Below the pieces are notes generated by a model that was not told the origin of the DNA, did not search any database, and saw only the letters and a program-made list of their open reading frames with translations. From contig QCGG01000006.1 in NCBI GenBank assembly GCA_003280055.1, forward strand, positions 1-64,000: DNA of 64,000 nt, given 5' to 3'. Positions 1-64,000 of the stretch are shown one piece after another; position 1 is the first letter of the stretch, and every line of letters starts with the position of its first letter. A program made the position numbers and the translations under genes. The stretch comes from Prochlorococcus sp. AG-363-P19. GTDB taxonomy: Bacteria; Cyanobacteriota; Cyanobacteriia; PCC-6307; Cyanobiaceae.

Positions 1-2
1 CA

Positions 3-350
3 ATAGTTAGAAATGTTGGTGGTCTTGTTGACACTGTTACCCCACATGACCCTGTCAAAAACACGGGTACCGGATTTTGTTTTGACCGCTTTGAACCAAT
101 TGATTTTTACACTTCATTGGTTAGATCTTGGGAGGCTTTTCGACATAAGGAGAGTTGGAGAGCTCTTCAGGTTAGAGGAATGGAGGAGAACTATGGCTGG
201 GCTATGTCCGCGAAAGAATATGATCAAATGTATAAGGAAGTTTGTGGAATTAAAGAACCTTCTCCTGATGCTTCAATTGTAGAAAAACTTTCTTTTGGAC
301 AGACAGCTGATCCTGCCTTTAATTTGAAAGATGGTTCTGTTACTTCATGA
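3..350 (+). CDS. glgA: Glycogen synthase, C-terminal part (partial)
   Basis: This is the last 115 codons of a glycosyltransferase that builds glycogen from ADP-glucose. The reading frame is open from the left edge, so the start lies outside the window. The visible part contains the GT-B C-terminal signature, with a segment reading GGLVDTV followed by NTGTGF, where the family binds the nucleotide sugar and closes its second Rossmann domain. The stop overlaps the first 20 bases of murF, so the two genes are probably co-transcribed. Identity rests on recognition of the C-terminal glycogen synthase pattern; a related GT5 starch synthase is the only realistic alternative. Confidence 0.85.
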
Positions 351-1740
351 TTTAACAGAACTTTGGGGAGAACCGCATCCTTTAGGTTGTCGAATTCTTG
401 AACAACCTCTGGGAAAGGTTTCTACAGATACAAGAGAGTTATTGAAAGGTGATTTTTTCATCCCTTTGAAAGGCGAGAGGTTTGATGGTCATGAGTTTCT
501 GGCTGAGGCATTTGCAAGAGGAGCTCAGGCTGCTTTGGTGTCTGCTGATTGCAAGGTGCCTATTCCAGATGGATTTATACATTGGGTAGTAGAAGAAACG
601 CTTATTGCTTTTCAGGAGTTGGCGTTACTTCATCGAACTCGATTAACTATGCCTTTTGTCGCTATCACCGGTTCTGTTGGGAAGACTACGACAAGAGAGA
701 TGATTCGGGCAGTTTTTGAGACTTCTGGGCCGGTTTTGTCTAGTGAAGGGAATTACAACAATGATATAGGAGTTCCTTTGACTTTATTGAAAGGTCATTC
801 ACAGCACAAAGCTGCTGTTATTGAAATGGGTATGCGTGGTCTCGGAGAAATTGAGAGACTTTCAAAATGTACTCAGCCAGATATTGCGGTGATTACAAAT
901 GTTGGCAATGCACATATCGGGCTTTTAGGGACTAAAGAAAATATTGCTACTGCAAAATGTGAGATTACTGCTTCATTAAACCCAGAAGGGATTGTTGTGA
1001 TCCCTTGGGGCGACCCTCTTCTGGAATCAACTCTATCCAAGGCTTGGAAAGGAAAAATTGTCCGAGTAGCCCTTGAAAGTAAAACTGGCGACACGACTGT
1101 TAATGATAATAGTGATTTGTTTTTATCTGCTTTCCCTGAGCCTGATTTTATTGGTCGTGTTGATCTTTCGAAGAACCTTTTAGAGCTTAGAGGCGACATT
1201 TTTGAACTTCCACTGAGAGGAAAACATAATGCTCTGAACTTTCTAATGGCATTAGCAGTTGCATCTGAGTGTGACATTTCTTGGTCCCTTTTAAAAATGC
1301 TCAATGTGAGACTCCCAACCGGAAGAAGTCGGGAGCTTCATATTGGAGGGATGACAGTTTTGGATGAAACTTATAACGCTTCGCCTGAGGCCGTACTTGC
1401 AGCACTTGATTTGTTAATGGAATATTCTGGACGTCATTTTTTCGTGCTTGGTTCTATGCTTGAGCTGGGTGACCAAAGTCTTTCTTTGCATAGGCGAATC
1501 GCTCATAAGATAGGAGAGATTTCTTTGAATGGCTTGGTTGTGGTTGCTACTGGTGACGAGGCAGCTGTGATGAGAGAAGTCGATAGTAGTATCGAATATT
1601 TTGCATTGGTTAATGATATATCTCAAGCCTATGAAAACCTTGTTGCTTGGCTGAGGCCAGGAGACAATTTGCTACTTAAGGGAAGCAGGAAAGTTGGGTT
1701 GGAGAGCCTGTTAGCAAGGCTCCAAAAACGTTATGGCTAG
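331..1740 (+). CDS. murF: UDP-N-acetylmuramoyl-tripeptide--D-alanyl-D-alanine ligase
   Basis: MurF adds the D-Ala-D-Ala dipeptide to UDP-MurNAc-tripeptide, the last cytoplasmic step in making the peptidoglycan precursor. The 469-residue length is normal for the family. The ATP-binding loop GSVGKTT sits at residues 114-120, and the central ligase domain includes [13 protein letters not shown] and an [10 protein letters not shown] segment. [11 protein letters not shown] motif near residue 350 marks the start of the C-terminal domain. The start ATG lies inside the end of glgA. The stop overlaps the end of the convergent glmU by four bases. No frameshift or missing motif was seen. Confidence 0.95.
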
Positions 1741-3092
1741 GGAGATGAGATTTGTATCCAATTCTCTTTAATAAGTTGCTTGGCTCTGCTAATAGATAAT
1801 GCGTTCGAAGGAACATCTTTTGTAAGTGTCGATCCCGCTCCAATTGTGACGTTCTGACCTAGAACAATTGGTGCAACAAGTACAGAGTTGGCACCGGTTT
1901 TACTTTTATTGCCAATTACTGTTGGGTGTTTTCTTTTTCCATCATAATTTGCTGTGATTGTCCCAGCACCAATGTTCACCTCAGTCCCAAGAGTCGTATC
2001 ACCTATATAACTGAGGTGGCTTACTTTTGAAGACATGCCTATTTGGCTGTTTTTAATTTCTACAAAATTTCCAATACGAGATTTATTGTCTACATTCGAA
2101 CCTGGGCGTAGATGAGCAAATGGACCTATGGATACATCGTTCGCTATTGTCGCTTTACGTATGACCGAATAAATAGCCTTAACTCTCTCTCCAAGTGTTG
2201 TTTCTTCAAGAAACGTTCCTGGACCAATATGACATTCGTCTCCAATAAGGCATTTCCCTCTTATATGAGTTTGGGGCTCTATGACAACATCCTTACCGAT
2301 TTGGCAATCATCACTTATTGTGCAGCTGTAAGGATCAATGAAGGTTACTCCTTGACTCATCCAATGATCACGAATCTTTGACTGCAGATATCCTTCGCAT
2401 TTTGATAGTTGCTTGCGATCATTTATTCCATTTACCTCACGTGAGTCGTCTACCTCAATGTGTCTAGATGAGGAGAGCATCGCTACGGTATCTGTGATGT
2501 ATAGCTCTCCTTGTGAATTATTGTCTTTTAGTTTTGGGAGGACCTTCTTGAGGCTTTGCCAATCGAAGCAGTAAATTCCTGAGTTTATAAGCCTGTTCTT
2601 TTTCTGCTCTTTGTTGCAATCACGATCTTCAATGATTTCTTTTACAATGCCTTCATCATTGGCAAATACTCGACCATATCCGATGGGGTTATCTACCCGA
2701 GCTGTTAGTAATGTAACTGAGGGTTTTTTATTTTGATGTTCTTTGAGAAGTCTGCTGAGTGTTGCTGGACTTAATAAAGGGACGTCTCCATTGAGTACTA
2801 AAAGTTGGCCATTGAAGTCTTTAAGTTCTTTCTCTACTTGTTTGATGGCATGACCAGTACCATTTTGAGGTTTTTGTAGAACGAATTCTAGATTCGAGAT
2901 ATGTTTTAGGCTCGCTTTTACCTGATCTGCTTGATGCCCAACTATTACTATTTGTCTTTCAGGGCTTAAATGCTGGCAACTTCTTAGAACCCTTTCTATC
3001 AAAGTTGCCCCACCAAGTGGCTGAAGCACTTTTGGAAGAGCACTTTTCATTCGTGTACCCTTGCCAGCAGCTAATACGGCGATCGCGAGCAT
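1737..3092 (-). CDS. glmU: Bifunctional N-acetylglucosamine-1-phosphate uridyltransferase / glucosamine-1-phosphate acetyltransferase
   Basis: GlmU makes UDP-N-acetylglucosamine for peptidoglycan and lipopolysaccharide. The N-terminal half carries the nucleotidyltransferase loop AAGKGTRMK (residues 8-16) followed by PKVLQPLGG. The C-terminal half is a left-handed beta-helix with repeated hexapeptides such as IGPGTF, IGPFAH, IGAGTI and IGAGST. At 451 residues it is full length. It converges on murF with a four-base overlap. It probably begins the minus-strand run of envelope and cofactor genes here only by proximity, since the methyltransferase upstream is 41 bases away. An octamer GCGATCGC (HIP1-like) falls within the first codons. 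Confidence 0.96.
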
Positions 3093-3133
3093 ATAAAAAA
3101 AGACTTGCCGAAGGAATATTTATACCTTCTACC

Positions 3134-4111
3134 TTACTTCTTTAGCCAACGTTTTTGCCAAGAACTAGTGCTTTCTAATTTGCAGACCTTCTGTTCCTGT
3201 TCTCGTCTTTGCAAGATTGTAGTTGATGTGTCTTTACCATTTGGGTCACGATATGGAATCGCTGCGCGAGTAAGTAGATGCTCTTCTTCCATTTGCGTTA
3301 GTCGATGCCATTTTTTGTTCTCATGATGGTCATTGATTGACTTCTTCACACGTATAGCAAGTGTTCCAGCGCTCCATTTTTGTTGACTGATTACCTCAGG
3401 GTTTAAAGAAAGCAATTGAAGTCCTGTTTGTTGTAGAGAATTTCTTACTGCCGCCGCTGTGCAGTAGGTAGCTAGTCGGCCATTTGGCGCAAGTTTATTC
3501 GCTAATGCTCTAAGGAACTCATGACTCCACAATTCGGGGCAACGACTAGGAGAAAAAGGGTCAAGCATTATCAAGTGAAAGGTAAGGTCTTTGGGTACGG
3601 ATCTAATCCTTTGCCGTGCATCTCCCCATAGGATTTGACCTTGACTCTTTGAGTCTTCCCAAAACCCACTATCCCTTATTCTTAGAAGTTTTTCCCTTAC
3701 TTCGTTGGACCAGCTTTCTCTAAATTTTGTTGTATCTAAAGCAATTTGAATTGGTCTTCGATCTAGTTCTAAACCCCACCAGTTCAGATTTAATGACATC
3801 TCTTTTGTTTTTTCTAAAGCACAGGCTGTGTTGTAACCAAGTCCAAGACAGACATCTAGAATACGAAGATGTTCACCTGCTTTAAAGCGTGAAAAGTCGG
3901 CTGGATTAATGAATTTCCTTTCTGCTTCCGACATGGCACCTTCATGATCATGGAACCCTTCTTTAAAATGACTACTATGAAGTGAAATACTGCCGTCAAG
4001 AGTCTCACTACAAATAAGTTCCCCTAGAGGGTGACTGTCTGACTTTTGATTAGTGACGTAGACGCTCAAGGTCTTTCCAGAAATTTGGATAAGAAACGGC
4101 AGCAGCCTCAC
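3134..4111 (-). CDS. MnmC/MnmD-like tRNA 5-methylaminomethyl-2-thiouridine methyltransferase
   Basis: This is a SAM-dependent methyltransferase resembling the methyltransferase half of MnmC, which finishes the mnm5s2U34 wobble modification in tRNA. The SAM-binding motif [10 protein letters not shown] is at about residues 85-94, and the family signature DPFSP followed by PELWS comes about 95 residues later. The FAD-dependent oxidase half of enterobacterial MnmC is absent, as in stand-alone MnmD-type proteins. The ATG at 4111 overlaps the end of aroA by 62 bases. The next in-frame alternative is a TTG at 4069, so the first 14 residues are uncertain. Substrate assignment is family-based inference. 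Confidence 0.75.
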
Positions 4112-5375
4112 TTTGTAAAAGAGTCGAATTCCCCTCGGCCATAAGTGCTGCTATTCCAAGGCTCATTGCAACTCGATGGTCTGTCTCACTGTCTAGCGAT
4201 GCACCTTTTAGAGTTTTCCCTCCATATATAATAAGACCATCTGAGTGCTCTTCTATATTTGCCCCCATACGTTTGAGCTGTCGGGACATAACAGTAAGGC
4301 GATCGGTTTCTTTTACTCGTAGTTCGCTAGCTCCAGTGATCTTGCTTTCTCCATCACAGAAGCAGGCTGCAACGGTGAGAATTGGAACTTCGTCTACTAA
4401 TCTTGGAATGATTTCTCCACCAATGCTAAAGGGTTTTAGAGGTCCGCTTCGTACACGTAGCGTCCCAACAGGTTCTCCAGCTATTTCTTCCTGAGTCAAC
4501 ACTTCTATTTTTGCTCCCATCTTTTCCATTACTTCTAAAATTCCTGTCCTAGTAGGATTTAGACCTACATTCTCGATAGTTAAATCAGACCCTGTTAACA
4601 GAGCTCCTGCGACAAGCCAAAAAGCTGCGGAGCTAATGTCACCAGGAACAACTACTTTTTGTCCTTTAAGCCTTGCTCCTGGTCGCACAATTATGTGGCG
4701 CCCCATCTCCCCTCCGACCTGAAGGTCCGCACCAAAGGCTCTTAGCATGCGCTCACTATGGTCTCTTGAGTGTGAAGGTTCAATAACCGTTGTTGGTCCT
4801 TGCGCCGTCAGAGAAGCCAGGAGCAGGGCTGATTTAACCTGTGCACTAGCTACAGGTGTTCCTATCACAGCACCGTGAAGAGAGCTTCCTTGAATGGCAA
4901 GTGGAGCAAAATTACCTTCAGATCTTCCTGTTACTTTCCCTCCCATGATTTTCAAAGGACGACTTACCCTCTCCATTGGTCGGTGTCTTAGAGACTGGTC
5001 CCCAGTTAATACGAAATGACGATTTTGTTGGCCAACAAGCATTCCCATAAGCAATCTCATTGTGGTTCCAGAATTGCCGCAATCCAATATCCTCTCGGGC
5101 TCTTCGAGCCCATCAAGCCCTACCCCTTGGATTTGAACAGGATTACCATCATGGTCAATAGGACTTATTTTTGGACCCATTGCTCTTAAGCATTTTGCTG
5201 TGCTTATTGGGTCTTCTGCTGGAAGCATTCCTTCTACGGTAGTTATTCCATCAGCAATTGCTCCAAATAAGAGAGCTCTGTGTGAGATTGATTTATCACC
5301 TGGCACTCGAACTTTTCCTGATAACACTCCACCGGATAGAAGCTCTCTCTCTTGTGGGGTATTAATGATGTCCAA
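4050..5375 (-). CDS. aroA: 5-enolpyruvylshikimate-3-phosphate synthase
   Basis: EPSP synthase joins shikimate-3-phosphate and phosphoenolpyruvate, the sixth step of the shikimate pathway to aromatic amino acids, quinones and folate. The substrate-binding motif PGDKSISHR is at residues 25-33. Further family motifs are the [12 protein letters not shown] segment near residue 100, [10 protein letters not shown], and [12 protein letters not shown] in the second globular domain. At 441 residues the protein is complete. Its 3' end overlaps the downstream methyltransferase gene, suggesting coupled translation. Confidence 0.96.
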
Positions 5376-5443
5376 GGATAAAAGCTTTGTCTTCTATAAA
5401 TTGTATGAGCTATTGAGTCATGGTGGCTTGATTCATATCTTTT

Positions 5444-7009
5444 CTACTTACTCAAAGCATCTTTTTTTTTCAGGATTTGGTCAATTACATATCCGAAAAG
5501 ATAAGGATCAGGCTCATTGTTACCAAGATCTCCAAGACCTAGCTCTTGCCACCGTGAATCGACTTTTTTCTCTAATTCAAAGGGACGAGTTAGCGGCTTC
5601 CCCCAGTCGTGATTTTTCTCTGGTCCAATTTTTGTGGTTGCATCGATAGCCAACCTACCTCCCATCCCCATATGCTCGCTTGCAAAGTCAAGACTGTCAA
5701 AAGGGGTATTTTCTATTACGCATAGATCTCTCTGCGGGTCAACTTGTGCTGCAATTGACCAAACAACTTGTCTTGGATCTCGTATGTTGATGCTCTTGTC
5801 TACAACGACTACGAATTTCGTATATGTAAATTGAGGGAGGGCACTCCAGAATGCCATTGCGGCCCTTCTTGCTTGACCTGGATAATCTTTATCTATAGAT
5901 ATGATTGCTAATTTATAACTAAGTGCTTCCATTGGTAGAAAGAAATCAATAATTTCTGGTACTTGTTGTTTAAGTATTGGTGTGTAAATTCTGTTTAAAG
6001 CTATTGCAAGCATTGCTTCTTCTTTGGGTGGTCTGCCACTAAATGTTGTTAGGAATATTGGGTTTTTGCGTTGAGTGATGCAATGTATATCTATAAGTGG
6101 GGAGTTTTCTATTCCTCCATAAAAGCCCATATGGTCTCCAAAGGGACCATCCGGTAATTCTTTGCCAGGAGAAATGGTTCCTTCTAAAACTATTTCGCTA
6201 TGACTCGGTACTTCTAGGTTAACAGTTTTGCATTTTGCTAGATGAACCCCTTTTCCCGCGTAAAGCCCTGCGAAAAGCCATTCACTTAATTGCACTGGTA
6301 TTGGTGTTGCCGCTGCCATAACAAGTAAAGGATGAACTCCTATTGCAATTGCTATTTCAAGAGGCTTTCCTAATGAAGTTGCTTTTTTGAGGTGTCGTGC
6401 ACCTCCTCTTACACTGAGCCAGTGAACTGTTAATGTCCTTGGAGATTGACGTTGAAGTCGATATACACCAATATTTGGGACCTTTGTCTCAGGATCTTTT
6501 GTAATTACCAATCCCAAAGTGATTACACCACCAGCGTCATTGGGCCAGGGTTTTATTAACGGAAGGGTATCCAAGTTGACTTCATCTCCACGCAACACTT
6601 GTTGATGACAAACTGGAGTGAGGTCAAGATCGGGCCTCGCTTTAAATAGATCTAAAAGTAAGTTTCCAAATCTGACTGTTTCTTTTATACCTTTTGGTGG
6701 TTTGGGTTGTTGAAGCAAGGCTAGTCGGGATCCAAGTTCTTCAAGCTCTTTTGTACTTTCTAGTCCCATACTCCAGAGGACCCTTTCAATCGTTCCAAGT
6801 AAATTGACGGCTACTGGGATTGAAGATCCAGTTACGTTCTCAAAGAGTAAAGCTGGTCCTCCAAGGCTTAATACGCGATCACTTATTGCAGATAGTTCTA
6901 AGTCTGGATCTACTTGAGCAGTAATTCTTCTTAATTGTCCCTTCTGCTCAAGTAGAGAGAGGAATTGACGTAAATCCTTAGTGGCAGGTTTTGAATTTAG
7001 AAAGGACAT
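5444..7009 (-). CDS. ubiD: UbiD-family prenylated-FMN decarboxylase
   Basis: UbiD-type enzymes remove the carboxyl group of prenylated 4-hydroxybenzoate using prenylated FMN. In cyanobacteria the pathway product is thought to feed plastoquinone synthesis. The 521-residue protein keeps family segments such as GGPALLFENV near the N terminus, NIGVYRLQ and the SVRGGARH region in the middle, and PDGPFGDHMGFYGG near residue 290, where the catalytic glutamate and arginine region lies. The partner flavin prenyltransferase UbiX is not in this window. The gene is transcribed away from comB, with a 56-base divergent spacer. Confidence 0.88.
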   Translation of the reverse strand: MSFLNSKPATKDLRQFLSLLEQKGQLRRITAQVDPDLELSAISDRVLSLGGPALLFENVTGSSIPVAVNLLGTIERVLWSMGLESTKELEELGSRLALLQQPKPPKGIKETVRFGNLLLDLFKARPDLDLTPVCHQQVLRGDEVNLDTLPLIKPWPNDAGGVITLGLVITKDPETKVPNIGVYRLQRQSPRTLTVHWLSVRGGARHLKKATSLGKPLEIAIAIGVHPLLVMAAATPIPVQLSEWLFAGLYAGKGVHLAKCKTVNLEVPSHSEIVLEGTISPGKELPDGPFGDHMGFYGGIENSPLIDIHCITQRKNPIFLTTFSGRPPKEEAMLAIALNRIYTPILKQQVPEIIDFFLPMEALSYKLAIISIDKDYPGQARRAAMAFWSALPQFTYTKFVVVVDKSINIRDPRQVVWSIAAQVDPQRDLCVIENTPFDSLDFASEHMGMGGRLAIDATTKIGPEKNHDWGKPLTRPFELEKKVDSRWQELGLGDLGNNEPDPYLFGYVIDQILKKKDALSK

Positions 7010-7065
7010 TGTTAGACACGTTTCGACGATGATCTGGTTACTGTGACTGGTATAACTAACTATGC

Positions 7066-7806
7066 ATGGGTTTCGTGAGGCTTTCTTATTTTCATGTTGC
7101 TGCTGATGTCCCTAAAGGGAAGCTACCAGATGCAGCTGTTGTGATTGATGTACTCAGAGCGACTACCACAATTGCATTTGCATTGCATAACGGTGCTGAA
7201 TCGGTGCAGGTTTTCGATAACCTTGATGACCTTAGGCAAACGGCCAATAAATGGCCTGAATCCTCTCGACTTTTATTAGGAGAAAGGGGTGGTAAACGCG
7301 TGGAAGGTTTTGATTTGGGAAATTCTCCTCTTACCGTTGGAACTGAACAAGTTTCGGGGAAAAGGCTTTTCATGAGTACGACAAATGGGACAAGATCTCT
7401 TCATCGAGTAAGAGATGTTCAGTCTCTCTACACTATGGCCCTTGCAAATAGACAAGCAGTAGTTGAGCAATTGTTAAAAGAAGGGTTTGAGGAGGTTTGG
7501 ATTGTTGGTAGTGGTTGGGAAGGAACTTATTCTTTGGAAGATTCTTTGGCAGCGGGTGCCTTGATTGAATCTCTTATTCAGAATTCTTTTAATGCAGTGG
7601 ATGTAATGAATGATGAACTCTCATCTGCTCTGGCCTTGTGGGAAAAATGGAAGGATGATGTTCTTGGCTGTTTGCGTCTGTCAACTCATGGGAAACGACT
7701 TTTGAGAATTGGAGACCATGAAAGGGATTTGAAGTGTTGTGCGACATTAGATGAGCTATTGATTGTCCCAACACAAAGTTCTCCAGGAATTCTTTGTGCA
7801 AGCTAA
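7066..7806 (+). CDS. comB: 2-phosphosulfolactate phosphatase family protein
   Basis: This belongs to the ComB family, first described in methanogen coenzyme M synthesis, where it dephosphorylates 2-phosphosulfolactate. The N-terminal motif [10 protein letters not shown] (residues 26-35) and the [10 protein letters not shown] segment near residue 104 are typical. Many cyanobacteria carry the gene although they do not make coenzyme M, so the real substrate here is unknown. The start ATG at 7066 is in frame and not overlapped. At 246 residues the length is normal. The downstream nitrilase-family gene follows after 43 bases and could be co-transcribed. Confidence 0.82.
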
Positions 7807-7849
7807 GAGTTCTATGGAGCTTTAAAGTTTTTATGTTTATTGTGACCTT

Positions 7850-8671
7850 GTGACCGACTTTTTGGCGGCCGCTTTGCAGCTAACTAGCTCTTCAGAGCCA
7901 GACGCTAATTTTTCAGCGGCAGAAGAACAGGTTGAACTAGCTGCTCGAAGAGGAGCTGAACTCATTGGCCTGCCAGAAAACTTCGCTTTCATGGGAGATG
8001 ATCAGAAAAGATTAGAAATCGCTTCTGAATTGTCTGAAAAGTGCAGTCGTTTTCTAGTGACTATGGCTAGACGCTATCAAATAGCACTTCTTGGAGGCGG
8101 TTTCCCTGTTCCGATTGGTGATGGTCGACATACTCTTAACCGCTCTGAGTTGGTTGGTCGTGATGGACAGTTGTTGGCGAGGTACGACAAGATTCATTTG
8201 TTTGATGTAGATCTCCCTGATGGAAATACATATAGGGAATCTGAAACTTTTACCCCTGGAGACTCTTTACCTCCAGTGGTTGATGTCCCTGGATTGTGCA
8301 GAGTGGGAATGTCTATTTGTTATGACGTTAGATTTCCAGAGCTTTTTCGTTATTTAGTTTCTGCTGGGGCTGAGTTGTTAATGATCCCAGCAGCTTTCAC
8401 AGCATTTACCGGAAAGGATCATTGGCAGGTTTTGCTTCAGGCTAGAGCTATTGAAAATACAGCTTATGTAGTTGCTCCCGCTCAGACAGGGTTGCATTCC
8501 GGCAGAAGGCAGAGCCATGGTCATTCAATGGTTATTGATCCTTGGGGAACTGTTTTAGCAGATGCTGGCGTAATAGCTGGGGCGGCTATAGCTCCAATTG
8601 ATACTTTTCATGTTGGAAGAATTAGAGAGCAAATGCCTTGCTTAAAACATCGTCAACCCGACCTGTTTTAA
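7850..8671 (+). CDS. Carbon-nitrogen hydrolase (Nit1-like nitrilase superfamily)
   Basis: A cytoplasmic amidase of the nitrilase superfamily. The Glu-Lys-Cys catalytic triad is visible: E43 in GLPENFAF, K114 in YDKIHLFD and C157 in SICYDVRFPE. The pattern is closest to the Nit1/deaminated-glutathione amidase group, which repairs glutathione after erroneous deamination; that substrate is inference. The start is a GTG at 7850. The protein has 273 residues and ends six bases before the cell-wall amidase start, so the two are likely translated from one message. Confidence 0.85.
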   Translation: MTDFLAAALQLTSSSEPDANFSAAEEQVELAARRGAELIGLPENFAFMGDDQKRLEIASELSEKCSRFLVTMARRYQIALLGGGFPVPIGDGRHTLNRSELVGRDGQLLARYDKIHLFDVDLPDGNTYRESETFTPGDSLPPVVDVPGLCRVGMSICYDVRFPELFRYLVSAGAELLMIPAAFTAFTGKDHWQVLLQARAIENTAYVVAPAQTGLHSGRRQSHGHSMVIDPWGTVLADAGVIAGAAIAPIDTFHVGRIREQMPCLKHRQPDLF

Positions 8672-8676
8672 AGGAA

Positions 8677-9771
8677 ATGTCATCGGCATCTTTTCGTCGA
8701 TTTTCTATTCTTGTTGTTGGTATTTTACCAATCTTTTTTTGCTCTTTAAATGTTCCTCTAAGAGCTGCTAGTGCTTTAGCTGCATGGTCTATTGGTGAAA
8801 ATGGAGTTTTGCGTTTAAGGACTAAAAGAGACGCAGATTTAAAAGCTTTTTTTCAGCCTTCTGATTTTCAGAGTGGAGAACGTGTTTGGATAGATTTTCC
8901 TGGTGAATTGATTCGGGCAAGAAGCCTTAAGGGAAGTGGTCCAATACGTGAAATTCGTCTGGGCAAGCCTAGAACTGGTTTTACTAGACTAGTTGTTGAA
9001 TTTCGCCCAGGTATTGTTCTTGATCCTTCTAAATTGCAGTTAGTAGCAGTATCTGAAGATAGATGGGAGCTCGCTTTCAAGGGATTGCCTACTTATGGTC
9101 TTTTTCGTATCGGGGAAGGGACGTTGCAATCACCTTCATGGTTAGCAAATTCAAGGAATCGTTCAGTTCCTTTTAAACGTAATTCTACTAATGTTGACGA
9201 TCTTCCTGAAGTTAAAAGAGGAATTTATAGGGTTGTTATTGACCCAGGTCATGGTGGCCCTGATCCTGGAGCAGTAGGTATAGGTCGTTTACGTGAGACT
9301 GATGTTGTTCTAGATATTGCACTTCAAGTAGGTAGGCTTTTGGAATTAAAAGGGGTAAAGGTTAGCTTTACTAGAACTACTGAGAGGGACTTAGATTTAC
9401 CACCTAGAGTGGCTCTTGCAAACCGACTGCGTGCGTCTGCATTTGTAAGTATTCATGCAAACGCATCTAGATCAAATAAGGCGTCAATAAATGGGGTGGA
9501 GACTTTTTTTTATTCGGGTTGGAAGGGAAAAGCTTTGGCTAGAAATATTCAACAGCAGGTTTTGAAAGTTTCTCCTGGAAGTCCAGACAGGGGAGTTCGG
9601 CAAGGACGATTTTTTGTTATTAGGAGGACAAATATGCCAGCAGCTTTAGTTGAGACAGGATTTTTAACAGGCAGCTTGGATGCCCCTCGACTTGCCAAGA
9701 AAAGTCATAGGAGAAGGCTTTCCTTTGCCATTGCTAAAGGAATACTTAATTACTTAAAGGAGGTTAATTAA
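8677..9771 (+). CDS. N-acetylmuramoyl-L-alanine amidase (AmiC type)
   Basis: A periplasmic zinc amidase that cleaves the bond between MurNAc and the stem peptide and is used in daughter-cell separation. I chose the ATG at 8677, just after the upstream stop, because it gives a clean signal peptide: basic residues, then a hydrophobic run, then Ala-rich cleavage near residue 35. An AMIN-like beta domain follows. The Amidase_3 domain has DPGHGG and RETDVVLD, with SIHANAS and a final ETGFLTG containing the catalytic glutamate. A TTG 39 bases upstream would extend the frame but spoils the signal peptide. murI follows after one base. Confidence 0.88.
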   Translation: MSSASFRRFSILVVGILPIFFCSLNVPLRAASALAAWSIGENGVLRLRTKRDADLKAFFQPSDFQSGERVWIDFPGELIRARSLKGSGPIREIRLGKPRTGFTRLVVEFRPGIVLDPSKLQLVAVSEDRWELAFKGLPTYGLFRIGEGTLQSPSWLANSRNRSVPFKRNSTNVDDLPEVKRGIYRVVIDPGHGGPDPGAVGIGRLRETDVVLDIALQVGRLLELKGVKVSFTRTTERDLDLPPRVALANRLRASAFVSIHANASRSNKASINGVETFFYSGWKGKALARNIQQQVLKVSPGSPDRGVRQGRFFVIRRTNMPAALVETGFLTGSLDAPRLAKKSHRRRLSFAIAKGILNYLKEVN

Positions 9772-9772
9772 T

Positions 9773-10570
9773 TTGCCTTTGGGTCTTTTTGATAGTGGTG
9801 TTGGTGGGTTGACTGTGCTCAAGCAAGTATTAAGAAGGCATAGGAATTCTTCTTGTTTGTATTTAGCAGATACAGCTCGTGTTCCTTATGGGAATAGAAA
9901 ACCAAGTGACATAAGAGAAATAGCTTCAGAAATTGCTCAATGGTTTAGAGATAAGGAGGTGACTACTGTTCTTATGGGTTGCAATACGACCAATTCATTG
10001 GCTTTTGACATTATCGAGAGAGAGGCTGGAGTTCCAGTGATTAGTTTGATACGCTCTGCAGCGAGCATGGTTACCAAGGATAGAGTTGGTGTGCTAGCAA
10101 CAAAAGCCACTGTTTTGTCTGGGGCTTATAAGGCTCAAATTGAATTATTTGGTTCGAAAAAGATAATTCTTGAGCAAAGTTGTCCTGCTTTTGTTCCAAT
10201 GATTGAGAATGGCAGGCTTGAAATGAGTGAATTGCGTCGAGTTGCAACTGATTATTTGAAACCACTTTTAGAGGCCAAGGTGGAAGAAGTTATTCTTGGA
10301 TGTAGTCATTACCCTCTTCTGGAGCCTCTTTTCCGAGAATTATTACCAGTTGGTATACGTATAATTGACCCTGCTGTTGGTTTAGCTAGGGAGCTAGATG
10401 ACTTGATTGGAGCCCCTTCTGCGACATTAAATGGTAATTTCTCACTTGCTTCTACTCGTTTCTGCGTCACAAAATCTCCTATGGAATTTGCAGCCCGCGC
10501 TAGTGATTGGTTAGGCAAGTTTCCAGAGGTTGAGTTGGTTTCGCTACAGCAGAGGGCATGTTTCTTTTAG
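9773..10570 (+). CDS. murI: Glutamate racemase
   Basis: MurI converts L-glutamate to D-glutamate for peptidoglycan. The catalytic cysteine pair is present: C70 in MGCNTTN and C177 in LGCSHYP. The substrate loop DSGVGGLTV begins at residue 7. The start is a TTG, supported by a strong ribosome-binding site AAAGGAGG at 9756-9763, nine bases upstream. It sits one base after the amidase gene, so the pair forms a small cell-wall operon. The next gene, for solanesyl diphosphate synthase, begins 22 bases later. Confidence 0.94.
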   Translation: MPLGLFDSGVGGLTVLKQVLRRHRNSSCLYLADTARVPYGNRKPSDIREIASEIAQWFRDKEVTTVLMGCNTTNSLAFDIIEREAGVPVISLIRSAASMVTKDRVGVLATKATVLSGAYKAQIELFGSKKIILEQSCPAFVPMIENGRLEMSELRRVATDYLKPLLEAKVEEVILGCSHYPLLEPLFRELLPVGIRIIDPAVGLARELDDLIGAPSATLNGNFSLASTRFCVTKSPMEFAARASDWLGKFPEVELVSLQQRACFF

Positions 10571-10592
10571 GATTAGCTCACCGAGGGATTGC

Positions 10593-11564
10593 ATGGCTAC
10601 AGTCACTGAGCTGCTAGAGCCGGTAGAGCTAGATCTTGAGACCTTGCTCTCAGATCTACGTAGCCTTATTGGGGCAGGTCACCCAATATTGCAGGCTGCT
10701 GCGGAGCATCTATTTAGCGCAGGAGGTAAGCGGCTTCGCCCAGGGATTGTTCTGCTGATTTCCAGGGCTCTATCACCATCTGGTGATCTTTCTCCGCGTC
10801 ACCGCCGCTTGGCTGAGATCACAGAGATGATCCATACAGCATCATTAGTTCATGATGATGTTGTTGATGAGGCTGCTACGAGAAGAGGAGTAGAAACAGT
10901 TCACAGTCGTTTTAATCATAGAGTTGCTGTTCTTGCTGGAGACTTTCTCTTTGCTCAAGCAAGCTGGCATCTTGCGAATTTAGACAATCTTGATGTTGTG
11001 AAGCTTCTTAGTAGGGTGATAATGGACCTTGCGGATGGAGAGGTTAAACAAGGTTTATATAGATATAACTCTGGACAGTCATTCGAGTGTTATTTGGAAA
11101 AAAGCTATTGCAAAACAGCATCTTTAATTGCCAATAGTGCTCAAGCTGCAGGAGTTTTAAGTAATCAGTCTCAAGATAAATTGCAATTGCTGCATCATTT
11201 TGGTAGGCAACTTGGGCTCGCGTTTCAGGTTGTAGATGACATCCTTGATTTTACGAGCAGTGAGCAGCAACTAGGTAAGCCAGCAGCCAGTGATTTGGCT
11301 AGTGGCTATCTCACCGCTCCTGTACTTTATGCTCTTCAGGAGCACTCATCTTTGGCTGGATTGATAGATAGAGAGCTGACTTCGGAGGATGATTTAAAGC
11401 AAGCTTTGCAATTAGTTAGAGACTCGGATGCAATTCCTAGAAGTAGAGAATTGGCGCAGAGATTCGCTCGTGAATCTCAAGAAGCTGTTATGTGGTTGCC
11501 AGAATCAAGGTATAAGAGTGCGTTGGTTGACCTTCCTGATTTTGTTTTAAGTAGGCTTTTTTAG
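10593..11564 (+). CDS. sds: Solanesyl diphosphate synthase (all-trans polyprenyl synthase)
   Basis: This enzyme extends isoprenoid diphosphates to the C45 chain of plastoquinone. Both aspartate-rich motifs are present: DDVVD at residues 88-92 and DDILD at 215-219, together with the GGKRLRPG motif near residue 44. I chose the ATG at 10593, giving 323 residues, because the longer frame opening at 10530 lies inside murI and has no homologous character. The function fits the plastoquinone-related UbiD protein nearby. Chain length cannot be proven from sequence; other long-chain prenyl synthases are possible. Confidence 0.9.
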   Translation: MATVTELLEPVELDLETLLSDLRSLIGAGHPILQAAAEHLFSAGGKRLRPGIVLLISRALSPSGDLSPRHRRLAEITEMIHTASLVHDDVVDEAATRRGVETVHSRFNHRVAVLAGDFLFAQASWHLANLDNLDVVKLLSRVIMDLADGEVKQGLYRYNSGQSFECYLEKSYCKTASLIANSAQAAGVLSNQSQDKLQLLHHFGRQLGLAFQVVDDILDFTSSEQQLGKPAASDLASGYLTAPVLYALQEHSSLAGLIDRELTSEDDLKQALQLVRDSDAIPRSRELAQRFARESQEAVMWLPESRYKSALVDLPDFVLSRLF

Positions 11565-11574
11565 CTATGTTTAC

Positions 11575-12246
11575 TTAGTTTAAAATTTTCTTTAATTGAT
11601 TATAAATGTCATTGAGATGATTGATTTTAATTGGATTCTCAATTGAGAACTCATCATTCCCTGCCTTTTTAAAATCTTCTTTAGTAAGGACCCAAACTTT
11701 ACAGCCTGCTTTTAGGGCAGATAGTGTTCCTGCCAATGAGTCCTCCATCGCCCAGCAATCCTTGGGATTTACATTTAGTCTTTTAGCCGCTAATAGGTAA
11801 GGTTTCGGCGATGGTTTGCCTTCACCAAGAGGTATGTCATCTCCTAGAACACGGATGTTAAGCATCTCTAGCCAAGGATGAGGGTAGGCCTTGTTAAAAA
11901 CTGATTCTTTGCTGCTACTTGTTACTAAGGCCATAGGGATTTTATTTTTAAAGCAGTATTTCACTAATTTCTCTGCTCCTGGCATTGCTTTTGATTGGCG
12001 CAGTAGCAATGTGGAGATTGGTTTGTGTATAGCAAGAAGATCTTTAAAATATTTTGGTTTACCAAGCCATTCTGTTATTTGAATTGCACAGTCGATTCTC
12101 CTTCGGCCTCTTAAGGCCAATAATTGCTCTTGTGTGAGCTTCTTTCCAAATTTCTCTGCTGTTTTTGACCAGGCTTTGCCATGCAGTGACTCATTGTCTA
12201 GCAGTAGACCATCAAGGTCAAAGAGGCAGGCCTTAGGAATAAGCAT
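11575..12246 (-). CDS. HAD-superfamily hydrolase
   Basis: A small haloacid dehalogenase-type phosphatase. Motif I reads FDLDGLLLDNE at residues 8-18, motif II includes VTSSSK, and the last acidic motif is MEDSLAG with a preceding lysine in KPSPKPYLLAAK. The cap lies between motifs I and II, as in the beta-phosphoglucomutase / phosphoglycolate phosphatase group. The specific substrate is not clear from sequence. It converges on the sds gene with a ten-base gap and diverges from acs. Confidence 0.82.
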   Translation of the reverse strand: MLIPKACLFDLDGLLLDNESLHGKAWSKTAEKFGKKLTQEQLLALRGRRRIDCAIQITEWLGKPKYFKDLLAIHKPISTLLLRQSKAMPGAEKLVKYCFKNKIPMALVTSSSKESVFNKAYPHPWLEMLNIRVLGDDIPLGEGKPSPKPYLLAAKRLNVNPKDCWAMEDSLAGTLSALKAGCKVWVLTKEDFKKAGNDEFSIENPIKINHLNDIYNQLKKILN

Positions 12247-12349
12247 AGAGTAGAAGAAGCGTGTTTTTCTTTTAAATAGAGTTTCACCCTGCTGTGGGTT
12301 CTATTGATAATGGCTTGAATGAATCAATTGATTGGTTGTTAATTCTCTA

Positions 12350-14326
12350 ATGTCATCAAACTCTTCCAACGCTATTGAGTCTGTTCTTCAAGAGCAGAGA
12401 ATCTTTTCACCTTCAAAAGAATTTTCTAGTAAAGCCAAGATTGGCAGTCTTGGTCTTTATCAGACAATGGTCGATGAGGCGAACTCTGACCCTGAAAAGT
12501 TTTGGGGTGATTTGGCTAAAAAAGAGCTCCATTGGTTTAAACCATTTCAAAAAGTTCTTGATTGGTCAAATCCTCCTTTTGCAAGATGGTTCGAAGGGGG
12601 CACTACGAATCTGTCATTTAATTGCTTGGATCGACACCTTGATTCTGAAAGGGAGAATAAGACGGCCTTAATTTGGGAAGGAGAGCCTGGGGACGTAAGA
12701 ACTTTTTCTTATAGGGAACTACATTCTGAAGTTTGTAGGGCTGCTAATGCTCTGAAATCAATTGGAATAGGGAAAGGGGATCTAGTAGCTCTTTATATGC
12801 CAATGATCCCTGAGGCTGCTATTGCAATGTTGGCTTGCGCTCGGATTGGAGCTCCCCATTCAGTTGTGTTTGGAGGTTTTTCCTCAGAGGCCTTGGGAGA
12901 AAGGCTTCGTGATGGAGAGGCTAAAGCGGTAATTACTGCGGATGGTGGTTTTCGGAAAGACAAAATTGTTCCACTTAAGGTTGCGGTGGATGAGGCTCTC
13001 GCAATGAATGCTTGCCCATCCGTTGAATCAGTTTTGGTAGTGAGACGTACAAAAGAGTCAGTATCAATGCAATTACCTCGTGATCATTGGTGGGATGAAT
13101 TGGTTCCCAAGCAGTCAGAGGACTGTGAAGCAGAGCAAATGGACAGCGAAGATAGACTTTTTGTTCTTTACACCTCTGGTTCAACTGGCAAGCCCAAAGG
13201 AGTAGTTCATACCACTGCTGGGTATAACCTTTGGGCTCATCTGACTTTTCAGTGGATTTTTGATATTCGAGAAGAGGATGTTTATTGGTGTACCGCTGAC
13301 GTGGGATGGATTACTGGACATAGTTATATCGTTTATGGACCATTATCAAATGGGGCTACAACAGTTATGTATGAGGGTGCTCCGCGACCCTCAAATCCAG
13401 GGGCGTTTTGGGAGTTGATTCAGAAGCATCAAATTAGTATTTTTTATACAGCTCCTACTGCTATTAGAGCATTTATGAAATCGGGACGGTCTGTTCCTGA
13501 TAAATTTGATATGAGTAGCTTGAGATTATTAGGTACTGTTGGCGAGCCCATAAATCCTGAAGCTTGGATGTGGTACAGAGATGTAATTGGGGGGGGGACT
13601 TGTCCTGTTGTTGACACTTGGTGGCAGACGGAAACTGGAGGAGTAATGATCAGTCCGCTTCCAGGGGCTACCCCTGCAAAGCCAGGTTCAGCGACCCTCC
13701 CATTGCCTGGTATCCAAGCTGATGTTGTTAATTCTGAAGGTGAAACAGTTTCGGTAAATGAGGGTGGATATTTGGTCGTTCGAAAACCTTGGCCGGGAAT
13801 GATGAGAACTATTCATGGAGACTCAAAACGTTTTCGTGAGAGTTATTGGGAATATCTGCAGCCCAAAGATGGAAACTTTTTTTATTTTGCTGGAGATGGA
13901 GCACGTCAAGATAGCGATGGTTATTTTTGGGTTATGGGAAGGGTTGATGATGTTATTAATGTTGCTGGTCATCGTTTAGGAACTATGGAGGTTGAATCTG
14001 CCTTAGTAAGTCATCCGGCGGTTTCGGAAGCTGCAGTTGTAGGTAGACCTGATGATTTAAAAGGTGAAGCGATAGTTGCTTTCGTTTCTTTAGAGAGCGG
14101 AAGAGAATCATCTGAAGAACTTATTTCACAACTCCGAAATCACGTAGGGAATGAAATTGGAGCTATAGCTAAACCTGATGAAATTAGATGTAGTGATTCA
14201 CTTCCTAAAACAAGAAGTGGAAAAATAATGAGGAGAATTTTGAGAGCATTAGCTTCAGGACAGGAGGTTATCGGTGATACGAGTACTTTGGAAGATCGCT
14301 CAGTTCTTGATCGACTTAGAAGCTAA
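12350..14326 (+). CDS. acs: Acetyl-coenzyme A synthetase
   Basis: Acs activates acetate with ATP to acetyl-AMP and then acetyl-CoA. The AMP-binding signature [11 protein letters not shown] is near residue 273, the WWQTETGG motif near 424, and the C-terminal [11 protein letters not shown] segment carries the lysine that is acetylated in regulated family members. I chose the ATG at 12350 (658 residues) over a TTG at 12332. The length matches the family. It stands alone between the HAD gene and the convergent DUF1350 gene, ten bases away. Confidence 0.95.
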
Positions 14327-14335
14327 TTATTTGAT

Positions 14336-15055
14336 CTATAATTCTCCTGACAAGCAGGCAATTTGTTCGAAAATGTTTTCTTGCGTTGTATTAATTGCCC
14401 ATTCGCCAAAGACATTTTTGCGAAAACCTGCACTTGCTGGGGTCAGGTGGTCTCCTTCAAATGTTATTAGTTTAGAGGAATCAAGAGAGCGTTTTGATAA
14501 AGAATCTTGTAAACTTTTTGTTTGGTCTAAGCTGTCATTATTGAATCTGATCAAAAGATTTTTTGGTTGAGAATAATGATCTCTAATCAGCCGAAGTGTC
14601 TGCTTGGGACTAGGATGAAACTCTGAATGAAAACCAAATTTTGATGATGCTTTTTGAAGAATAGGTATTGATTTGTTTGCTCCAAAATTATTAAAGCTTA
14701 TAGCTATTAAAGCTTTGCTGTTTCTTCCTCCGTCTGGAGCTAAAAGATGTAATTTGCAACCAAGACTATGACCCATTCGGATTGACCTTGGAAGAAGTCC
14801 AACTCTTGATTCAAGTTTCTCTCTAGAAAGTCTTAGATCTTTCCATGCTTGATTTGCTTGCGCTTGATGATCTAACCCTGGCAGATACCCCCAGGCATGA
14901 ACAGCTAAATTCTTATTTGCAAGTGTTTCTAGAAGTCTTCTATAACTGATTTGAGGATTACTCGCGAGGTAGCTTCCGCCAATGATTTCGATCAGACCTT
15001 CCGGTCGGTTGGGCCATAGTGACCAGGTATTGCCGAGATTTCGCCAACGAGCCAT
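14336..15055 (-). CDS. DUF1350-family alpha/beta hydrolase-like protein
   Basis: A conserved protein of cyanobacteria and plastids with no established function. The sequence shows the WSLWP opening, an EIIGGSYLAS strand-turn segment near residue 23, and a nucleophile-elbow-like GHSLGCKLH motif near residue 96. Both are consistent with an alpha/beta-hydrolase fold. At 239 residues it is typical of DUF1350. It converges on acs. No signal peptide or membrane segment is visible. Confidence 0.78.
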   Translation of the reverse strand: MARWRNLGNTWSLWPNRPEGLIEIIGGSYLASNPQISYRRLLETLANKNLAVHAWGYLPGLDHQAQANQAWKDLRLSREKLESRVGLLPRSIRMGHSLGCKLHLLAPDGGRNSKALIAISFNNFGANKSIPILQKASSKFGFHSEFHPSPKQTLRLIRDHYSQPKNLLIRFNNDSLDQTKSLQDSLSKRSLDSSKLITFEGDHLTPASAGFRKNVFGEWAINTTQENIFEQIACLSGEL

Positions 15056-15198
15056 TTTGTTGATTGGTACTGTATAGAAAACAGTTGGGTTGAGATTTTA
15101 AAGAGTAAAAAGGCTTTTAAGCTTTTTAGATTTCTTTCAAGAGGGGTTTCCTCGTTCTTGATAGGTGGGGACAATAAAGTGCAGGTACTTTTTTTTTC

Positions 15199-16020
15199 GT
15201 GGAGGATCTTAATCAGAGCAGGTTCCGTTTGGATCAGCTCAATTTGTTGGAACAACTTGCTGAACCTTCAGAAAAGATTTCTTTGGAAAATCCTTCCTCA
15301 GTGAAAAGTGACTTTTTGCTAGAGACCCTCTTAATACTAGATACGGAAACCACTGGGTTAGATCCAAAAATAGATCAATGTCTAGAAGTTGGAGTAATCC
15401 TTTTTCATATTTCTTCTAGAGCTGTATTGGCTCAGCAATCTTTTCTACTACCAGTAGAGAAAAACCCAGCCGAACGTATCAATGGTATTCCTGCTTCAGT
15501 TACAAAGTTGCCTCAGCCATTTTCACTAGGTTTGAAGTATCTAGATGCTCTGATAAATACCGCTGATATTGTTGTTGCGCATAATGCTGCTTTCGACCGT
15601 CAGTGGTTTGGTCGTGCCCCTCTGCCAGTTATTTCAAAACCATGGGTTTGTTCTATGGAAGATATTATTTGGCCTGAAGAAAAGAATCTTCGGCCAAGGC
15701 CTTCTGTAAGAGACTTGGCGCTTGCCTACGGAGTTCCAGTTTGGTCTGCTCATCGTGCTCTTACAGATTGCATTTATCTTGCAGAGGTCTTTTCTAGATG
15801 TGAAGACTTAGAGCTTCTTTTGACGCATGGAATGGAGCCAAAAACCCTTATGGTGGCTAAGGTTTCATATGAAGAAAGGCATTTAGCGCGCAAGGCTGGG
15901 TTCAGATGGAATGATCCAGTAAAGGGAGCTTGGAGCAAGAGATTGACTTTAAGGGAGGCAGAAAAGCTTGAATTTCCAGTGATTTCTTTGGAATCTAATG
16001 GATCTAACCCAGTGGGATGA
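15199..16020 (+). CDS. DnaQ-like 3'-5' exonuclease
   Basis: A 3'-5' exonuclease of the DEDD family related to the epsilon subunit of DNA polymerase III. The Exo I motif is LDTETTG near residue 50, Exo II is VVAHNAAFDRQWF near residue 125, and Exo III is SAHRALTDCIYLA near residue 185, so the acidic catalytic residues are present. A C-terminal module from about residue 220, with GFRWNDPVKGAWSK, resembles short modules appended to ExoX-like enzymes. The start is a GTG at 15199. Whether it proofreads the replicative polymerase or acts in repair is not shown. Confidence 0.82.
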   Translation: MEDLNQSRFRLDQLNLLEQLAEPSEKISLENPSSVKSDFLLETLLILDTETTGLDPKIDQCLEVGVILFHISSRAVLAQQSFLLPVEKNPAERINGIPASVTKLPQPFSLGLKYLDALINTADIVVAHNAAFDRQWFGRAPLPVISKPWVCSMEDIIWPEEKNLRPRPSVRDLALAYGVPVWSAHRALTDCIYLAEVFSRCEDLELLLTHGMEPKTLMVAKVSYEERHLARKAGFRWNDPVKGAWSKRLTLREAEKLEFPVISLESNGSNPVG

Positions 16021-16138
16021 TGGCAATTTTTAATTGAAAGATTTCCTTTAGCACTCTGAAGGGACCCTGTGATTTTTGTTTTTAGGTCTAATAGTTGCCA
16101 ACCTAGGTAAGGAGTACTTCTTTTTAGATCACTAATCA

Positions 16139-16414
16139 TTGGACCATTGGCCTAAAAAAATAAAAGGGCCCTCTGACCCGTTGCAATTAAGGCTTTGCAA
16201 TTGGCAGCAGGCTAGAACTTGGGCTCGCTTGATTCGAGAAGCTGAAAGCTTGTGGCATGTCGACGCCAGGGAGTTGAGAAGAGTTGGAGAGCTTGAATTG
16301 TCACAGCTCCTACAGGAGGTCCCTCCTCGGCAACGCCACAGGGTAAATAGATGGTTGAAAGGCTATTTGGTGGCAACCCGTTTTAGAACTAAGAAGGCCC
16401 TTACAAACTTTTAG
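16139..16414 (+). CDS. Conserved hypothetical protein, 91 aa
   Basis: A small basic protein with no family I recognise. It is rich in Arg, Trp and Leu, with a motif NWQQARTWARLIREAESLWHV near the N terminus and a basic C terminus. It looks mostly helical, with no signal peptide or membrane segment. The start is a TTG; an AAGGAG at about 16109 is too far upstream to decide it, so the first residues are uncertain. It is placed between the exonuclease gene and tRNA-Pro. The tryptophan and arginine pattern suggests a real, possibly nucleic-acid-binding, protein, but function is unknown. Confidence 0.6.
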   Translation: MDHWPKKIKGPSDPLQLRLCNWQQARTWARLIREAESLWHVDARELRRVGELELSQLLQEVPPRQRHRVNRWLKGYLVATRFRTKKALTNF

Positions 16415-16549
16415 AAAAGGCTTTTGGGCATTTTTTCGACATAAGATCTTTTAAGTGTGAGAACACAAGGGCGTAGCTATTGCAATTGAACAAATTTGAT
16501 AACTGAGGGTTTTCCTGAAGGTGTTTCCATCAGCGTTAAACAAATTAAA

Positions 16550-16623
16550 TCGGAGCGGCGGGATTTGAACCCACGACCCCCACTACCCCAAAGTGGTGCG
16601 CTACCAAGCTGCGCTACGCCCCG
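16550..16623 (-). tRNA. tRNA-Pro (anticodon GGG)
   Basis: Read on the minus strand this folds into a full cloverleaf. The seven-base-pair acceptor stem starts CGGGGCG and has one G-T pair. The anticodon stem CCACT/AGTGG is perfect and encloses the loop TTGGGGT, giving anticodon GGG. The T arm has the TTCAAAT loop. The discriminator base is A, and CCA is not encoded. The D arm contains AGCTTGGTA. I read GGG rather than TGG because only this register pairs the anticodon stem. Confidence 0.93.
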
Positions 16624-16671
16624 TAAACTCAAGCTAACACAAGTCATTCTTGCTTAAGTATAAAAGTGCTT

Positions 16672-17013
16672 TTACTCTTTAGGTTCTAATTTTGGTGGTA
16701 ATTTTTTTAGTAGTCTTTTTCTAAGGCTATCTGGGGTTTCACTGGAATATCCGAACAGTTGGAGGCTCTTGGCTAGAAATCTTAGCTCTTTTATATTCAT
16801 AGTGGCTAATTTAAGCTCAGTATTGACTTCCCATTCATGATCTTTTTTGTTTAGTTGATGTCTCTTATATTTACCATTTACTTCTATGAATATTTTTGCA
16901 AATGCTTCAGGAATAATTACTAAAAGTATCGCAATTATTCCATAAAGATTAACTAGGGGCCTGGGAAAAGGAGATAGATCTCGACTAGATTTAAGCGTCT
17001 TTTTGCTTGACAA
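16672..17013 (-). CDS. Conserved hypothetical membrane-anchored protein, 113 aa
   Basis: One hydrophobic segment at about residues 22-40 (LYGIIAILLVIIPEAFAKIF) follows a basic N terminus. A soluble C-terminal half contains MNIKELRFLAKSLQL and SLRKRLLKKL, a pattern similar to Rho-N/SAP-like helix-turn-helix folds. No function can be assigned. It lies downstream of two other minus-strand genes, msrA and the 53-residue protein, and upstream of tRNA-Pro. Poly-T and A-rich spacers flank it. Confidence 0.6.
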   Translation of the reverse strand: MSSKKTLKSSRDLSPFPRPLVNLYGIIAILLVIIPEAFAKIFIEVNGKYKRHQLNKKDHEWEVNTELKLATMNIKELRFLAKSLQLFGYSSETPDSLRKRLLKKLPPKLEPKE

Positions 17014-17067
17014 GGAAAGCTTAGGGCTTTTTTTTATTATACCTTTTATGTAGAAAAATCTTAAAAT

Positions 17068-17229
17068 CTAGATTTTTTGAAATTCTGAGGTGGTCTCTGG
17101 CATGTCTCTCCAATGTATGGATGGCTCAATGTTCTGACCATAGGGACGTGTGGAGAAAATAAGGCTAAACACCAAAAACAGAGTCGCTATTAAAGCAAGT
17201 ATTACAGTCTTGTCTGGTAATTGATTCAT
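17068..17229 (-). CDS. Small single-span membrane protein, 53 aa
   Basis: A short open frame starts with MNQLPDKTVILALIATLFLV and continues through one hydrophobic stretch (residues 9-25) into a polar tail that ends in EFQKI. Codon use and the clear inside-basic, hydrophobic, outside-polar order suggest a real gene. A weak AAAGG lies about ten bases before the ATG. It is 36 bases downstream of msrA in the same direction and could be part of its transcript. No family recognised. Confidence 0.6.
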   Translation of the reverse strand: MNQLPDKTVILALIATLFLVFSLIFSTRPYGQNIEPSIHWRDMPETTSEFQKI

Positions 17230-17265
17230 GATACTAAGCCTTTGGTAAGGGTAAAGAGAACTTTT

Positions 17266-17988
17266 TCAAAGGCTTATTGGTTGATTGTTGCTACGAAGGA
17301 CGCAGTGAGGAACTGACCAATCAAACGAATCCCATATTTCAGCTTTTAGTTTGTAGTTTGAACTGGGGAAATCATTTAGGCTGACACCCGTTGGCATGGC
17401 AGAACAATAAGGTCTGCTAGATGGTTTAGCAAGATATTGTTGATGATAATCTTCTGCAAAATAGAAATCAATATTTCTTTTGATCTCTGTTGTGATTAAT
17501 CCATAGCCTTTGTTTTCTAATGCTTTTTGATAAATGCTTTTACTTGACAAAGCAAGCTTCATTTGTTCGTCTGTTGTTGTGTATATCGCAGAACGATATT
17601 GACTTCCATGATCATTACCTTGTCGATTTCCTTGTGTTGGGTCATGGCACTCCCAAAAAAGTTTTAGAAGGTCACTGAAATCAATTGCATTTGGCTTCCA
17701 AAGTACTCTTACAGCTTCTGTGTGTCCGGTTCTCCCACTGCAGACTTGTTGGTATGTAGGTTCTTTAGTTTCTCCTCCTGCGTATCCAACAGCTGTAGTT
17801 AATACTCCAGGAAGTTTCCAGAAGCCTTTTTCGGCACCCCAAAAGCAGCCACATGCAAAATAGGCTTCTTCTTGACCTTCTCCTTTCGGTAGTTTCACAG
17901 CCGAATTGAGTACAGCGTGTTTTTGAATGCCTTTCTTCAGATTGAAGGGTTTTTCAGAGGTGTTGGTAGTAAACCAAGATGGGAACAT
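17266..17988 (-). CDS. msrA: Peptide methionine-S-sulfoxide reductase
   Basis: MsrA reduces the S form of methionine sulfoxide in proteins and protects against photo-oxidative damage. The catalytic motif FACGCFWGAE is at about residue 64, followed by VGYAGG and the GNDHGSQYRSAIY segment near residue 130. At 240 residues it is longer than minimal MsrA, with about 40 extra N-terminal residues. A PYCSAMPTG segment near the C terminus could hold the resolving cysteine. It is clearly the S-type enzyme, not MsrB. Confidence 0.94.
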   Translation of the reverse strand: MFPSWFTTNTSEKPFNLKKGIQKHAVLNSAVKLPKGEGQEEAYFACGCFWGAEKGFWKLPGVLTTAVGYAGGETKEPTYQQVCSGRTGHTEAVRVLWKPNAIDFSDLLKLFWECHDPTQGNRQGNDHGSQYRSAIYTTTDEQMKLALSSKSIYQKALENKGYGLITTEIKRNIDFYFAEDYHQQYLAKPSSRPYCSAMPTGVSLNDFPSSNYKLKAEIWDSFDWSVPHCVLRSNNQPISL

Positions 17989-18013
17989 TAAGTTTAGAAA
18001 GCCTCTTTATACA

Positions 18014-18265
18014 TTACTCAGATTTGATTGGATCTAGTTGGATGTGGTTTAGGAGTGTTGTGACGAAAGCAAAGAGAAGAAATGGCAAGCTTAAAACCAA
18101 GATTAGACCAACTCCTACAAGAGCAAAGATTGGTCGGGAGGATCCCATAAGCCCAAGTCCAGCAGCAAGACTCACGAAAATCACCGCCATCCATGCCAAG
18201 ACTTGGGCATAAATGTCGCCAAAGGTGAGGTTGCATTTGATTGAATAGGGTGTTCCTGTAGACAT
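18014..18265 (-). CDS. Small membrane protein, 83 aa, two predicted spans
   Basis: Two hydrophobic segments, at about residues 22-40 and 46-70, are separated by a short polar GSSRPIF turn. The N terminus has the segment IKCNLTFGDIYAQVLAWM. I recognise no family with certainty; similar two-span proteins occur next to transporters in marine cyanobacteria. It lies between msrA and the ABC transporter in the same direction, so it may share a transcript with either. Function unknown. Confidence 0.65.
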   Translation of the reverse strand: MSTGTPYSIKCNLTFGDIYAQVLAWMAVIFVSLAAGLGLMGSSRPIFALVGVGLILVLSLPFLLFAFVTTLLNHIQLDPIKSE

Positions 18266-18343
18266 GGGGTTGATTTTCTACGTCTATATACATTTAGTCT
18301 GAACTTGGTAGATCTATCTAGTTCTTTCTCAACTTTTCGAGTT

Positions 18344-20119
18344 TTATTTATTTTCGTTGACTGGGAGAGCAGAGTCAATTCTCTGAACAGCTTGTTCTCG
18401 CTCCCAAAGTCGTTTATAGGGACCTTCGAGCAGAATTAAGTCGTTGTGCTGTCCTTCTTGAACAAGATGTCCATTCTCAAGTACAAGAATGCGATCACAG
18501 GCAGCGGCTGCAGAAAGTTGGTGGCTGACCATGATTATTGTTCTATTTCTTTGACTTCTCATTGAATTTAGTATTCCCGCGGCTGTTTTGTTGTCAACGC
18601 TCGCCAAAGCATCATCTAGAACTACTACAGGCGAGGGAACTAATAGTGCTCTTCCTAATGCAGTCCTTTGTCGTTGCCCTCCACTAAGAGTTATGCCCCT
18701 TTCTCCCACAAGTGTGTCGAAGCCATCGGGGAATCCATTTACATCGTCTATTAAATGAGCCTGTCGAGCAGAATCTTGTACTTGCTTAAGAGAGGCTTCG
18801 GGATCTCCATACCGGAGGTTGTCAGCAAGGGTACTAGTGAAGAGGTAACCCTCTTGCGGAACTAGTGAGATATTGCTTCGTAAATCATTTAGATCGAGAT
18901 CATTTACATCATGGCCATCAAGGAAAAGTTGATTCCTGGGAACTTCGATCGTTCTTCCAAGGGCTCTTGCAAAAGTTGTTTTGCCACATCCCACTGGTCC
19001 AACCAATGCAATAAGTTCACCAGGTTCAATTTTGAAATTCACATTAGAGAGAACCTTTCTGTGACTGTCTGGATATTGGACAGTCAGACTCCGGGCTTCA
19101 ATTTGTCCTTTGATTTTTGTTTTTAGACAAACGGGAGTTTTATTGTTTTTGATCAGGGGCTCTCTTTTTAGAAGTTCTTCAACTCTTTCAAGGCTTACTT
19201 GCCCAACTTGGAAAGTATTTAGTGTGAAACCTAAAAGAGCTGTAGGAAACACAAGCCTTTCTACATAGAGAATAAGAGCAATTAGTCCGCCAATAGTTAG
19301 CCCCCCCTGTTGAAGCTTTGTGCTTCCTATTGCAATCAGCAGTAGTAGCGAGATTGAAGAGATGCCTTGTAAGAGAGGAAAAAGTGTGCTGGCTGTTCGA
19401 GCAACATTAATTGCTGAATCTCTATAAGCATTGTTCTTTTTCTTAAAGGCATTTTGTTCAAAACCTTCTTGCCCATAGATTTTTATGGCACTTATTCCAG
19501 AAAGATCTTCTTGTATGAGTTCACTTAGGTCGGCGAGAGATTCTTGTTGGCGTCTTCTTTGTTTCACCATCCTTCCTCCAAAAAGACCAACCGTGCATAG
19601 CATTATTGGGTAAAGAGAAATAGCTGCTCCAGTTAACCAAGGATCGATGGCTAACATTGCTGGAAGGGTAAATGAATAGGCAAGAATAGTATTAGTAAGG
19701 CTGAGGATTGTGAATCCAAGAAGTCTTCGAATATTTTCTACATCGCTAGTAGCTCGACTAATTACTTCCCCACTTCCAATTGTTTGAACCCATCCAGGTT
19801 CTTGTTTTAAAAGGTGATCAAATAATTTTTGCCGAACCTCTACTTCAACTTGGCGACCTACTCCGAAAACCAGTTGGCGTGAAATCAGTCTGACTATTGC
19901 CATGCTGCTAGCAAGAGCGACAATCCACCATGCTTGTTTTAGGAGAGCATTTATTTCGAAGTCTTCGACGGCTTGCAAATTGTCTATTAGCCTGCGCACC
20001 TCCATTGGGATTGTGACACTGAGGATATTCACCAGAACCAAAGCCAAAGCACCTAGAATTACTTTCTTGCGATGAGGCTTGAGATATCTGTAGATAAGAT
20101 CAAAACGAAATCCGATCAT
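18344..20119 (-). CDS. ABC exporter, fused permease and ATPase (MdlB-like)
   Basis: A half-transporter with an N-terminal six-helix membrane domain (residues 1-310) and a C-terminal ATPase. The ATPase has Walker A GPVGCGKTTF, signature LSGGQRQRTALGRAL, and Walker B VVVLDDALASVD, followed by the switch histidine region IMVSHQLSAAA. Such proteins dimerise to export lipids, peptides or drugs. The substrate is not evident. No partner half-transporter lies beside it, so a homodimer is the simplest reading. Confidence 0.9.
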   Translation of the reverse strand: MIGFRFDLIYRYLKPHRKKVILGALALVLVNILSVTIPMEVRRLIDNLQAVEDFEINALLKQAWWIVALASSMAIVRLISRQLVFGVGRQVEVEVRQKLFDHLLKQEPGWVQTIGSGEVISRATSDVENIRRLLGFTILSLTNTILAYSFTLPAMLAIDPWLTGAAISLYPIMLCTVGLFGGRMVKQRRRQQESLADLSELIQEDLSGISAIKIYGQEGFEQNAFKKKNNAYRDSAINVARTASTLFPLLQGISSISLLLLIAIGSTKLQQGGLTIGGLIALILYVERLVFPTALLGFTLNTFQVGQVSLERVEELLKREPLIKNNKTPVCLKTKIKGQIEARSLTVQYPDSHRKVLSNVNFKIEPGELIALVGPVGCGKTTFARALGRTIEVPRNQLFLDGHDVNDLDLNDLRSNISLVPQEGYLFTSTLADNLRYGDPEASLKQVQDSARQAHLIDDVNGFPDGFDTLVGERGITLSGGQRQRTALGRALLVPSPVVVLDDALASVDNKTAAGILNSMRSQRNRTIIMVSHQLSAAAACDRILVLENGHLVQEGQHNDLILLEGPYKRLWEREQAVQRIDSALPVNENK

Positions 20120-20190
20120 GCGTTTGTTGGTTTGATAATGAAACTAGCGAATGGCTTTGGAATCAGGGTGTTGTTCCGAATGGTTAACCA

Positions 20191-20514
20191 ATGAGTGATT
20201 TGCAGGACAATTACAAACAAAGTCACCCCCTTTATAAGGTTGATAGGGCCCTTGTAGATAGGTTGTTGGGGAAGCAATCACCCAGCGAGGAAGACCTGGT
20301 TGATTTGGCTAGACTTCTGATTCGTTTTGATGGATTCCCTGGGGCTCAAGATCTTCAAGTAGATCTGAAGAAGACATTAAATCTTTGGGGCCTTGATCGT
20401 GAAGAATTAAACAAACTAGTTCGGGGGATATGGGCTAACGGTTTTAGACCAGGACAATCTTCTTCAGATTCTGTTGGATCAGGATTTGACACTGCTGATG
20501 ATGGAGACAAGTGA
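20191..20514 (+). CDS. DUF3288-family protein
   Basis: A small soluble protein of 107 residues with the DUF3288 pattern: HPLYKVDRALVDRLL near the start, DLARLLIRFDGFPGA in the middle and a WGLDREELN segment. The family is restricted to cyanobacteria and plastids and has no known function. The gene diverges from the ABC exporter. A strong hairpin with a T tract lies 82 bases downstream and may end its transcript. Confidence 0.72.
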   Translation: MSDLQDNYKQSHPLYKVDRALVDRLLGKQSPSEEDLVDLARLLIRFDGFPGAQDLQVDLKKTLNLWGLDREELNKLVRGIWANGFRPGQSSSDSVGSGFDTADDGDK

Positions 20515-20595
20515 GATGGTAATGGAGTGGTTGTTTACTAAACCTCGCCAGATGGGTATTTTTAAGAGATATTGGATAGTGTCCCCATCACCAGG

Positions 20596-20625
20596 CCCGG
20601 AGTGCGATGCACCCGGGTTTTTTTT
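20596..20625 (+). terminator. Hairpin with T tract between DUF3288 and trpD: terminator or attenuator
   Basis: CCCGG at 20596-20600 pairs with CCGGG at 20613-20617 territory, continued inward by GTGC/GCAC around a GAT loop with one bulged A. Eight T residues follow at 20618-20625. This is a textbook Rho-independent terminator. It lies only eight bases before the preferred trpD ATG, so a trpD promoter must lie upstream of it or inside it. It may therefore end the DUF3288 transcript, attenuate trpD, or both. Confidence 0.78.
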
Positions 20626-20633
20626 CTGATTCG

Positions 20634-21665
20634 ATGACATCTTTATCAGCTCCTTTTTCCACCATCCTTGAACATTTGATTTCAGGAAAGAATCTTTCTG
20701 AGTCACAGGCCACTGAATTAATGAAATCCTGGCTTCAGGAAGAGTTCAATCCTGTTCAGACAGGTGCGCTTCTTGCTTCGTTAAGAGCTAAAGATGTAAC
20801 TGGAGAGGAGCTTGCGGCTATGGCACGAGTTTTGCAAGCGGCTTGCCCTTTGCCTTGCGAGGCCCCTCAGATGGCCACTGTGGATACATGTGGGACTGGT
20901 GGGGATGGGGCGGATACTTTTAATATTTCCACAGCAGTTGCGTTTACAGCAGCAGCTTGCGGAGCCAATGTCGCAAAGCATGGGAATCGAAGTGCGAGTG
21001 GCAAAGTTGGCTCAGCTGATGTTCTTGAGGGTTTAGGACTTCAATTAAAAGCTCCTTTGCCAAGGGTTGTTGAAGCTTTGATTCAATCAGGGGTTACTTT
21101 TCTTTTCGCCCCTGCTTGGCACCCATCTTTGGTGAGTCTTGCTCCATTGAGGAAAAGTCTTGGTATACGAACTGTATTCAATTTATTAGGCCCATTGGTT
21201 AACCCTTTAAGACCTGCGTCACAAGTGCTTGGAGTGGCCAGAGAAGATTTATTAGATCCTATGGCAGAAGCTTTGAAAAGATTGGGGCTTAAAAGAGCGA
21301 TTGTTGTTCATGGTGCAGGTGGTCTTGATGAGGCGTCTTTATTGGGCCCTAATTCTTTACGTTTATTGGATGGTGGTGATATTAAAAAGGTGCATCTTGA
21401 CCCTATTGATTTAGGGTTAGATGTATGTTCCATGGAGGCGTTGAAGGGTGGAGATATTGAAGTTAATAAGCAAATTCTTTCCTCCATCCTTCAAGGGAGT
21501 GGTACAAACGCACAGCACAATGTTGTCGCTTTAAATACTTCTTTAGTTCTTTGGGCTGCGGGAATTGAAGATGACTTCATGAAGGGGTTGGAGGTTGCGA
21601 ACAAAGCTCTCTCAAAAGGAGAACCTTGGCTTCGTTTTAAGCAACTGCAGAAAGCACTTCTCTAG
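20634..21665 (+). CDS. trpD: Anthranilate phosphoribosyltransferase
   Basis: TrpD transfers phosphoribose from PRPP to anthranilate, the second committed step of tryptophan synthesis. The PRPP-binding signature GTGGDGADTFNIS and the KHGNRSASGKVGSADVLE segment are complete. I chose the ATG at 20634 (343 residues). An in-frame ATG at 20607 would place the start inside the terminator-like hairpin. No other trp gene is adjacent, as usual in cyanobacteria where the trp genes are scattered. carA follows after 48 bases in the same direction. Confidence 0.93.
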   Translation: MTSLSAPFSTILEHLISGKNLSESQATELMKSWLQEEFNPVQTGALLASLRAKDVTGEELAAMARVLQAACPLPCEAPQMATVDTCGTGGDGADTFNISTAVAFTAAACGANVAKHGNRSASGKVGSADVLEGLGLQLKAPLPRVVEALIQSGVTFLFAPAWHPSLVSLAPLRKSLGIRTVFNLLGPLVNPLRPASQVLGVAREDLLDPMAEALKRLGLKRAIVVHGAGGLDEASLLGPNSLRLLDGGDIKKVHLDPIDLGLDVCSMEALKGGDIEVNKQILSSILQGSGTNAQHNVVALNTSLVLWAAGIEDDFMKGLEVANKALSKGEPWLRFKQLQKALL

Positions 21666-21713
21666 GATCAAATCACAAGATCAGTTTTTTAAATAATTAG
21701 AATTTCTCCACAG

Positions 21714-22853
21714 ATGAGAGTCCCATTAAAAAAACCAGCTCTTTTACTTCTTGCTGATGGCACTTTGTTTGAAGGTAAGGCCTTTGGTCGCATTGGAACT
21801 GTTCTAGGTGAGGTGGTCTTTAATACAGGGATGACTGGCTATCAGGAGGTCTTGACTGATCCAAGTTATTCAGGACAGTTGGTGTGTTTTACATATCCAG
21901 AACTGGGGAACACAGGAGTTAATTTGGAAGATCAAGAAGCTTCTATTCCCCATGTAAAGGGTGTGGTTTCTAGAAGAATTTCTGAAATACCAAGTAATTG
22001 GAGGTCTACAGACTCACTTCAGAATTGGCTTGAATTTCATAAGGTTGTGGGAATTTGTGATATTGATACAAGAGCACTTGTTAAACACCTGAGGGAAGCA
22101 GGGGCAATGAATGGTGTGATAAGTAATAATGGCTCTACTGCTGATGAGTTGTTTGAGTTACTGAAGAAGACTCCTTTGATGGAGGGTTTGAATCTCGCCG
22201 AGAAAGTTACAACAAAAAAATCATATAAATGGGATAAAACTTGTCCGGTTGAATTTGACAAAAGATTGAAAAATTTAAATACGCGCCCCTATAAGGTTGT
22301 TGCAATTGATTTTGGTATTAAGAGGTCAATACTTAATCGCCTTGTTTCTCATGGTTGTGAGGTTGATGTTTTGCCTGCAACTGCAGATTTCCAAGATGTC
22401 ATGAAACTAGAACCAGAAGGAGTTTTCCTTTCTAATGGACCTGGGGACCCTGCTGCTGTAGACAAGGGTATTTCTCTAGCGAAAGAATTAATTAAACAAA
22501 AAGACCTTCCAGTTTTTGGTATTTGCCTTGGGCACCAAATTCTGGGCATTGCCATGGGTGGCAGTACTTTTAAGCTTCCTTATGGGCATAGAGGACTAAA
22601 TCATCCATGTGGAAAAACTGGAAGAGTTGAAATTACTAGTCAAAATCACGGCTTTGCATTAGATGCTAATTCCATCCCTAATGATTTGGTTTCGATTACC
22701 CATTTAAATCTGAACGATTCAACTGTTGCTGCGATTGCGTTTCGTGACCGACCAATTTTTGGAGTTCAATATCATCCAGAAGCCAGTCCTGGCCCGCATG
22801 ATGCTGATCATCACTTTGCTAGATTTGTAGCTCATATGGCAGAACATCGCTGA
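21714..22853 (+). CDS. carA: Carbamoyl-phosphate synthase, small (glutaminase) subunit
   Basis: CarA hydrolyses glutamine and passes ammonia to CarB to make carbamoyl phosphate for arginine and pyrimidines. The N-terminal domain has [16 protein letters not shown]. The class I glutaminase domain has the nucleophile cysteine in [12 protein letters not shown] and the His/Glu pair in [12 protein letters not shown]. At 379 residues it is complete. The carB partner is not in the window. Confidence 0.96.
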
Positions 22854-22917
22854 ACAGTGGTTTATAGCGCGCTTAATTACTACACTTCTTGCGAATGCCC
22901 TAAGGGGGATTGATCTC

Positions 22918-23283
22918 ATAACCGAATTACAACGACTAACAGTCTCACTGCGAGGTGGTTTTGAACGGAGGCAGTCCTGCCTTGTCTTTTCTTTCACTGG
23001 GCAGCTCGATGCTTACTCTGAAAAGCAATTCATTACCTATGTGGAGGATGTGCTTAGCACTAATAATTCTCCAGTAGTAATTGATTTGAGCAAAGTTGAT
23101 TTTCTTGATTCATCTGGCTTGGGAGCACTTGTTCAGACCGCGAAGCAATGCAATTCCAAAAAACGTGCATTTCAAGTAGTTGGGAATGCGCGGGTTGTTC
23201 AAACAGTAAAACTTGTTCGACTTGAGGAGTTCCTCCATCTTGTGAAGGACTTGCCCACGGCTTTGAGCCAATTAGCGGTTTGA
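22918..23283 (+). CDS. STAS-domain protein (anti-sigma factor antagonist type), apparent AUA start
   Basis: STAS proteins of the SpoIIAA/RsbV type bind and release anti-sigma kinases according to phosphorylation of a conserved serine. That serine lies in DFLDSSGLGAL at residues 61-71. The reading frame is open well before the first GTG (23041), and the conserved upstream strand SCLVFSFTGQLDAYS is needed for a whole domain. No ATG, GTG or TTG exists in frame after the last stop. The ATA at 22918 is preceded nine bases earlier by AAGGGGG (22902-22908), so I infer AUA initiation, giving 121 residues. The gene overlaps the mini-RNase III gene by four bases. Confidence 0.72.
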   Translation: MTELQRLTVSLRGGFERRQSCLVFSFTGQLDAYSEKQFITYVEDVLSTNNSPVVIDLSKVDFLDSSGLGALVQTAKQCNSKKRAFQVVGNARVVQTVKLVRLEEFLHLVKDLPTALSQLAV

Positions 23284-23681
23284 TTAATTGGCTCCGTTCA
23301 CAGCAGCCGATTGGTTGTCCTGACGATTTGGGCCCTCTTCAACTGGCTTGGTTGGGAGATTCAGTTTGGGAATTGCATCAGAGGCTTAGGCATTGCAAGA
23401 AACCAGCAAGAACAATGGACCTTCATCTTTCAGTTGTTAGTGAGGTAAAAGCAGTGGCTCAGGTTTCTGCTCTTAAACGTCTTGAAAATCATCTAAGTAA
23501 ATCTGAAAAGGATTTAGTCCGCCGGGGGCGTAATAAGGCTGGTAGAGGACCTCGAAATGGCGATCCTGCTGTTTATGGCAAGGCTACAGGGTTTGAGACA
23601 ATGATTGGATGGCTCTTTTTGAAGGATCCTGCGCGTCTTGCGCAGCTGTTAGACCAACTTGAGGAGTCAGAACCTGTTTAG
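23280..23681 (+). CDS. mrnC: Mini-ribonuclease III
   Basis: Mini-III is an RNase III catalytic domain without the double-stranded RNA-binding domain; in Bacillus and chloroplasts it trims 23S rRNA precursors. The 133 residues contain LAWLGDSVWELHQRLR with the metal-binding acid, RGRNKAGRGPRNGDPAVY, and KATGFETMIGWLFL near the C terminus. The start is a TTG that overlaps the STAS stop (TTGA). The 23S methyltransferase gene follows after 17 bases, which fits a shared role in ribosome maturation. Confidence 0.85.
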   Translation: MINWLRSQQPIGCPDDLGPLQLAWLGDSVWELHQRLRHCKKPARTMDLHLSVVSEVKAVAQVSALKRLENHLSKSEKDLVRRGRNKAGRGPRNGDPAVYGKATGFETMIGWLFLKDPARLAQLLDQLEESEPV

Positions 23682-23698
23682 GAATAGGTCTTAAATTT

Positions 23699-24955
23699 AT
23701 GAGTCAAAGATTCAAAAAACAATCGGGTAATTCACGAGGCTCTGGGCGGAAAGGGAGACCTTTAAGTGAAAAAAATGGTCCGGTTTATGAAAAAGACTCT
23801 TCGAATAGTAGGGCTTTTAAAGATGCTAAGAGTTACCAAACTAGGGAAAGAAAAGCATCTACAGGAAAACCTTCGAATGATTTTCCTAAAAGGGCTAATG
23901 ACGATCGTCGAAGATCATCTTTTCAACAACAGCAAGAACCTGTTAGAGGTAAATCAAAATCAACACCACAAAGATTCAAGAGAAAAGAGGATTCATTTCG
24001 GTTTAAAGATGAGCCCTCTCGAGGGCGTAACTCTTTTAATAGAAGACCTTCTAATAAAGCCAGGATAGATGAGAGCTCAACTTCAACAGACCAGGATTTT
24101 CGTTCTTCTCCTCAAGTTGAAATGTTTTCGGCTAGTTCAAGAGATGATCTTCTTTGGGGAAGACATTCTACTCAGGGTGCATTAGAAGCTGGCAGGCCAA
24201 TTCATCGAATTTGGTGCACCTCTGAGTTGAGAAGTGCTCCTAGATTTCTTCAGTTGCTTAAAGAGGCCAAGTCCTCAGGAGTGCTTGTAGAAGAAGTTAC
24301 CTGGGCGCGCCTTGCTCAATTGACTGGAGGTGCTGTTCATCAAGGAATTGTTCTTCAAACTGCAGCTACTCAGACTCTTGACTTGTCTAGCCTTATAAAA
24401 GGCTGTCAGAACTTGAGAGAACCTCCTCTGCTTGTAGCTTTAGATGGATTAACAGATCCTCAAAACCTAGGAGCAATAGTTCGTTCTGCAGAGGCACTTG
24501 GGGCTCATGGGATGATCATTCCTCAAAGACGAAGCGCAGGATTGACGGGTTCAGTTGCAAAGGTTGCAGCAGGAGCTCTTGAACATTTACCAGTGGCAAG
24601 GGTAGTAAACCTGAATCGGGCTTTGGAAACTCTTAAGGGAGTTGGATATCGAATTATGGGCCTGGCTGAGGAGGGGGATCAAACTCTTTCTGAAATTGAT
24701 CTTCAAGGTCCTTTGGCCGTTGTTGTCGGGTCAGAAGATAAAGGATTATCGCTTCTGACTCGTCGGCATTGTGATCAGCTTGTTCGTATTCCTTTGCGTG
24801 GAGTTACCCCTAGTTTAAATGCCTCTGTTGCTACAGCAATGTTTTTGTATGAGGTCGCTCGTAGTGGATGGATGAAGGATTTGCAAGGTCAATCACCTGC
24901 GCCCAGGATTACAAGAGCCAAGTGTTCTTTTCCTGTTGAGGATATGAACATTTAG
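23699..24955 (+). CDS. rlmB: TrmH/RlmB-family rRNA or tRNA 2'-O-methyltransferase with long basic N-terminal extension
   Basis: A SPOUT methyltransferase of the RlmB group, which methylates G2251 of 23S rRNA in E. coli. The catalytic domain begins near residue 150 (LLWGRHSTQGALEAG) and includes LDGLTDPQNLGAIVRSAEA, a GSEDKGLS segment and a final SLNASVATAMFLYE knot motif. The first 140 residues are low-complexity, rich in Arg, Ser, Lys and Gln, and have no fold. Such tails in cyanobacterial homologues may bind RNA. Mini-RNase III lies just upstream. Confidence 0.85.
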   Translation: MSQRFKKQSGNSRGSGRKGRPLSEKNGPVYEKDSSNSRAFKDAKSYQTRERKASTGKPSNDFPKRANDDRRRSSFQQQQEPVRGKSKSTPQRFKRKEDSFRFKDEPSRGRNSFNRRPSNKARIDESSTSTDQDFRSSPQVEMFSASSRDDLLWGRHSTQGALEAGRPIHRIWCTSELRSAPRFLQLLKEAKSSGVLVEEVTWARLAQLTGGAVHQGIVLQTAATQTLDLSSLIKGCQNLREPPLLVALDGLTDPQNLGAIVRSAEALGAHGMIIPQRRSAGLTGSVAKVAAGALEHLPVARVVNLNRALETLKGVGYRIMGLAEEGDQTLSEIDLQGPLAVVVGSEDKGLSLLTRRHCDQLVRIPLRGVTPSLNASVATAMFLYEVARSGWMKDLQGQSPAPRITRAKCSFPVEDMNI

Positions 24956-25212
24956 GAATGAGGCTTGGAGACTTGACAATAAAAATTTGGATTGTGCAAA
25001 CACAACAGTGAAAGCTGAGGGGTAAAGAGATTTTTGGAAAATGAATGAGATTTAAGCCCTTTAATAGGTTTTAGATTGATTGCTCTAATCTTTTGAAAAA
25101 AAGATGAAAAGCCATTTACACTTAAACTAATAATTGGTCATGAAATGAAGTTCTTTAATGACGAATTTTTCTGCTGAAGGCAGAATGAATAAATAATCTG
25201 CAAGCTTTTTAT

Positions 25213-25446
25213 ATGAGCCCTATTTTGAGGGGCCTACGAAGCCTAAGTAATAGTCTTGGAATGGCTTGGTGGGCCCAAGTTGAAACAAAAACCCCAAAAG
25301 CAACCTATTGGTTCGGCCCATTTCTCACTAGAAGGAGCCTGAATGGCAACCTTGAGATGTTTTTGCAAGACCTTTATGATGAGGGTTCTACAGGTGTAAA
25401 TCATAGATCTGTTAGAGCTCGTAGAAGTGAGCCTCTGACCATTTAG
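25213..25446 (+). CDS. DUF1816-domain protein, 77 aa
   Basis: A small protein with the cyanobacterial DUF1816 pattern: GMAWWAQVETKTPKATYWFGPF at the centre (W, Y and F positions conserved), followed by an acidic FLQDLYDEGS helix. The domain is about 50 residues and is related in shape to small phycobilisome-linker domains, but function is unproven. A 257-base spacer separates it from rlmB and contains no open frame or stable hairpin that I would name. gatA follows after 55 bases. Confidence 0.72.
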   Translation: MSPILRGLRSLSNSLGMAWWAQVETKTPKATYWFGPFLTRRSLNGNLEMFLQDLYDEGSTGVNHRSVRARRSEPLTI

Positions 25447-25501
25447 GCATAGAAGTCCTAACAACTGATAGCGTCAGTTTAATTTTTAGAACTTTTGACT
25501 A

Positions 25502-26962
25502 ATGACAATATCGAAATTGAGGGAAAAGCTTAAGCGACGCGAGATTTCCGCTAGAGAGCTTGTAGAGGAATATATTCAGCGTATTTCAGAAGTAGACCCA
25601 TCTATTAATGCCTTTTTGAAAGTCACTTCGGAAAAGGCACTTCTAGAAGCTGATCAAATTGATAAATCTGTTGCTTCTGGAAATCCTTTGCCACCATTGG
25701 CAGGAGTTCCAATCGCAATCAAAGACAACCTATGTACAAAGGGGGTGAGGACTACCTGTTCAAGTCGAATGCTCGAAAATTTTGTCCCTCCATATGAATC
25801 AACGGTCACAGAGCGTTTGTGGAGTGCTGGAGCTGTTTTGCTAGGTAAAACAAATTTGGATGAGTTTGCGATGGGTAGCTCTACAGAGACATCTGCTTTT
25901 GGGGCAACTTCTAATCCATGGAATCCTTCTAAGGTCCCTGGAGGGAGTTCAGGCGGAAGTGCAGCCGCAGTTGCCTCTGGCGAATGCTTGGCGGCTTTGG
26001 GGTCTGATACAGGAGGGTCAATTCGCCAGCCCGCTTCTTTTTGTGGAGTCGTAGGACTTAAGCCTACTTATGGTCGTGTAAGTCGTTGGGGCTTAGTAGC
26101 ATTTGCGAGCTCTTTAGATCAGGTTGGCCCTTTTGCTAATTGCGTAGCTGATTCGGCAGAACTGTTGAATGTCATAGCCGGTCATGACCCTAGAGATTCC
26201 ACTTCTTTAAATGTTCCTGTTCCTGACTACTGTGCAGAGCTTCTTAAACCTTTAAAAGGTTTGCGAGTGGGTTTGATAAGTCAGTGTTTTGATCAAAAGG
26301 GTCTTGCGACCAATGTTAAAAACTCTGTTTTAAAAGCTGCTAGCCAATTGGAAGTTTTAGGGGCTGAGTTGATTGATATAAGTTGTCCAAGATTTAATGA
26401 TGGAATTGCTACTTACTATGTAATAGCGCCATCAGAAGCTTCATCAAATCTTGCTCGATATGACGGTGTTAAATATGGTTTTCGGTCTGAGGGGGCTGAA
26501 AATTTAGCCGAGATGATGGCAGCCAGCCGTGCAGGGGGGTTTGGGAGTGAGGTCAAGAGAAGAATTCTTATTGGTACATATGCATTGTCTGCTGGTTATG
26601 TAGATGCCTATTACAAAAAGGCTCAACAGGTAAGAACATTGATTCGAAGGGATTTTGATAATGCTTTCACGCAAGTAGATATTTTGTTGACTCCTACAGC
26701 TCCAACAACTGCTTTCCAGGCGGGTGCTCATTCAAATGACCCTTTGGCAATGTACTTGTCGGATTTGCTTACTATCCCAGCCAATCTCGCAGGTCTGCCT
26801 GCAATAAGTTTGCCTTGTGGTTTTGATGAAGGTGGAATGCCAATAGGTTTACAGCTGATTTCTAATGTTTTAGAGGAAAAGCGTTTACTGCAAGTGGCCT
26901 ATCAGTATGAGCAGGCTGCCGATGTGATGAAAGATCGTCCAAAGGGTGAATTCATTCTTTGA
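25502..26962 (+). CDS. gatA: Aspartyl/glutamyl-tRNA amidotransferase subunit A
   Basis: GatA is the amidase subunit of the GatCAB complex, which converts Glu-tRNA-Gln to Gln-tRNA-Gln. The Ser-cisSer-Lys triad is visible in [10 protein letters not shown] (lysine), [14 protein letters not shown], and [13 protein letters not shown]. At 486 residues it is full length. [12 protein letters not shown] segment near residue 400 is typical of the family. dnaE follows on the same strand after an 80-base gap. Confidence 0.95.
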
Positions 26963-27042
26963 CTTGTCGCCGGCTTTAACAAGATATAGCGTTTATTTCT
27001 TTTATAGGCCCCATATCTTGAGTAATCGCTTAGTCTGTGGCA

Positions 27043-30000
27043 ATGGCTTTTGTCCCTTTACATAATCACAGTGATTACAGTCTCCTAGATGGAGCTAGTC
27101 AGCTCCCAAGAATGGTTGAGCGTGCACGCGAATTGGGTATACCAGCTCTTGCGTTGACTGATCATGGGGTTATGTATGGAGCGATTGAGCTATTGAAGCT
27201 TTGCAGGGCTGTTGGAATTAAGCCGATTATTGGTAATGAGATGTATGTCATTAATGGATCTATTGATGATCCTCAACCAAAAAAAGAACGACGGTATCAT
27301 TTAGTTGTTTTGGCAAAGAATGAAATTGGTTATAGGAATTTGGTCAAACTTACGACCATTAGTCATTTGCGAGGCATGAGAGGGAGAGGGATTTTCTCTA
27401 GAGCTTGTATTGATAAAGAGTTATTGAAGGAACATCATGAAGGGTTGATAGTTTCTACGGCTTGTTTAGGAGGAGAAGTCCCCCAGGCGATTTTGCAGGG
27501 AAGGCTAGATGTGGCTAGGGATGTAGCTGCTTGGTATAAGGATATTTTTGGCGATGATTTTTATCTTGAAATTCAGGATCATGGATCGGTCGAAGACAGA
27601 ATTGTAAATGTTGAAATTGTTCGAATAGCTAAAGAATTAGGAATTGAAGTGGTGGCAACAAATGACGCACATTATCTCAGTAAGAATGATGTTGAGGCGC
27701 ACGATGCTCTTTTATGTGTGCTTACTGGAAAACTTATTACTGATGAAAAGCGTCTTAGATATACCGGTACTGAGTATATAAAGTCTGAAGAAGAGATGAA
27801 AAGGCTTTTCTGTGACCACCTTGAGCCGGAGATAGTTATTAGAGCTGTTTCAAATACATCTATTGTTGCAGAGAAGGTTCAGGAATATGACATTCTTGGT
27901 GGCTATAAAATGCCTCGTTTCCCTATCCCAGATGGTTATACTCCAGAAACATATTTGCGTGAAGTTGCTGAAGAGGGTTTAAGGGAAAGATTAGATAATG
28001 ATAGGAAGAAAAATACTCCCCAAATATACTTTGAAAGGCTTGACTATGAGTTGGAAATTATGCAGCAGATGGGTTTTGCAACATATTTCCTTGTTGTTTG
28101 GGATTATATTAAATTTGCTAGAGAGAAATCTATACCAGTTGGACCTGGAAGGGGTTCTGCTGCAGGTTCATTAGTAGCATATGCTTTAAGAATTACCAAT
28201 ATTGATCCTGTAAGTAGAGGTTTATTATTTGAGAGATTTTTAAATCCAGAAAGGAAGTCAATGCCTGATATAGATACAGATTTTTGTATTGAAAGAAGAG
28301 GGGAAGTGATTGATTATGTGACTTCACGTTATGGGGAAGACAAAGTAGCTCAAATTATTACTTTTAACCGAATGACTTCAAAGGCAGTGTTGAAAGATGT
28401 AGCTAGAGTTCTAGATATTCCATACGGAGATGCTGACCGTCTTGCAAAATTGATTCCCGTTGTAAGAGGTAAGCCTGCAAAATTATCAGAGATGATAGGA
28501 GATAAGTCGCCTAATAAAGATTTTAGAGAAAAGTATGAAAATGATCCACAAGTAAAGAAATGGGTTGATATGGCGATTCGAATTGAAGGAACCAATAAGA
28601 CATTTGGAGTACATGCTGCCGGTGTTGTTATTGCTTCTGAGCCTTTGGATGCTTTGGTTCCTCTTCAGAGAAACAATGAAGGGCAAATTATTACTCAATA
28701 CTTTATGGAAGATGTTGAGTCAATGGGTTTGTTGAAAATGGATTTTCTTGGATTAAAGAATCTAACAATGATAGATAAGGCTCTTGAATTGGTTGAGATG
28801 ACTAGTGGGGAGAAGATTGATCCAGAATCTCTTCCTCCTGAAGATGAAGATACATTTGCACTTTTAGCAAGAGGTGACCTTGAAGGAGTTTTTCAACTTG
28901 AATCTACAGGAATGAGGCAAATTGTCAGAGATTTAAGGCCCTCCTCCTTAGAAGATATTTCATCTATTTTAGCTTTATATAGACCTGGTCCTTTAGATGC
29001 TGGACTTATTCCTAAGTTCATAAATAGAAAACATGGTAAAGAAGCAATTGACTTTGCACATTCATTGCTTGAACCGATCCTTAAAGAGACTTATGGAATC
29101 ATGGTTTATCAGGAGCAAATTATGAAAATTGCTCAAGAACTTGCAGGTTATTCTTTGGGAGAAGCTGATTTATTAAGAAGAGCTATGGGTAAGAAAAAGG
29201 TATCTGAAATGCAGAAGCATCGTGATTTATTTGTGACTGGAGCATCCAAAAGTGGGGTTGATAAAAAACTTGCAGACAGTCTTTTTGACCAGATGGTTTT
29301 GTTTGCTGAGTACTGTTTTAACAAGAGTCATTCAACAGCATATGGTGCCGTCACTTATCAAACTGCATATCTTAAAGCTCATTATCCAGTTGCTTATATG
29401 GCGGCTTTGTTGACCGTGAATGCAGGTGCTACAGAAAAAGTGCAGCGATACATCTCAAATTGTAATTCAATGGGGATAGAAGTTGTGCCTCCAGATGTTA
29501 ACTCTTCTGGTATAGATTTCACTCCTAAAGATGCTCGTATTCTTTTTGGTTTATCAGCAGTGCGCAATCTTGGTGATGGAGCAATTAGATCTCTGATTTC
29601 AAGCCGTGATAATGATGGACCCTTTAACTCACTTGCTGAAATATGTGATCGTATTCCTTCTAATGTTCTTAATAGAAGAGGACTGGAATCATTGATACAT
29701 TGTGGGGCGCTTGATTCTATTGACCCTCAAGGGAATAGGGCACAGTTAATGGCTGATTTGGATTTAATTATTGACTGGGCTTCTTCTAGAGCCCGAGACA
29801 GAATTAGTGGCCAAGGTAATTTGTTTGACTTGATAGCCCAAGATAATAAGGATAAAAACTCTCAGGAAAAAATTATTGCTCCAAAAAGTCCCCCAGTTTC
29901 TGATTATTCACCGACAGAGAAGCTACGTAGAGAGAAGGAACTGGTTGGCTTTTATTTGTCTGATCACCCACTAAAGCAGCTAAACCCTCCCGCAAAACTT

Positions 30001-30558
30001 CTTGCTCCTATCGGTATTGGTGGATTGGATGATCGGGCTGATAAATCAAAAGCAAGTGTGATAGCCATGATTTCTGAAATGCGACAGGTGACTACTCGCA
30101 AAGGAGATCGCATGGCCATACTTCGGCTTGAGGACCTGACAGGTGGTTGTGAGGCAGTTGTCTTTCCAAGAAGTTATGAACGCCTCTCTGATCATTTACT
30201 ACTTGAGTCAAGACTCCTTGTGTGGGCATCAGTAGATCGCAGGGATGATCGTGTTCAGTTGATTGTTGATGATTGTCGTGCAATTGACGACCTTAGACTT
30301 CTTTTGATTGAGTTATTGCCGGATCAGGCAAGTGATCTAGGAGTGCAGCACCGATTAAGAGAATGTCTTACTAATCATTTGCCGAGAAAAGAGGAATTTG
30401 GTGTAAAAGTTCCTGTAGTGGCTGCTGTAAAACAAGGATCTAGTGTTCGTTATGTTCGCTTGGGAGATCAGTTTTGTGTGAGAGATGCTGAAGCAGCTGT
30501 AAACTCTTTGCAGAAGATGAGTTTTAGAGCGAGTTGTAGCGATGCTTTATTTGCTTGA
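27043..30558 (+). CDS. dnaE: DNA polymerase III subunit alpha
   Basis: The replicative polymerase of the chromosome. The N-terminal PHP domain begins with [13 protein letters not shown] and includes [11 protein letters not shown]. The C-family polymerase core carries [14 protein letters not shown] and the acidic catalytic motif [12 protein letters not shown] near residue 409. A helix-hairpin-helix, an OB fold ([20 protein letters not shown]) and a C-terminal tail follow. I use the ATG at 27043 (1171 residues) rather than a GTG six bases upstream. No intein is present. The stop overlaps the convergent PAM68-like gene by 12 bases. Confidence 0.96.
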
Positions 30559-30975
30559 TGAGTCAGATGTTCCTTCTACCTTAGATACCTTGTTTGCTTG
30601 AAACGATTCTTTGACTTTAGTTAGGTTAGGTCGAATATTTTCAAGCCCTAAAAAGCTGCCAGGCTTAGTCTCCCAGCTCGCAGAAAAAAGTCCATAGCTA
30701 AGACCCAAAAGTCCTAGAAAAAAGAAAGAAGCTGATAAAAGTAGAGTCACAACAGGTGGAATATCTGTTATGCCTTTGCTTACAAGAAGGTAACTAACAA
30801 TGAAAATTCCCATGCCTGAAATAGTGGGTAAACCACTTGTGAAAGCAACTCGTCTAGCCATCCTGTTGGCAACTACAGTTGGAATAGCAGCTTGTTTTTG
30901 AGAGCTTTTCTTTTTTGGACTATTCACTCCATAACCTTTTGAGGATGAGGAGTTTTTTTGTGCAGGATCGACCAT
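30547..30975 (-). CDS. PAM68-like (DUF3464) membrane protein
   Basis: Homologue of PAM68, which assists photosystem II assembly in plant chloroplasts and cyanobacteria. A basic soluble N terminus with Lys/Ser runs is followed by [20 protein letters not shown] at about residue 39. Two membrane spans follow, at residues 60-80 and 84-105, and then [18 protein letters not shown], a sequence typical of the family. The C terminus is charged. rpsO is 36 bases away on the same strand. Confidence 0.85.
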
Positions 30976-31011
30976 TGTTTGAGAGTACTTTTAGTAAACC
31001 CTTTAATAGGA

Positions 31012-31281
31012 TCAGCCTCTGATACCTAGCTTTGTAATCAAGTCTGTAAACCTTTTCTCACTTTTGCTACGTATGTAGTTCAGGAGACGCTTTCGGCGTC
31101 CAATCATCTTCAGTAGGCCTTGGCGAGAAGAATAGTCTTGTTGGTTGTTTTGTAGATGCTCGCTGAGCTTTGAAATACGCTCGCTAAGCATGGCGACTTG
31201 AACTTCCACGGACCCTGTATCTGTGCCATGGATTTGATTTGAGTTGATTAGCTTTTGCTTTTCTGCTGTATCTAGCGACAT
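31012..31281 (-). CDS. rpsO: 30S ribosomal protein S15
   Basis: S15 binds the central domain of 16S rRNA early in small-subunit assembly. The 89 residues include the [19 protein letters not shown] segment and [19 protein letters not shown], both hallmarks. A ribosome-binding site GAGGAAAG lies just before the ATG. In E. coli the S15 leader folds into an autoregulatory pseudoknot; I see no obvious equivalent in the 59-base leader here. Confidence 0.97.
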
Positions 31282-31340
31282 GCTTTCCTCTTAGTCCTTT
31301 CAATCAAAAACATAATTTAACTCCTTGAGGACCCTTTCTC

Positions 31341-32015
31341 TCAAGCAGCTTCACGAGTCAACCATAACAAGCTTGCTCGGAGCAGGTTGTCAGGGTCGTC
31401 CAGAGTACTCAATGTAAGGTCTTCTTTTGCCGGAACACCTGGGTTTTCTACTCCTATGGCTTCGATAGCTTTGCGTATCTCAAAGTCTTCATAACCTAAA
31501 GAACTGAGTGACGTATGAAGCTCTTTGAGGTTTTTGGCTTGTACTTGTTCGGGGTTGACCTGATGAGATGTTTTAAGGAGAAATTGTTCTTTTGTTTTTT
31601 TCCAAGGCGATAGCTTTGCTCTTAATTCAATTGTGAGTCTCTCTGCAGTTCGTTTACCAACACCTGGAGCCTGGCAGAGTTTGTTGATATCAGCTTCGAT
31701 TACAGCTTCTACAAGTTCGCTGGTTTCAAATTTATCGAGAAGAACTAAGGCAAGTTGAGGTCCTACGCCGTTTACTCCTATGAGAATCCTGAATAGGTCT
31801 CTTTCATTGCGATTGGGAAAACCAAAGAGGACCTCAGAGTCTTCCTTTTGAAGATGGTGTGTCCATAAGACTAAGTCTTGTTTGGAATTTATTTCGTTCA
31901 GATATTTTGAAGAGGTTTGTACTTCATATCCAACGCCTCCACAGGCTATTAAGACCCCCTGGCGATTCCCTTGCTGCCAGCTTTCAAGCTTGTGCCCTTG
32001 TAACCAGGCAATCAT
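31341..32015 (-). CDS. ruvA: Holliday junction branch migration protein RuvA
   Basis: RuvA binds four-way junctions and loads the RuvB motor. The N-terminal OB fold includes GVLIACGGVGYEVQTS. The helix-hairpin-helix pair is visible as LIGVNGVGPQLAL and LCQAPGVGKRTAERL. The C-terminal UBA-like domain that touches RuvB contains SLSSLGYEDFEIRKAIEAI. At 224 residues it is normal. Candidates for a LexA site upstream are weak (see rejected items). rpsO follows after 59 bases in the same direction. Confidence 0.95.
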   Translation of the reverse strand: MIAWLQGHKLESWQQGNRQGVLIACGGVGYEVQTSSKYLNEINSKQDLVLWTHHLQKEDSEVLFGFPNRNERDLFRILIGVNGVGPQLALVLLDKFETSELVEAVIEADINKLCQAPGVGKRTAERLTIELRAKLSPWKKTKEQFLLKTSHQVNPEQVQAKNLKELHTSLSSLGYEDFEIRKAIEAIGVENPGVPAKEDLTLSTLDDPDNLLRASLLWLTREAA

Positions 32016-32123
32016 GGAGTATCTCTTGTTCGCCTTATGTTGCCGTATTTTTTGAATTTGGAACTCTTAAATGCCTCAAATTGATAGTTCTTTAATTGAG
32101 ATGAATTAAAGAGTTGGTTCCGA

Positions 32124-32522
32124 TCAGCCTCCATCTACTTGACAGCCAATCATTGCTCCTGCGACTCCTCCTGCAGGCACTGCAAACCATTGGTCCTTCC
32201 CTCGTGAGCTCATTCCTGCTAGTCCTGCCCCAAGAAGGCCGCCAATAATTGTCCCTTCAGAACAGTCATTAGTATCCAAATCTGCTGGATGAGCGTGGCG
32301 GTGATTAGTGCTTGTTCGTGAACTCTTGGAATCGCAAGGGAATTCAATAGTTTCGGTCCAGGATCTTACGTAGCCAGGAGAGACCTCGGTTCCTGGAACA
32401 TATTCTTCCCGATACTCATTGCGTGTGCAGGTTCTAGAAGCTGCGTATCCAGGTTGATACTCTCCTGCTAAAGCAGTTGGGGTGAGGCTGAGAGCAAAAA
32501 TAGTTAAGAGGATAAGTCTCAT
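32124..32522 (-). CDS. Secreted glycine-zipper protein, 132 aa
   Basis: A signal peptide (residues 1-19, ending in ALAG) precedes a cysteine-containing mature part: one cysteine in SRTCTRNEY, one in FPCDSK, one in NDCSEG and one in IGCQVDGG. Between residues 90 and 125 there is a glycine-rich GGLLGAGLAGM and AVPAGGVAGAMIG stretch, as in glycine-zipper (17-kDa antigen-like) outer-membrane proteins. Four cysteines in an exported protein suggest two disulfide bonds. Function unknown. Confidence 0.7.
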   Translation of the reverse strand: MRLILLTIFALSLTPTALAGEYQPGYAASRTCTRNEYREEYVPGTEVSPGYVRSWTETIEFPCDSKSSRTSTNHRHAHPADLDTNDCSEGTIIGGLLGAGLAGMSSRGKDQWFAVPAGGVAGAMIGCQVDGG

Positions 32523-32705
32523 TAGTTTTAGCTCCTTTTGTGATTGAGATGGTGCCTTTTGGAAGGTGTTCCGCTATGCAGAAGCTCTAGTCTTCTTTCA
32601 TTCTTGCCCCAAAAGCTACTAGTGGGCAAGTAGAACTTAATTTAAGGGACGTAGGTTTTTTCTTGTCAACTGTCTTGCTTGACGAGAACCAACAGTGAAT
32701 AAGGG

Positions 32706-33596
32706 CTATTTGTGACTACTTATACCGATCAGTGTTCCAAGTAGTACAAATATTGCGCCAATTGAGATCCAAAAATCTATTGATTCATTGAAAATAATAG
32801 CCCCCCAAAATATAGAGAAAAGAACCTGAGAATAGTTTATTGTAGTGGCTTTTGCGGCAGTAAGTATTTTAAGTCCTTTTGTTATTCCTATTTGACCTAG
32901 CTGAGTAAAAAGACCTATGCCAGATATCCAAAACCATTCTAAGCCTATTGGCTGGATAAAGTCATTTAATACAAAGGGTAAGCATATAGGGATTGATATC
33001 AAAGGAAAATAATAAATAATTACTAGTTCATGTTCGTATTTAGAAAGTTGGCGAACACAAATATAAGCAAATGCAGTAAGTATTGCTCCTGAAATGGCTA
33101 TTAAGGTGGGAATAGTAGGAAGTGCTTCTCCGCTTTTTGTTATCCATTCTGGTCTTGTAATTATTGCAATTCCCATCCAGCCAAGTAGAACTGCAAAAAT
33201 AATTCGACGTTTTATGTTCTCTTTGAGAATGAGCCATGCGGCTATCGCAGTGAATGTTGGATAGGTGTATTGGATTACAGTTGCAGCGCTTAAAGGAAGT
33301 GTTCCTAGAGCATAAAAAACACAGAAAAGTGCTCCAGTTCCAAGCAACCCTCTCAGGAAAAGCAGGTTTTTGTTCTTACCCCAGGGAGAAATATTTTCTT
33401 TGGCTAGCAAGAACTGAGTTATGAAAAGGCTTATTAATGCTCTAGAAAGAAGGATTTCTGCAATTGGAAGACGATTTCCTAGATGCTTTACGCATACGCT
33501 CATTAAGCTGAATGCCAGAGCACTTAGTAAGAGGGCCATGCTCCCTTGTGTCTTCGCTGCATTAGGCCCACTATGAGCTGACCAATTTGAACCCAT
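32706..33596 (-). CDS. EamA/DMT-family transporter
   Basis: An inner-membrane permease of the drug/metabolite transporter superfamily with about ten hydrophobic spans in two EamA repeats. The first repeat ends near residue 145 (LLGWMGIAIITRPE), the second runs from about 160 to the C terminus (GAIFVLLGTLIGI). Such proteins export amino acids, purines or other metabolites; the substrate cannot be read from sequence. It diverges from dnaG. The 183-base spacer before it towards the secreted-protein gene contains a seven-base-pair repeat but no gene. Confidence 0.85.
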   Translation of the reverse strand: MGSNWSAHSGPNAAKTQGSMALLLSALAFSLMSVCVKHLGNRLPIAEILLSRALISLFITQFLLAKENISPWGKNKNLLFLRGLLGTGALFCVFYALGTLPLSAATVIQYTYPTFTAIAAWLILKENIKRRIIFAVLLGWMGIAIITRPEWITKSGEALPTIPTLIAISGAILTAFAYICVRQLSKYEHELVIIYYFPLISIPICLPFVLNDFIQPIGLEWFWISGIGLFTQLGQIGITKGLKILTAAKATTINYSQVLFSIFWGAIIFNESIDFWISIGAIFVLLGTLIGISSHK

Positions 33597-33709
33597 GTTT
33601 GAAGCAGTTCCTATCGATTTGCTTTGAGAATCCTCTGCAATCTATTGGTCGCTATTAATTCCGATTTAGATAACTAGACCAATTACCAGACAATGAGCAG
33701 AATGTGTCG

Positions 33710-35764
33710 ATGCCATCTCCTCGACTTCACCCTCGTACTATTGAGGCCGTAAAGGAACGGTCTGACATCGTAGACGTCGTTGGAGAGCATGTTGTTTTAA
33801 AAAAGAAAGGGCGTGAATTTGTAGGGATTTGTCCATTTCATGACGACAGTAAGCCTTCAATGACGGTCTCTCCAGCCAAGCAGTTTTATTACTGCTTTTC
33901 ATGTGGTGCTGGAGGAAACTCTATTAAGTTCTTGATGGAGTTCCAGAAACAGAGTTTTGGAGAAGTAGTTCTTGAACTTGCCCGTAAGTATCAGCTGCCG
34001 GTTGAGACTGTAGATGGTCCATCTCAGGAGCGTTTTCGCCAACAATTATCAAGGAGAGAGAATCTGCATCGAGCCTTGTCTCTTTCTGAAGGTTGGTTTA
34101 GAAGTCAACTAAAAGGCTCGAAAGGGTTAAAGGCTCTTGATTATCTTCTTAAAAATAGAGGTCTTTCTTTATCGACAATTGATTCTTTTGGACTTGGTTA
34201 TGCTCCTGAAGATTGGGATGGCCTTTTAACACACCTTGAGAAGGTGGAAGGACTTACTTCAGACTTGATTGAATCGGCAGGACTGGTTGTCCCAAGAAAA
34301 GGCGGGGAAGGATTTTACGATCGTTTTCGAGGTCGCATTATGGTTCCTATCCATGACCGACAAGGCAGGATCATCGGATTTGGTGGCAGGAGTCTTGATG
34401 GAGTGGAACCAAAATATTTGAATTCCCCTGAAACAGAAATCTTTGAGAAGGGAAAACATTTGTTTGGTTTGAATAGAGCTGTTAATTCAATTCGAAAGCA
34501 AGACAGAGCACTAATTGTTGAAGGCTATTTTGATGTTATATCTTTACATTCTGCAGGGATAACAAATTCTGTTGCTTCTCTTGGCACAGCCTTAAGTAAT
34601 CAACAAATCACGAATTTATGTCGATGTACAGAGAATAAAAGAATAGTCCTGAATTTTGATTCTGATGGAGCAGGTATTCGTGCAGCTAATAGAGCTATAG
34701 GAGAGGTGGAGCAGTTGGCGTTGCAGGGTCAATTAGAGCTAAGGGTTCTGCATTTGCCATTAGGGAAAGACCCTGATGAGTTTTTGCGAACTGGCTCTGT
34801 TGGTGAATACAGAGCCTTGCTAGATCGAGCCCCTCTTTGGCTTGACTGGCAAATCGATCAGGTTTTTGAAGGAACCGACTTGTCCAAGGCTGATCAGTTT
34901 CAAAAGGTTGTTAGTGGTCTTGTTGAACTCTTAGGGAAGTTGCCTCAGACGGCAGTTCGAACACATTATTTGCAAAAGGTTTCTGAACGATTAAGTGGTG
35001 GACAGGCACGTTTGGCCTTACGGCTTGAAGAGGATCTTCGACAACAGGTGAAAGGGCAGCGTTGGCATGGGAGGTCAAGTCGTTTTGAACAGCCAGGTGA
35101 GGCTTCTCAACGTGAGAAAAATGAAGCACAGATACTTAGTTTGTATCTTTATTGCCCAGAGCATCGTTGTGCTATCAGAAGAGAACTAAGACAAAGAGAA
35201 CTTGAAGATTTTGCATTGCAGCATCATCGTTTGCTATGGGCTGCTATTAGCGATATAGAAGAAACTAATCTTGGCCCTGATCATCTTGAGTTAATTATTC
35301 GTGGCAGTAGTTCTGGAGAAGAATTAGGAAATATTGATTTGCCAAGGCTGCTTAGTGATCAATTCTTGCTAGAGAACTCCGAGCTCTTAGCTCGTTTGAC
35401 TCCTTTACTTGAACCAGGAGAAGTGCAAATTGCCTCCTTTTCTCAACCCATGCATCAGTTAAGAGGCTCTGCTGCTGTTTTAGAACGCCAAAAGAGTCTT
35501 AAGCGCTGCCGTCATCTCCTTGAAGCTTGGTCGGGACAACGTTTGGCAACACTTGAAAGATGCATAGCTGATTTAATAGAACAAGAACGGCTTCGGCCTT
35601 CTGAATCTGTTGATATGGAAGTAAGGATAGAAGCGATGTTTAATGAGTTGAATTCAGATGCAATAAATTTCCAGAATCTTTATTACGCTGAACGAAAGCA
35701 TATTATTCACTTGGATCAACAACGTTGTGCTGGCTTTTCTGATGAGGGTATAATCTCAGCTTAG
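33710..35764 (+). CDS. dnaG: DNA primase
   Basis: DnaG lays RNA primers for replication. The N-terminal CHC2 zinc finger is clear: CPFHDD followed by YYCFSCGAGG. The RNA polymerase domain has RFRGRIMVPIHD and GFGGRSLDG, and the TOPRIM motif is ALIVEGYFDVISL near residue 268 with the acidic FDSDGAG about 50 residues later. The C-terminal helicase-interaction region is longer and less conserved. I chose the ATG at 33710 (684 residues) over a GTG six bases upstream. A 98-residue conserved gene follows after 28 bases. Confidence 0.95.
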   Translation: MPSPRLHPRTIEAVKERSDIVDVVGEHVVLKKKGREFVGICPFHDDSKPSMTVSPAKQFYYCFSCGAGGNSIKFLMEFQKQSFGEVVLELARKYQLPVETVDGPSQERFRQQLSRRENLHRALSLSEGWFRSQLKGSKGLKALDYLLKNRGLSLSTIDSFGLGYAPEDWDGLLTHLEKVEGLTSDLIESAGLVVPRKGGEGFYDRFRGRIMVPIHDRQGRIIGFGGRSLDGVEPKYLNSPETEIFEKGKHLFGLNRAVNSIRKQDRALIVEGYFDVISLHSAGITNSVASLGTALSNQQITNLCRCTENKRIVLNFDSDGAGIRAANRAIGEVEQLALQGQLELRVLHLPLGKDPDEFLRTGSVGEYRALLDRAPLWLDWQIDQVFEGTDLSKADQFQKVVSGLVELLGKLPQTAVRTHYLQKVSERLSGGQARLALRLEEDLRQQVKGQRWHGRSSRFEQPGEASQREKNEAQILSLYLYCPEHRCAIRRELRQRELEDFALQHHRLLWAAISDIEETNLGPDHLELIIRGSSSGEELGNIDLPRLLSDQFLLENSELLARLTPLLEPGEVQIASFSQPMHQLRGSAAVLERQKSLKRCRHLLEAWSGQRLATLERCIADLIEQERLRPSESVDMEVRIEAMFNELNSDAINFQNLYYAERKHIIHLDQQRCAGFSDEGIISA

Positions 35765-35792
35765 TTTAATTAATTTTGGTTTATTTCTATTT

Positions 35793-36089
35793 ATGAACTC
35801 TAAATTAATAGACTTAAATTCATATACTCAAGTTGATGATCTTTGGTCGAGATTGGTTGATAGGATTGGACTTGACAAAGCGAAGCGCGCAATTTCTCAA
35901 GCTGTGGATCTCAGAGCTATGAATGCTAAACCGAGCATTCTTTCTGTATTGTTTTTTGAAACTTGTGGTTTGGCTCTTGTAAGTGCAGAGACCTTGTCTT
36001 TTCAGGCTGACATTCCTGTGCCTTCGTCTCGAATGGTTTTGATTGCGAGTCTTCGTGAGAAGACCTTGCAGCTTTTAAATCATATTTAA
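35793..36089 (+). CDS. Conserved hypothetical protein, 98 aa
   Basis: A small soluble protein of no family I recognise. It starts MNSKLIDLNSYTQVDDLWSR and contains LGLDKAKRAISQA-like helices and a hydrophobic SVLFFETCGLALVSAETL segment that is probably a buried helix rather than a membrane span. It follows dnaG by 28 bases and may share its transcript. It ends seven bases before the convergent DUF1651 gene. Confidence 0.6.
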   Translation: MNSKLIDLNSYTQVDDLWSRLVDRIGLDKAKRAISQAVDLRAMNAKPSILSVLFFETCGLALVSAETLSFQADIPVPSSRMVLIASLREKTLQLLNHI

Positions 36090-36096
36090 AGTCTTT

Positions 36097-36345
36097 TCAG
36101 ACCTCTTCGCCTTTTCCCCATTGGGGTTTGACTACCTTCCACCCCTCTTTTAAGAGTTTTTCCCAATTTTTCATGGCCTCTTTTTTGTGTACATGTTGCC
36201 TTCTTTTTAATAATGCTGGCTTCCCTGGGAAAGGACGCCCTGAATCGATGAAGACCATTGGGAATTCGCGATGACTTCTTTCGTCTCTATGAAACCTTTT
36301 TGTTTCAGTTGTTTTTGGATCTTGAAGCCAGCCTTGTCTGCGCAT
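36097..36345 (-). CDS. DUF1651-family protein, 82 aa
   Basis: A small protein of a family almost confined to marine picocyanobacteria and expanded in them. It shows GWLQDP near the start, then FPMVFIDSGRPFPGKPALLKRR and a KNWEKLLKEGWKVVKPQW end, all typical of DUF1651. I chose the ATG at 36345 because AGGAAG lies six bases before it. A longer frame to 36381 would begin inside a perfect hairpin. Function is unknown. The gene lies downstream of umuC on the same strand. Confidence 0.78.
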   Translation of the reverse strand: MRRQGWLQDPKTTETKRFHRDERSHREFPMVFIDSGRPFPGKPALLKRRQHVHKKEAMKNWEKLLKEGWKVVKPQWGKGEEV

Positions 36346-36364
36346 TTTTTTCTTCCTATTGGGG

Positions 36365-36391
36365 CAGCCGAGGAATACCATTCCTCGGCTG
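36365..36391. repeat. Perfect 12-bp inverted repeat with 3-base loop in the DUF1651 leader
   Basis: CAGCCGAGGAAT pairs perfectly with ATTCCTCGGCTG around the loop ACC. It lies 20 bases before the DUF1651 ATG and 124 bases past the umuC stop. Neither strand has a T run after it, so it is not a standard Rho-independent terminator. In RNA it would be a very stable hairpin just ahead of the ribosome-binding site. Confidence 0.85.
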
Positions 36392-36515
36392 TAAAGATTG
36401 CGTATGGAGATGCAACTTGAGCCATCGATTCGCAGCTAATACATATGTACTAGCATGGCTTGTTGGGTCTTGTCAACTGGTCTCGTTCTTCTTGTTGTCA
36501 GTGACTTTTGTTGTG

Positions 36516-37775
36516 TTATGCGTGTGCTATTGGAATCTCTTTGAAGCGACTAGTTGCGGCTGGGCTAAGCCGATTGCGACGCATTTCCCAGGGCTTCTCT
36601 AGACCGGAGGCTGCCCAGGTGATGGTGTTTTGCCCGTATTGGCTATTTAGTTCGTCTATCGTTGATAAGAGTCTTTCATTTGTCTTGGGGACTGAAAATA
36701 ATTGCTGTTGCATGAATTTCGTTGTGTCTAGATTTTGCATTAGTACTCCAGCTTTGATGAAGGCATAAGATGGATCGAAAATCTGCTCCGTTAATAGCAG
36801 GGCTGCGTCGAGGAGTACTGAGGTATCGTTGCTTGGCGGATTTATTTGTGTTGTTACGGCTTGTTTGCAAGAAGATGGCCTGAGCTCTCTTGTCCTTGCA
36901 AATACCGTCAAAGTGCTCGCTACTTGTGAATGCTGACGTAGCTTTTCTCCTCCGCGAATTACATGGCTAGCAACTGCCTGCCGTAGTTCGCTTAATTGAT
37001 GGATTGGTCTGCAGAAGCTTCGACTTACGCACATCTCTTTCTTGGGAAGGGGTTTTTGCGTAAAAGGAATGCATTCGTATCCCAGTAGTTCGCGTTGTAT
37101 GCGGAGACCTTTGATGCCGTATTTGGAAAGTATCTTTCCGGAAGGCATGTCACGAAATTGTCTTGCGGTATTGATGTTGTGTAGACGGCACCATTTGGAA
37201 AGTTTTTGTCCAATGCCCCATACATCTTCGATGGCTACCTTTTCTAGCCATGAGTCTTTGTCTGTTTCTGCAGAGAGGTCAAATGCCCCGCAAAGGGACG
37301 CCACTGACTTTGCGGCGTGGTTGGCGAGTTTGGCTTGGCATTTTGTTTCGCCAATGCCGATTGCTATTGGTATTCCTAGACTGCGGTAAACCTGGGCTCT
37401 TAGTTGATGAGCCCAGGGGCGTAGGTTTCCGTTAGATGGTCTCTTGAGAAGTGCGAATGCCTCATCGATGGAATACACCTCTAGTTGTTCGCTGCTTGTT
37501 CTCAGTATGTTCATGAGCCTTTTGCTCATGTCGGCGTAGAGGGCGTAGTTTGAGCTGCGGACTATTACGTTTAGGCTTTCTAGCTTTTTGTGGACTTTGA
37601 AATAGGGTGTTCCCATTGCTATATCAAGTGCGCGAGCTTCTGCGCTGCGTGCAATGATGCAGCCATCATTATTTGAAAGTACGACCAGAGGGCGTCCTGC
37701 GACAGAAGGGTCAATACTCTGTTCGCATGAGGCGTAAAAGTTGTTGCCATCTATCAAGGCCGTAGCTCGACGCAT
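36516..37775 (-). CDS. umuC: DNA polymerase V catalytic subunit UmuC
   Basis: A Y-family translesion polymerase that copies past UV lesions when assembled with processed UmuD. The catalytic acids are present: ALIDGNNFYASCEQ near residue 8 and YSIDEAF near residue 102. An HhH region follows (VWGIGQKLSKW). A QLFSVP motif near residue 359 fits a sliding-clamp-binding peptide. At 419 residues it is full length, so the polymerase looks active. The start codon abuts a 64-base palindrome and has no ribosome-binding site. umuD is 473 bases away on the same strand, separated by a convergent small gene. Confidence 0.93.
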   Translation of the reverse strand: MRRATALIDGNNFYASCEQSIDPSVAGRPLVVLSNNDGCIIARSAEARALDIAMGTPYFKVHKKLESLNVIVRSSNYALYADMSKRLMNILRTSSEQLEVYSIDEAFALLKRPSNGNLRPWAHQLRAQVYRSLGIPIAIGIGETKCQAKLANHAAKSVASLCGAFDLSAETDKDSWLEKVAIEDVWGIGQKLSKWCRLHNINTARQFRDMPSGKILSKYGIKGLRIQRELLGYECIPFTQKPLPKKEMCVSRSFCRPIHQLSELRQAVASHVIRGGEKLRQHSQVASTLTVFARTRELRPSSCKQAVTTQINPPSNDTSVLLDAALLLTEQIFDPSYAFIKAGVLMQNLDTTKFMQQQLFSVPKTNERLLSTIDELNSQYGQNTITWAASGLEKPWEMRRNRLSPAATSRFKEIPIAHA

Positions 37776-37839
37776 AGCAAGAAAACCACAAGCACTGAGT
37801 AGTATACTTGCACTACTCAGTGCTTGTGGTTTTCTTGCT
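37776..37839. promoter_or_regulatory. 64-base perfect palindrome at the umuC start; candidate LexA operator/promoter
   Basis: Two perfectly complementary 28-base arms (37776-37803 and 37812-37839) flank an eight-base loop ATACTTGC. The left arm ends at the base next to the umuC ATG. The centre, 37798-37815, reads AGTAGTATACTTGCACTA and is nearly the same as the centre of the umuD palindrome. On the minus strand it contains TATACT, a good -10 hexamer, which would start transcription about 20 bases before the ATG. Resemblance to the cyanobacterial LexA consensus RGTACNNNDGTWCB is partial (two mismatches). Confidence 0.7.
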
Positions 37840-37989
37840 TGCCTTTAGAGTTTGCTAGGAGTAGGGCGTTTTATTTGTGCACTTTGCTTGTATTTTAAGT
37901 CGGTTTTTGGATGTCTGGTGATTTCTTCGATTTGATTTTTTTATTATTATTTTTTAGTAAGTTGGTAGTGTTTAGGAAGGTTTTCTCTG

Positions 37990-38169
37990 ATGAGTAATGG
38001 GAATGTTTTTTGGACTTCTCCTGCTTGGTTTATTCCTGTAGCGCTGATGGCTTCTTTTACCTTGATTGAAGGGATACATGTAAGCCAGCATTCGAAGTAT
38101 TGCAAGACAGAGGCGCAATGGATGAATGACAAGGGGATGGAATACGATCGTGAATCTTCAGTTGATTAG
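37990..38169 (+). CDS. Small membrane protein, 59 aa, divergent from umuC
   Basis: A short open frame with an excellent ribosome-binding site, AGGAAGG at 37974-37980, nine bases before the ATG. The protein begins MSNGNVFWTSPAWFIPVALM, has one hydrophobic segment at residues 10-26, and a polar C terminus with KYCKTEAQWMNDKG. No family recognised. It lies between umuC and umuD, transcribed away from umuC and towards umuD. The 150-base leader between it and the umuC palindrome is AT-rich, so the palindrome could control both directions. Confidence 0.7.
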   Translation: MSNGNVFWTSPAWFIPVALMASFTLIEGIHVSQHSKYCKTEAQWMNDKGMEYDRESSVD

Positions 38170-38247
38170 AGGTTTTTATTGGAATCATTCTATGTTTCTA
38201 GGAGGCCTTTTTCAGAAGTTATTCAAGATTTATTTATCTCGGTAATA

Positions 38248-38691
38248 TTAGATATGGGAAATTAGGCTGTGAATTGAATAGGTTACAACTCCCCATATGT
38301 AGATTTCTTTTTCATCGTTTAGGGGTATTATTTGTTGCTCGTCTTGACCTGCTTCTAGAAATGTAATTTGTTTATAATGTGTTAGATACTTAACACTAAA
38401 GTGGCCTTCTATCACTGCAATTACTATGTTTCCTGGCTTTGCTTCTAGGCTGCGATCAACGAGGAGAAGGTCTTGATCATTTATGCCGGCTTGTTCCATC
38501 CTTTTTCCGCTGACACGAAGGAAAAATGTACTTGTTGAATTAGGGATTAATTCCTTGGATAGATCTATTCCGACTTCTTCGTAGTCGTCTGCTGGCGAGG
38601 GAAATCCTGTAATCATGCTTCGATTTTCTTTGTTCGAGTTCGAATCGGAGCGCTTTTTTTTTTGGAAGGAGCTAATGCTTACGATTTCCAT
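38248..38691 (-). CDS. umuD: UmuD-like protein lacking the catalytic serine
   Basis: UmuD is a LexA-like S24 protein whose RecA-triggered self-cleavage makes UmuD', the partner of UmuC. The body is clearly UmuD: GFPSPADDY at residues 29-37, then FLRVSG, DLLLVDRSLEA and IWGVV. But the nucleophile motif SGDSM reads SGKRM (residues 61-65, bases 38497-38511), so Ser is Arg64. The general-base lysine in FSVK is kept (K101). The residue before the cleavage glycine is Thr rather than Cys or Ala. I chose the ATG at 38691 (147 residues); the longer frame runs back through the palindrome into rlmH. Confidence 0.88.
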   Translation of the reverse strand: MEIVSISSFQKKKRSDSNSNKENRSMITGFPSPADDYEEVGIDLSKELIPNSTSTFFLRVSGKRMEQAGINDQDLLLVDRSLEAKPGNIVIAVIEGHFSVKYLTHYKQITFLEAGQDEQQIIPLNDEKEIYIWGVVTYSIHSLISHI

Positions 38692-38739
38692 CCGAACAAC
38701 CTGTAGTAGTACACTTATACTATTACAGGTTGTTCGGAT
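38690..38739. promoter_or_regulatory. 50-base palindrome at the umuD start; candidate LexA operator/promoter
   Basis: Two 22-base arms (38690-38711 and 38718-38739) pair with a single G-T type mismatch around the loop CACTTA. The left arm includes two bases of the umuD start codon. The centre, 38705-38722, reads AGTAGTACACTTATACTA and matches the umuC operator at 15 of 18 positions. Read on the minus strand, AGTATAAGTGTACT fits the cyanobacterial LexA consensus RGTACNNNDGTWCB at all but one position. The outer arms are unrelated to those of umuC. Confidence 0.72.
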
Positions 38740-38743
38740 TTCG

Positions 38744-39181
38744 CTATTCGCGATGATATGGGCTTTTTTGAAGAATTGATTGAGCGCGATAAATCTGTTC
38801 AAGAAGAAGCAATTGAGCGATTTCGTGTGGAAATGTCATAGGAGAGAGGCTGAGGTTTAGGCTTGCGGAGTTTTTTAGTCGAGTAGTGAGTCCATTAGCT
38901 CCTCCAATGGCGAAAGCAAGTCGTGATGAGCCAAAACTCTTTAGATATTCGGCGAAAACCTTCGAAGTCATTGGAGTAGCCTCCTCTGCAAGAGCTATTA
39001 GGGTTTCTTGAGGAGTTAGTGATAGAAGGATGGCTTGCTCTTCCCGTTTTGGAGTGCTATCACGCAGCTCAGTGACCGTTAGGCCTGGAAGACGTTTGAG
39101 ATATAGGCTGACACCATCACGAATCCACTTCTTTTTTACCTTGCCAATAGAAAGAATGCGGAAACGAGATGTGTGAAGCAA
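38744..39181 (-). CDS. rlmH: 23S rRNA pseudouridine-1915 N3-methyltransferase RlmH
   Basis: RlmH methylates pseudouridine 1915 in helix 69 of 23S rRNA. The SPOUT fold ends show FAIGGANGLTTRLKN, LSLSPMTFPHEIAQLLLLEQIYRA and the terminal SPYHRE typical of the family. I place the start at a TTG (39181), because a full-length Shine-Dalgarno AAGGAGGTGA lies five bases upstream of it. The in-frame GTG at 39187 overlaps that site. At 145 residues the protein is of normal length. It is immediately upstream of the umuD palindrome on the same strand. Confidence 0.93.
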   Translation of the reverse strand: MLHTSRFRILSIGKVKKKWIRDGVSLYLKRLPGLTVTELRDSTPKREEQAILLSLTPQETLIALAEEATPMTSKVFAEYLKSFGSSRLAFAIGGANGLTTRLKNSASLNLSLSPMTFPHEIAQLLLLEQIYRAQSILQKSPYHRE

Positions 39182-39207
39182 AGTCACCTCCTTGGTGGTA
39201 TTTAGAT

Positions 39208-39633
39208 TTAATCTTCGTCTTCAAGTAATAGTTGTTTGAAATTTATATAAAGACTCTCTTCATCTTTGCATTTATCAGGAATAGTATTAGATTTATTAAG
39301 AAAATCTTTGCTTCTTTTGGATTTTTTTTGCGAGTTTTGCTTGTTGTAATTAGATGTTTTTTCCTTGTTTTCTCTGTTATCTATACTTTGCCTTGAGTTG
39401 TTCAACTCCGCTTGTTTTAATCGATCTATGAGATGAGAGGGGATATTTCCGTCTGGACTGATTTCCAAGAGTTGTTTGAATAATTCTTCTGGGTTATTTT
39501 CAGTTTCAACAGGGTGAATGGTTTGGGTTTTGTTGTGTTCTATTTGAGTTTCTTTGTTGGGTTTTGGGAGAGGTTTTGGTAAGTTTCGACCTAGTTCACG
39601 AAGTCTCTGAAGGCTATGGGAATTAAAATTCAT
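39208..39633 (-). CDS. Conserved hypothetical protein, 141 aa, low complexity
   Basis: The N terminus LQRLRELGRNLPKPLPKP and the central HPVETENNPEELFKQLLEISPDGNIPSHLIDRL segment look conserved in marine picocyanobacteria. The rest is a charged, Asn/Lys/Gln-rich linker that ends in an acidic KQLLLEDED tail. No catalytic motif or membrane segment is visible. It overlaps the secreted 87-residue protein gene by four bases (ATGA), so the two form a small operon. Function unknown. Confidence 0.65.
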   Translation of the reverse strand: MNFNSHSLQRLRELGRNLPKPLPKPNKETQIEHNKTQTIHPVETENNPEELFKQLLEISPDGNIPSHLIDRLKQAELNNSRQSIDNRENKEKTSNYNKQNSQKKSKRSKDFLNKSNTIPDKCKDEESLYINFKQLLLEDED

Positions 39634-39893
39634 CTGATTAATAGGTTGTATTTCTTGGGGTTTGAAGTGCTTGGCGGTCTCTTGGGGCCAAGTTCTACTT
39701 CATCCCTTAGTGCTTGACGACGTTGTTCAAAGGGAAGATCTTCAAAAAAATCATCATCGAGAACACTAGGGAGGTCGACATTAATGCTATTGGCTTCTGG
39801 TTGAGGGGACGCAACTTCGGCAAGATTTGGCTGAAATGGAACTATTAGGAGAAAGACCGCAGAAGCTATGGCTAAAAAGCAGTTAAGCATCAA
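39630..39893 (-). CDS. Small exported acidic protein, 87 aa
   Basis: A signal peptide or membrane anchor at residues 4-24 (LNCFLAIASAVFLLIVPF) precedes an acidic mature segment with DLPSVLDDDFFEDLPFEQRRQALRDE. The last part is basic. No family recognised. The stop overlaps the next gene's ATG. The cell-envelope location is inference from the hydrophobic start. Confidence 0.62.
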   Translation of the reverse strand: MMLNCFLAIASAVFLLIVPFQPNLAEVASPQPEANSINVDLPSVLDDDFFEDLPFEQRRQALRDEVELGPKRPPSTSNPKKYNLLIR

Positions 39894-40047
39894 GGCTTAG
39901 AGAAATTTTTCCAACCCTAGGACTGATTGATCTGGAAATTGATTATTTGGATATCAAGGAGAGCAGAAAAGTTTTTATATTTAAGGTGAGATGAGTTCGA
40001 GATGGTTCATCTGATTGTCTTGGTCCCTTTTAGGTCAAAGTTAAGGA

Positions 40048-40887
40048 ATGATTTTTGAAAAGCATGCGGCCCGCAAAAGATTTGGTCAGCATTGGCTGCG
40101 GGACCCTCAGATCTTGGAAAAAATTGTTGAGGCTGCGGACTTGAGCTCCGACGACCGAGTCCTAGAGGTTGGTCCTGGGAAAGGTGTTCTCACGGAAAAG
40201 CTCTTAAGGTCACCTGTCGCATTAGTTCATGCGATCGAAATAGATAGGGATTTGGTTAAAGGTTTGAGGAAGCGTTTTTTTGACCAGCCAAAATTCACTT
40301 TGCTTCAAGGTGATGTGCTGAAGGAGCCATTAAATTTTCCTGATGGTCTTCCGGCTAACAAGGTGGTGGCAAATATCCCATACAACATTACTGGTCCACT
40401 TTTAGAGAAGTTGTTAGGACGTTTGAATAGTCCCGTGAAAAGTAAATATCAAGTATTGATATTGCTTTTGCAGAAGGAAGTCGCAGACAGAATTACTGCA
40501 AGGGCAGGAGAAAAGAGCTTTAGTTCTTTGAGCGTAAGGCTTCAACTTATGGCTTTTTGCAGAAAGGTCTGTTCGGTGCCACCTCGATGCTTTGACCCTC
40601 CTCCAAAGGTTCAGTCAGAGGTCATCGCAATTGAACCGTTTGCTGCAGAAGAACATTTAGAGCCTGTTTTGGCACGTCGAATAGAGACTTTGCTAAGAAA
40701 AGCTTTTCTTTCTCGGAGAAAAATGTTGAGAAATACTCTTGGTGATATCTGCCCTTTGGAAGAGCTGGAGTTTATTGCTCAAAGTGTTGGAATCAGTCTT
40801 CAGCAGCGTCCTCAGGAGATTTCCCCACAGGATTGGTTGAAATTTGCAAAGGCGTTCAGTTCATTAGAAGGGTCCCGAACCAATTGA
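40048..40887 (+). CDS. ksgA: 16S rRNA dimethyladenosine transferase
   Basis: KsgA (RsmA) dimethylates two adjacent adenosines in helix 45 of 16S rRNA. The SAM-binding site has RFGQHWLRD and [15 protein letters not shown], and the catalytic motif [15 protein letters not shown] is near residue 110. At 279 residues it is normal. It is followed after 13 bases by ispE in the same direction, and then by a DUF3082 gene. Confidence 0.96.
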
Positions 40888-40900
40888 TAGTGATGCGAAT

Positions 40901-41854
40901 ATGAATGGTATTGAAAAATCAGTTAATCCCTTGTTTGTCTCGGCGCCTGCAAAAATCAATCTTCATTTGGAAGTTTTGGGCTTGAGATCTGATGGTTTCC
41001 ATGAATTAGCAATGGTGATGCAGTCTGTTGACCTTGAAGATCAAATTAAGATGATGGGCAATAGAGATGGATTGATAACGCTTAGATGTGATAACCCTGA
41101 GCTAAGTACTGCTTCTGACAACCTTATTATTCGCTCGGCCTATTTGTTACGGGACAAAGCTGGATTGAATGAGCTTGGCGCAGAGATTAACTTAAAAAAG
41201 TCTATCCCTATTGGAGCTGGTCTTGCTGGTGGCTCAAGTGATGCAGCTGCAACTTTGGTTGGCCTAAATCAATTATGGGGTTTAGATCTGCCTATAGAAG
41301 AATTGGAAGTATTAGCTGCAGAACTTGGTTCGGATGTCCCATTTTGTTTAGAAGGTGGAACCCAATTATGTTTTGGACGTGGAGAGGTTCTTGAGAAGAA
41401 ACCTAGAAGCAATTCATCTTTGGCAATTCTTTTAGTTAAAAACCCTTCCGTGAGTGTTTCTACACCATGGGCATACTCACGTTTTAAGGAGATGGAATTC
41501 GGTCGATATTTGACAGAAGAAGTTGAGTTTGAAGAACGAAGAAAACTTTTAAGAAATCAAGGTTGGTTAAATCCTTTTGGCGGAAATCAATTGCCTCCTT
41601 TAAAAAATGATTTGCAGGAGGTAGTTACTGAAACAACCCCTTCTGTAAAAGAAGCTCTGGGGCTGCTTAGATGTATGCCTGAGAATCTAGGGGTGGCAAT
41701 GAGTGGATCTGGCCCAAGTTGCTTCGCACTTTTCTCGGACTTGACGAAAGCGAAATCAGTGTATTTCCAGAATAGGCAGCGTTTCAAGGATGCAGGGTTG
41801 ATGAGTTGGTGTTGTTCATTAAGGGCTGAAGGAGTAAAAATTGAGAGAGATTGA
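40901..41854 (+). CDS. ispE: 4-diphosphocytidyl-2-C-methyl-D-erythritol kinase
   Basis: IspE phosphorylates CDP-ME in the MEP pathway to isoprenoids. It is a GHMP kinase with [13 protein letters not shown] at the N terminus and the ATP-binding motif [17 protein letters not shown] near residue 102. The C-terminal [11 protein letters not shown] motif is also present. At 317 residues it is complete. Close spacing with ksgA and the DUF3082 gene indicates an operon. Confidence 0.95.
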
Positions 41855-41866
41855 ACAAATAGGCAT

Positions 41867-42199
41867 TTGAGTAAGGAAACTATTAATTCTTCTGATCCCC
41901 AGGGAAACAATGCAGAGAAGCAGGCCCCGAAAGGACCTTTGAGCTATCTGTCAGGGGCAGTTACAAGTGGGATTTTTGCTTGGCTTTGCTTTGGCTTGAG
42001 CAAGAAAGCAATTGTATATTTCACGATTCATCAACCCACCTATAAATCGGCAATTGCTCAAAGCATTGCTTCTGCTATGAAGACTTTGGTCATTGGAATG
42101 AGCTTTTTAGCGACATTTACTTTTGCATTTATAGGTTTGGGGTTAATTCTTGTTTTGCTTCGTGATTTAGTTTTTGGCAATGAAGCCGATCCTGCCTAG
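41867..42199 (+). CDS. DUF3082-family membrane protein
   Basis: A cyanobacterial membrane protein with two spans at about residues 30-50 and 70-98. It has the family features GPLSYLSGAVTSGIFAWLCFGLS and a VIGMSFLATFTFAFIGLGLIL span. The start is a TTG, 12 bases after ispE. It is probably located in the thylakoid or plasma membrane. Function is unknown. Confidence 0.72.
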   Translation: MSKETINSSDPQGNNAEKQAPKGPLSYLSGAVTSGIFAWLCFGLSKKAIVYFTIHQPTYKSAIAQSIASAMKTLVIGMSFLATFTFAFIGLGLILVLLRDLVFGNEADPA

Positions 42200-42242
42200 G
42201 GTTTGATCATTGGTCATTTGCTGCGAATTTGCGGCTCTTTAT

Positions 42243-42338
42243 ATGAACTTTCATGATTTAGGAATGTTGGTATTACTTTTGAGCCCTGGCATGCTCATTT
42301 CGGTTTTGTTGTTGACCACATTTGCGGCAGGCGGCTAA
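42243..42338 (+). CDS. 31-residue single-span membrane peptide
   Basis: A very short frame encodes MNFHDLGMLVLLLSPGMLIS and a further hydrophobic run ending in FAAGG. The single hydrophobic span covers nearly the entire peptide, as in the tiny subunits of photosynthetic complexes. I cannot match it to Psb30, PsbX, PsaM, PetL or PetN. It lies in the 201-base gap between the DUF3082 gene and pdhB. No ribosome-binding site is visible, so the evidence is composition and position. Confidence 0.5.
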   Translation: MNFHDLGMLVLLLSPGMLISVLLLTTFAAGG

Positions 42339-42400
42339 TTAGACCCGCATTGAGATAGTTTGGCTTCGTTACCCTTCTTAATTGGGATTGCAGTTCGACA

Positions 42401-43384
42401 GTGGCTGGAACACTTCTTTTTAACGCACTTCGTGAAGCCATCGATGAAGAGATGGCAAGAGACTCCCTTGTCTGTGTAATGGGGGAGGATGTTGGTCATT
42501 ACGGAGGCTCTTACAAGGTCACCAAGGATCTTTGTGAGAAATATGGCGAGTTAAGAGTTTTAGATACCCCGATTGCTGAGAACAGCTTTACGGGGATGGC
42601 AGTGGGGGCTGCAATGACCGGTTTACGGCCCATAGTCGAGGGGATGAACATGGGGTTTCTACTTCTCGCTTTTAACCAGATTTCCAACAATATGGGAATG
42701 CTTCGTTATACCAGCGGTGGTAATTACACCATACCTACTGTTGTAAGAGGCCCTGGTGGGGTTGGAAGACAACTAGGAGCGGAACACAGCCAACGCTTGG
42801 AGGCTTATTTCCATGCTGTTCCTGGGATAAAAATTGTGGCGTGTAGTACTCCCACTAATGCTAAGGGCTTAATGAAGGCCGCTATTAGGGATGACAATCC
42901 TGTTCTCTTCTTTGAGCATGTTTTGCTATATAACCTCACCGAAGAGATACCTTCAGGAGAGTATGTTTGTGCTTTAGATCAGGCTGACTTAGTAAAAGAA
43001 GGAAAAGATGTGACAATTCTTACTTACTCTAGGATGCGACATCATTGCTTGAAGGCTGTCGAAATGTTGGAAAGTGAAGATATTGATGTTGAGTTAATAG
43101 ATTTAATTAGCCTTAAGCCTTTTGATATGGATACAATTAAACGTTCAATTGCTAAAACTAATAGAGTGATAATTGTTGAAGAATGTATGAAGACGGGAGG
43201 AATAGGTGCTGAGTTGATAGCTTTAATTACTGAGGAATGCTTTGATGACCTTGATGCGCCTCCAGTAAGACTTTCAAGTCAGGATATTCCTACTCCATAT
43301 AACGGTAAATTAGAAAATTTAACTATTATTCAACCTCATCAAATTGTTGAATCTGTCCAGAAAATTGTTAGTAAGGGGGTTTAA
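42401..43384 (+). CDS. pdhB: Pyruvate dehydrogenase E1 component, beta subunit
   Basis: The beta subunit of the thiamine-dependent E1 enzyme of the pyruvate dehydrogenase complex. The transketolase pyrimidine-binding domain contains [29 protein letters not shown] and the segment [16 protein letters not shown]. The C-terminal transketolase domain follows. The start is a GTG (42401). The alpha subunit is not in the window, as is common in cyanobacteria. secD follows with no gap. Confidence 0.94.
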
Positions 43385-43387
43385 TTG

Positions 43388-44869
43388 ATGGCCCGTCAGC
43401 AAGGATGGTTTGCTTTAATACTTGCTCTTGCGATTTCTGCAGGTTCAGTTTGTGCGAACTTCCCATTGCAGCTAGGCCTTGACTTCCGGGGTGGAAGCCA
43501 GCTAACCCTTGAGGTTCAGCCTGCAGGAGAGATTAAGCGGGTTAATGCAGAGCAGCTTGAGGCTGTGAAAACCGTTTTGGATCGGCGAGTTAATGGATTG
43601 GGAGTTGCTGAATCGACACTTCAAACAATTGGAGAAGACCAATTACTTTTACAGCTTCCGGGCGAACAAGATCCCTCTAGAGCTGCAAAAGTTTTAGGAG
43701 AAACAGCACTGCTTGAGTTTCGGGCTCAAAGGGCAGGAACAGAGTCTGAAATAAGAATTTTGCAAAGGCTCCGCCAGCAAGCAAATAGTGTTTTGTCTTT
43801 GGCAAGGTCTAAAGGAGACGGAAAAAGGTTGCCTGCTAATCAGCTTAATCAAAATCAAATAAACTTAGCCCAGAAACTGTTAGGAGTGGAAGTTAAATCG
43901 GTAGATGAAGTCGATCAAATGGAAGAATTGTTAGACAAGGTTAATGAAAAGATTGTTTCTTTATTTGAACCAGCATTTCTTACTGGTAAGGATTTAGTAA
44001 CTGCTGGACGCCAACAGGAGCAAAACACTTCAGGATGGGAAGTCACATTAAATTTTAATAGAGAGGGATCTGAGAAATTTGCAAAACTGACCCAATCAAT
44101 TGCCGGTACAGAGCGGCTCCTTGGAATTGTTCTAGACGGTCATTCAATAAGCGAAGCCACAGTAGGTGAGCAATTTAAAGCTGCAGGTATTACAGGAGGT
44201 GCAGCAACGATCAGTGGAAGGTTTAGTGCCGAGGAAGCGAGGGATTTAGAAGTTCAATTAAGAGGAGGGGCTTTGCCTTTGCCAGTAGCAGTTATTGAAG
44301 TTAGAACTATTGGGCCAACATTAGGCGCTGAGAATATTCGTAGAAGTCTTTTCGCGGCACTCTCAGGAATTTTATTAGTAGCTATTTTTATGTTGTTGGT
44401 ATACAGAATTGCAGGTTTTGTGGCAGTAATTGCGCTGAGTCTTTATACACTTTTTAATCTCGCAACTTATGCATTGATCCCAGTAACCCTTACCTTGCCA
44501 GGTATAGCAGGATTTATTCTTAGTATTGGAATGGCTGTGGATGCAAATGTTCTTATTTTTGAACGTGTCAAGGATGAATTGCGTAGAGGCAATACTCTTA
44601 TTCGTTCAATAGAGACAGGCTTTTCTGAGGCTTTTTCATCAATAGTTGATGGACATATAACCACTCTTATTAGTTGTGGAGCTTTATTCTTCTTGGGAAC
44701 TGGACTTGTCAAGGGCTTTGCCGCAACATTAGGAATAGGAGTTCTTTTTAGTTTGTTCACTGCTTTAACTTGTACCCGCACTATTCTTAGATTTTTAATG
44801 GGTTATCAGTCACTTAGACGCCCGACAAACTTTTTACCTAAAGAGCAGTTAGGCTCTTCAGCTTTGTAA
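43388..44869 (+). CDS. secD: Protein translocase subunit SecD
   Basis: SecD with SecF uses the proton gradient to pull exported proteins through SecYEG. The first span is near residues 8-25, followed by LGLDFRGGSQLTLEV, the conserved D1 segment. The large periplasmic domain ends before the last five spans (from about residue 310: GPTLGAENIRRSL, then SIGMAVDANVLIFERVKDELRRG, the RND signature). I chose the ATG at 43388; a TTG three bases earlier is also possible. At 493 residues it is normal for the family. Confidence 0.95.
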   Translation: MARQQGWFALILALAISAGSVCANFPLQLGLDFRGGSQLTLEVQPAGEIKRVNAEQLEAVKTVLDRRVNGLGVAESTLQTIGEDQLLLQLPGEQDPSRAAKVLGETALLEFRAQRAGTESEIRILQRLRQQANSVLSLARSKGDGKRLPANQLNQNQINLAQKLLGVEVKSVDEVDQMEELLDKVNEKIVSLFEPAFLTGKDLVTAGRQQEQNTSGWEVTLNFNREGSEKFAKLTQSIAGTERLLGIVLDGHSISEATVGEQFKAAGITGGAATISGRFSAEEARDLEVQLRGGALPLPVAVIEVRTIGPTLGAENIRRSLFAALSGILLVAIFMLLVYRIAGFVAVIALSLYTLFNLATYALIPVTLTLPGIAGFILSIGMAVDANVLIFERVKDELRRGNTLIRSIETGFSEAFSSIVDGHITTLISCGALFFLGTGLVKGFAATLGIGVLFSLFTALTCTRTILRFLMGYQSLRRPTNFLPKEQLGSSAL

Positions 44870-44878
44870 ATTATCGAA

Positions 44879-45880
44879 ATGACCTTTATGTTAAACACTA
44901 ATCAAAATTTGAGGCTTACCTATTACAGGCGTATTGTATGGTTTATATCTGGAGCTGTAACTTTTATATGTTTATTGGGTTTGATTCTTTCTTTTCTAAA
45001 TCCATCTATTAAGGCACCACTTAGGCCAGGTCTTGACTTCACTGGTGGAACTCAGATTCGGCTTGATCGTAAATGTGATAATGGTTGTAGATCTCTAAGT
45101 GCCAAAAGAATAGAGAACTCTATAAAACAAATTGATTTCCAATCTGATAACAATAAGACGTCAATTAATCTTTCTTCACTGAGAGTTCAGATTCTTGATA
45201 AAGGCAACTCAATTGTGGTTAGGATGCCTTTCCTTTCTTCTTCGCAAAGCAATCAAGTAATAGATAATATTTCATCACTTGCAGGACCATTTATTGTTGG
45301 TAGTGAATCCATTGATACCATTGGCCCAAGTCTTGGTGGTCAACTACTTAAGAGCAGCCTGATTTCATTGCTAGTCGCATTTTCTGGAATAGCTTTATAT
45401 ATAACATTGCGATATGACAAGATTTATGCATTCTTAGCACTTGTAGCCTTGGCTCATGATGTTTTAATTGTATGCGGAGTTTTTTCATGGTTAGGAATCA
45501 TTTACAATTTAGAAGTTGATAGTCTTTTTGCTGTTGCCTTGTTAACAATTGCAGGTTATTCTGTTAATGATACTGTCGTGGTTTTTGATCGTATTCGTGA
45601 GAGAAGTCGCCAGGAAGCCTCTCTTCAATTTTCAGACCAAATAGATTTGGCTGTCTCAGCAACCCTTACTCGAACGATTTATACAAGTGGTACGACATTG
45701 CTTCCTCTGATAGCTTTGATTTGCTTTGGAGGGTCGACTCTTTTATGGTTCTCAGTTGCTTTGGCTATTGGTGTATTAGTAGGAAGTTGGTCAAGTATTG
45801 CATTGGCACCTTCATTGCTTAGTCTAAGAAAAAGGAAAATAGTTAATAAAGAGTCTGATGATGAAGATTTGTTGGAATGA
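44879..45880 (+). CDS. secF: Protein translocase subunit SecF
   Basis: SecF is the smaller partner of SecD. It has LRPGLDFTGGTQI after the first span and the C-terminal SVNDTVVVFDRIRERSR motif, with six membrane segments overall. The start ATG lies nine bases after the secD stop. At 333 residues it is slightly longer than E. coli SecF. The stop overlaps the next small gene by four bases (ATGA). Confidence 0.95.
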   Translation: MTFMLNTNQNLRLTYYRRIVWFISGAVTFICLLGLILSFLNPSIKAPLRPGLDFTGGTQIRLDRKCDNGCRSLSAKRIENSIKQIDFQSDNNKTSINLSSLRVQILDKGNSIVVRMPFLSSSQSNQVIDNISSLAGPFIVGSESIDTIGPSLGGQLLKSSLISLLVAFSGIALYITLRYDKIYAFLALVALAHDVLIVCGVFSWLGIIYNLEVDSLFAVALLTIAGYSVNDTVVVFDRIRERSRQEASLQFSDQIDLAVSATLTRTIYTSGTTLLPLIALICFGGSTLLWFSVALAIGVLVGSWSSIALAPSLLSLRKRKIVNKESDDEDLLE

Positions 45881-46119
45881 GAAACTCTCTTAGCCGTAAA
45901 CACCTGTCTCTCGATAGGTGGACTCCAATCCTTTTATTCTTTTTTGCAATTTGGGATCTCAGACTAGAAGTTAGATTACTAGCAGATCATTTCACCTTGA
46001 CTTCTTTTTTGTTTACTCTAAGGCACCACTCTCTTGCTGTATTGGTTTTAATTAGCACCCCATCAATATTTTTTCATTATGGATTGTTAGAACGTTTTTC
46101 TAATCGCCACCGTAGATAA
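45877..46119 (+). CDS. Conserved hypothetical membrane protein, 80 aa
   Basis: A small basic protein with one or two hydrophobic segments at about residues 16-28 and 50-65. It begins MRNSLSRKHLSLDRWTPILL and ends in basic residues. It is translationally coupled to secF through an ATGA overlap. No family recognised. A link to the Sec machinery is plausible but is inference from position only. Confidence 0.62.
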   Translation: MRNSLSRKHLSLDRWTPILLFFFAIWDLRLEVRLLADHFTLTSFLFTLRHHSLAVLVLISTPSIFFHYGLLERFSNRHRR

Positions 46120-46135
46120 AATATCTATCTATTAC

Positions 46136-47134
46136 CTACCATCTGTCCATAACTTCTTTCACAAGTATTTTTTGCATTCCTACTTGTAAGACAACCGCTA
46201 AAGGAAGGGCTATAAGTACTCCTGGAAGTCCAAGTAGAACGCCAAGACTTAATTGCGATGTTAGGGCTACAGTTGGCAGGAGGTTTACGGTTTTTCTAAG
46301 TAAAAGAGGTGTTAGTAGAAAAGCTTCAAGATTTTGTATTGCTAATCTTAGAATTAAAACTTGAATCATTAATGATGGTGATATAAGGAGTGATACTCCT
46401 AGAGGTAAAAGACTCGCTGTACTAGGACCAATTGTCGGGACAAAAGTAAGTATGCCGCAAATTAATGCACTTAGTAATGCTAAAGGGACCTTTAGAAATA
46501 CAAGACCTGCCCATGTAAGTAAGAAAACACTTGCAGCAGAAATCGTCATACCTGTTAGCCATCCTCCAAGGGCATTTCTACATTGATCAAGTAACTCGGT
46601 AATGGTTTTACGTTTGCTTTTTGGTGTTATCGAGATAAGTATTTTACGATGAGAGTTTGGATCTAGCACTAGCAAAATCGCGAGCAATATTGTAAGTAGA
46701 AATTGAAAAATAATGTTTGCTGCCCCTCCTGCAAACCCTAGTAATTGATTCCCTATTGGTTGTATACGGTCCCAGCTAAGTATTTCTGAGATGGAGTCTT
46801 GGAGATTTAGTAGTTTGAGTTCACTGTCAAGAATAGATTTAAGTTTGTCTAGGAGATTAGGGGCTAATGTTTCAAGATCTTTAGTTTGATTAACTAGTTC
46901 AGGTGCTAAAAATATATACATTATTAATCCTCCAGATATTAGTAAAGTAAGAACAATTGCAAGGGATAGTTCTCTGCCAATATGGATAAAACTTTGAATT
47001 TTTTTTATAAGTACATCAAATCCAACGGCAATTACAATGGCTCCAAAAACTACCAATAATACCCAACGCAACTGCCATGTAAGGAATGTTGCAAATAGAA
47101 AAGTTAGTGTTGCTAAAATTGTCCTTGAATTCAA
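46136..47134 (-). CDS. AI-2E family transporter (first of two paralogues)
   Basis: A membrane protein with about eight spans, of the AI-2E / PerM family. The family includes putative autoinducer-2 exporters and sodium/proton-type antiporters. The C-terminal half shows LICGILTFVPTIGPSTASLLP and LQNLEAFLLTPLLLRKTVNLLP segments typical of the family. The start is a TTG that overlaps the end of the paralogue upstream by four bases (TTGA). Substrate unknown. Confidence 0.85.
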   Translation of the reverse strand: MNSRTILATLTFLFATFLTWQLRWVLLVVFGAIVIAVGFDVLIKKIQSFIHIGRELSLAIVLTLLISGGLIMYIFLAPELVNQTKDLETLAPNLLDKLKSILDSELKLLNLQDSISEILSWDRIQPIGNQLLGFAGGAANIIFQFLLTILLAILLVLDPNSHRKILISITPKSKRKTITELLDQCRNALGGWLTGMTISAASVFLLTWAGLVFLKVPLALLSALICGILTFVPTIGPSTASLLPLGVSLLISPSLMIQVLILRLAIQNLEAFLLTPLLLRKTVNLLPTVALTSQLSLGVLLGLPGVLIALPLAVVLQVGMQKILVKEVMDRW

Positions 47135-48204
47135 GAGTATTTACGTTGCCTCCTCCATGTATCTAGAAGATCGTGAATAAGTACTTCTCTAACCAGAACT
47201 TGAATAACTACAGCAAGAGGTAATGCAAGGAATAGTCCCAAGGGGCCAAATAATATGGCAAAAATAAATTGAGCTGTAAGAGTTAAAGCAGGAAGTAAGC
47301 TTACTCTATGTTGCATTATCGATGGTGTAATTAAATAACTTTCTAGGTTCTGTATTAACACGTATAGACCTACAACTGCAATTGCCTTCCATGGTGCATC
47401 TAGTAAAGCAACTGATGCAGGGAATATAGTGCTTAGTGTTGGACCAACATTGGGGATTATATTAAGAATTCCGGCCAAAAGGGCATTTGCCATGACTAGT
47501 TTTACCCCGAGAATTGAAAGGCCAATCCCTGCAAGTAATGCTACAAAGAAGGAACTTATGAGTACCCCAACCATCCAGTCACTTAGGGAGTTGCCACACT
47601 GTGATAATACAGAGCGAGCTCTTCTTCTGTAGAAAGAAGGGACTAATTGTATAGCCACTTCCCGATAAGAATTTGGTTGTATTGATATCATTAATGCTAT
47701 TGCAATAACAAAAAGTATTTGTATTAAACCGTTCCCAAGATCTCCGGCAATTCCAAGGATCTTTTGTATCCCTTGACTGATTCCTGAGGCTAAGGAAGTG
47801 CTATCTGGGAATGGAGAGATATTAGTAGATGTCAGCCAGTTCTGACTTAATGCTTCGTCTCCATAAAATAATAAGGAGATAGAATTGATGCTGCTTAATG
47901 TTATTCCCCAGAGTTTTCTTCCCGCCTCGGGAATTTGTCTGAGAATCTGTTGAAACTCTTCCGTGAAAGGTGGAACAACGACTGCTATTGCAGTGCAGAT
48001 TATTAAAAGAAGCGTTGATAAAGTTATTGTTAGAGCTAAAAGTCTTGGCATTTTCCATCTTGACCTTAATTGACCAACTAAGGTGCAAATCGCCAAAGCT
48101 AATACAATTCCAGCGAAAAGATGAATAAGAACATCCCTTAAACTCCACAACAAAACTCCACAAGCCAGAAGAATTGAAAGAGAGAGCCACTGGGAGAATT
48201 TCAC
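47131..48204 (-). CDS. AI-2E family transporter (second paralogue)
   Basis: The upstream paralogue of the preceding gene, with the same domain: LLAGILNIIPNVGPTLSTIFP and LIQNLESYLITPSIMQHRVSLLPALT in matching positions. It is 357 residues, slightly longer than its neighbour. The two genes overlap by four bases and look like a tandem duplication that has diverged. Hetero-oligomers are possible but not shown. Confidence 0.86.
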   Translation of the reverse strand: MKFSQWLSLSILLACGVLLWSLRDVLIHLFAGIVLALAICTLVGQLRSRWKMPRLLALTITLSTLLLIICTAIAVVVPPFTEEFQQILRQIPEAGRKLWGITLSSINSISLLFYGDEALSQNWLTSTNISPFPDSTSLASGISQGIQKILGIAGDLGNGLIQILFVIAIALMISIQPNSYREVAIQLVPSFYRRRARSVLSQCGNSLSDWMVGVLISSFFVALLAGIGLSILGVKLVMANALLAGILNIIPNVGPTLSTIFPASVALLDAPWKAIAVVGLYVLIQNLESYLITPSIMQHRVSLLPALTLTAQFIFAILFGPLGLFLALPLAVVIQVLVREVLIHDLLDTWRRQRKYS

Positions 48205-48213
48205 TTTTACTGA

Positions 48214-48600
48214 CTAGTTTTGTTGTTCGCCAGTTTGGGAATAGCCCAGCCCATGGCTGTCTGCGTATCTCTGGGCAAAACGCATGAACCGTTGGAAATC
48301 AATCTCTGTTTTCCAGGTATAGATCGCCTCGATTGCGCTTGGGCTGCCATTAACAAAGCGGGCTTTTACTTCGCGAGTTATCAGCTCACCTTCTTCATCA
48401 ATGAGGATCATTCCTGTGATCTCACCCATTTGTTCTGGGTTCATTAACGCTTCGGGTTGTTCGAAACTGAAAAAAGCTTGACCTGTTCGGCCATCCCTGC
48501 TTCTTGTAAGCCTTATTTCAGGGACAGCGGGTTCGTCAGTTCCACGAAAGAATTGAATCGTCGCAGAAGAACTTGAATTGGTCACAGATCCCCGCGACAT
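48214..48600 (-). CDS. psb28: Photosystem II assembly protein Psb28
   Basis: Psb28 binds the PSII CP47 pre-complex during assembly and repair. Family residues include [23 protein letters not shown] and a [13 protein letters not shown] segment, then [11 protein letters not shown] and the C-terminal [17 protein letters not shown] use the ATG at 48600 (128 residues); a longer frame to 48690 would add an unrelated N terminus that overlaps mnmH. The gene follows mnmH by 49 bases and precedes the AI-2E genes. Confidence 0.92.
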
Positions 48601-48649
48601 TATTTGACTAATCGATCTTAAGAGGGATTCATTTGTAATGAGGTATTGA

Positions 48650-49714
48650 TTACCATTTGAATTTCTGGAGAAGGAGCTTGTCTGCCGCATTAGATGGGTT
48701 CAGGCCAGATACGTCAATGCATATTCGGGTAGTTGCATTCTCTAGTTGATGGTCGTAACAACGGTCGTAGTAACTGATTATTTCTTTGCAGGCATTTGCC
48801 AAGTTTCCCTTTGCGATTTCTTCCTTAGCTTTCTTTGTTCGCTGTGGTCCTAGTCTACGGCTTATTCTTTCAGTTGATTCTTCTAATAATTTTTTCTCAT
48901 ATTGACCATATACCTTGACTAAGTTTTCTATTCGTTCATTTTCTGAACGTGTTATTTCAAAAACAGGCGCTTTTTTTATCTGAACAAAAAGGGAATGAGG
49001 AATCCTGCATAGGCCCAAATTGGCACTTTCGTCTTCGATCCATATTGGTTTGGGTTGTTTGTTTAGCAAACCGTGAAGTTCCTCAGCAAGAAGATTTTCA
49101 AATTGTTCACTAGTCGGTTGATTTGGAAGCCCAAGCCCCCCAAAACTGCTTCCACGATGATTAGCCAGATCTTCAAGATCAATAACAGCTTCTTTTTTTT
49201 CTGCAAGAGCAATTAATAATTCTGTTTTTCCTGAGCCAGTCCTACCACCAACGACCCTTAGCAAGAATTCTTTCTCGAATTGCGCAAGAACCCATCGTCG
49301 GTAGCTTTTGTAGCCGCCCTCGAGAAGAATTGGATTTAGATCGGCAAGTTCTGCAAGCCAAGCCAAACTAGATGATCTCATTCCACCTCTCCAACAATAA
49401 AGTCTGATTGAGGGGTTAAGTTTTTTGTTAGAACCTACATAGCCCTCTTTCGATATTTTTATAAGAGAGTTTGCTAGTTTTTCGATTTTGGGACCTGTAT
49501 ACCTAAGCCCAAGCAGGATTGCTTTTTCCCTTCCTATCCTCTTATAGGTTTTACCAACCTCTTTCCTTTCCTCATCGCTGAATAGAGGAAGGTTTATTGC
49601 TCCAGGGAAATGCCCTTGAGAGAATTCGGAAGGGCTGCGGACGTCTACCAGAGGCCCACTCGCTCTTCGGAATTCATTTAATGGGAAAATAGATTGAATT
49701 CCAAGGCCTGACAT
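48650..49714 (-). CDS. mnmH: tRNA 2-selenouridine synthase (MnmH/YbbB)
   Basis: MnmH swaps sulfur for selenium (or adds a geranyl group) at the wobble position of certain tRNAs. The N-terminal rhodanese domain has [21 protein letters not shown] and the catalytic cysteine in [11 protein letters not shown] near residue 120. The C-terminal P-loop domain has [13 protein letters not shown] chose the ATG at 49714 (354 residues); a GTG at 49735 is also in frame. Selenophosphate synthetase is not in the window. gun4 diverges from it after 42 bases. Confidence 0.88.
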
Positions 49715-49756
49715 AGTGGGTAAACGCCGGGTCACTGATTAGGTCGATTGTTTTCT

Positions 49757-50473
49757 ATGGTCTCTACATCTCCCTCTTCTAACAACCTCAGTATTCATGA
49801 GCTATTAGAGAAATTCAAGAGTTCTTCCATTCGTCAGAAAAGAACTCTGACTAAAGAAATCGAGGAAAGGGTGGGGGAAATAGCTCAATTAGGATCAGAG
49901 GTGCTAAGTCCTTTTGATCCTGAAAGCGATGATTGGGCAGCAGGATGGATTTTGCAAATTTTGCAACGCCATGAACCTGATGCTCTTAAGAATGTTTTAG
50001 AAAAGAGTTCTGCTGGTTGGTTTAAATCTCCTTCGGCTGTAGATATTGATTATGCTCCTTTGCAAGAAGCATTGCTTAAAGAAAATTTTGAAGAAGCAGA
50101 TCGATTGACAAGTTCTACTCTTAGAAAGTTGGCAGGACCTGATGCTGAAAAACGAGGTTATGTTTACTTCTCTGAGGTTGGATTTATGAATGGCCTTGAT
50201 TTAGAAACAATGGACCGTTTATGGATTGCTTATTCACAAGGCAAGTTTGGGTTCTCTGTACAGGCACGTATTTTGAAGGCTTTAAATGGTCGTTATGAGC
50301 TCCTATGGCCGAGAATTGGCTGGAAAAAAGATGCAGTCTGGACGAGATATCCTTCAGCGTTCAGATGGGATCTCGATGCACCTGAAGGTCACATGCCTTT
50401 AGTTAACCAGCTTCGGGGAGTAAGACTTATAGATGCAATTCTGACCCATCCTGCCCTTACAGATCGACGTTAG
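49757..50473 (+). CDS. gun4: GUN4-domain protein, Mg-chelatase activator
   Basis: GUN4 binds protoporphyrin and Mg-protoporphyrin and stimulates Mg-chelatase at the chlorophyll branch. The GUN4 core starts near residue 90: VDIDYAPLQEALLKENFEEAD, then GYVYFSEV, SQGKFGFSVQ, and a WPRIGWKKDAVWTRYPSAFRWDL segment at the end. The N-terminal 85 residues form a helical domain seen in cyanobacterial homologues. I use the ATG at 49757. The neighbour upstream is the divergent mnmH. Confidence 0.92.
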   Translation: MVSTSPSSNNLSIHELLEKFKSSSIRQKRTLTKEIEERVGEIAQLGSEVLSPFDPESDDWAAGWILQILQRHEPDALKNVLEKSSAGWFKSPSAVDIDYAPLQEALLKENFEEADRLTSSTLRKLAGPDAEKRGYVYFSEVGFMNGLDLETMDRLWIAYSQGKFGFSVQARILKALNGRYELLWPRIGWKKDAVWTRYPSAFRWDLDAPEGHMPLVNQLRGVRLIDAILTHPALTDRR

Positions 50474-50555
50474 AGGAGGGGATCGGCTTTCTGCATCTGG
50501 CTGAAAGGATTTTGGCGGTTATTGTCAAATTAGATAAAAGTCATATTTTGCTTTA

Positions 50556-51053
50556 ATGGCTTCCAGCTCCGACAAAGTTGTTTTTGGATTGATCAGACGC
50601 TTTGGTCGTTTGCAGAGCTCAACTTTTCGTTGGTCTGAATTTAATTTCTCTTCAACTTTGCATTTATCACCTCACTTAAAAATTTTGCTAGAACCTGTTA
50701 ATTGCAAGGAAACTTTTCTAAAATTAGAACTTGGGCTTCATGAAGCTTTGGTAAATGCTGTGAAACATGGCAATTCTGAAGACCCAAATAAGTCTTTAAG
50801 AATTAGAAGGATTTTGACTCCTAACTGGTTAGTTTGGCAGATACAAGATGAGGGAAATGGCTTGCCTCACTCAAAGAGGGTAGGCGTCTTGCCTTCCATT
50901 TTGGGTTCTGATAGAGGAAGAGGCCTTTTTTTGATATATCAATGTTTTGACGATGTTCGTTGGAGTCGTCGTGGCAATCGCTTGCAACTTGCGTATAGAA
51001 GGAATAAGCCCCTTATTGGCGAGGGCAACCGGGGTCTTTCAAGTCTCCTTTAA
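50556..51053 (+). CDS. RsbW-like anti-sigma / GHKL ATPase-domain protein
   Basis: A stand-alone histidine-kinase-type ATPase domain like the anti-sigma kinases RsbW and SpoIIAB. The N box is LGLHEALVNAVKHGN near residue 65, the G1 box is IQDEGNGLP, and the G2 box is GSDRGRGLFLIYQCFDDV. No histidine dimerisation domain is present. Proteins of this kind phosphorylate STAS partners; the STAS protein at 22918 is a possible one. The stop overlaps the convergent 82-residue gene by 41 bases. Confidence 0.82.
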   Translation: MASSSDKVVFGLIRRFGRLQSSTFRWSEFNFSSTLHLSPHLKILLEPVNCKETFLKLELGLHEALVNAVKHGNSEDPNKSLRIRRILTPNWLVWQIQDEGNGLPHSKRVGVLPSILGSDRGRGLFLIYQCFDDVRWSRRGNRLQLAYRRNKPLIGEGNRGLSSLL

Positions 51054-51261
51054 GCCATTTTAAAGCTTGTAAAGAAAGTGTTTCTACATCTGAATGCTTT
51101 CCACCTTGAAGTAATTGAAGTAGTGCCCCAGAAAGTAGCTCGGCAGCTCTGTGGTCAGCGTCGGATTTGAGCTTATGCCATTTTTTGTGATTTAGTGTTA
51201 GAAGTGAATGCAATTCTTTTGCGCAAATCTTAGTCTCAGCAGGCCACTTTGAATCAATCAT
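51013..51261 (-). CDS. Conserved hypothetical protein, 82 aa
   Basis: A small soluble helical protein conserved in picocyanobacteria, probably DUF6439-like. It contains AKELHSLLTLNHKKWHKLKSD and AAELLSGALLQLLQGG, and ends with ALKWLKGDLKDPGCP. No catalytic motif is visible. The gene overlaps the anti-sigma-like gene at its 3' end and follows a methyltransferase gene in the same direction after six bases. Function unknown. Confidence 0.65.
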   Translation of the reverse strand: MIDSKWPAETKICAKELHSLLTLNHKKWHKLKSDADHRAAELLSGALLQLLQGGKHSDVETLSLQALKWLKGDLKDPGCPRQ

Positions 51262-51267
51262 TTCCTT

Positions 51268-52350
51268 TTAAGAAGTTTTTTTTAATGGATTTAATGGTTT
51301 TTTGGCAGTCCAAACTCTTGTCATGAAAAATGATTCTGAGGTTATATTTTCGAAGCCAGTAGTTGAGAGTTTGTAATTAATATCATCGTGAATATAGTCT
51401 TTATAAAATGGTTCATGGAAAACTTTGTGAAAGTTACTAAGCACTAGTTCAAATTCAGGCGAATCTTCTAATTGAATTGAATCAGCCAAGACTAAAATAC
51501 CCCCAGGTTCTATTACTCTAAAGCATTCATTTAAAACATTTTCTCGTGCATAGCGTGGCAATTCATGGAATAAGTATACACAAGTCACTCCTTGAATAGT
51601 TGATGATTCAAAAGGTAATGCCTCCGCATTTCCTCTTATGAGTTGAACTAAAGGACCATTCTGTTTGTTTAAAGAAAGATTTGCTTTTCGTAGATAGGAT
51701 AGGGAAAGATCAATGCCTAAAAGTTCAATTTCGGGCATTGATCTTTGTATTTGTAGTAATGTTCGCCCTGTACCAGTTGCAATATCAAGTACTTTAATGC
51801 TTGATTTCTTTCTAGATCTGAAAACCTGAAGACCGTTTTTCAAAGGTGCTAATACTCTCCTCCTCATTGCGTCTGCAGTTCCATTGAATAAAATCTCTAC
51901 TTGTAAGTCGTATAGACCGGCAGAGTGATTGCTTAAATAACCATCTGTTTGATGGTGAAAATTCTGAAGGTAGTAATCAGGATATATATTCTTGTCGACT
52001 TCATTAGGTAGATCTTGGATCTTGTTGATCTTTCGCCTTTCCCAGGTTGATGGTAGGTCAAGCCAAACCAAGGGGTAACGAGTTGCCCAATCAAGCCAGG
52101 GAGCTTCAAAAAGTTGAGCTTTAGAGTAAATACCTCTTTCGGCATCTTGCCAGTCTTGATGCTCCAGTTGATCTATTGATTTTCTAAGAGAGAGAAGTAG
52201 TTCTCTAGAGACAGGTTCTAAGTTCGGAACAGCGCTAGGTGCAAGTAATTCCATTAGTTTTGTACTAAGCTCCTTATGAGCCATGCCAGCAATACTCTTG
52301 CCGTATTGCAAAGTTTTATAAGCAATTTTAGTTAGTTCTGGTTGCGGCAT
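51268..52350 (-). CDS. Class I SAM-dependent methyltransferase
   Basis: A UbiE/COQ5-like methyltransferase domain lies in the C-terminal half: VLDIATGTGRTLLQIQ near residue 194 and LIRGNAEALPFESSTIQGVTCVYLFHEL about 50 residues later, with PGGILVLADSIQ further on. The N-terminal 150 residues form a cyanobacterial extension with LFEAPWLDWATRYPLVWLDLP. The substrate is unknown; quinone or other ring methylation would fit the family. The 82-residue gene follows after six bases. Confidence 0.82.
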   Translation of the reverse strand: MPQPELTKIAYKTLQYGKSIAGMAHKELSTKLMELLAPSAVPNLEPVSRELLLSLRKSIDQLEHQDWQDAERGIYSKAQLFEAPWLDWATRYPLVWLDLPSTWERRKINKIQDLPNEVDKNIYPDYYLQNFHHQTDGYLSNHSAGLYDLQVEILFNGTADAMRRRVLAPLKNGLQVFRSRKKSSIKVLDIATGTGRTLLQIQRSMPEIELLGIDLSLSYLRKANLSLNKQNGPLVQLIRGNAEALPFESSTIQGVTCVYLFHELPRYARENVLNECFRVIEPGGILVLADSIQLEDSPEFELVLSNFHKVFHEPFYKDYIHDDINYKLSTTGFENITSESFFMTRVWTAKKPLNPLKKTS

Positions 52351-52517
52351 AAATCGGATGAATTAAAAATTGCACAAGATTAGATTATTCTTGCATTAGG
52401 ATTTTAAAAGAAATTCTAATTGCTCTAGCTAAGATATCAAACTTTTACGGATGAAGTTGTTTTGTGAATAACAAGCCAGTCTGAAATTGATGATTGGTTT
52501 TTCATGATCAAGAAAAC

Positions 52518-52868
52518 TTATACGCATTTCTTCTCTGAGATTTCTAGAATAGCGTCACTTATTTCCTTCCAGTTGTGTTGAGCTTCTATGGACTTAAGTC
52601 CTTCAAGATTTTGACTTATTAATTTGATTAAAATCTTGGATTGAATACACGCCTCTTCAGAATCTCTTTGTTGAATCAACCTGTCTAAATGTTCAATTCG
52701 TGTATTTATTTGAGAGAGGATTTTTTTGGTTTCTAAAACGTTAAATGAATCTATCTCGGAACCATAACTTTTGATTGAATAAGTATAAATCGGAGAAAAC
52801 AAAAATATCAAAAAAGAGAGCTTTGTGATTCTAGTTAGAAAGTTTTTGATTGGAATTGTGCCTCTCAT
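52518..52868 (-). CDS. Small secreted or membrane-anchored helical protein, 116 aa
   Basis: A hydrophobic segment at residues 16-31 (LSFLIFLFSPIYTYSI) precedes a charged helical part with LSQINTRIEHLDRLIQQRDSE and two cysteines (EACIQ and the terminal EKKCV). It appears exported, and a coiled coil is likely between residues 47 and 70. No family recognised. It starts 12 bases after a hairpin that probably ends glnA. The 167-base spacer before the methyltransferase gene holds no open frame of note. Confidence 0.62.
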   Translation of the reverse strand: MRGTIPIKNFLTRITKLSFLIFLFSPIYTYSIKSYGSEIDSFNVLETKKILSQINTRIEHLDRLIQQRDSEEACIQSKILIKLISQNLEGLKSIEAQHNWKEISDAILEISEKKCV

Positions 52869-52879
52869 TTACTTAGAAT

Positions 52880-52916
52880 AATAAGAGCATGCCTTAGCCT
52901 TTAGCATGCTCTTATT
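52880..52916 (-). terminator. 13-bp stem hairpin, probable glnA terminator
   Basis: AATAAGAGCATGC at 52880-52892 pairs perfectly with GCATGCTCTTATT at 52904-52916, enclosing an 11-base loop. On the minus strand it comes 31 bases after the glnA stop and ends in a T-rich CTCTTATTATTCT tail. Its position just before the next gene's start means it could also insulate that gene. Confidence 0.65.
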
Positions 52917-52947
52917 TATAGTTGGCAAAAGTATTTAGCCGATTTTC

Positions 52948-54369
52948 CTAGGCATCGTAATACATTACAAACTCATGGGGATGTGGGCGTTGGCGAAGCT
53001 GCTGAACCTCTTCGTATTTAATGTCAATCCAGTTTTCTATAAAGTCCTCGGTAAATACCCCCCCTTCTGTGAGGTATTTGTGATCTGCCTTTAGGGACTC
53101 TAGTGCTCCATTAAGAGAAGAAGGAACAGTCGCGATGTTTGCAAGTTGTTCTGAAGGGAGCTCAAACAAGTCGACATCGACTCCATCCCCTGGATCTATT
53201 TGATTTTTGATGCCATCAATTCCAGCCATCATCATTGCACTGAAAGCAAGATATGGATTCGCCATGGCATCTCCAGGCCTGAATTCGAACCGCTTGGCTT
53301 TAGGGTTTGCTCCAGTCAAGGGGATTCGAACTGCAGCTGACCTGTTTCCTTGAGAATACACAAGGTTTACTGGGGCTTCAAAGCCAGGAACCAATCTCTT
53401 GTAGCTATTTGTGGTGGGATTTGAAAATGCCAAGAATGAAGGGGCATGCTTAAGAATTCCTCCGATATACCAACGAGCCGTTTGTGACAAATTCGCATAC
53501 GTGCCTTCCCCAAAGAAAAGTGGTTGCCCTCCTTTCCAAAGGCTTTGGTGTACATGCATTCCTGTTCCATTGTCATTGAAAACAGGTTTTGGCATAAACG
53601 TCGCAGTTTTTCCATATTTGCGAGCAACATTTCTGACTACGTATTTGTATGTCATTACATTGTCGGCAGCATTAATTAACTCTGAGAACTTCATTCCAAG
53701 TTCATGTTGACCAGCACCAGCAACTTCATGGTGATGTTTTTCTATTGGAATGCCTAGTTGACCCATAAGCAACAACATCTCAGATCGTATGTCTTGAGCT
53801 GTGTCATTGGGGGCAACGGGAAAATAGCCTTCTTTAATTTGGATTTTGTAGGCAAGGTTGCCACCTTCTTCAATCCTTCCTGTGTTCCAGGGAGCTTCAA
53901 TTGTGTCAACGCTGTAAAAACAGCCTCCTTCGCTTGAGTTGTAACGAACATCATCGAAGATGAAAAACTCTGGCTCCGCTCCGAAAAATGCAGTATCAGC
54001 AAGTCCAGTGCTGCCAAGGTAAGCAAGTGCTTTTTGGGCAAGTGCTCTTGGACATCTTGAATAAGGTTCTCCGCTTCGAGGCTCTTGGATAGAGCAAATA
54101 AGACTAAGGGTCTTGTGCTTGTAAAACGGATCTATCCAGGCAGTATTTGCATCAGGAACCATCGCCATGTCTGATTCATTGATGGCTTTCCATCCACGTA
54201 TAGAAGAACCATCAAATGCCAGACCTGATTGAAAAGATTCCTCTTCAATCATGTCTGTGGTGACAGTTAGATGTTGCCATTTACCATGGAGGTCAGTGAA
54301 TTTCAGGTCAATCAGTTCAATGCCTTGGTCCTTGATTAGGCGGAGAACGTCCTGCGAAGATTTGCTCAT
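52948..54369 (-). CDS. glnA: Glutamine synthetase, type I
   Basis: GlnA fixes ammonium into glutamine and is the main nitrogen entry point. The beta-grasp domain contains [16 protein letters not shown], the catalytic domain has [16 protein letters not shown] and NRSAAVRIP. At 473 residues it is normal for GSI-beta-like enzymes. The loop that carries the adenylylated tyrosine in E. coli (NLYDLP) reads DLFELP here, so there is no such tyrosine. That agrees with cyanobacterial control by inactivating factors rather than adenylylation. It has an NtcA-type promoter. Confidence 0.97.
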
Positions 54370-54405
54370 ACCAAAAGAACTGATGAATCAATAGTTAGGT
54401 AACAG

Positions 54406-54448
54406 AAACTAGAGAGCTTTCGCCCTTTTGTTTTGTATCAAAAGGTAC
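54406..54448 (-). promoter_or_regulatory. NtcA-activated promoter of glnA
   Basis: On the minus strand GTA-N8-TAC (GTACCTTTTGATAC, 54448-54435) is a perfect NtcA box. A -10 element TAGTTT follows after 23 bases (54411-54406). The geometry GTAN8TAC-N23-TAN3T is the canonical class II NtcA promoter. It predicts a transcript start near 54400, about 30 bases before the glnA ATG. The glnA start itself lacks a clear ribosome-binding site. Confidence 0.82.
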
Positions 54449-54614
54449 TTTTTGACAATAACCAAGTTTTCTTCTTTTTCTCGCAATCCTTGAGAACTAT
54501 GTGATAGTAGTCATTCTCGGGTTTTAGTGAATCATTTTTGTGAGTGGATGCCATTGCAATCCCTCAAAAAAACTTCCCTTGTACAAATGCTTCAGCGTAG
54601 GCTCTAGGAAATAA

Positions 54615-55817
54615 ATGTACCAATTCAGAGTCTTGTCGAAGACGCAATACCTCTCACAAGTTGACCGAAGCCACAAAAAGGACTTCAATCCGATTTCTGT
54701 TCCAGAGCGACTATTGCTTGGACCAGGGCCTTCCAATTCTCATCCCGATGTCCTAAGAGCAATTGCTCAGCCTCCTATAGGCCATCTTGATCCCTATTAC
54801 ATAGATTTAATGGGTGAAGTTCAGGAATTGCTTAGATATGTTTGGCAGACGGATAATCGACTGACCCTTCCAATGAGCGGTACTGGTAGTTCAGCTATGG
54901 AGGCCACGCTTGCGAATTCCATAGAGGAGGGTGAAAAAGTTTTAGTTGCGATTAATGGGTATTTCGGTAACCGTTTAGCTGATATGGCTTCAAGGTATAA
55001 GGCAGAGGTTGTGACTGTTGAAAAGGATTGGGGAGAAGCCTTTTCTTTAGAGGATATTGAAGAAGCTTTACTGACCCATAAACCGGCAATTATTGCCATG
55101 GTTCACGCTGAGACTTCTACAGGGGTTTGTCAGCCAATGGAAGGCATTGGTGACCTTTGCGTAAAGCATGACTGCCTTTTGGTTTTGGACACTGTTACTT
55201 CCTTAGGAGGTGTGCCTCTTTTCCTTGATAAGTGGAAGATTGATTTGGCATACAGTTGCAGCCAGAAGGGCTTGAGTTGTCCTCCTGGTCTGGGTCCCTT
55301 CACTATGGGCCCTCGGGCTGAAGAAAAGCTTTCTAAAAGAAAAGAAAAGGTACCTAATTGGTATTTGGATGTTTCTCTTTTGAACCAGTATTGGGGAAGT
55401 GATCGGGTTTATCACCACACAGCTCCAGTCAATATGAATTTTGGTATTCGCGAAGCTTTAAGACTTTTAGCTGAAGAGGGAATTGAAAATGCTTGGCAAA
55501 GACACAGAAGTAATGCTGAAAAGCTATGGAAAGGATTGGAGTCTCTTGGACTCAATCTTCATGTTGCGGAGGCTCTTAGGCTTCCAACTTTAACTACGGT
55601 TGTAATTCCAAGTGATGTAAATGGCAAAGCATTCAGTAGCCATTTGCTTAACAAATATGGGGTAGAAATTGGAGGTGGATTGGGTTCTCTTGCAGGAAAA
55701 GTCTGGAGAATAGGTTTGATGGGGTATAACTCCAACTCTGAAAACGTAGAGAATTTGCTCAATTTGTTTGATACGGAACTTCCAAATTTCCGCGAGAAGC
55801 TTTCCTCTGCTGCTTAA
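54615..55817 (+). CDS. Alanine/serine--glyoxylate aminotransferase (class V)
   Basis: A PLP aminotransferase that most likely converts glyoxylate to glycine in photorespiration. The GPGPSNSHPDVL motif begins near residue 36, followed by PIGHLDP. The PLP lysine lies in SCSQKGLSCPPGLGP, and the C-terminal GGGLGSLAGKVWRIGLMGYN segment is typical of the AGT/SGT group. The ATG at 54615 gives a 35-residue N-terminal extension like that of marine homologues. It diverges from glnA and overlaps the tadA end by 59 bases. Confidence 0.86.
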   Translation: MYQFRVLSKTQYLSQVDRSHKKDFNPISVPERLLLGPGPSNSHPDVLRAIAQPPIGHLDPYYIDLMGEVQELLRYVWQTDNRLTLPMSGTGSSAMEATLANSIEEGEKVLVAINGYFGNRLADMASRYKAEVVTVEKDWGEAFSLEDIEEALLTHKPAIIAMVHAETSTGVCQPMEGIGDLCVKHDCLLVLDTVTSLGGVPLFLDKWKIDLAYSCSQKGLSCPPGLGPFTMGPRAEEKLSKRKEKVPNWYLDVSLLNQYWGSDRVYHHTAPVNMNFGIREALRLLAEEGIENAWQRHRSNAEKLWKGLESLGLNLHVAEALRLPTLTTVVIPSDVNGKAFSSHLLNKYGVEIGGGLGSLAGKVWRIGLMGYNSNSENVENLLNLFDTELPNFREKLSSAA

Positions 55818-56286
55818 ACCAACCTTCAAGTTGGGACCTAGCCTCTTTCTCCTTGATCCCGCTATGGACAACCATATGATGGTGGGCACTTTTGTGATTA
55901 GCCAGGTTAATTGTCCCGCCTAAACCTCCTCGTTTGAAATCATGGGTGGCGAAAATTACTTGCCCCATACGAGCTTGTATTAATGCCCCTGCGCACATTG
56001 GACATGGTTCTAGTGTAACTATCAAAAGGCAGTCATTGAATCTCCAATCGCCTTTTATTAGAGCAGCTTGTCTAAGTGCGATTAGTTCAGCGTGACCTAA
56101 GGGGTCATGATTTCTTTCTCGTTGATTACTTCCATGGCCAATGCATTTACCATTTTTATCAAGAATTATTGCGCAAACAGGTACTTCGCCAACTTTTCCA
56201 AGCTTTTCAGCTCTATTCAGAAGTCGTTCCATCCATGAAACGACTTCTTGTTCAGAAAGTTCAGTGAATTTGTTCAAGAGCTCCAA
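55759..56286 (-). CDS. tadA: tRNA-specific adenosine deaminase
   Basis: TadA deaminates adenosine 34 of tRNA-Arg to inosine. The zinc site is present: HAELIALRQA with the catalytic glutamate near residue 67, and PCPMCAGAL about 30 residues later. At 175 residues it has a short N-terminal and a C-terminal extension. It converges with the aminotransferase and overlaps it by 59 bases. It diverges from the PLP decarboxylase. Confidence 0.9.
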   Translation of the reverse strand: MELLNKFTELSEQEVVSWMERLLNRAEKLGKVGEVPVCAIILDKNGKCIGHGSNQRERNHDPLGHAELIALRQAALIKGDWRFNDCLLIVTLEPCPMCAGALIQARMGQVIFATHDFKRGGLGGTINLANHKSAHHHMVVHSGIKEKEARSQLEGWFKQQRKASRGNLEVPYQTN

Positions 56287-56352
56287 TTTGTAGCTTGCCT
56301 ATAACGCAGAGAGCGATTAAGAGCCAGAATGAGATTTGAATAAGGTTAGTTC

Positions 56353-57765
56353 TTGGCTGGCAGTACTCAAATCAAGCCGGCCACTTCGTTGGCGTTATTT
56401 GCTTCGCCCGATGTAGTGGACCCAATACTGCACTCCTTTTTGCAGGATGCTAGTGCCCGACTTTGCAAATGGTTTGGGGAAGCTTCTTTAAGAGGGCCAT
56501 TGCCTTTTGTGAGGGAATTTCCTTCAGTATTGCCTGGGGTGAAAGGGCTCACTTATGAAGATCTTCTTGCTGATCTTCAGCTTGTAATGGACGGTGCTTA
56601 TCAACCATTGCATCCTGGTGCCCTTGCACATCTTGATCCACCTCCTTTGACAGCATCTATTGCGGCGGATTTGATATGTTCTGGGCTCAATAACAATCTT
56701 TTGGCTGAAGAGTTGTCGCCAAGTCTTTCAAGATTGGAACGAGAAATATGCAGATGGTTTGCAGATTCGTTAGGTCTACCGCCTACTTCTGGAGGAGTTG
56801 CAGCAAGTGGGGGAAGCTTAAGTAACTTAATGGCTCTTGTTGTAGCTCGTGAAAATGCCGGTTTGAGAAATGAAAAAAAGGCAGTGGTTATTGCTAGTGA
56901 GGATGCACATGTATCTCTTTTGAAGGCTGTTCGTGTGATGGGTCTTTCAGATGACTCTTTAGAAATTATTCCTACAGATGCAGAAGGAAAGATGTCTCTG
57001 GAAACTCTAAAAAGTCGTATGGATGCTCTTAAGTCGAATGGTCATAAATGTTTTGTAGTTGTTGCAACTGCCGGAACTACAGCTCGTGGCGCAGTAGACC
57101 CTTTAGTTGAATTGAGTCAGATTTGTAATCGCGAAGGTTTGTGGTTGCATATAGATGCAGCTATTGGTGGAGTTTTTGCACTATCAGAACAAACTTCCGA
57201 TTTGGTTTTAGGTTTAGAGACTGCTGATTCTATTACTTTAAATCCTCAAAAAGTTCTTGGGATTCCGAAAACCTCTTCTTTATTATTGTTAGCTGATAGA
57301 TCTATTCTTTCAAAAACTTTCTCAACTGGCTTGCCCTATATGGAGCCCTCCTGGGGAGAAGCTCATTGTGGTGAGTTAGGGCTTCAGGGTTCTAGGTCTG
57401 CAGAAGTTCTAAAACTGTGGCTAGGCCTTAGGCAGTTAGGGCTTGAAGGAGTAAATGAATTGCTTGGAACGGCTGTTAGTCGAAGGAGTTATTTGCAAGG
57501 TAAATTAGATCATCTTCAATTTAATATTATGAGTGGGCCTTTACATCTTATTTCATTTACTCCTAGCAACATTGATCATAAAGCCTCTTCACTATGGTCT
57601 GCTTCTACAAGACAGAACTTGTTAGGTGAAAAATTTATGCTTTCGAGGCCTTTTTATAAAGGAAAACATTATCTAAAGGCAGTTTTAGGTAACCCAAAAA
57701 CAACTTCTTCACATCTTGATCATTTAGCGACCCTCTTGAATGACTCTGTTAAGGAAAGTCCTTAA
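56353..57765 (+). CDS. Group II PLP-dependent decarboxylase
   Basis: A pyridoxal-phosphate amino-acid decarboxylase related to aromatic-L-amino-acid, glutamate and 2,4-diaminobutyrate decarboxylases. The fold signature includes GGVAASGGSLSNLMAL near residue 150, the HIDAAIGG motif, and the PLP lysine in LNPQKVLGIPKTSS near residue 300. The usual motif is (N/D)P(H)K, which is close. The true substrate is not clear. The start is a TTG at 56353. A small membrane-protein gene follows with a TAATG overlap. Confidence 0.83.
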   Translation: MAGSTQIKPATSLALFASPDVVDPILHSFLQDASARLCKWFGEASLRGPLPFVREFPSVLPGVKGLTYEDLLADLQLVMDGAYQPLHPGALAHLDPPPLTASIAADLICSGLNNNLLAEELSPSLSRLEREICRWFADSLGLPPTSGGVAASGGSLSNLMALVVARENAGLRNEKKAVVIASEDAHVSLLKAVRVMGLSDDSLEIIPTDAEGKMSLETLKSRMDALKSNGHKCFVVVATAGTTARGAVDPLVELSQICNREGLWLHIDAAIGGVFALSEQTSDLVLGLETADSITLNPQKVLGIPKTSSLLLLADRSILSKTFSTGLPYMEPSWGEAHCGELGLQGSRSAEVLKLWLGLRQLGLEGVNELLGTAVSRRSYLQGKLDHLQFNIMSGPLHLISFTPSNIDHKASSLWSASTRQNLLGEKFMLSRPFYKGKHYLKAVLGNPKTTSSHLDHLATLLNDSVKESP

Positions 57766-57965
57766 TGCCTAAAACTACTTTTAGAAGCCGATGGATTGCA
57801 CTGATAACTGGAATCTTTTCAGTTTTAATTGGGATTATTTATTTGTTTTTGATTGCTATTCTAGATACTCGAGGCCCCATGCTTCCACCACCTCCTGAGG
57901 CTATGGGCGTGGCGGAAGTTGACGTCGTTTTTCCTTTTGTTGAAGTGGCTCAACGACCCTTTTAA
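57765..57965 (+). CDS. Small single-span membrane protein, 66 aa
   Basis: A basic N terminus is followed by one hydrophobic span at residues 11-33 (ALITGIFSVLIGIIYLFLIAIL) and a proline-rich PMLPPPPEAMG tail. It is coupled to the decarboxylase by an overlapping stop and start. Its last 65 bases overlap the 3' end of the convergent GTPase gene. The coding nature is supported by the start overlap and composition. No family recognised. Confidence 0.6.
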   Translation: MPKTTFRSRWIALITGIFSVLIGIIYLFLIAILDTRGPMLPPPPEAMGVAEVDVVFPFVEVAQRPF

Positions 57966-59466
57966 GAGCAAGCTCAAGAAAACTCTCCATAGATGATTTG
58001 CGGCTACTTAAGTTGTAATGCTGTTGGACTACTTCTTGAACTCCTCCATCTCCCCAATCCTGGTCTTGTTGAAAGTATGTTATGAAACTTTGCCCAGCAA
58101 CACGTGTAAGCCATGCTGCCGCGACACCTTGAACTGCTCTGCTAAGAAGAAGTGAGGTGATGCTTAGGCTTAAGGCCGTCTCAATAATAGTTACGCCCCC
58201 TTTGATGACCCCTAAGCCAGCGAGGGTCCTTCCTACTGACATGGCTAATTCTTGTGCTCTAGTACGGGTTAGTTCTATGCCATAGATCCTCGCTATTTCT
58301 ATAACCATTTGAGCATTCACGGCAGCTGTGCCAAGGAGATCTATTCCGGGTAATGGAGTAGCAGTAACCACACCACCAGTAATCCAGCTATAACGTTCTA
58401 TACATTTAATAGCTTCTTTTTGTCGTTGTTTATCTAGAAGACGTCTACCTTCTTCTCCTAAATGTCGACATTGGAGTAAAATATTATCAGCTAATAATTC
58501 TTCCCCGTCTGAGTGAAGAACAATTGAAAGCCTCTGAAGTAGAGAGCTTACCTCAGGAGATGGTTGTAGGGGCTTTCCCCCCGGTCTAGGAATAGATTGA
58601 GGAGCAGCACTTACTGGTATTACATCTTGTGGATTGAGTATTCCCTGGCATCTATTTCGTAAAATAAAGAGTAGTTTCCTTGCTTCTTCTTCCCCACGTA
58701 AATCACACTTGTTTAGTATTAAAAGAACTTTTTTTCCTAGAGTACCAAGGCTTTGAATGACTCGAAATTCAGAGGCCCTTAGGTCTCCATCGACTACTAC
58801 AATTAATAGGTCTGCTTGACTGGCTTCCTTTTTGGCTTGTTTTTCTCGATTTAGGCCGTCTTTTCCAGCTTCTAAAATACCTGGAGTATCAATTAATAGT
58901 ATGCCTCGATTAAAATTTTTTATATGAAGACGATAGGATTTGCTTTTAGTTGTTGAACCCATCACGGCTCCAACTTCCCCAACTATTTCATTTAACAGTG
59001 CTCTGATAAGTGATGTTTTTCCACTAGATCCGGTTCCAAAGACTACTACAACAAGGTCGCCACGTGCGAGTTCTTGGCCGACTCGCTTTCTTTCTTGGAT
59101 AAGGGTTTCTCGTTCGATGTCATTTTTGATATGCTCCAGTAGACGATCAATGCTCTCAAGACTTTTTTGGGCGGCATGACGTCTATTTTTAGGTAACTGT
59201 ATTAGTTTTTTGTCTTGTCTTTTTAGCCAACGATTGTTGTTTTTTAGGTCTTTCAACCAGGGTATTCCTATTTGGATAAGGAGGATAATTATGAGCGTTG
59301 TCCCTAAAAACAATACAGGTCCTACTAGCCAGTAAGGTAAGAAGAGTCCAAGAGAATATCTAAGCTCATAGAAGACTCTGAGAAGTGAACCAAGTACACT
59401 TCCAATAATTAGGAGAGCTACTATTGCAGCACAAAGTAATATGCTAAGACGCTTTTTTGATATCAT
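57901..59466 (-). CDS. Membrane GTPase with DUF697 domain
   Basis: A large GTPase with two N-terminal hydrophobic spans (about residues 8-30 and 40-65). G1 is GTGSSGKTSLIRALL near residue 148, G3 DTPGILE and G4 NKCD. The DUF697 domain from about residue 350 contains VVTATPLPGIDLLGTAAVNAQMVIEIARIYG and a glycine-rich hydrophobic stretch. Such proteins are widespread in cyanobacteria and may work at the envelope. Specific role unknown. lspA lies 54 bases upstream of nothing else on this strand except a short spacer. Confidence 0.84.
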   Translation of the reverse strand: MISKKRLSILLCAAIVALLIIGSVLGSLLRVFYELRYSLGLFLPYWLVGPVLFLGTTLIIILLIQIGIPWLKDLKNNNRWLKRQDKKLIQLPKNRRHAAQKSLESIDRLLEHIKNDIERETLIQERKRVGQELARGDLVVVVFGTGSSGKTSLIRALLNEIVGEVGAVMGSTTKSKSYRLHIKNFNRGILLIDTPGILEAGKDGLNREKQAKKEASQADLLIVVVDGDLRASEFRVIQSLGTLGKKVLLILNKCDLRGEEEARKLLFILRNRCQGILNPQDVIPVSAAPQSIPRPGGKPLQPSPEVSSLLQRLSIVLHSDGEELLADNILLQCRHLGEEGRRLLDKQRQKEAIKCIERYSWITGGVVTATPLPGIDLLGTAAVNAQMVIEIARIYGIELTRTRAQELAMSVGRTLAGLGVIKGGVTIIETALSLSITSLLLSRAVQGVAAAWLTRVAGQSFITYFQQDQDWGDGGVQEVVQQHYNLSSRKSSMESFLELALKRVVEPLQQKEKRRQLPPRP

Positions 59467-59519
59467 CTGTTTTTCATGAAATTAGGTTGATAAAAATAGT
59501 ATTCGTTTTATACATACAT

Positions 59520-59999
59520 TTATGATGAATGTTTTCTTTGCCTTGAAATCAGGCTATTTAGTGCGAAACATATGATGGCAATGTTGATTGACAAATCAGC
59601 AATATTGAAAATTGGGAAATTAACTGGGACTAGCTGTAAAAAATCTGTCACTCCATTGTGAAGCCACCGGTCAATACCATTCCCAATAGTGCCACCCAGT
59701 AGAAATCCCCCTGCCAAACCTTGCCAAAATGGTATTGCTGAAGAACGAAGCAGCCAGATGATTAAAATTATACTTACTGTAAGACTTAGAATTGCTAGCA
59801 ATGGAGTAGATCCACTAAATAAACTGAAAGCAGCACCTGTATTTTTGACTAGATAAAGATTAATTAGGCCAGGAATGAATCTTGTGGATATTCCTGGCAA
59901 AAGTTCTTGACGTGCTAATGATTTGCTTGCTTGGTCAGTAATTACTACCAAGAAGACCACCGTGAAAATTGAATTGATCTTTAAAAGTCGTTGTCTCAT
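59520..59999 (-). CDS. lspA: Lipoprotein signal peptidase
   Basis: LspA removes the signal peptide of diacylglyceryl-modified prolipoproteins in the inner membrane. The two catalytic aspartates lie in GNGIDRWLHNGVTDFL and FNIADLSINI. Four hydrophobic spans are visible. I chose the ATG at 59999 (159 residues), which overlaps the bioY stop by four bases (ATGA). The longer frame would run through bioY. Confidence 0.93.
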   Translation of the reverse strand: MRQRLLKINSIFTVVFLVVITDQASKSLARQELLPGISTRFIPGLINLYLVKNTGAAFSLFSGSTPLLAILSLTVSIILIIWLLRSSAIPFWQGLAGGFLLGGTIGNGIDRWLHNGVTDFLQLVPVNFPIFNIADLSINIAIICFALNSLISRQRKHSS

Positions 60000-60610
60000 T
60001 CGATAAATAATAGTCCTCTCAAAATGAGTGCAAGAATTCCAGCACTTGTGCAAAGAGCAATTTGTGTGGGTAGTGGTCCGAGGCTATAGCTAAAAATCAG
60101 TTCAGCAAGGCTTTCGGGCCAGCGTTCGAGTAAAGAACCACTTATCAGGTTGAGTATGCCAAAGAGTTGTATGCAAAACAATCCGGCTAAGGCTGAAAGA
60201 GTTAAGCGTATAAAGTTGCTCATACCAGTTTGCTTGGCCAGCCTTCCGGTCAACCAAGTGGCTGGAATGAACCCTAAAAGATAACCAAAGCCAGGAGTGT
60301 TTAAGTATTCGAAAGTTCCTCCTCCATTTAAAACTGGTATTTGTACGAGGCCTATTGTCATGTATGCGATTGAAGCGATCATTCCTGATCTTGGCCCTGA
60401 AACAAGAGCACAAACTAGTACTGCTGGGACTTGCCAAGTGCTGGGAAGGTTTATGACAATTGGATTCGTTTCTGCAGCAGGAATGAAAAGGCCAACAGGT
60501 ATTAGCCCTCCTGCAATAATCAACATTAAACCGGCTATGGCGCCTATCCAAGTAACCAAGGCTCGCAATAGATAATCGCATCTTGTCCCATCCTGCATTA
60601 GTACACTCAT
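59996..60610 (-). CDS. bioY: Biotin transporter S-component BioY
   Basis: BioY is the biotin-binding membrane subunit of an energy-coupling-factor transporter. The 204 residues show about six spans and the family pattern VNLPSTWQVPAVLVCALVSGPRSG, then YMTIGLVQIPVLNGGGTFEYLNTPGFGYLLGFIPATWLTGRL. The EcfA and EcfT partners are not in the window. It is translationally coupled to lspA. It diverges from sipA after 14 bases. Confidence 0.9.
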   Translation of the reverse strand: MSVLMQDGTRCDYLLRALVTWIGAIAGLMLIIAGGLIPVGLFIPAAETNPIVINLPSTWQVPAVLVCALVSGPRSGMIASIAYMTIGLVQIPVLNGGGTFEYLNTPGFGYLLGFIPATWLTGRLAKQTGMSNFIRLTLSALAGLFCIQLFGILNLISGSLLERWPESLAELIFSYSLGPLPTQIALCTSAGILALILRGLLFIE

Positions 60611-60624
60611 GTTGACTAGTTCTT

Positions 60625-60837
60625 ATGAACTTCCAAATTGGTGATCAAGTCTGCTTGAACGCACCATTGCCCTATTTGAAAACAGCTGATCCAATGCCTA
60701 TGCTTAGACCCCCTGACCTTGTCTCTCCAGATGAAGTTGGAAGGGTGAAAGGATTGCGCTCACTAGGTCTAGTGGAGGTCGTTTTTCGTAGAGGAAACTT
60801 TTTGATTCCTGAAGACAGACTGAAGTCAGTTTCTTGA
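60625..60837 (+). CDS. SipA-like (DUF3148) regulator of the NblS/Hik33 kinase
   Basis: A 70-residue SH3-like protein of the DUF3148 family, whose cyanobacterial member SipA binds the NblS (Hik33) histidine kinase. Characteristic features are FQIGDQVCLNAPLPYLKTADPMPMLRPPDLV and RRGNFLIPEDRLK. The start ATG at 60625 follows the divergent bioY start closely, so the two promoters overlap. Whether it regulates the kinase here is inference from the family. Confidence 0.82.
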   Translation: MNFQIGDQVCLNAPLPYLKTADPMPMLRPPDLVSPDEVGRVKGLRSLGLVEVVFRRGNFLIPEDRLKSVS

Positions 60838-60871
60838 TTCCTTTTTAAATTATTTAGTAGACCGAATGTAA

Positions 60872-62134
60872 TTAATTTTGCTTTTGCCAGTAATTACAAA
60901 GTTTTTTGAGACTAGCCTTTGGACCACAAAGGCTCAGTAATGGTACCTTCAAATGTCTAATTGCTGCTATTTGTAGGTCTTTTTCTGTGATTGATTTAAT
61001 TGCTTCATTACATTGAAAATCAAAATCGAGAGGCAAATTAAAGGCAGTTAACAAGGCCTGTCTTTCTGCACGTTGGCCTGAGGTTTGTGAGCAATGAGCA
61101 ATTTGACCTTCGAATTTTGCTTTTGCGAGTAAAAGGTCATTCGCAGAGATTGGACTCTCTAAAAGTTCTCGCCATGTTTCTAGAAGGAGTTGAAGTGTAA
61201 GGAGTGCTTTCTCTTCGCTTGTTGAAGCGTGGAGGACAAAGGGAGCATTGTTTTCTCTGACTGGGTAATGAAGACCCACATCATATGTGAGACCATGTTC
61301 TTCTCTTAGTCTTCTAAAAAGTAAACCCGACATTCCTGAGCTGAGATGACAGTTAATTAAACGCAGTGCTAGATCATCTTCGTGCCCATGAGGGATAGTA
61401 CTCTGACCAAGCATGATGATAACTTGATTAGTTTCTTCGTGTTGAATTTTTAGATTCTCAATTGACTTGTTTTTGATAAATAAAGAAGAGGCTTGATTAA
61501 AATCAATTGACTTGTTTTTCTCTTGATGAAGTAAAGAATTGAAAGGAGTACTTTGTTGAAGAGTTTCCTGCAGTTTTCTGGAAAGGGAACCAGCGACAAC
61601 TAGTATGGATGACCTTTCTTTTAGTTGTACAGCGAGAGGAATAAGCTCTTTTTTTCCGATATGTATCAAGTCATCGACTACTCCTAAAGGGTCATGTCCG
61701 TAAGGACCATTGCCATATGCAAGTTGACGCCAACCATCAAAGGCAAGATGAAAGGGATTTTCTTTTTGCCTTTGTAAGGCTTGGATGCTTAGTTCCCTTT
61801 CTAAGATTATTTGGTCTTGATTTAGATGTGGACTACTAATCATCCATCCGATGATGGGAAGTAGTTCTTCTGCATCATCCTCAGAACATTTTAGGCTAAT
61901 TAGTAATCCATCTTCAGTAACATCGCATCTCAACCCTGACCCACACCCTTCAACTAGATCGGCAAGAGAAACTTCATCATGGGGTCCGCACCCTCTGCTA
62001 AGGACTGATCCAAGAAGTTGGTGAGCACCCTTTTGGTTCTCTGGATCTGCTCTGCTCCCACCTCTCACCCATAACTTTGCCGAGGTAACTCCTGTTGACG
62101 ATGAAGGTGCAAAGGCTAGTCCAAAGCGTTTCAT
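60872..62134 (-). CDS. M16 peptidase-family protein without the HXXEH zinc motif
   Basis: The second member of an M16 (pitrilysin-like) pair. The fold is recognisable (WVRGGSRADP, then REEHGLTYDVGLHYP), but the segment that should carry HXXEH reads HQLLGSVLSRG and lacks the zinc ligands. I therefore expect it to be the non-catalytic partner, as in mitochondrial MPP-alpha. The ATG at 62134 overlaps the stop of the active partner by four bases. The longer frame to 62227 would lie inside the partner gene. Confidence 0.8.
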   Translation of the reverse strand: MKRFGLAFAPSSSTGVTSAKLWVRGGSRADPENQKGAHQLLGSVLSRGCGPHDEVSLADLVEGCGSGLRCDVTEDGLLISLKCSEDDAEELLPIIGWMISSPHLNQDQIILERELSIQALQRQKENPFHLAFDGWRQLAYGNGPYGHDPLGVVDDLIHIGKKELIPLAVQLKERSSILVVAGSLSRKLQETLQQSTPFNSLLHQEKNKSIDFNQASSLFIKNKSIENLKIQHEETNQVIIMLGQSTIPHGHEDDLALRLINCHLSSGMSGLLFRRLREEHGLTYDVGLHYPVRENNAPFVLHASTSEEKALLTLQLLLETWRELLESPISANDLLLAKAKFEGQIAHCSQTSGQRAERQALLTAFNLPLDFDFQCNEAIKSITEKDLQIAAIRHLKVPLLSLCGPKASLKKLCNYWQKQN

Positions 62135-63426
62135 TGAGGTTTTCCTGAAGGCCTTGCAATGACTGTGTGACCAAGTCGTGGATGAAGTGCCGTTAGGACT
62201 TCGTTTTGCAATTTGATGGGGTTCCAATAGTCAATTTGATTGAGAGGTTCTAGAAGGGATTGATTGCGTCCCCATAGATTTTGGCTGCCTGCTTGATTAG
62301 CAACTTGAAAGGGTGCTTCTAGGTTGAAAAGGATGCCATTCCTTACTAGTTGTGAGGAACGTAAAAGTTCTTTTTCTGGAAGTGGTGAATTAACTACCTC
62401 TTCAAGAACCTTGACTATTTCTTGCTCTACTTTCTCAATATGATCTTCTTTGCATAGAGCTTCAAGCATCACTAAGCTACCTTCTTCGAGGACTGTTAGG
62501 TCCATGTCTATAGCTTCGACAAGCTGCAAGTCTTCCCTTAGACGCTGGACTAATCGACTTCGCCTTCCCTCTGCAAGTAGAGATGTTGCAAGATCCGCTC
62601 CCATTATCATTTTTTGATCGTTTGCAGGTGAGAATTGCCAAGCAATCAATAGACGAGATGATTCCAATCTGGGGAGGGTAATCTCTTCACGACCATTCTG
62701 AAAATTTAAGGAGGGACTTACAAGCTTTTTAGAACTTTTGTCCGTTCGATTGGGCAAATCGGCGAGAAGACTATTGTTGATGAAATTTTCTATTCCATCA
62801 GGGATTACACCACTAATTACAAGGCAACAATTTTCGCCTGTGTAGCGCTCCCGATGGAATATTCGCATTTTGTCTGGGTTGCTATTTTTAAGGCTTGCTT
62901 CATTTCCAAGAATTGATCTTCCATAAGCATGGTTTGACCAACAATTTTCTAGGAGCCTTTGAAAAGCTTGTTCGTCTGGTTGGTCTTTATATTGAGCAAT
63001 TTCTTCAAGTACTACTTCTCTTTCTAAACAAAAAGATTGTTCGTTCAAGCTAGGGGTTAGTACAAGGTTTAGTAAGAGCTCTAGGCCTGAAATCGCAGCC
63101 TTTGGAGGTGCAAGCACATGGAAATTCACATCATCAAATCCAGTGGCTGCATTGCTGCTACCGCCAAGAGCTTCTATTTTTAAATCAAACTCTCCCGCCT
63201 TTAGGCTAGAACTTCCTTTGAAAACCATGTGTTCGAGGAAGTGCGCAAGCCCTTCTTCTCCTGGACTTTCAAAATAACTACCTGCTCGGCACCAAATGTT
63301 TAAACAGGTAAGAGGAGCATCTGGAATAGGCGCAAGTACTATTTTGGTCCCGTTCTCAATAGACCAATGAACAAGTTCTTTATTGTTATTGGTTGATGTT
63401 GCCATTGGTGCGTGGCAATGCCCCAT
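62131..63426 (-). CDS. M16-family zinc peptidase (catalytic partner)
   Basis: A pitrilysin-family metallopeptidase with the inverted zinc motif HFLEHMVFKG near residue 62 and the downstream glutamate in a EREVVLEEI segment. It is the partner of the inactive M16 protein downstream. The start at 63426 is supported by AAAGGA five bases upstream. At 431 residues it is normal. Substrates are probably peptides or signal peptides, but this is inference. It diverges from pcyA. Confidence 0.87.
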   Translation of the reverse strand: MGHCHAPMATSTNNNKELVHWSIENGTKIVLAPIPDAPLTCLNIWCRAGSYFESPGEEGLAHFLEHMVFKGSSSLKAGEFDLKIEALGGSSNAATGFDDVNFHVLAPPKAAISGLELLLNLVLTPSLNEQSFCLEREVVLEEIAQYKDQPDEQAFQRLLENCWSNHAYGRSILGNEASLKNSNPDKMRIFHRERYTGENCCLVISGVIPDGIENFINNSLLADLPNRTDKSSKKLVSPSLNFQNGREEITLPRLESSRLLIAWQFSPANDQKMIMGADLATSLLAEGRRSRLVQRLREDLQLVEAIDMDLTVLEEGSLVMLEALCKEDHIEKVEQEIVKVLEEVVNSPLPEKELLRSSQLVRNGILFNLEAPFQVANQAGSQNLWGRNQSLLEPLNQIDYWNPIKLQNEVLTALHPRLGHTVIARPSGKPQ

Positions 63427-63487
63427 TCTGATCCTTTTTGCAATTGTGGAGCTCCAACCATCAATTAATGGAGAAGGACTTCATCCA

Positions 63488-64000
63488 ATGGTGGAGTCTC
63501 TTTCAGAGCGCATTAAACAGCGTATATCCGAATTGCCTGAATTGCGTAAGTTGCCAGTGGACTCAAACTTGGCTGTTGTTAGAGGAAGCTTAGATGGTGA
63601 GGAGATATTTTTATTCAATGAAATGCATGGGTGCAAAGGGATCAGTAAAGTGCATCTTGAAATTGCCAATTTTGGCTCTGGTCTTCAGATACTACATTCC
63701 CTTCTCTTGCCCGACCCTCACTATGACTTGCCTATTTTTGGCACAGACCTTGTAGTTGGTCCAGCTGGTGTTTCCGCTGCGATTGTTGATCTTTCACCTG
63801 TGACGGAGAGACTTTCATCTAGTTTGTCTTATAAAATCGAGAAACTTTTTATACCTACCTTTAAAAACGTTAGAGAATTACCCACTTGGGGCACGATATT
63901 TTCTCCCTTTGTGAAGTTCATCCGACCAGACTCTTTGGATGAAGAATCTAGTTTTTTGAAATTGGTTGATGATTATTTAAGGTGTCTTTTAGCAGAACTC
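63488..64000 (+). CDS. pcyA: Phycocyanobilin:ferredoxin oxidoreductase (partial)
   Basis: PcyA reduces biliverdin to phycocyanobilin with ferredoxin. The visible 171 residues include KVHLEIANFGSGLQILHSLL, PIFGTDLVVGPAGVSAAIVDLSP and ELPTWGTIFSPFVKFIRP, matching PcyA more closely than PebA or PebB. The ATG at 63488 is preceded by AAGGA nine bases upstream. A GTG at 63446 would add 14 residues that also look homologous, so the start is open. The gene runs off the right edge. Confidence 0.84.
   Translation, partial: MVESLSERIKQRISELPELRKLPVDSNLAVVRGSLDGEEIFLFNEMHGCKGISKVHLEIANFGSGLQILHSLLLPDPHYDLPIFGTDLVVGPAGVSAAIVDLSPVTERLSSSLSYKIEKLFIPTFKNVRELPTWGTIFSPFVKFIRPDSLDEESSFLKLVDDYLRCLLAEL

Follow-up and report, generated by a model that had tools for sequence, protein, structure and literature searches.

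An AUH codon as the probable translation start of the Ssr1600-type anti-sigma factor antagonist across Cyanobacteriia

To our knowledge, very few genes with near-cognate start codons have been characterised, the best known being infC and, in one genus, sigR. The infC gene of Escherichia coli starts with AUU and is subject to autoregulation by IF3. The cyanobacterial gene described here resembles it in its codon class and in the conservation of a putative near-cognate start, but it encodes a STAS protein and not IF3, which leaves no autoregulatory loop and led us to reject infC-type autoregulation. In sigR of Streptomyces, a GTC start is repressed by IF3, and this weak initiation holds the level of the sigma factor below that of its anti-sigma factor (PMC5472188). 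The two cases have much in common: a non-canonical start, a strong Shine-Dalgarno (SD) sequence, a product whose dosage is critical within a sigma/anti-sigma switch, mis-annotation and conservation. On the other hand, sigR encodes a sigma factor and uses GTC or GTT in 34 Streptomyces, whereas here an anti-anti-sigma protein appears to use AUH (AUU, AUC or AUA) class-wide, and while control by IF3 has been demonstrated for sigR (PMC5472188), we infer it for the cyanobacterial STAS gene.

The described counterpart of our gene is ssr1600 of Synechocystis sp. PCC 6803, whose product is an antagonist of the anti-SigC factor and is phosphorylated by Slr1861 (PMC12329169). That source gives ssr1600 a TTG initiation codon, which was changed to ATG for overexpression. 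The published, shorter protein is active in vitro, so the six extra residues that we propose below are not essential for kinase binding, and Western blots readily show Ssr1600, so its expression is not extremely low (PMC12329169). A STAS domain with the motif DSSGLG is also present in SpoIIAA of Bacillus and Geobacillus (structures 1th8 and 1tid), to which our protein can be matched by sequence over residues 11-81; unlike SpoIIAA, it would have about eight more N-terminal residues, and the organism and the targets are different. In Nostoc 7120, proteogenomics has led to the revision of eight genes that have ATA or ATT as their start (PMC8557916), and the STAS gene may be among them. We found no report of an AUH start for an ssr1600-type gene in the open-licence literature searched.

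The window analysed is a stretch of 64,000 nucleotides from Prochlorococcus sp. AG-363-P19 (assembly GCA_003280055.1, contig QCGG01000006.1, positions 1 to 64,000 of the forward strand), with the following features.

22828-22830, plus strand: in-frame TAG that closes the STAS frame upstream, located within carA in a different frame, 29 codons before the ATA
22902-22908, plus strand: Shine-Dalgarno sequence AAGGGGG, nine bases 5' of the ATA
22918-22920, plus strand: ATA, putative near-cognate start codon, placed by comparison of orthologous loci
22918-23283, plus strand: STAS gene, 121 amino acids from the ATA, ssr1600 orthologue (anti-sigma factor antagonist) according to Pfam, TIGR00377, Ssr1600 residue numbering and structure model
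23041-23043, plus strand: GTG, first standard in-frame start (codon 42), product of 80 residues
23110-23115, plus strand: codons of the DSSGLG serines S65 and S66, which correspond to the phosphorylatable Ser59 and Ser60 of Ssr1600 as described in PMC12329169
23280-23681, plus strand: mini-RNase III gene (mrnC) with a TTG start, overlapping the STAS stop (TTGA); Pfam Ribonuclease_3, 78.4 bits
50556-51053, plus strand: HATPase_c_2 protein, above the Pfam cut-off, candidate anti-sigma kinase partner

The frame at 22900-23283 on the plus strand, open down to the TGA at 23281-23283, encodes a protein with a single STAS domain according to its Pfam match (PF01740, 62.3 bits), its TIGR00377 match (60.9 bits, above the cut-off) and the structure model, and in a protein search this gene was the sole match within its own genome. 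An earlier note on this DNA had claimed that no standard start occurs in frame before the GTG at 23041, and the window sequence bears this out, as neither ATG, GTG nor TTG is found in the STAS frame between the upstream TAG and that GTG; its coordinates for the ATA and for the AAGGGGG nine bases 5' of it were likewise correct. It had further argued that a start at the GTG would truncate the domain to 80 residues. We agree: in the AlphaFold model of the AUA-start protein, such a product would lose both the strand at residues 11-18 and that at 21-30, together with about half of the helix at 35-48. The model is confident (pLDDT 94.5; mean of 85 over residues 1-10), and its use was limited to placing the truncation on the structure. 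No known RNA element was matched in an Rfam search of positions 21500-24500.

Orthology with Ssr1600 can be read from residue numbers. Twenty Ssr1600 residues are named in PMC12329169: L24, D25, F27, S28, R33, G43, F56, I57, D58, S59, S60, L62, G63, V66, Q67, K70, L93, V94, L96 and F99. If the ATT of one Synechocystis locus, L270, is counted as residue 1, all of them fall into place there at a constant offset of 6, and the window protein shares 16 of the 20, differing at F27, R33, G43 and I57. L270, L325 and L326 all end in the antibody peptide given in the same source, L270 and L325 being one place in genome G593. On the basis of this numbering and of its being the closest STAS protein of the genome, with sister Synechocystis genomes read in place of PCC 6803, we identify the window gene from its sequence as the orthologue of Ssr1600, a single-domain STAS anti-sigma factor antagonist. 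Only one HATPase_c_2 protein exceeds the Pfam cut-off in the window's genome, and it lies 27 kb downstream of the STAS gene; we regard it as a candidate partner kinase of the STAS protein. Under the offset of 6, the published TTG of ssr1600 becomes codon 7 (Leu7), that is, the published model starts six codons after the ATT. In three sister Synechocystis genomes, codon 7 reads TTG (L323), CTG (L325) and CTA (L326), and the 60 upstream bases and the ATT are identical in all three. Because codon 7 varies under an identical leader and ATT, the start given in the literature probably lies six codons too far downstream.

The start codons of orthologues, the check that the earlier note had called for, reveal a phenomenon much broader than it supposed. 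At the codon aligned with the ATA at 22918, ATH (ATT, ATC or ATA) is present in 190 of the 191 unique loci picked without selection on that codon; the exception is a TTG, and ATG does not occur among them. When pattern-selected loci are included, ATH is present in at least 227 of 229 unique loci (228 ATH and 1 TTG). The family to which the window belongs contributes 166 of these (ATC 73, ATA 69, ATT 23, TTG 1), and 63 lie outside it (ATT 55, ATC 7, ATA 1). Loci L111-L140 and most of L171-L210, which had been selected through the ATH pattern, as well as L327, L329 and L330, which came from a scan with the third base open (ATN), were left out of the 191-locus count; two loci were excluded prior to all counts, L078 for being cut at its start and L170 for being a paralogue, L297 duplicates L281, and both L167, which is anchored one codon early on a tandem ATC ATA, and L168, a pseudogene, were counted.

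Larger scans agree with these counts. Matched pattern scans of 400 family genomes found ATH in 267 of them, covering 43 of 59 genera, and a scan that differed from the ATH pattern only in the third base found ATG at the aligned codon in none of the 400. The remaining 133 genomes, read in part, include some whose motif has diverged, as in 11 of the 12 genomes read from genus g18, and some with no match to the gene. By protein search, the STAS gene was matched in 269 of 300 family genomes, with the best 80 of 106 confirmed loci added from named Prochlorococcus, Synechococcus and relatives, and class-wide there was a match in all 242 genomes, many of which had additional weaker matches. Outside the family, all 40 places read carry ATH, as do all 22 loci (one a repeat) from further divergent groups, and the ATN scan matched 288 of 388 genomes. 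Among the matches listed from that scan, 148 of 149 are ATH (131 ATT, 10 ATA, 7 ATC) and one is ATG, the figure of 149 having been counted by hand as the 150 listed matches minus one chance match. The ATG (genome G540, locus L327) and the TTG (genome G049, loci L169/L328) stand at exactly the aligned codon, as would be expected of replacements in a start codon. A FastTree phylogeny of 234 sequences, from which this residue had been excluded, shows at least 29 changes of state at the codon; the third base thus shifts between T, C and A while hardly ever turning into G.

The onset of the coding signal coincides with the same codon. In ungapped stacks of family loci (n=166) and of loci outside the family (n=62), codon-position periodicity in information content begins exactly at ATH, with means downstream of it of 1.47/1.73/0.43 and 1.39/1.68/0.55 bits by codon position in the two sets. 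Upstream of ATH there is no codon periodicity in either set, only the SD peak at about -13 to -6 and pyrimidines at -2 (225 of 229 loci) and -1 (203 of 229). An SD-like match of at least 4 bases occurs in 228 of the 229 loci (6 bases in 91, 5 in 99 and 4 in 38), and in those 228 it is spaced 5-10 nt from ATH. Nearly all sequences (233 of 234) have E or D as residue 3. Residue 2 is of the type accepted by Met-aminopeptidase in 64 of 68 non-family sequences and 115 of 166 family ones; the 51 of 166 family sequences in which it is not a substrate count against a start at AUH. Upstream in frame, a standard start is absent from 131 of 233 loci, and 59 of the 233 have none either upstream in frame or in codons 1-16, so that the full protein could not be made from any standard start there; in 39 of those 59, a stop lies within 8 codons upstream. 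Also counting against AUH are 102 of the 233 loci, which have an in-frame upstream ATG, GTG or TTG or a frame cut by the end of the locus, though no position is conserved among them. A standard start elsewhere in orthologues, which the earlier note would have taken as a refutation, was sought, and such codons occur in some loci, upstream or downstream, again at no conserved position. That the AUH might be an internal isoleucine codon of a longer protein was ruled out by the close upstream in-frame stops and the missing upstream periodicity. An idea drawn from marine sequences, a hairpin of the SD with a CCC before the start, was also dropped since the CCC is not kept in other clades. AUH as the start codon is well supported by these comparisons, and initiation at AUA, as claimed in the earlier note, draws strong support from the conserved ATH, the SD and its spacing, the onset of periodicity, the orthologues devoid of a usable standard start and the single natural ATG and TTG replacements that fall on this very codon.

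In our judgement, the best explanation, and one we hold with considerable confidence, is that the gene is an orthologue of Ssr1600 started at AUH, and that this conserved near-cognate start would throttle the dosage-critical sigma regulator it encodes, probably by way of IF3. Ribosomes would initiate at the near-cognate AUH (AUA in the window) 5-10 bases behind the SD and produce a 121-residue protein beginning (M)TELQRLTVSLRGG, and selection would keep AUH, not AUG, throughout Cyanobacteriia. This is likely due to discrimination by IF3 against initiator tRNA mispaired with AUH, by which synthesis would be kept low and dependent on IF3 activity relative to 30S subunits, so that the antagonist would stay limiting with respect to its anti-sigma kinase. 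This would be the same logic as in sigR, with a weak start holding a regulator limiting. Features of genes discriminated by IF3 are present here, namely a conserved start other than ATG, GTG or TTG and a strong, well-placed SD, and the suggestion of the earlier note that the codon might serve control, as AUU does for infC, fits this picture by analogy. The main infC of cyanobacteria has ATG at or near its aligned N-terminus in 24 of 27 copies found by tblastn, the other three having GTG or TTG, and that of the window's own genome starts with ATG (L250); since it mostly uses ATG, the near-cognate STAS start would not be a case of classical IF3 autoregulation. A more far-reaching proposal, which we put forward tentatively and with the balance somewhat against it, is that the start codon acts as a sensor tying the SigC growth switch to translation-initiation status across cyanobacteria, with efficient synthesis of the antagonist confined to conditions of IF3 scarcity relative to 30S subunits; this wiring would have been kept since the class ancestor by excluding AUG at the STAS gene, with infC itself using AUG.

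Other readings of the start have to be weighed against these. Translation could begin at the Leu7 codon, or at another internal standard codon, with residues 1-6 not made, and the TTG described for ssr1600 (PMC12329169), which the offset places at codon 7, speaks for this, as does TTG at codon 7 in 63 of 229 loci. However, the variation of that codon between TTG, CTG and CTA in the sister Synechocystis species, under an identical 60-base leader and ATT, led us to reject a start at a codon-7 TTG; the SD would moreover be 18 bases more distant, residues 3-6 are constrained at the amino-acid level, and ATG, GTG and TTG are wholly missing from codons 1-16 in the 59 of 233 loci mentioned above, all of which makes an internal start very improbable. 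Still harder to credit is entry into the frame from an upstream ORF by frameshifting, with the purine-rich stretch as stimulator and not as ribosome binding site. An SD-like element also precedes the shift site of prfB, and in many loci an ORF in another frame does reach the AUH, but in 30 of 206 loci no standard-start ORF reaches it in any of the three frames, and coding periodicity is absent upstream; with the required ORF missing in those 30 loci, we rejected a programmed frameshift of the prfB kind.

Two further alternatives accept the AUH start and differ over what it does. It might merely fix a low translation rate for reasons of stoichiometry and be insensitive to IF3 levels as a regulatory input, and although we think this unlikely it is a contender to be taken seriously: a weak start suffices for a dosage-critical regulator, infC has ATG in most genomes examined, so that IF3 is not classically autoregulated there, and in Streptomyces, induction through the GTC codon could not be demonstrated (PMC5472188). 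Yet a fixed low rate is equally attainable with GTG, TTG or a weak SD, whereas here a strong SD is paired with the codon class that IF3 rejects. It is improbable, in our view, that the main role of the AUH is to tie translation of the STAS gene, together with that of the mini-RNase III and RlmB genes downstream of it, to the status of the ribosomes. In favour of such coupling, both of these enzymes act on 23S rRNA, and mrnC overlaps the STAS stop, the two genes meeting in TTGA in 120 of 166 family loci; outside the family, however, AUH is kept where a different gene seems to come next, judging by eye from the translations (for example, L259-L262, L267 and L284).

Class-wide, this regulator has kept AUH at the aligned codon, a single ATG and a single TTG being the departures seen. 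If the throttled, AUH-started Ssr1600 orthologue is the correct reading, then current gene models apparently cut the STAS protein short, and its production is perhaps deliberately held down. For work in Synechocystis, we would predict that six residues are missing from the gene model and that overexpression with ATG in place of the annotated TTG circumvented the natural start, along with whatever control is exerted through it. The role of initiation fidelity in the growth and carbon signalling of photosynthetic bacteria would thereby become directly testable.

A number of lineages show peculiarities of their own. The small genomes of genus g18 (L155-L167) mostly have ATC followed by ATA, that is, tandem AUH codons behind the SD. 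In genus g9, seven genomes that are 95-99% complete (G008, G063, G091, G114, G132, G148 and G163) have no match to the STAS gene, and infC of one of them, G008 (locus L239), has TTG where its relatives have ATG. G182, a small-genome relative, carries three in-frame TAG codons at glutamine positions of the STAS gene (L168); reading of TAG as glutamine was considered and rejected given that neighbouring long genes are nearly stop-free, which points to a pseudogene and not to recoding. Finally, some cyanobacteria have a divergent second IF3 homologue, and sequence suggests that this paralogue could possibly be AUC-initiated: an SD followed by ATC is found in all three copies read (L254 in G410, L255 in G400 and L256 in G406), with no standard start nearby in L254 and L255 and a TTG five codons before the ATC in L256.
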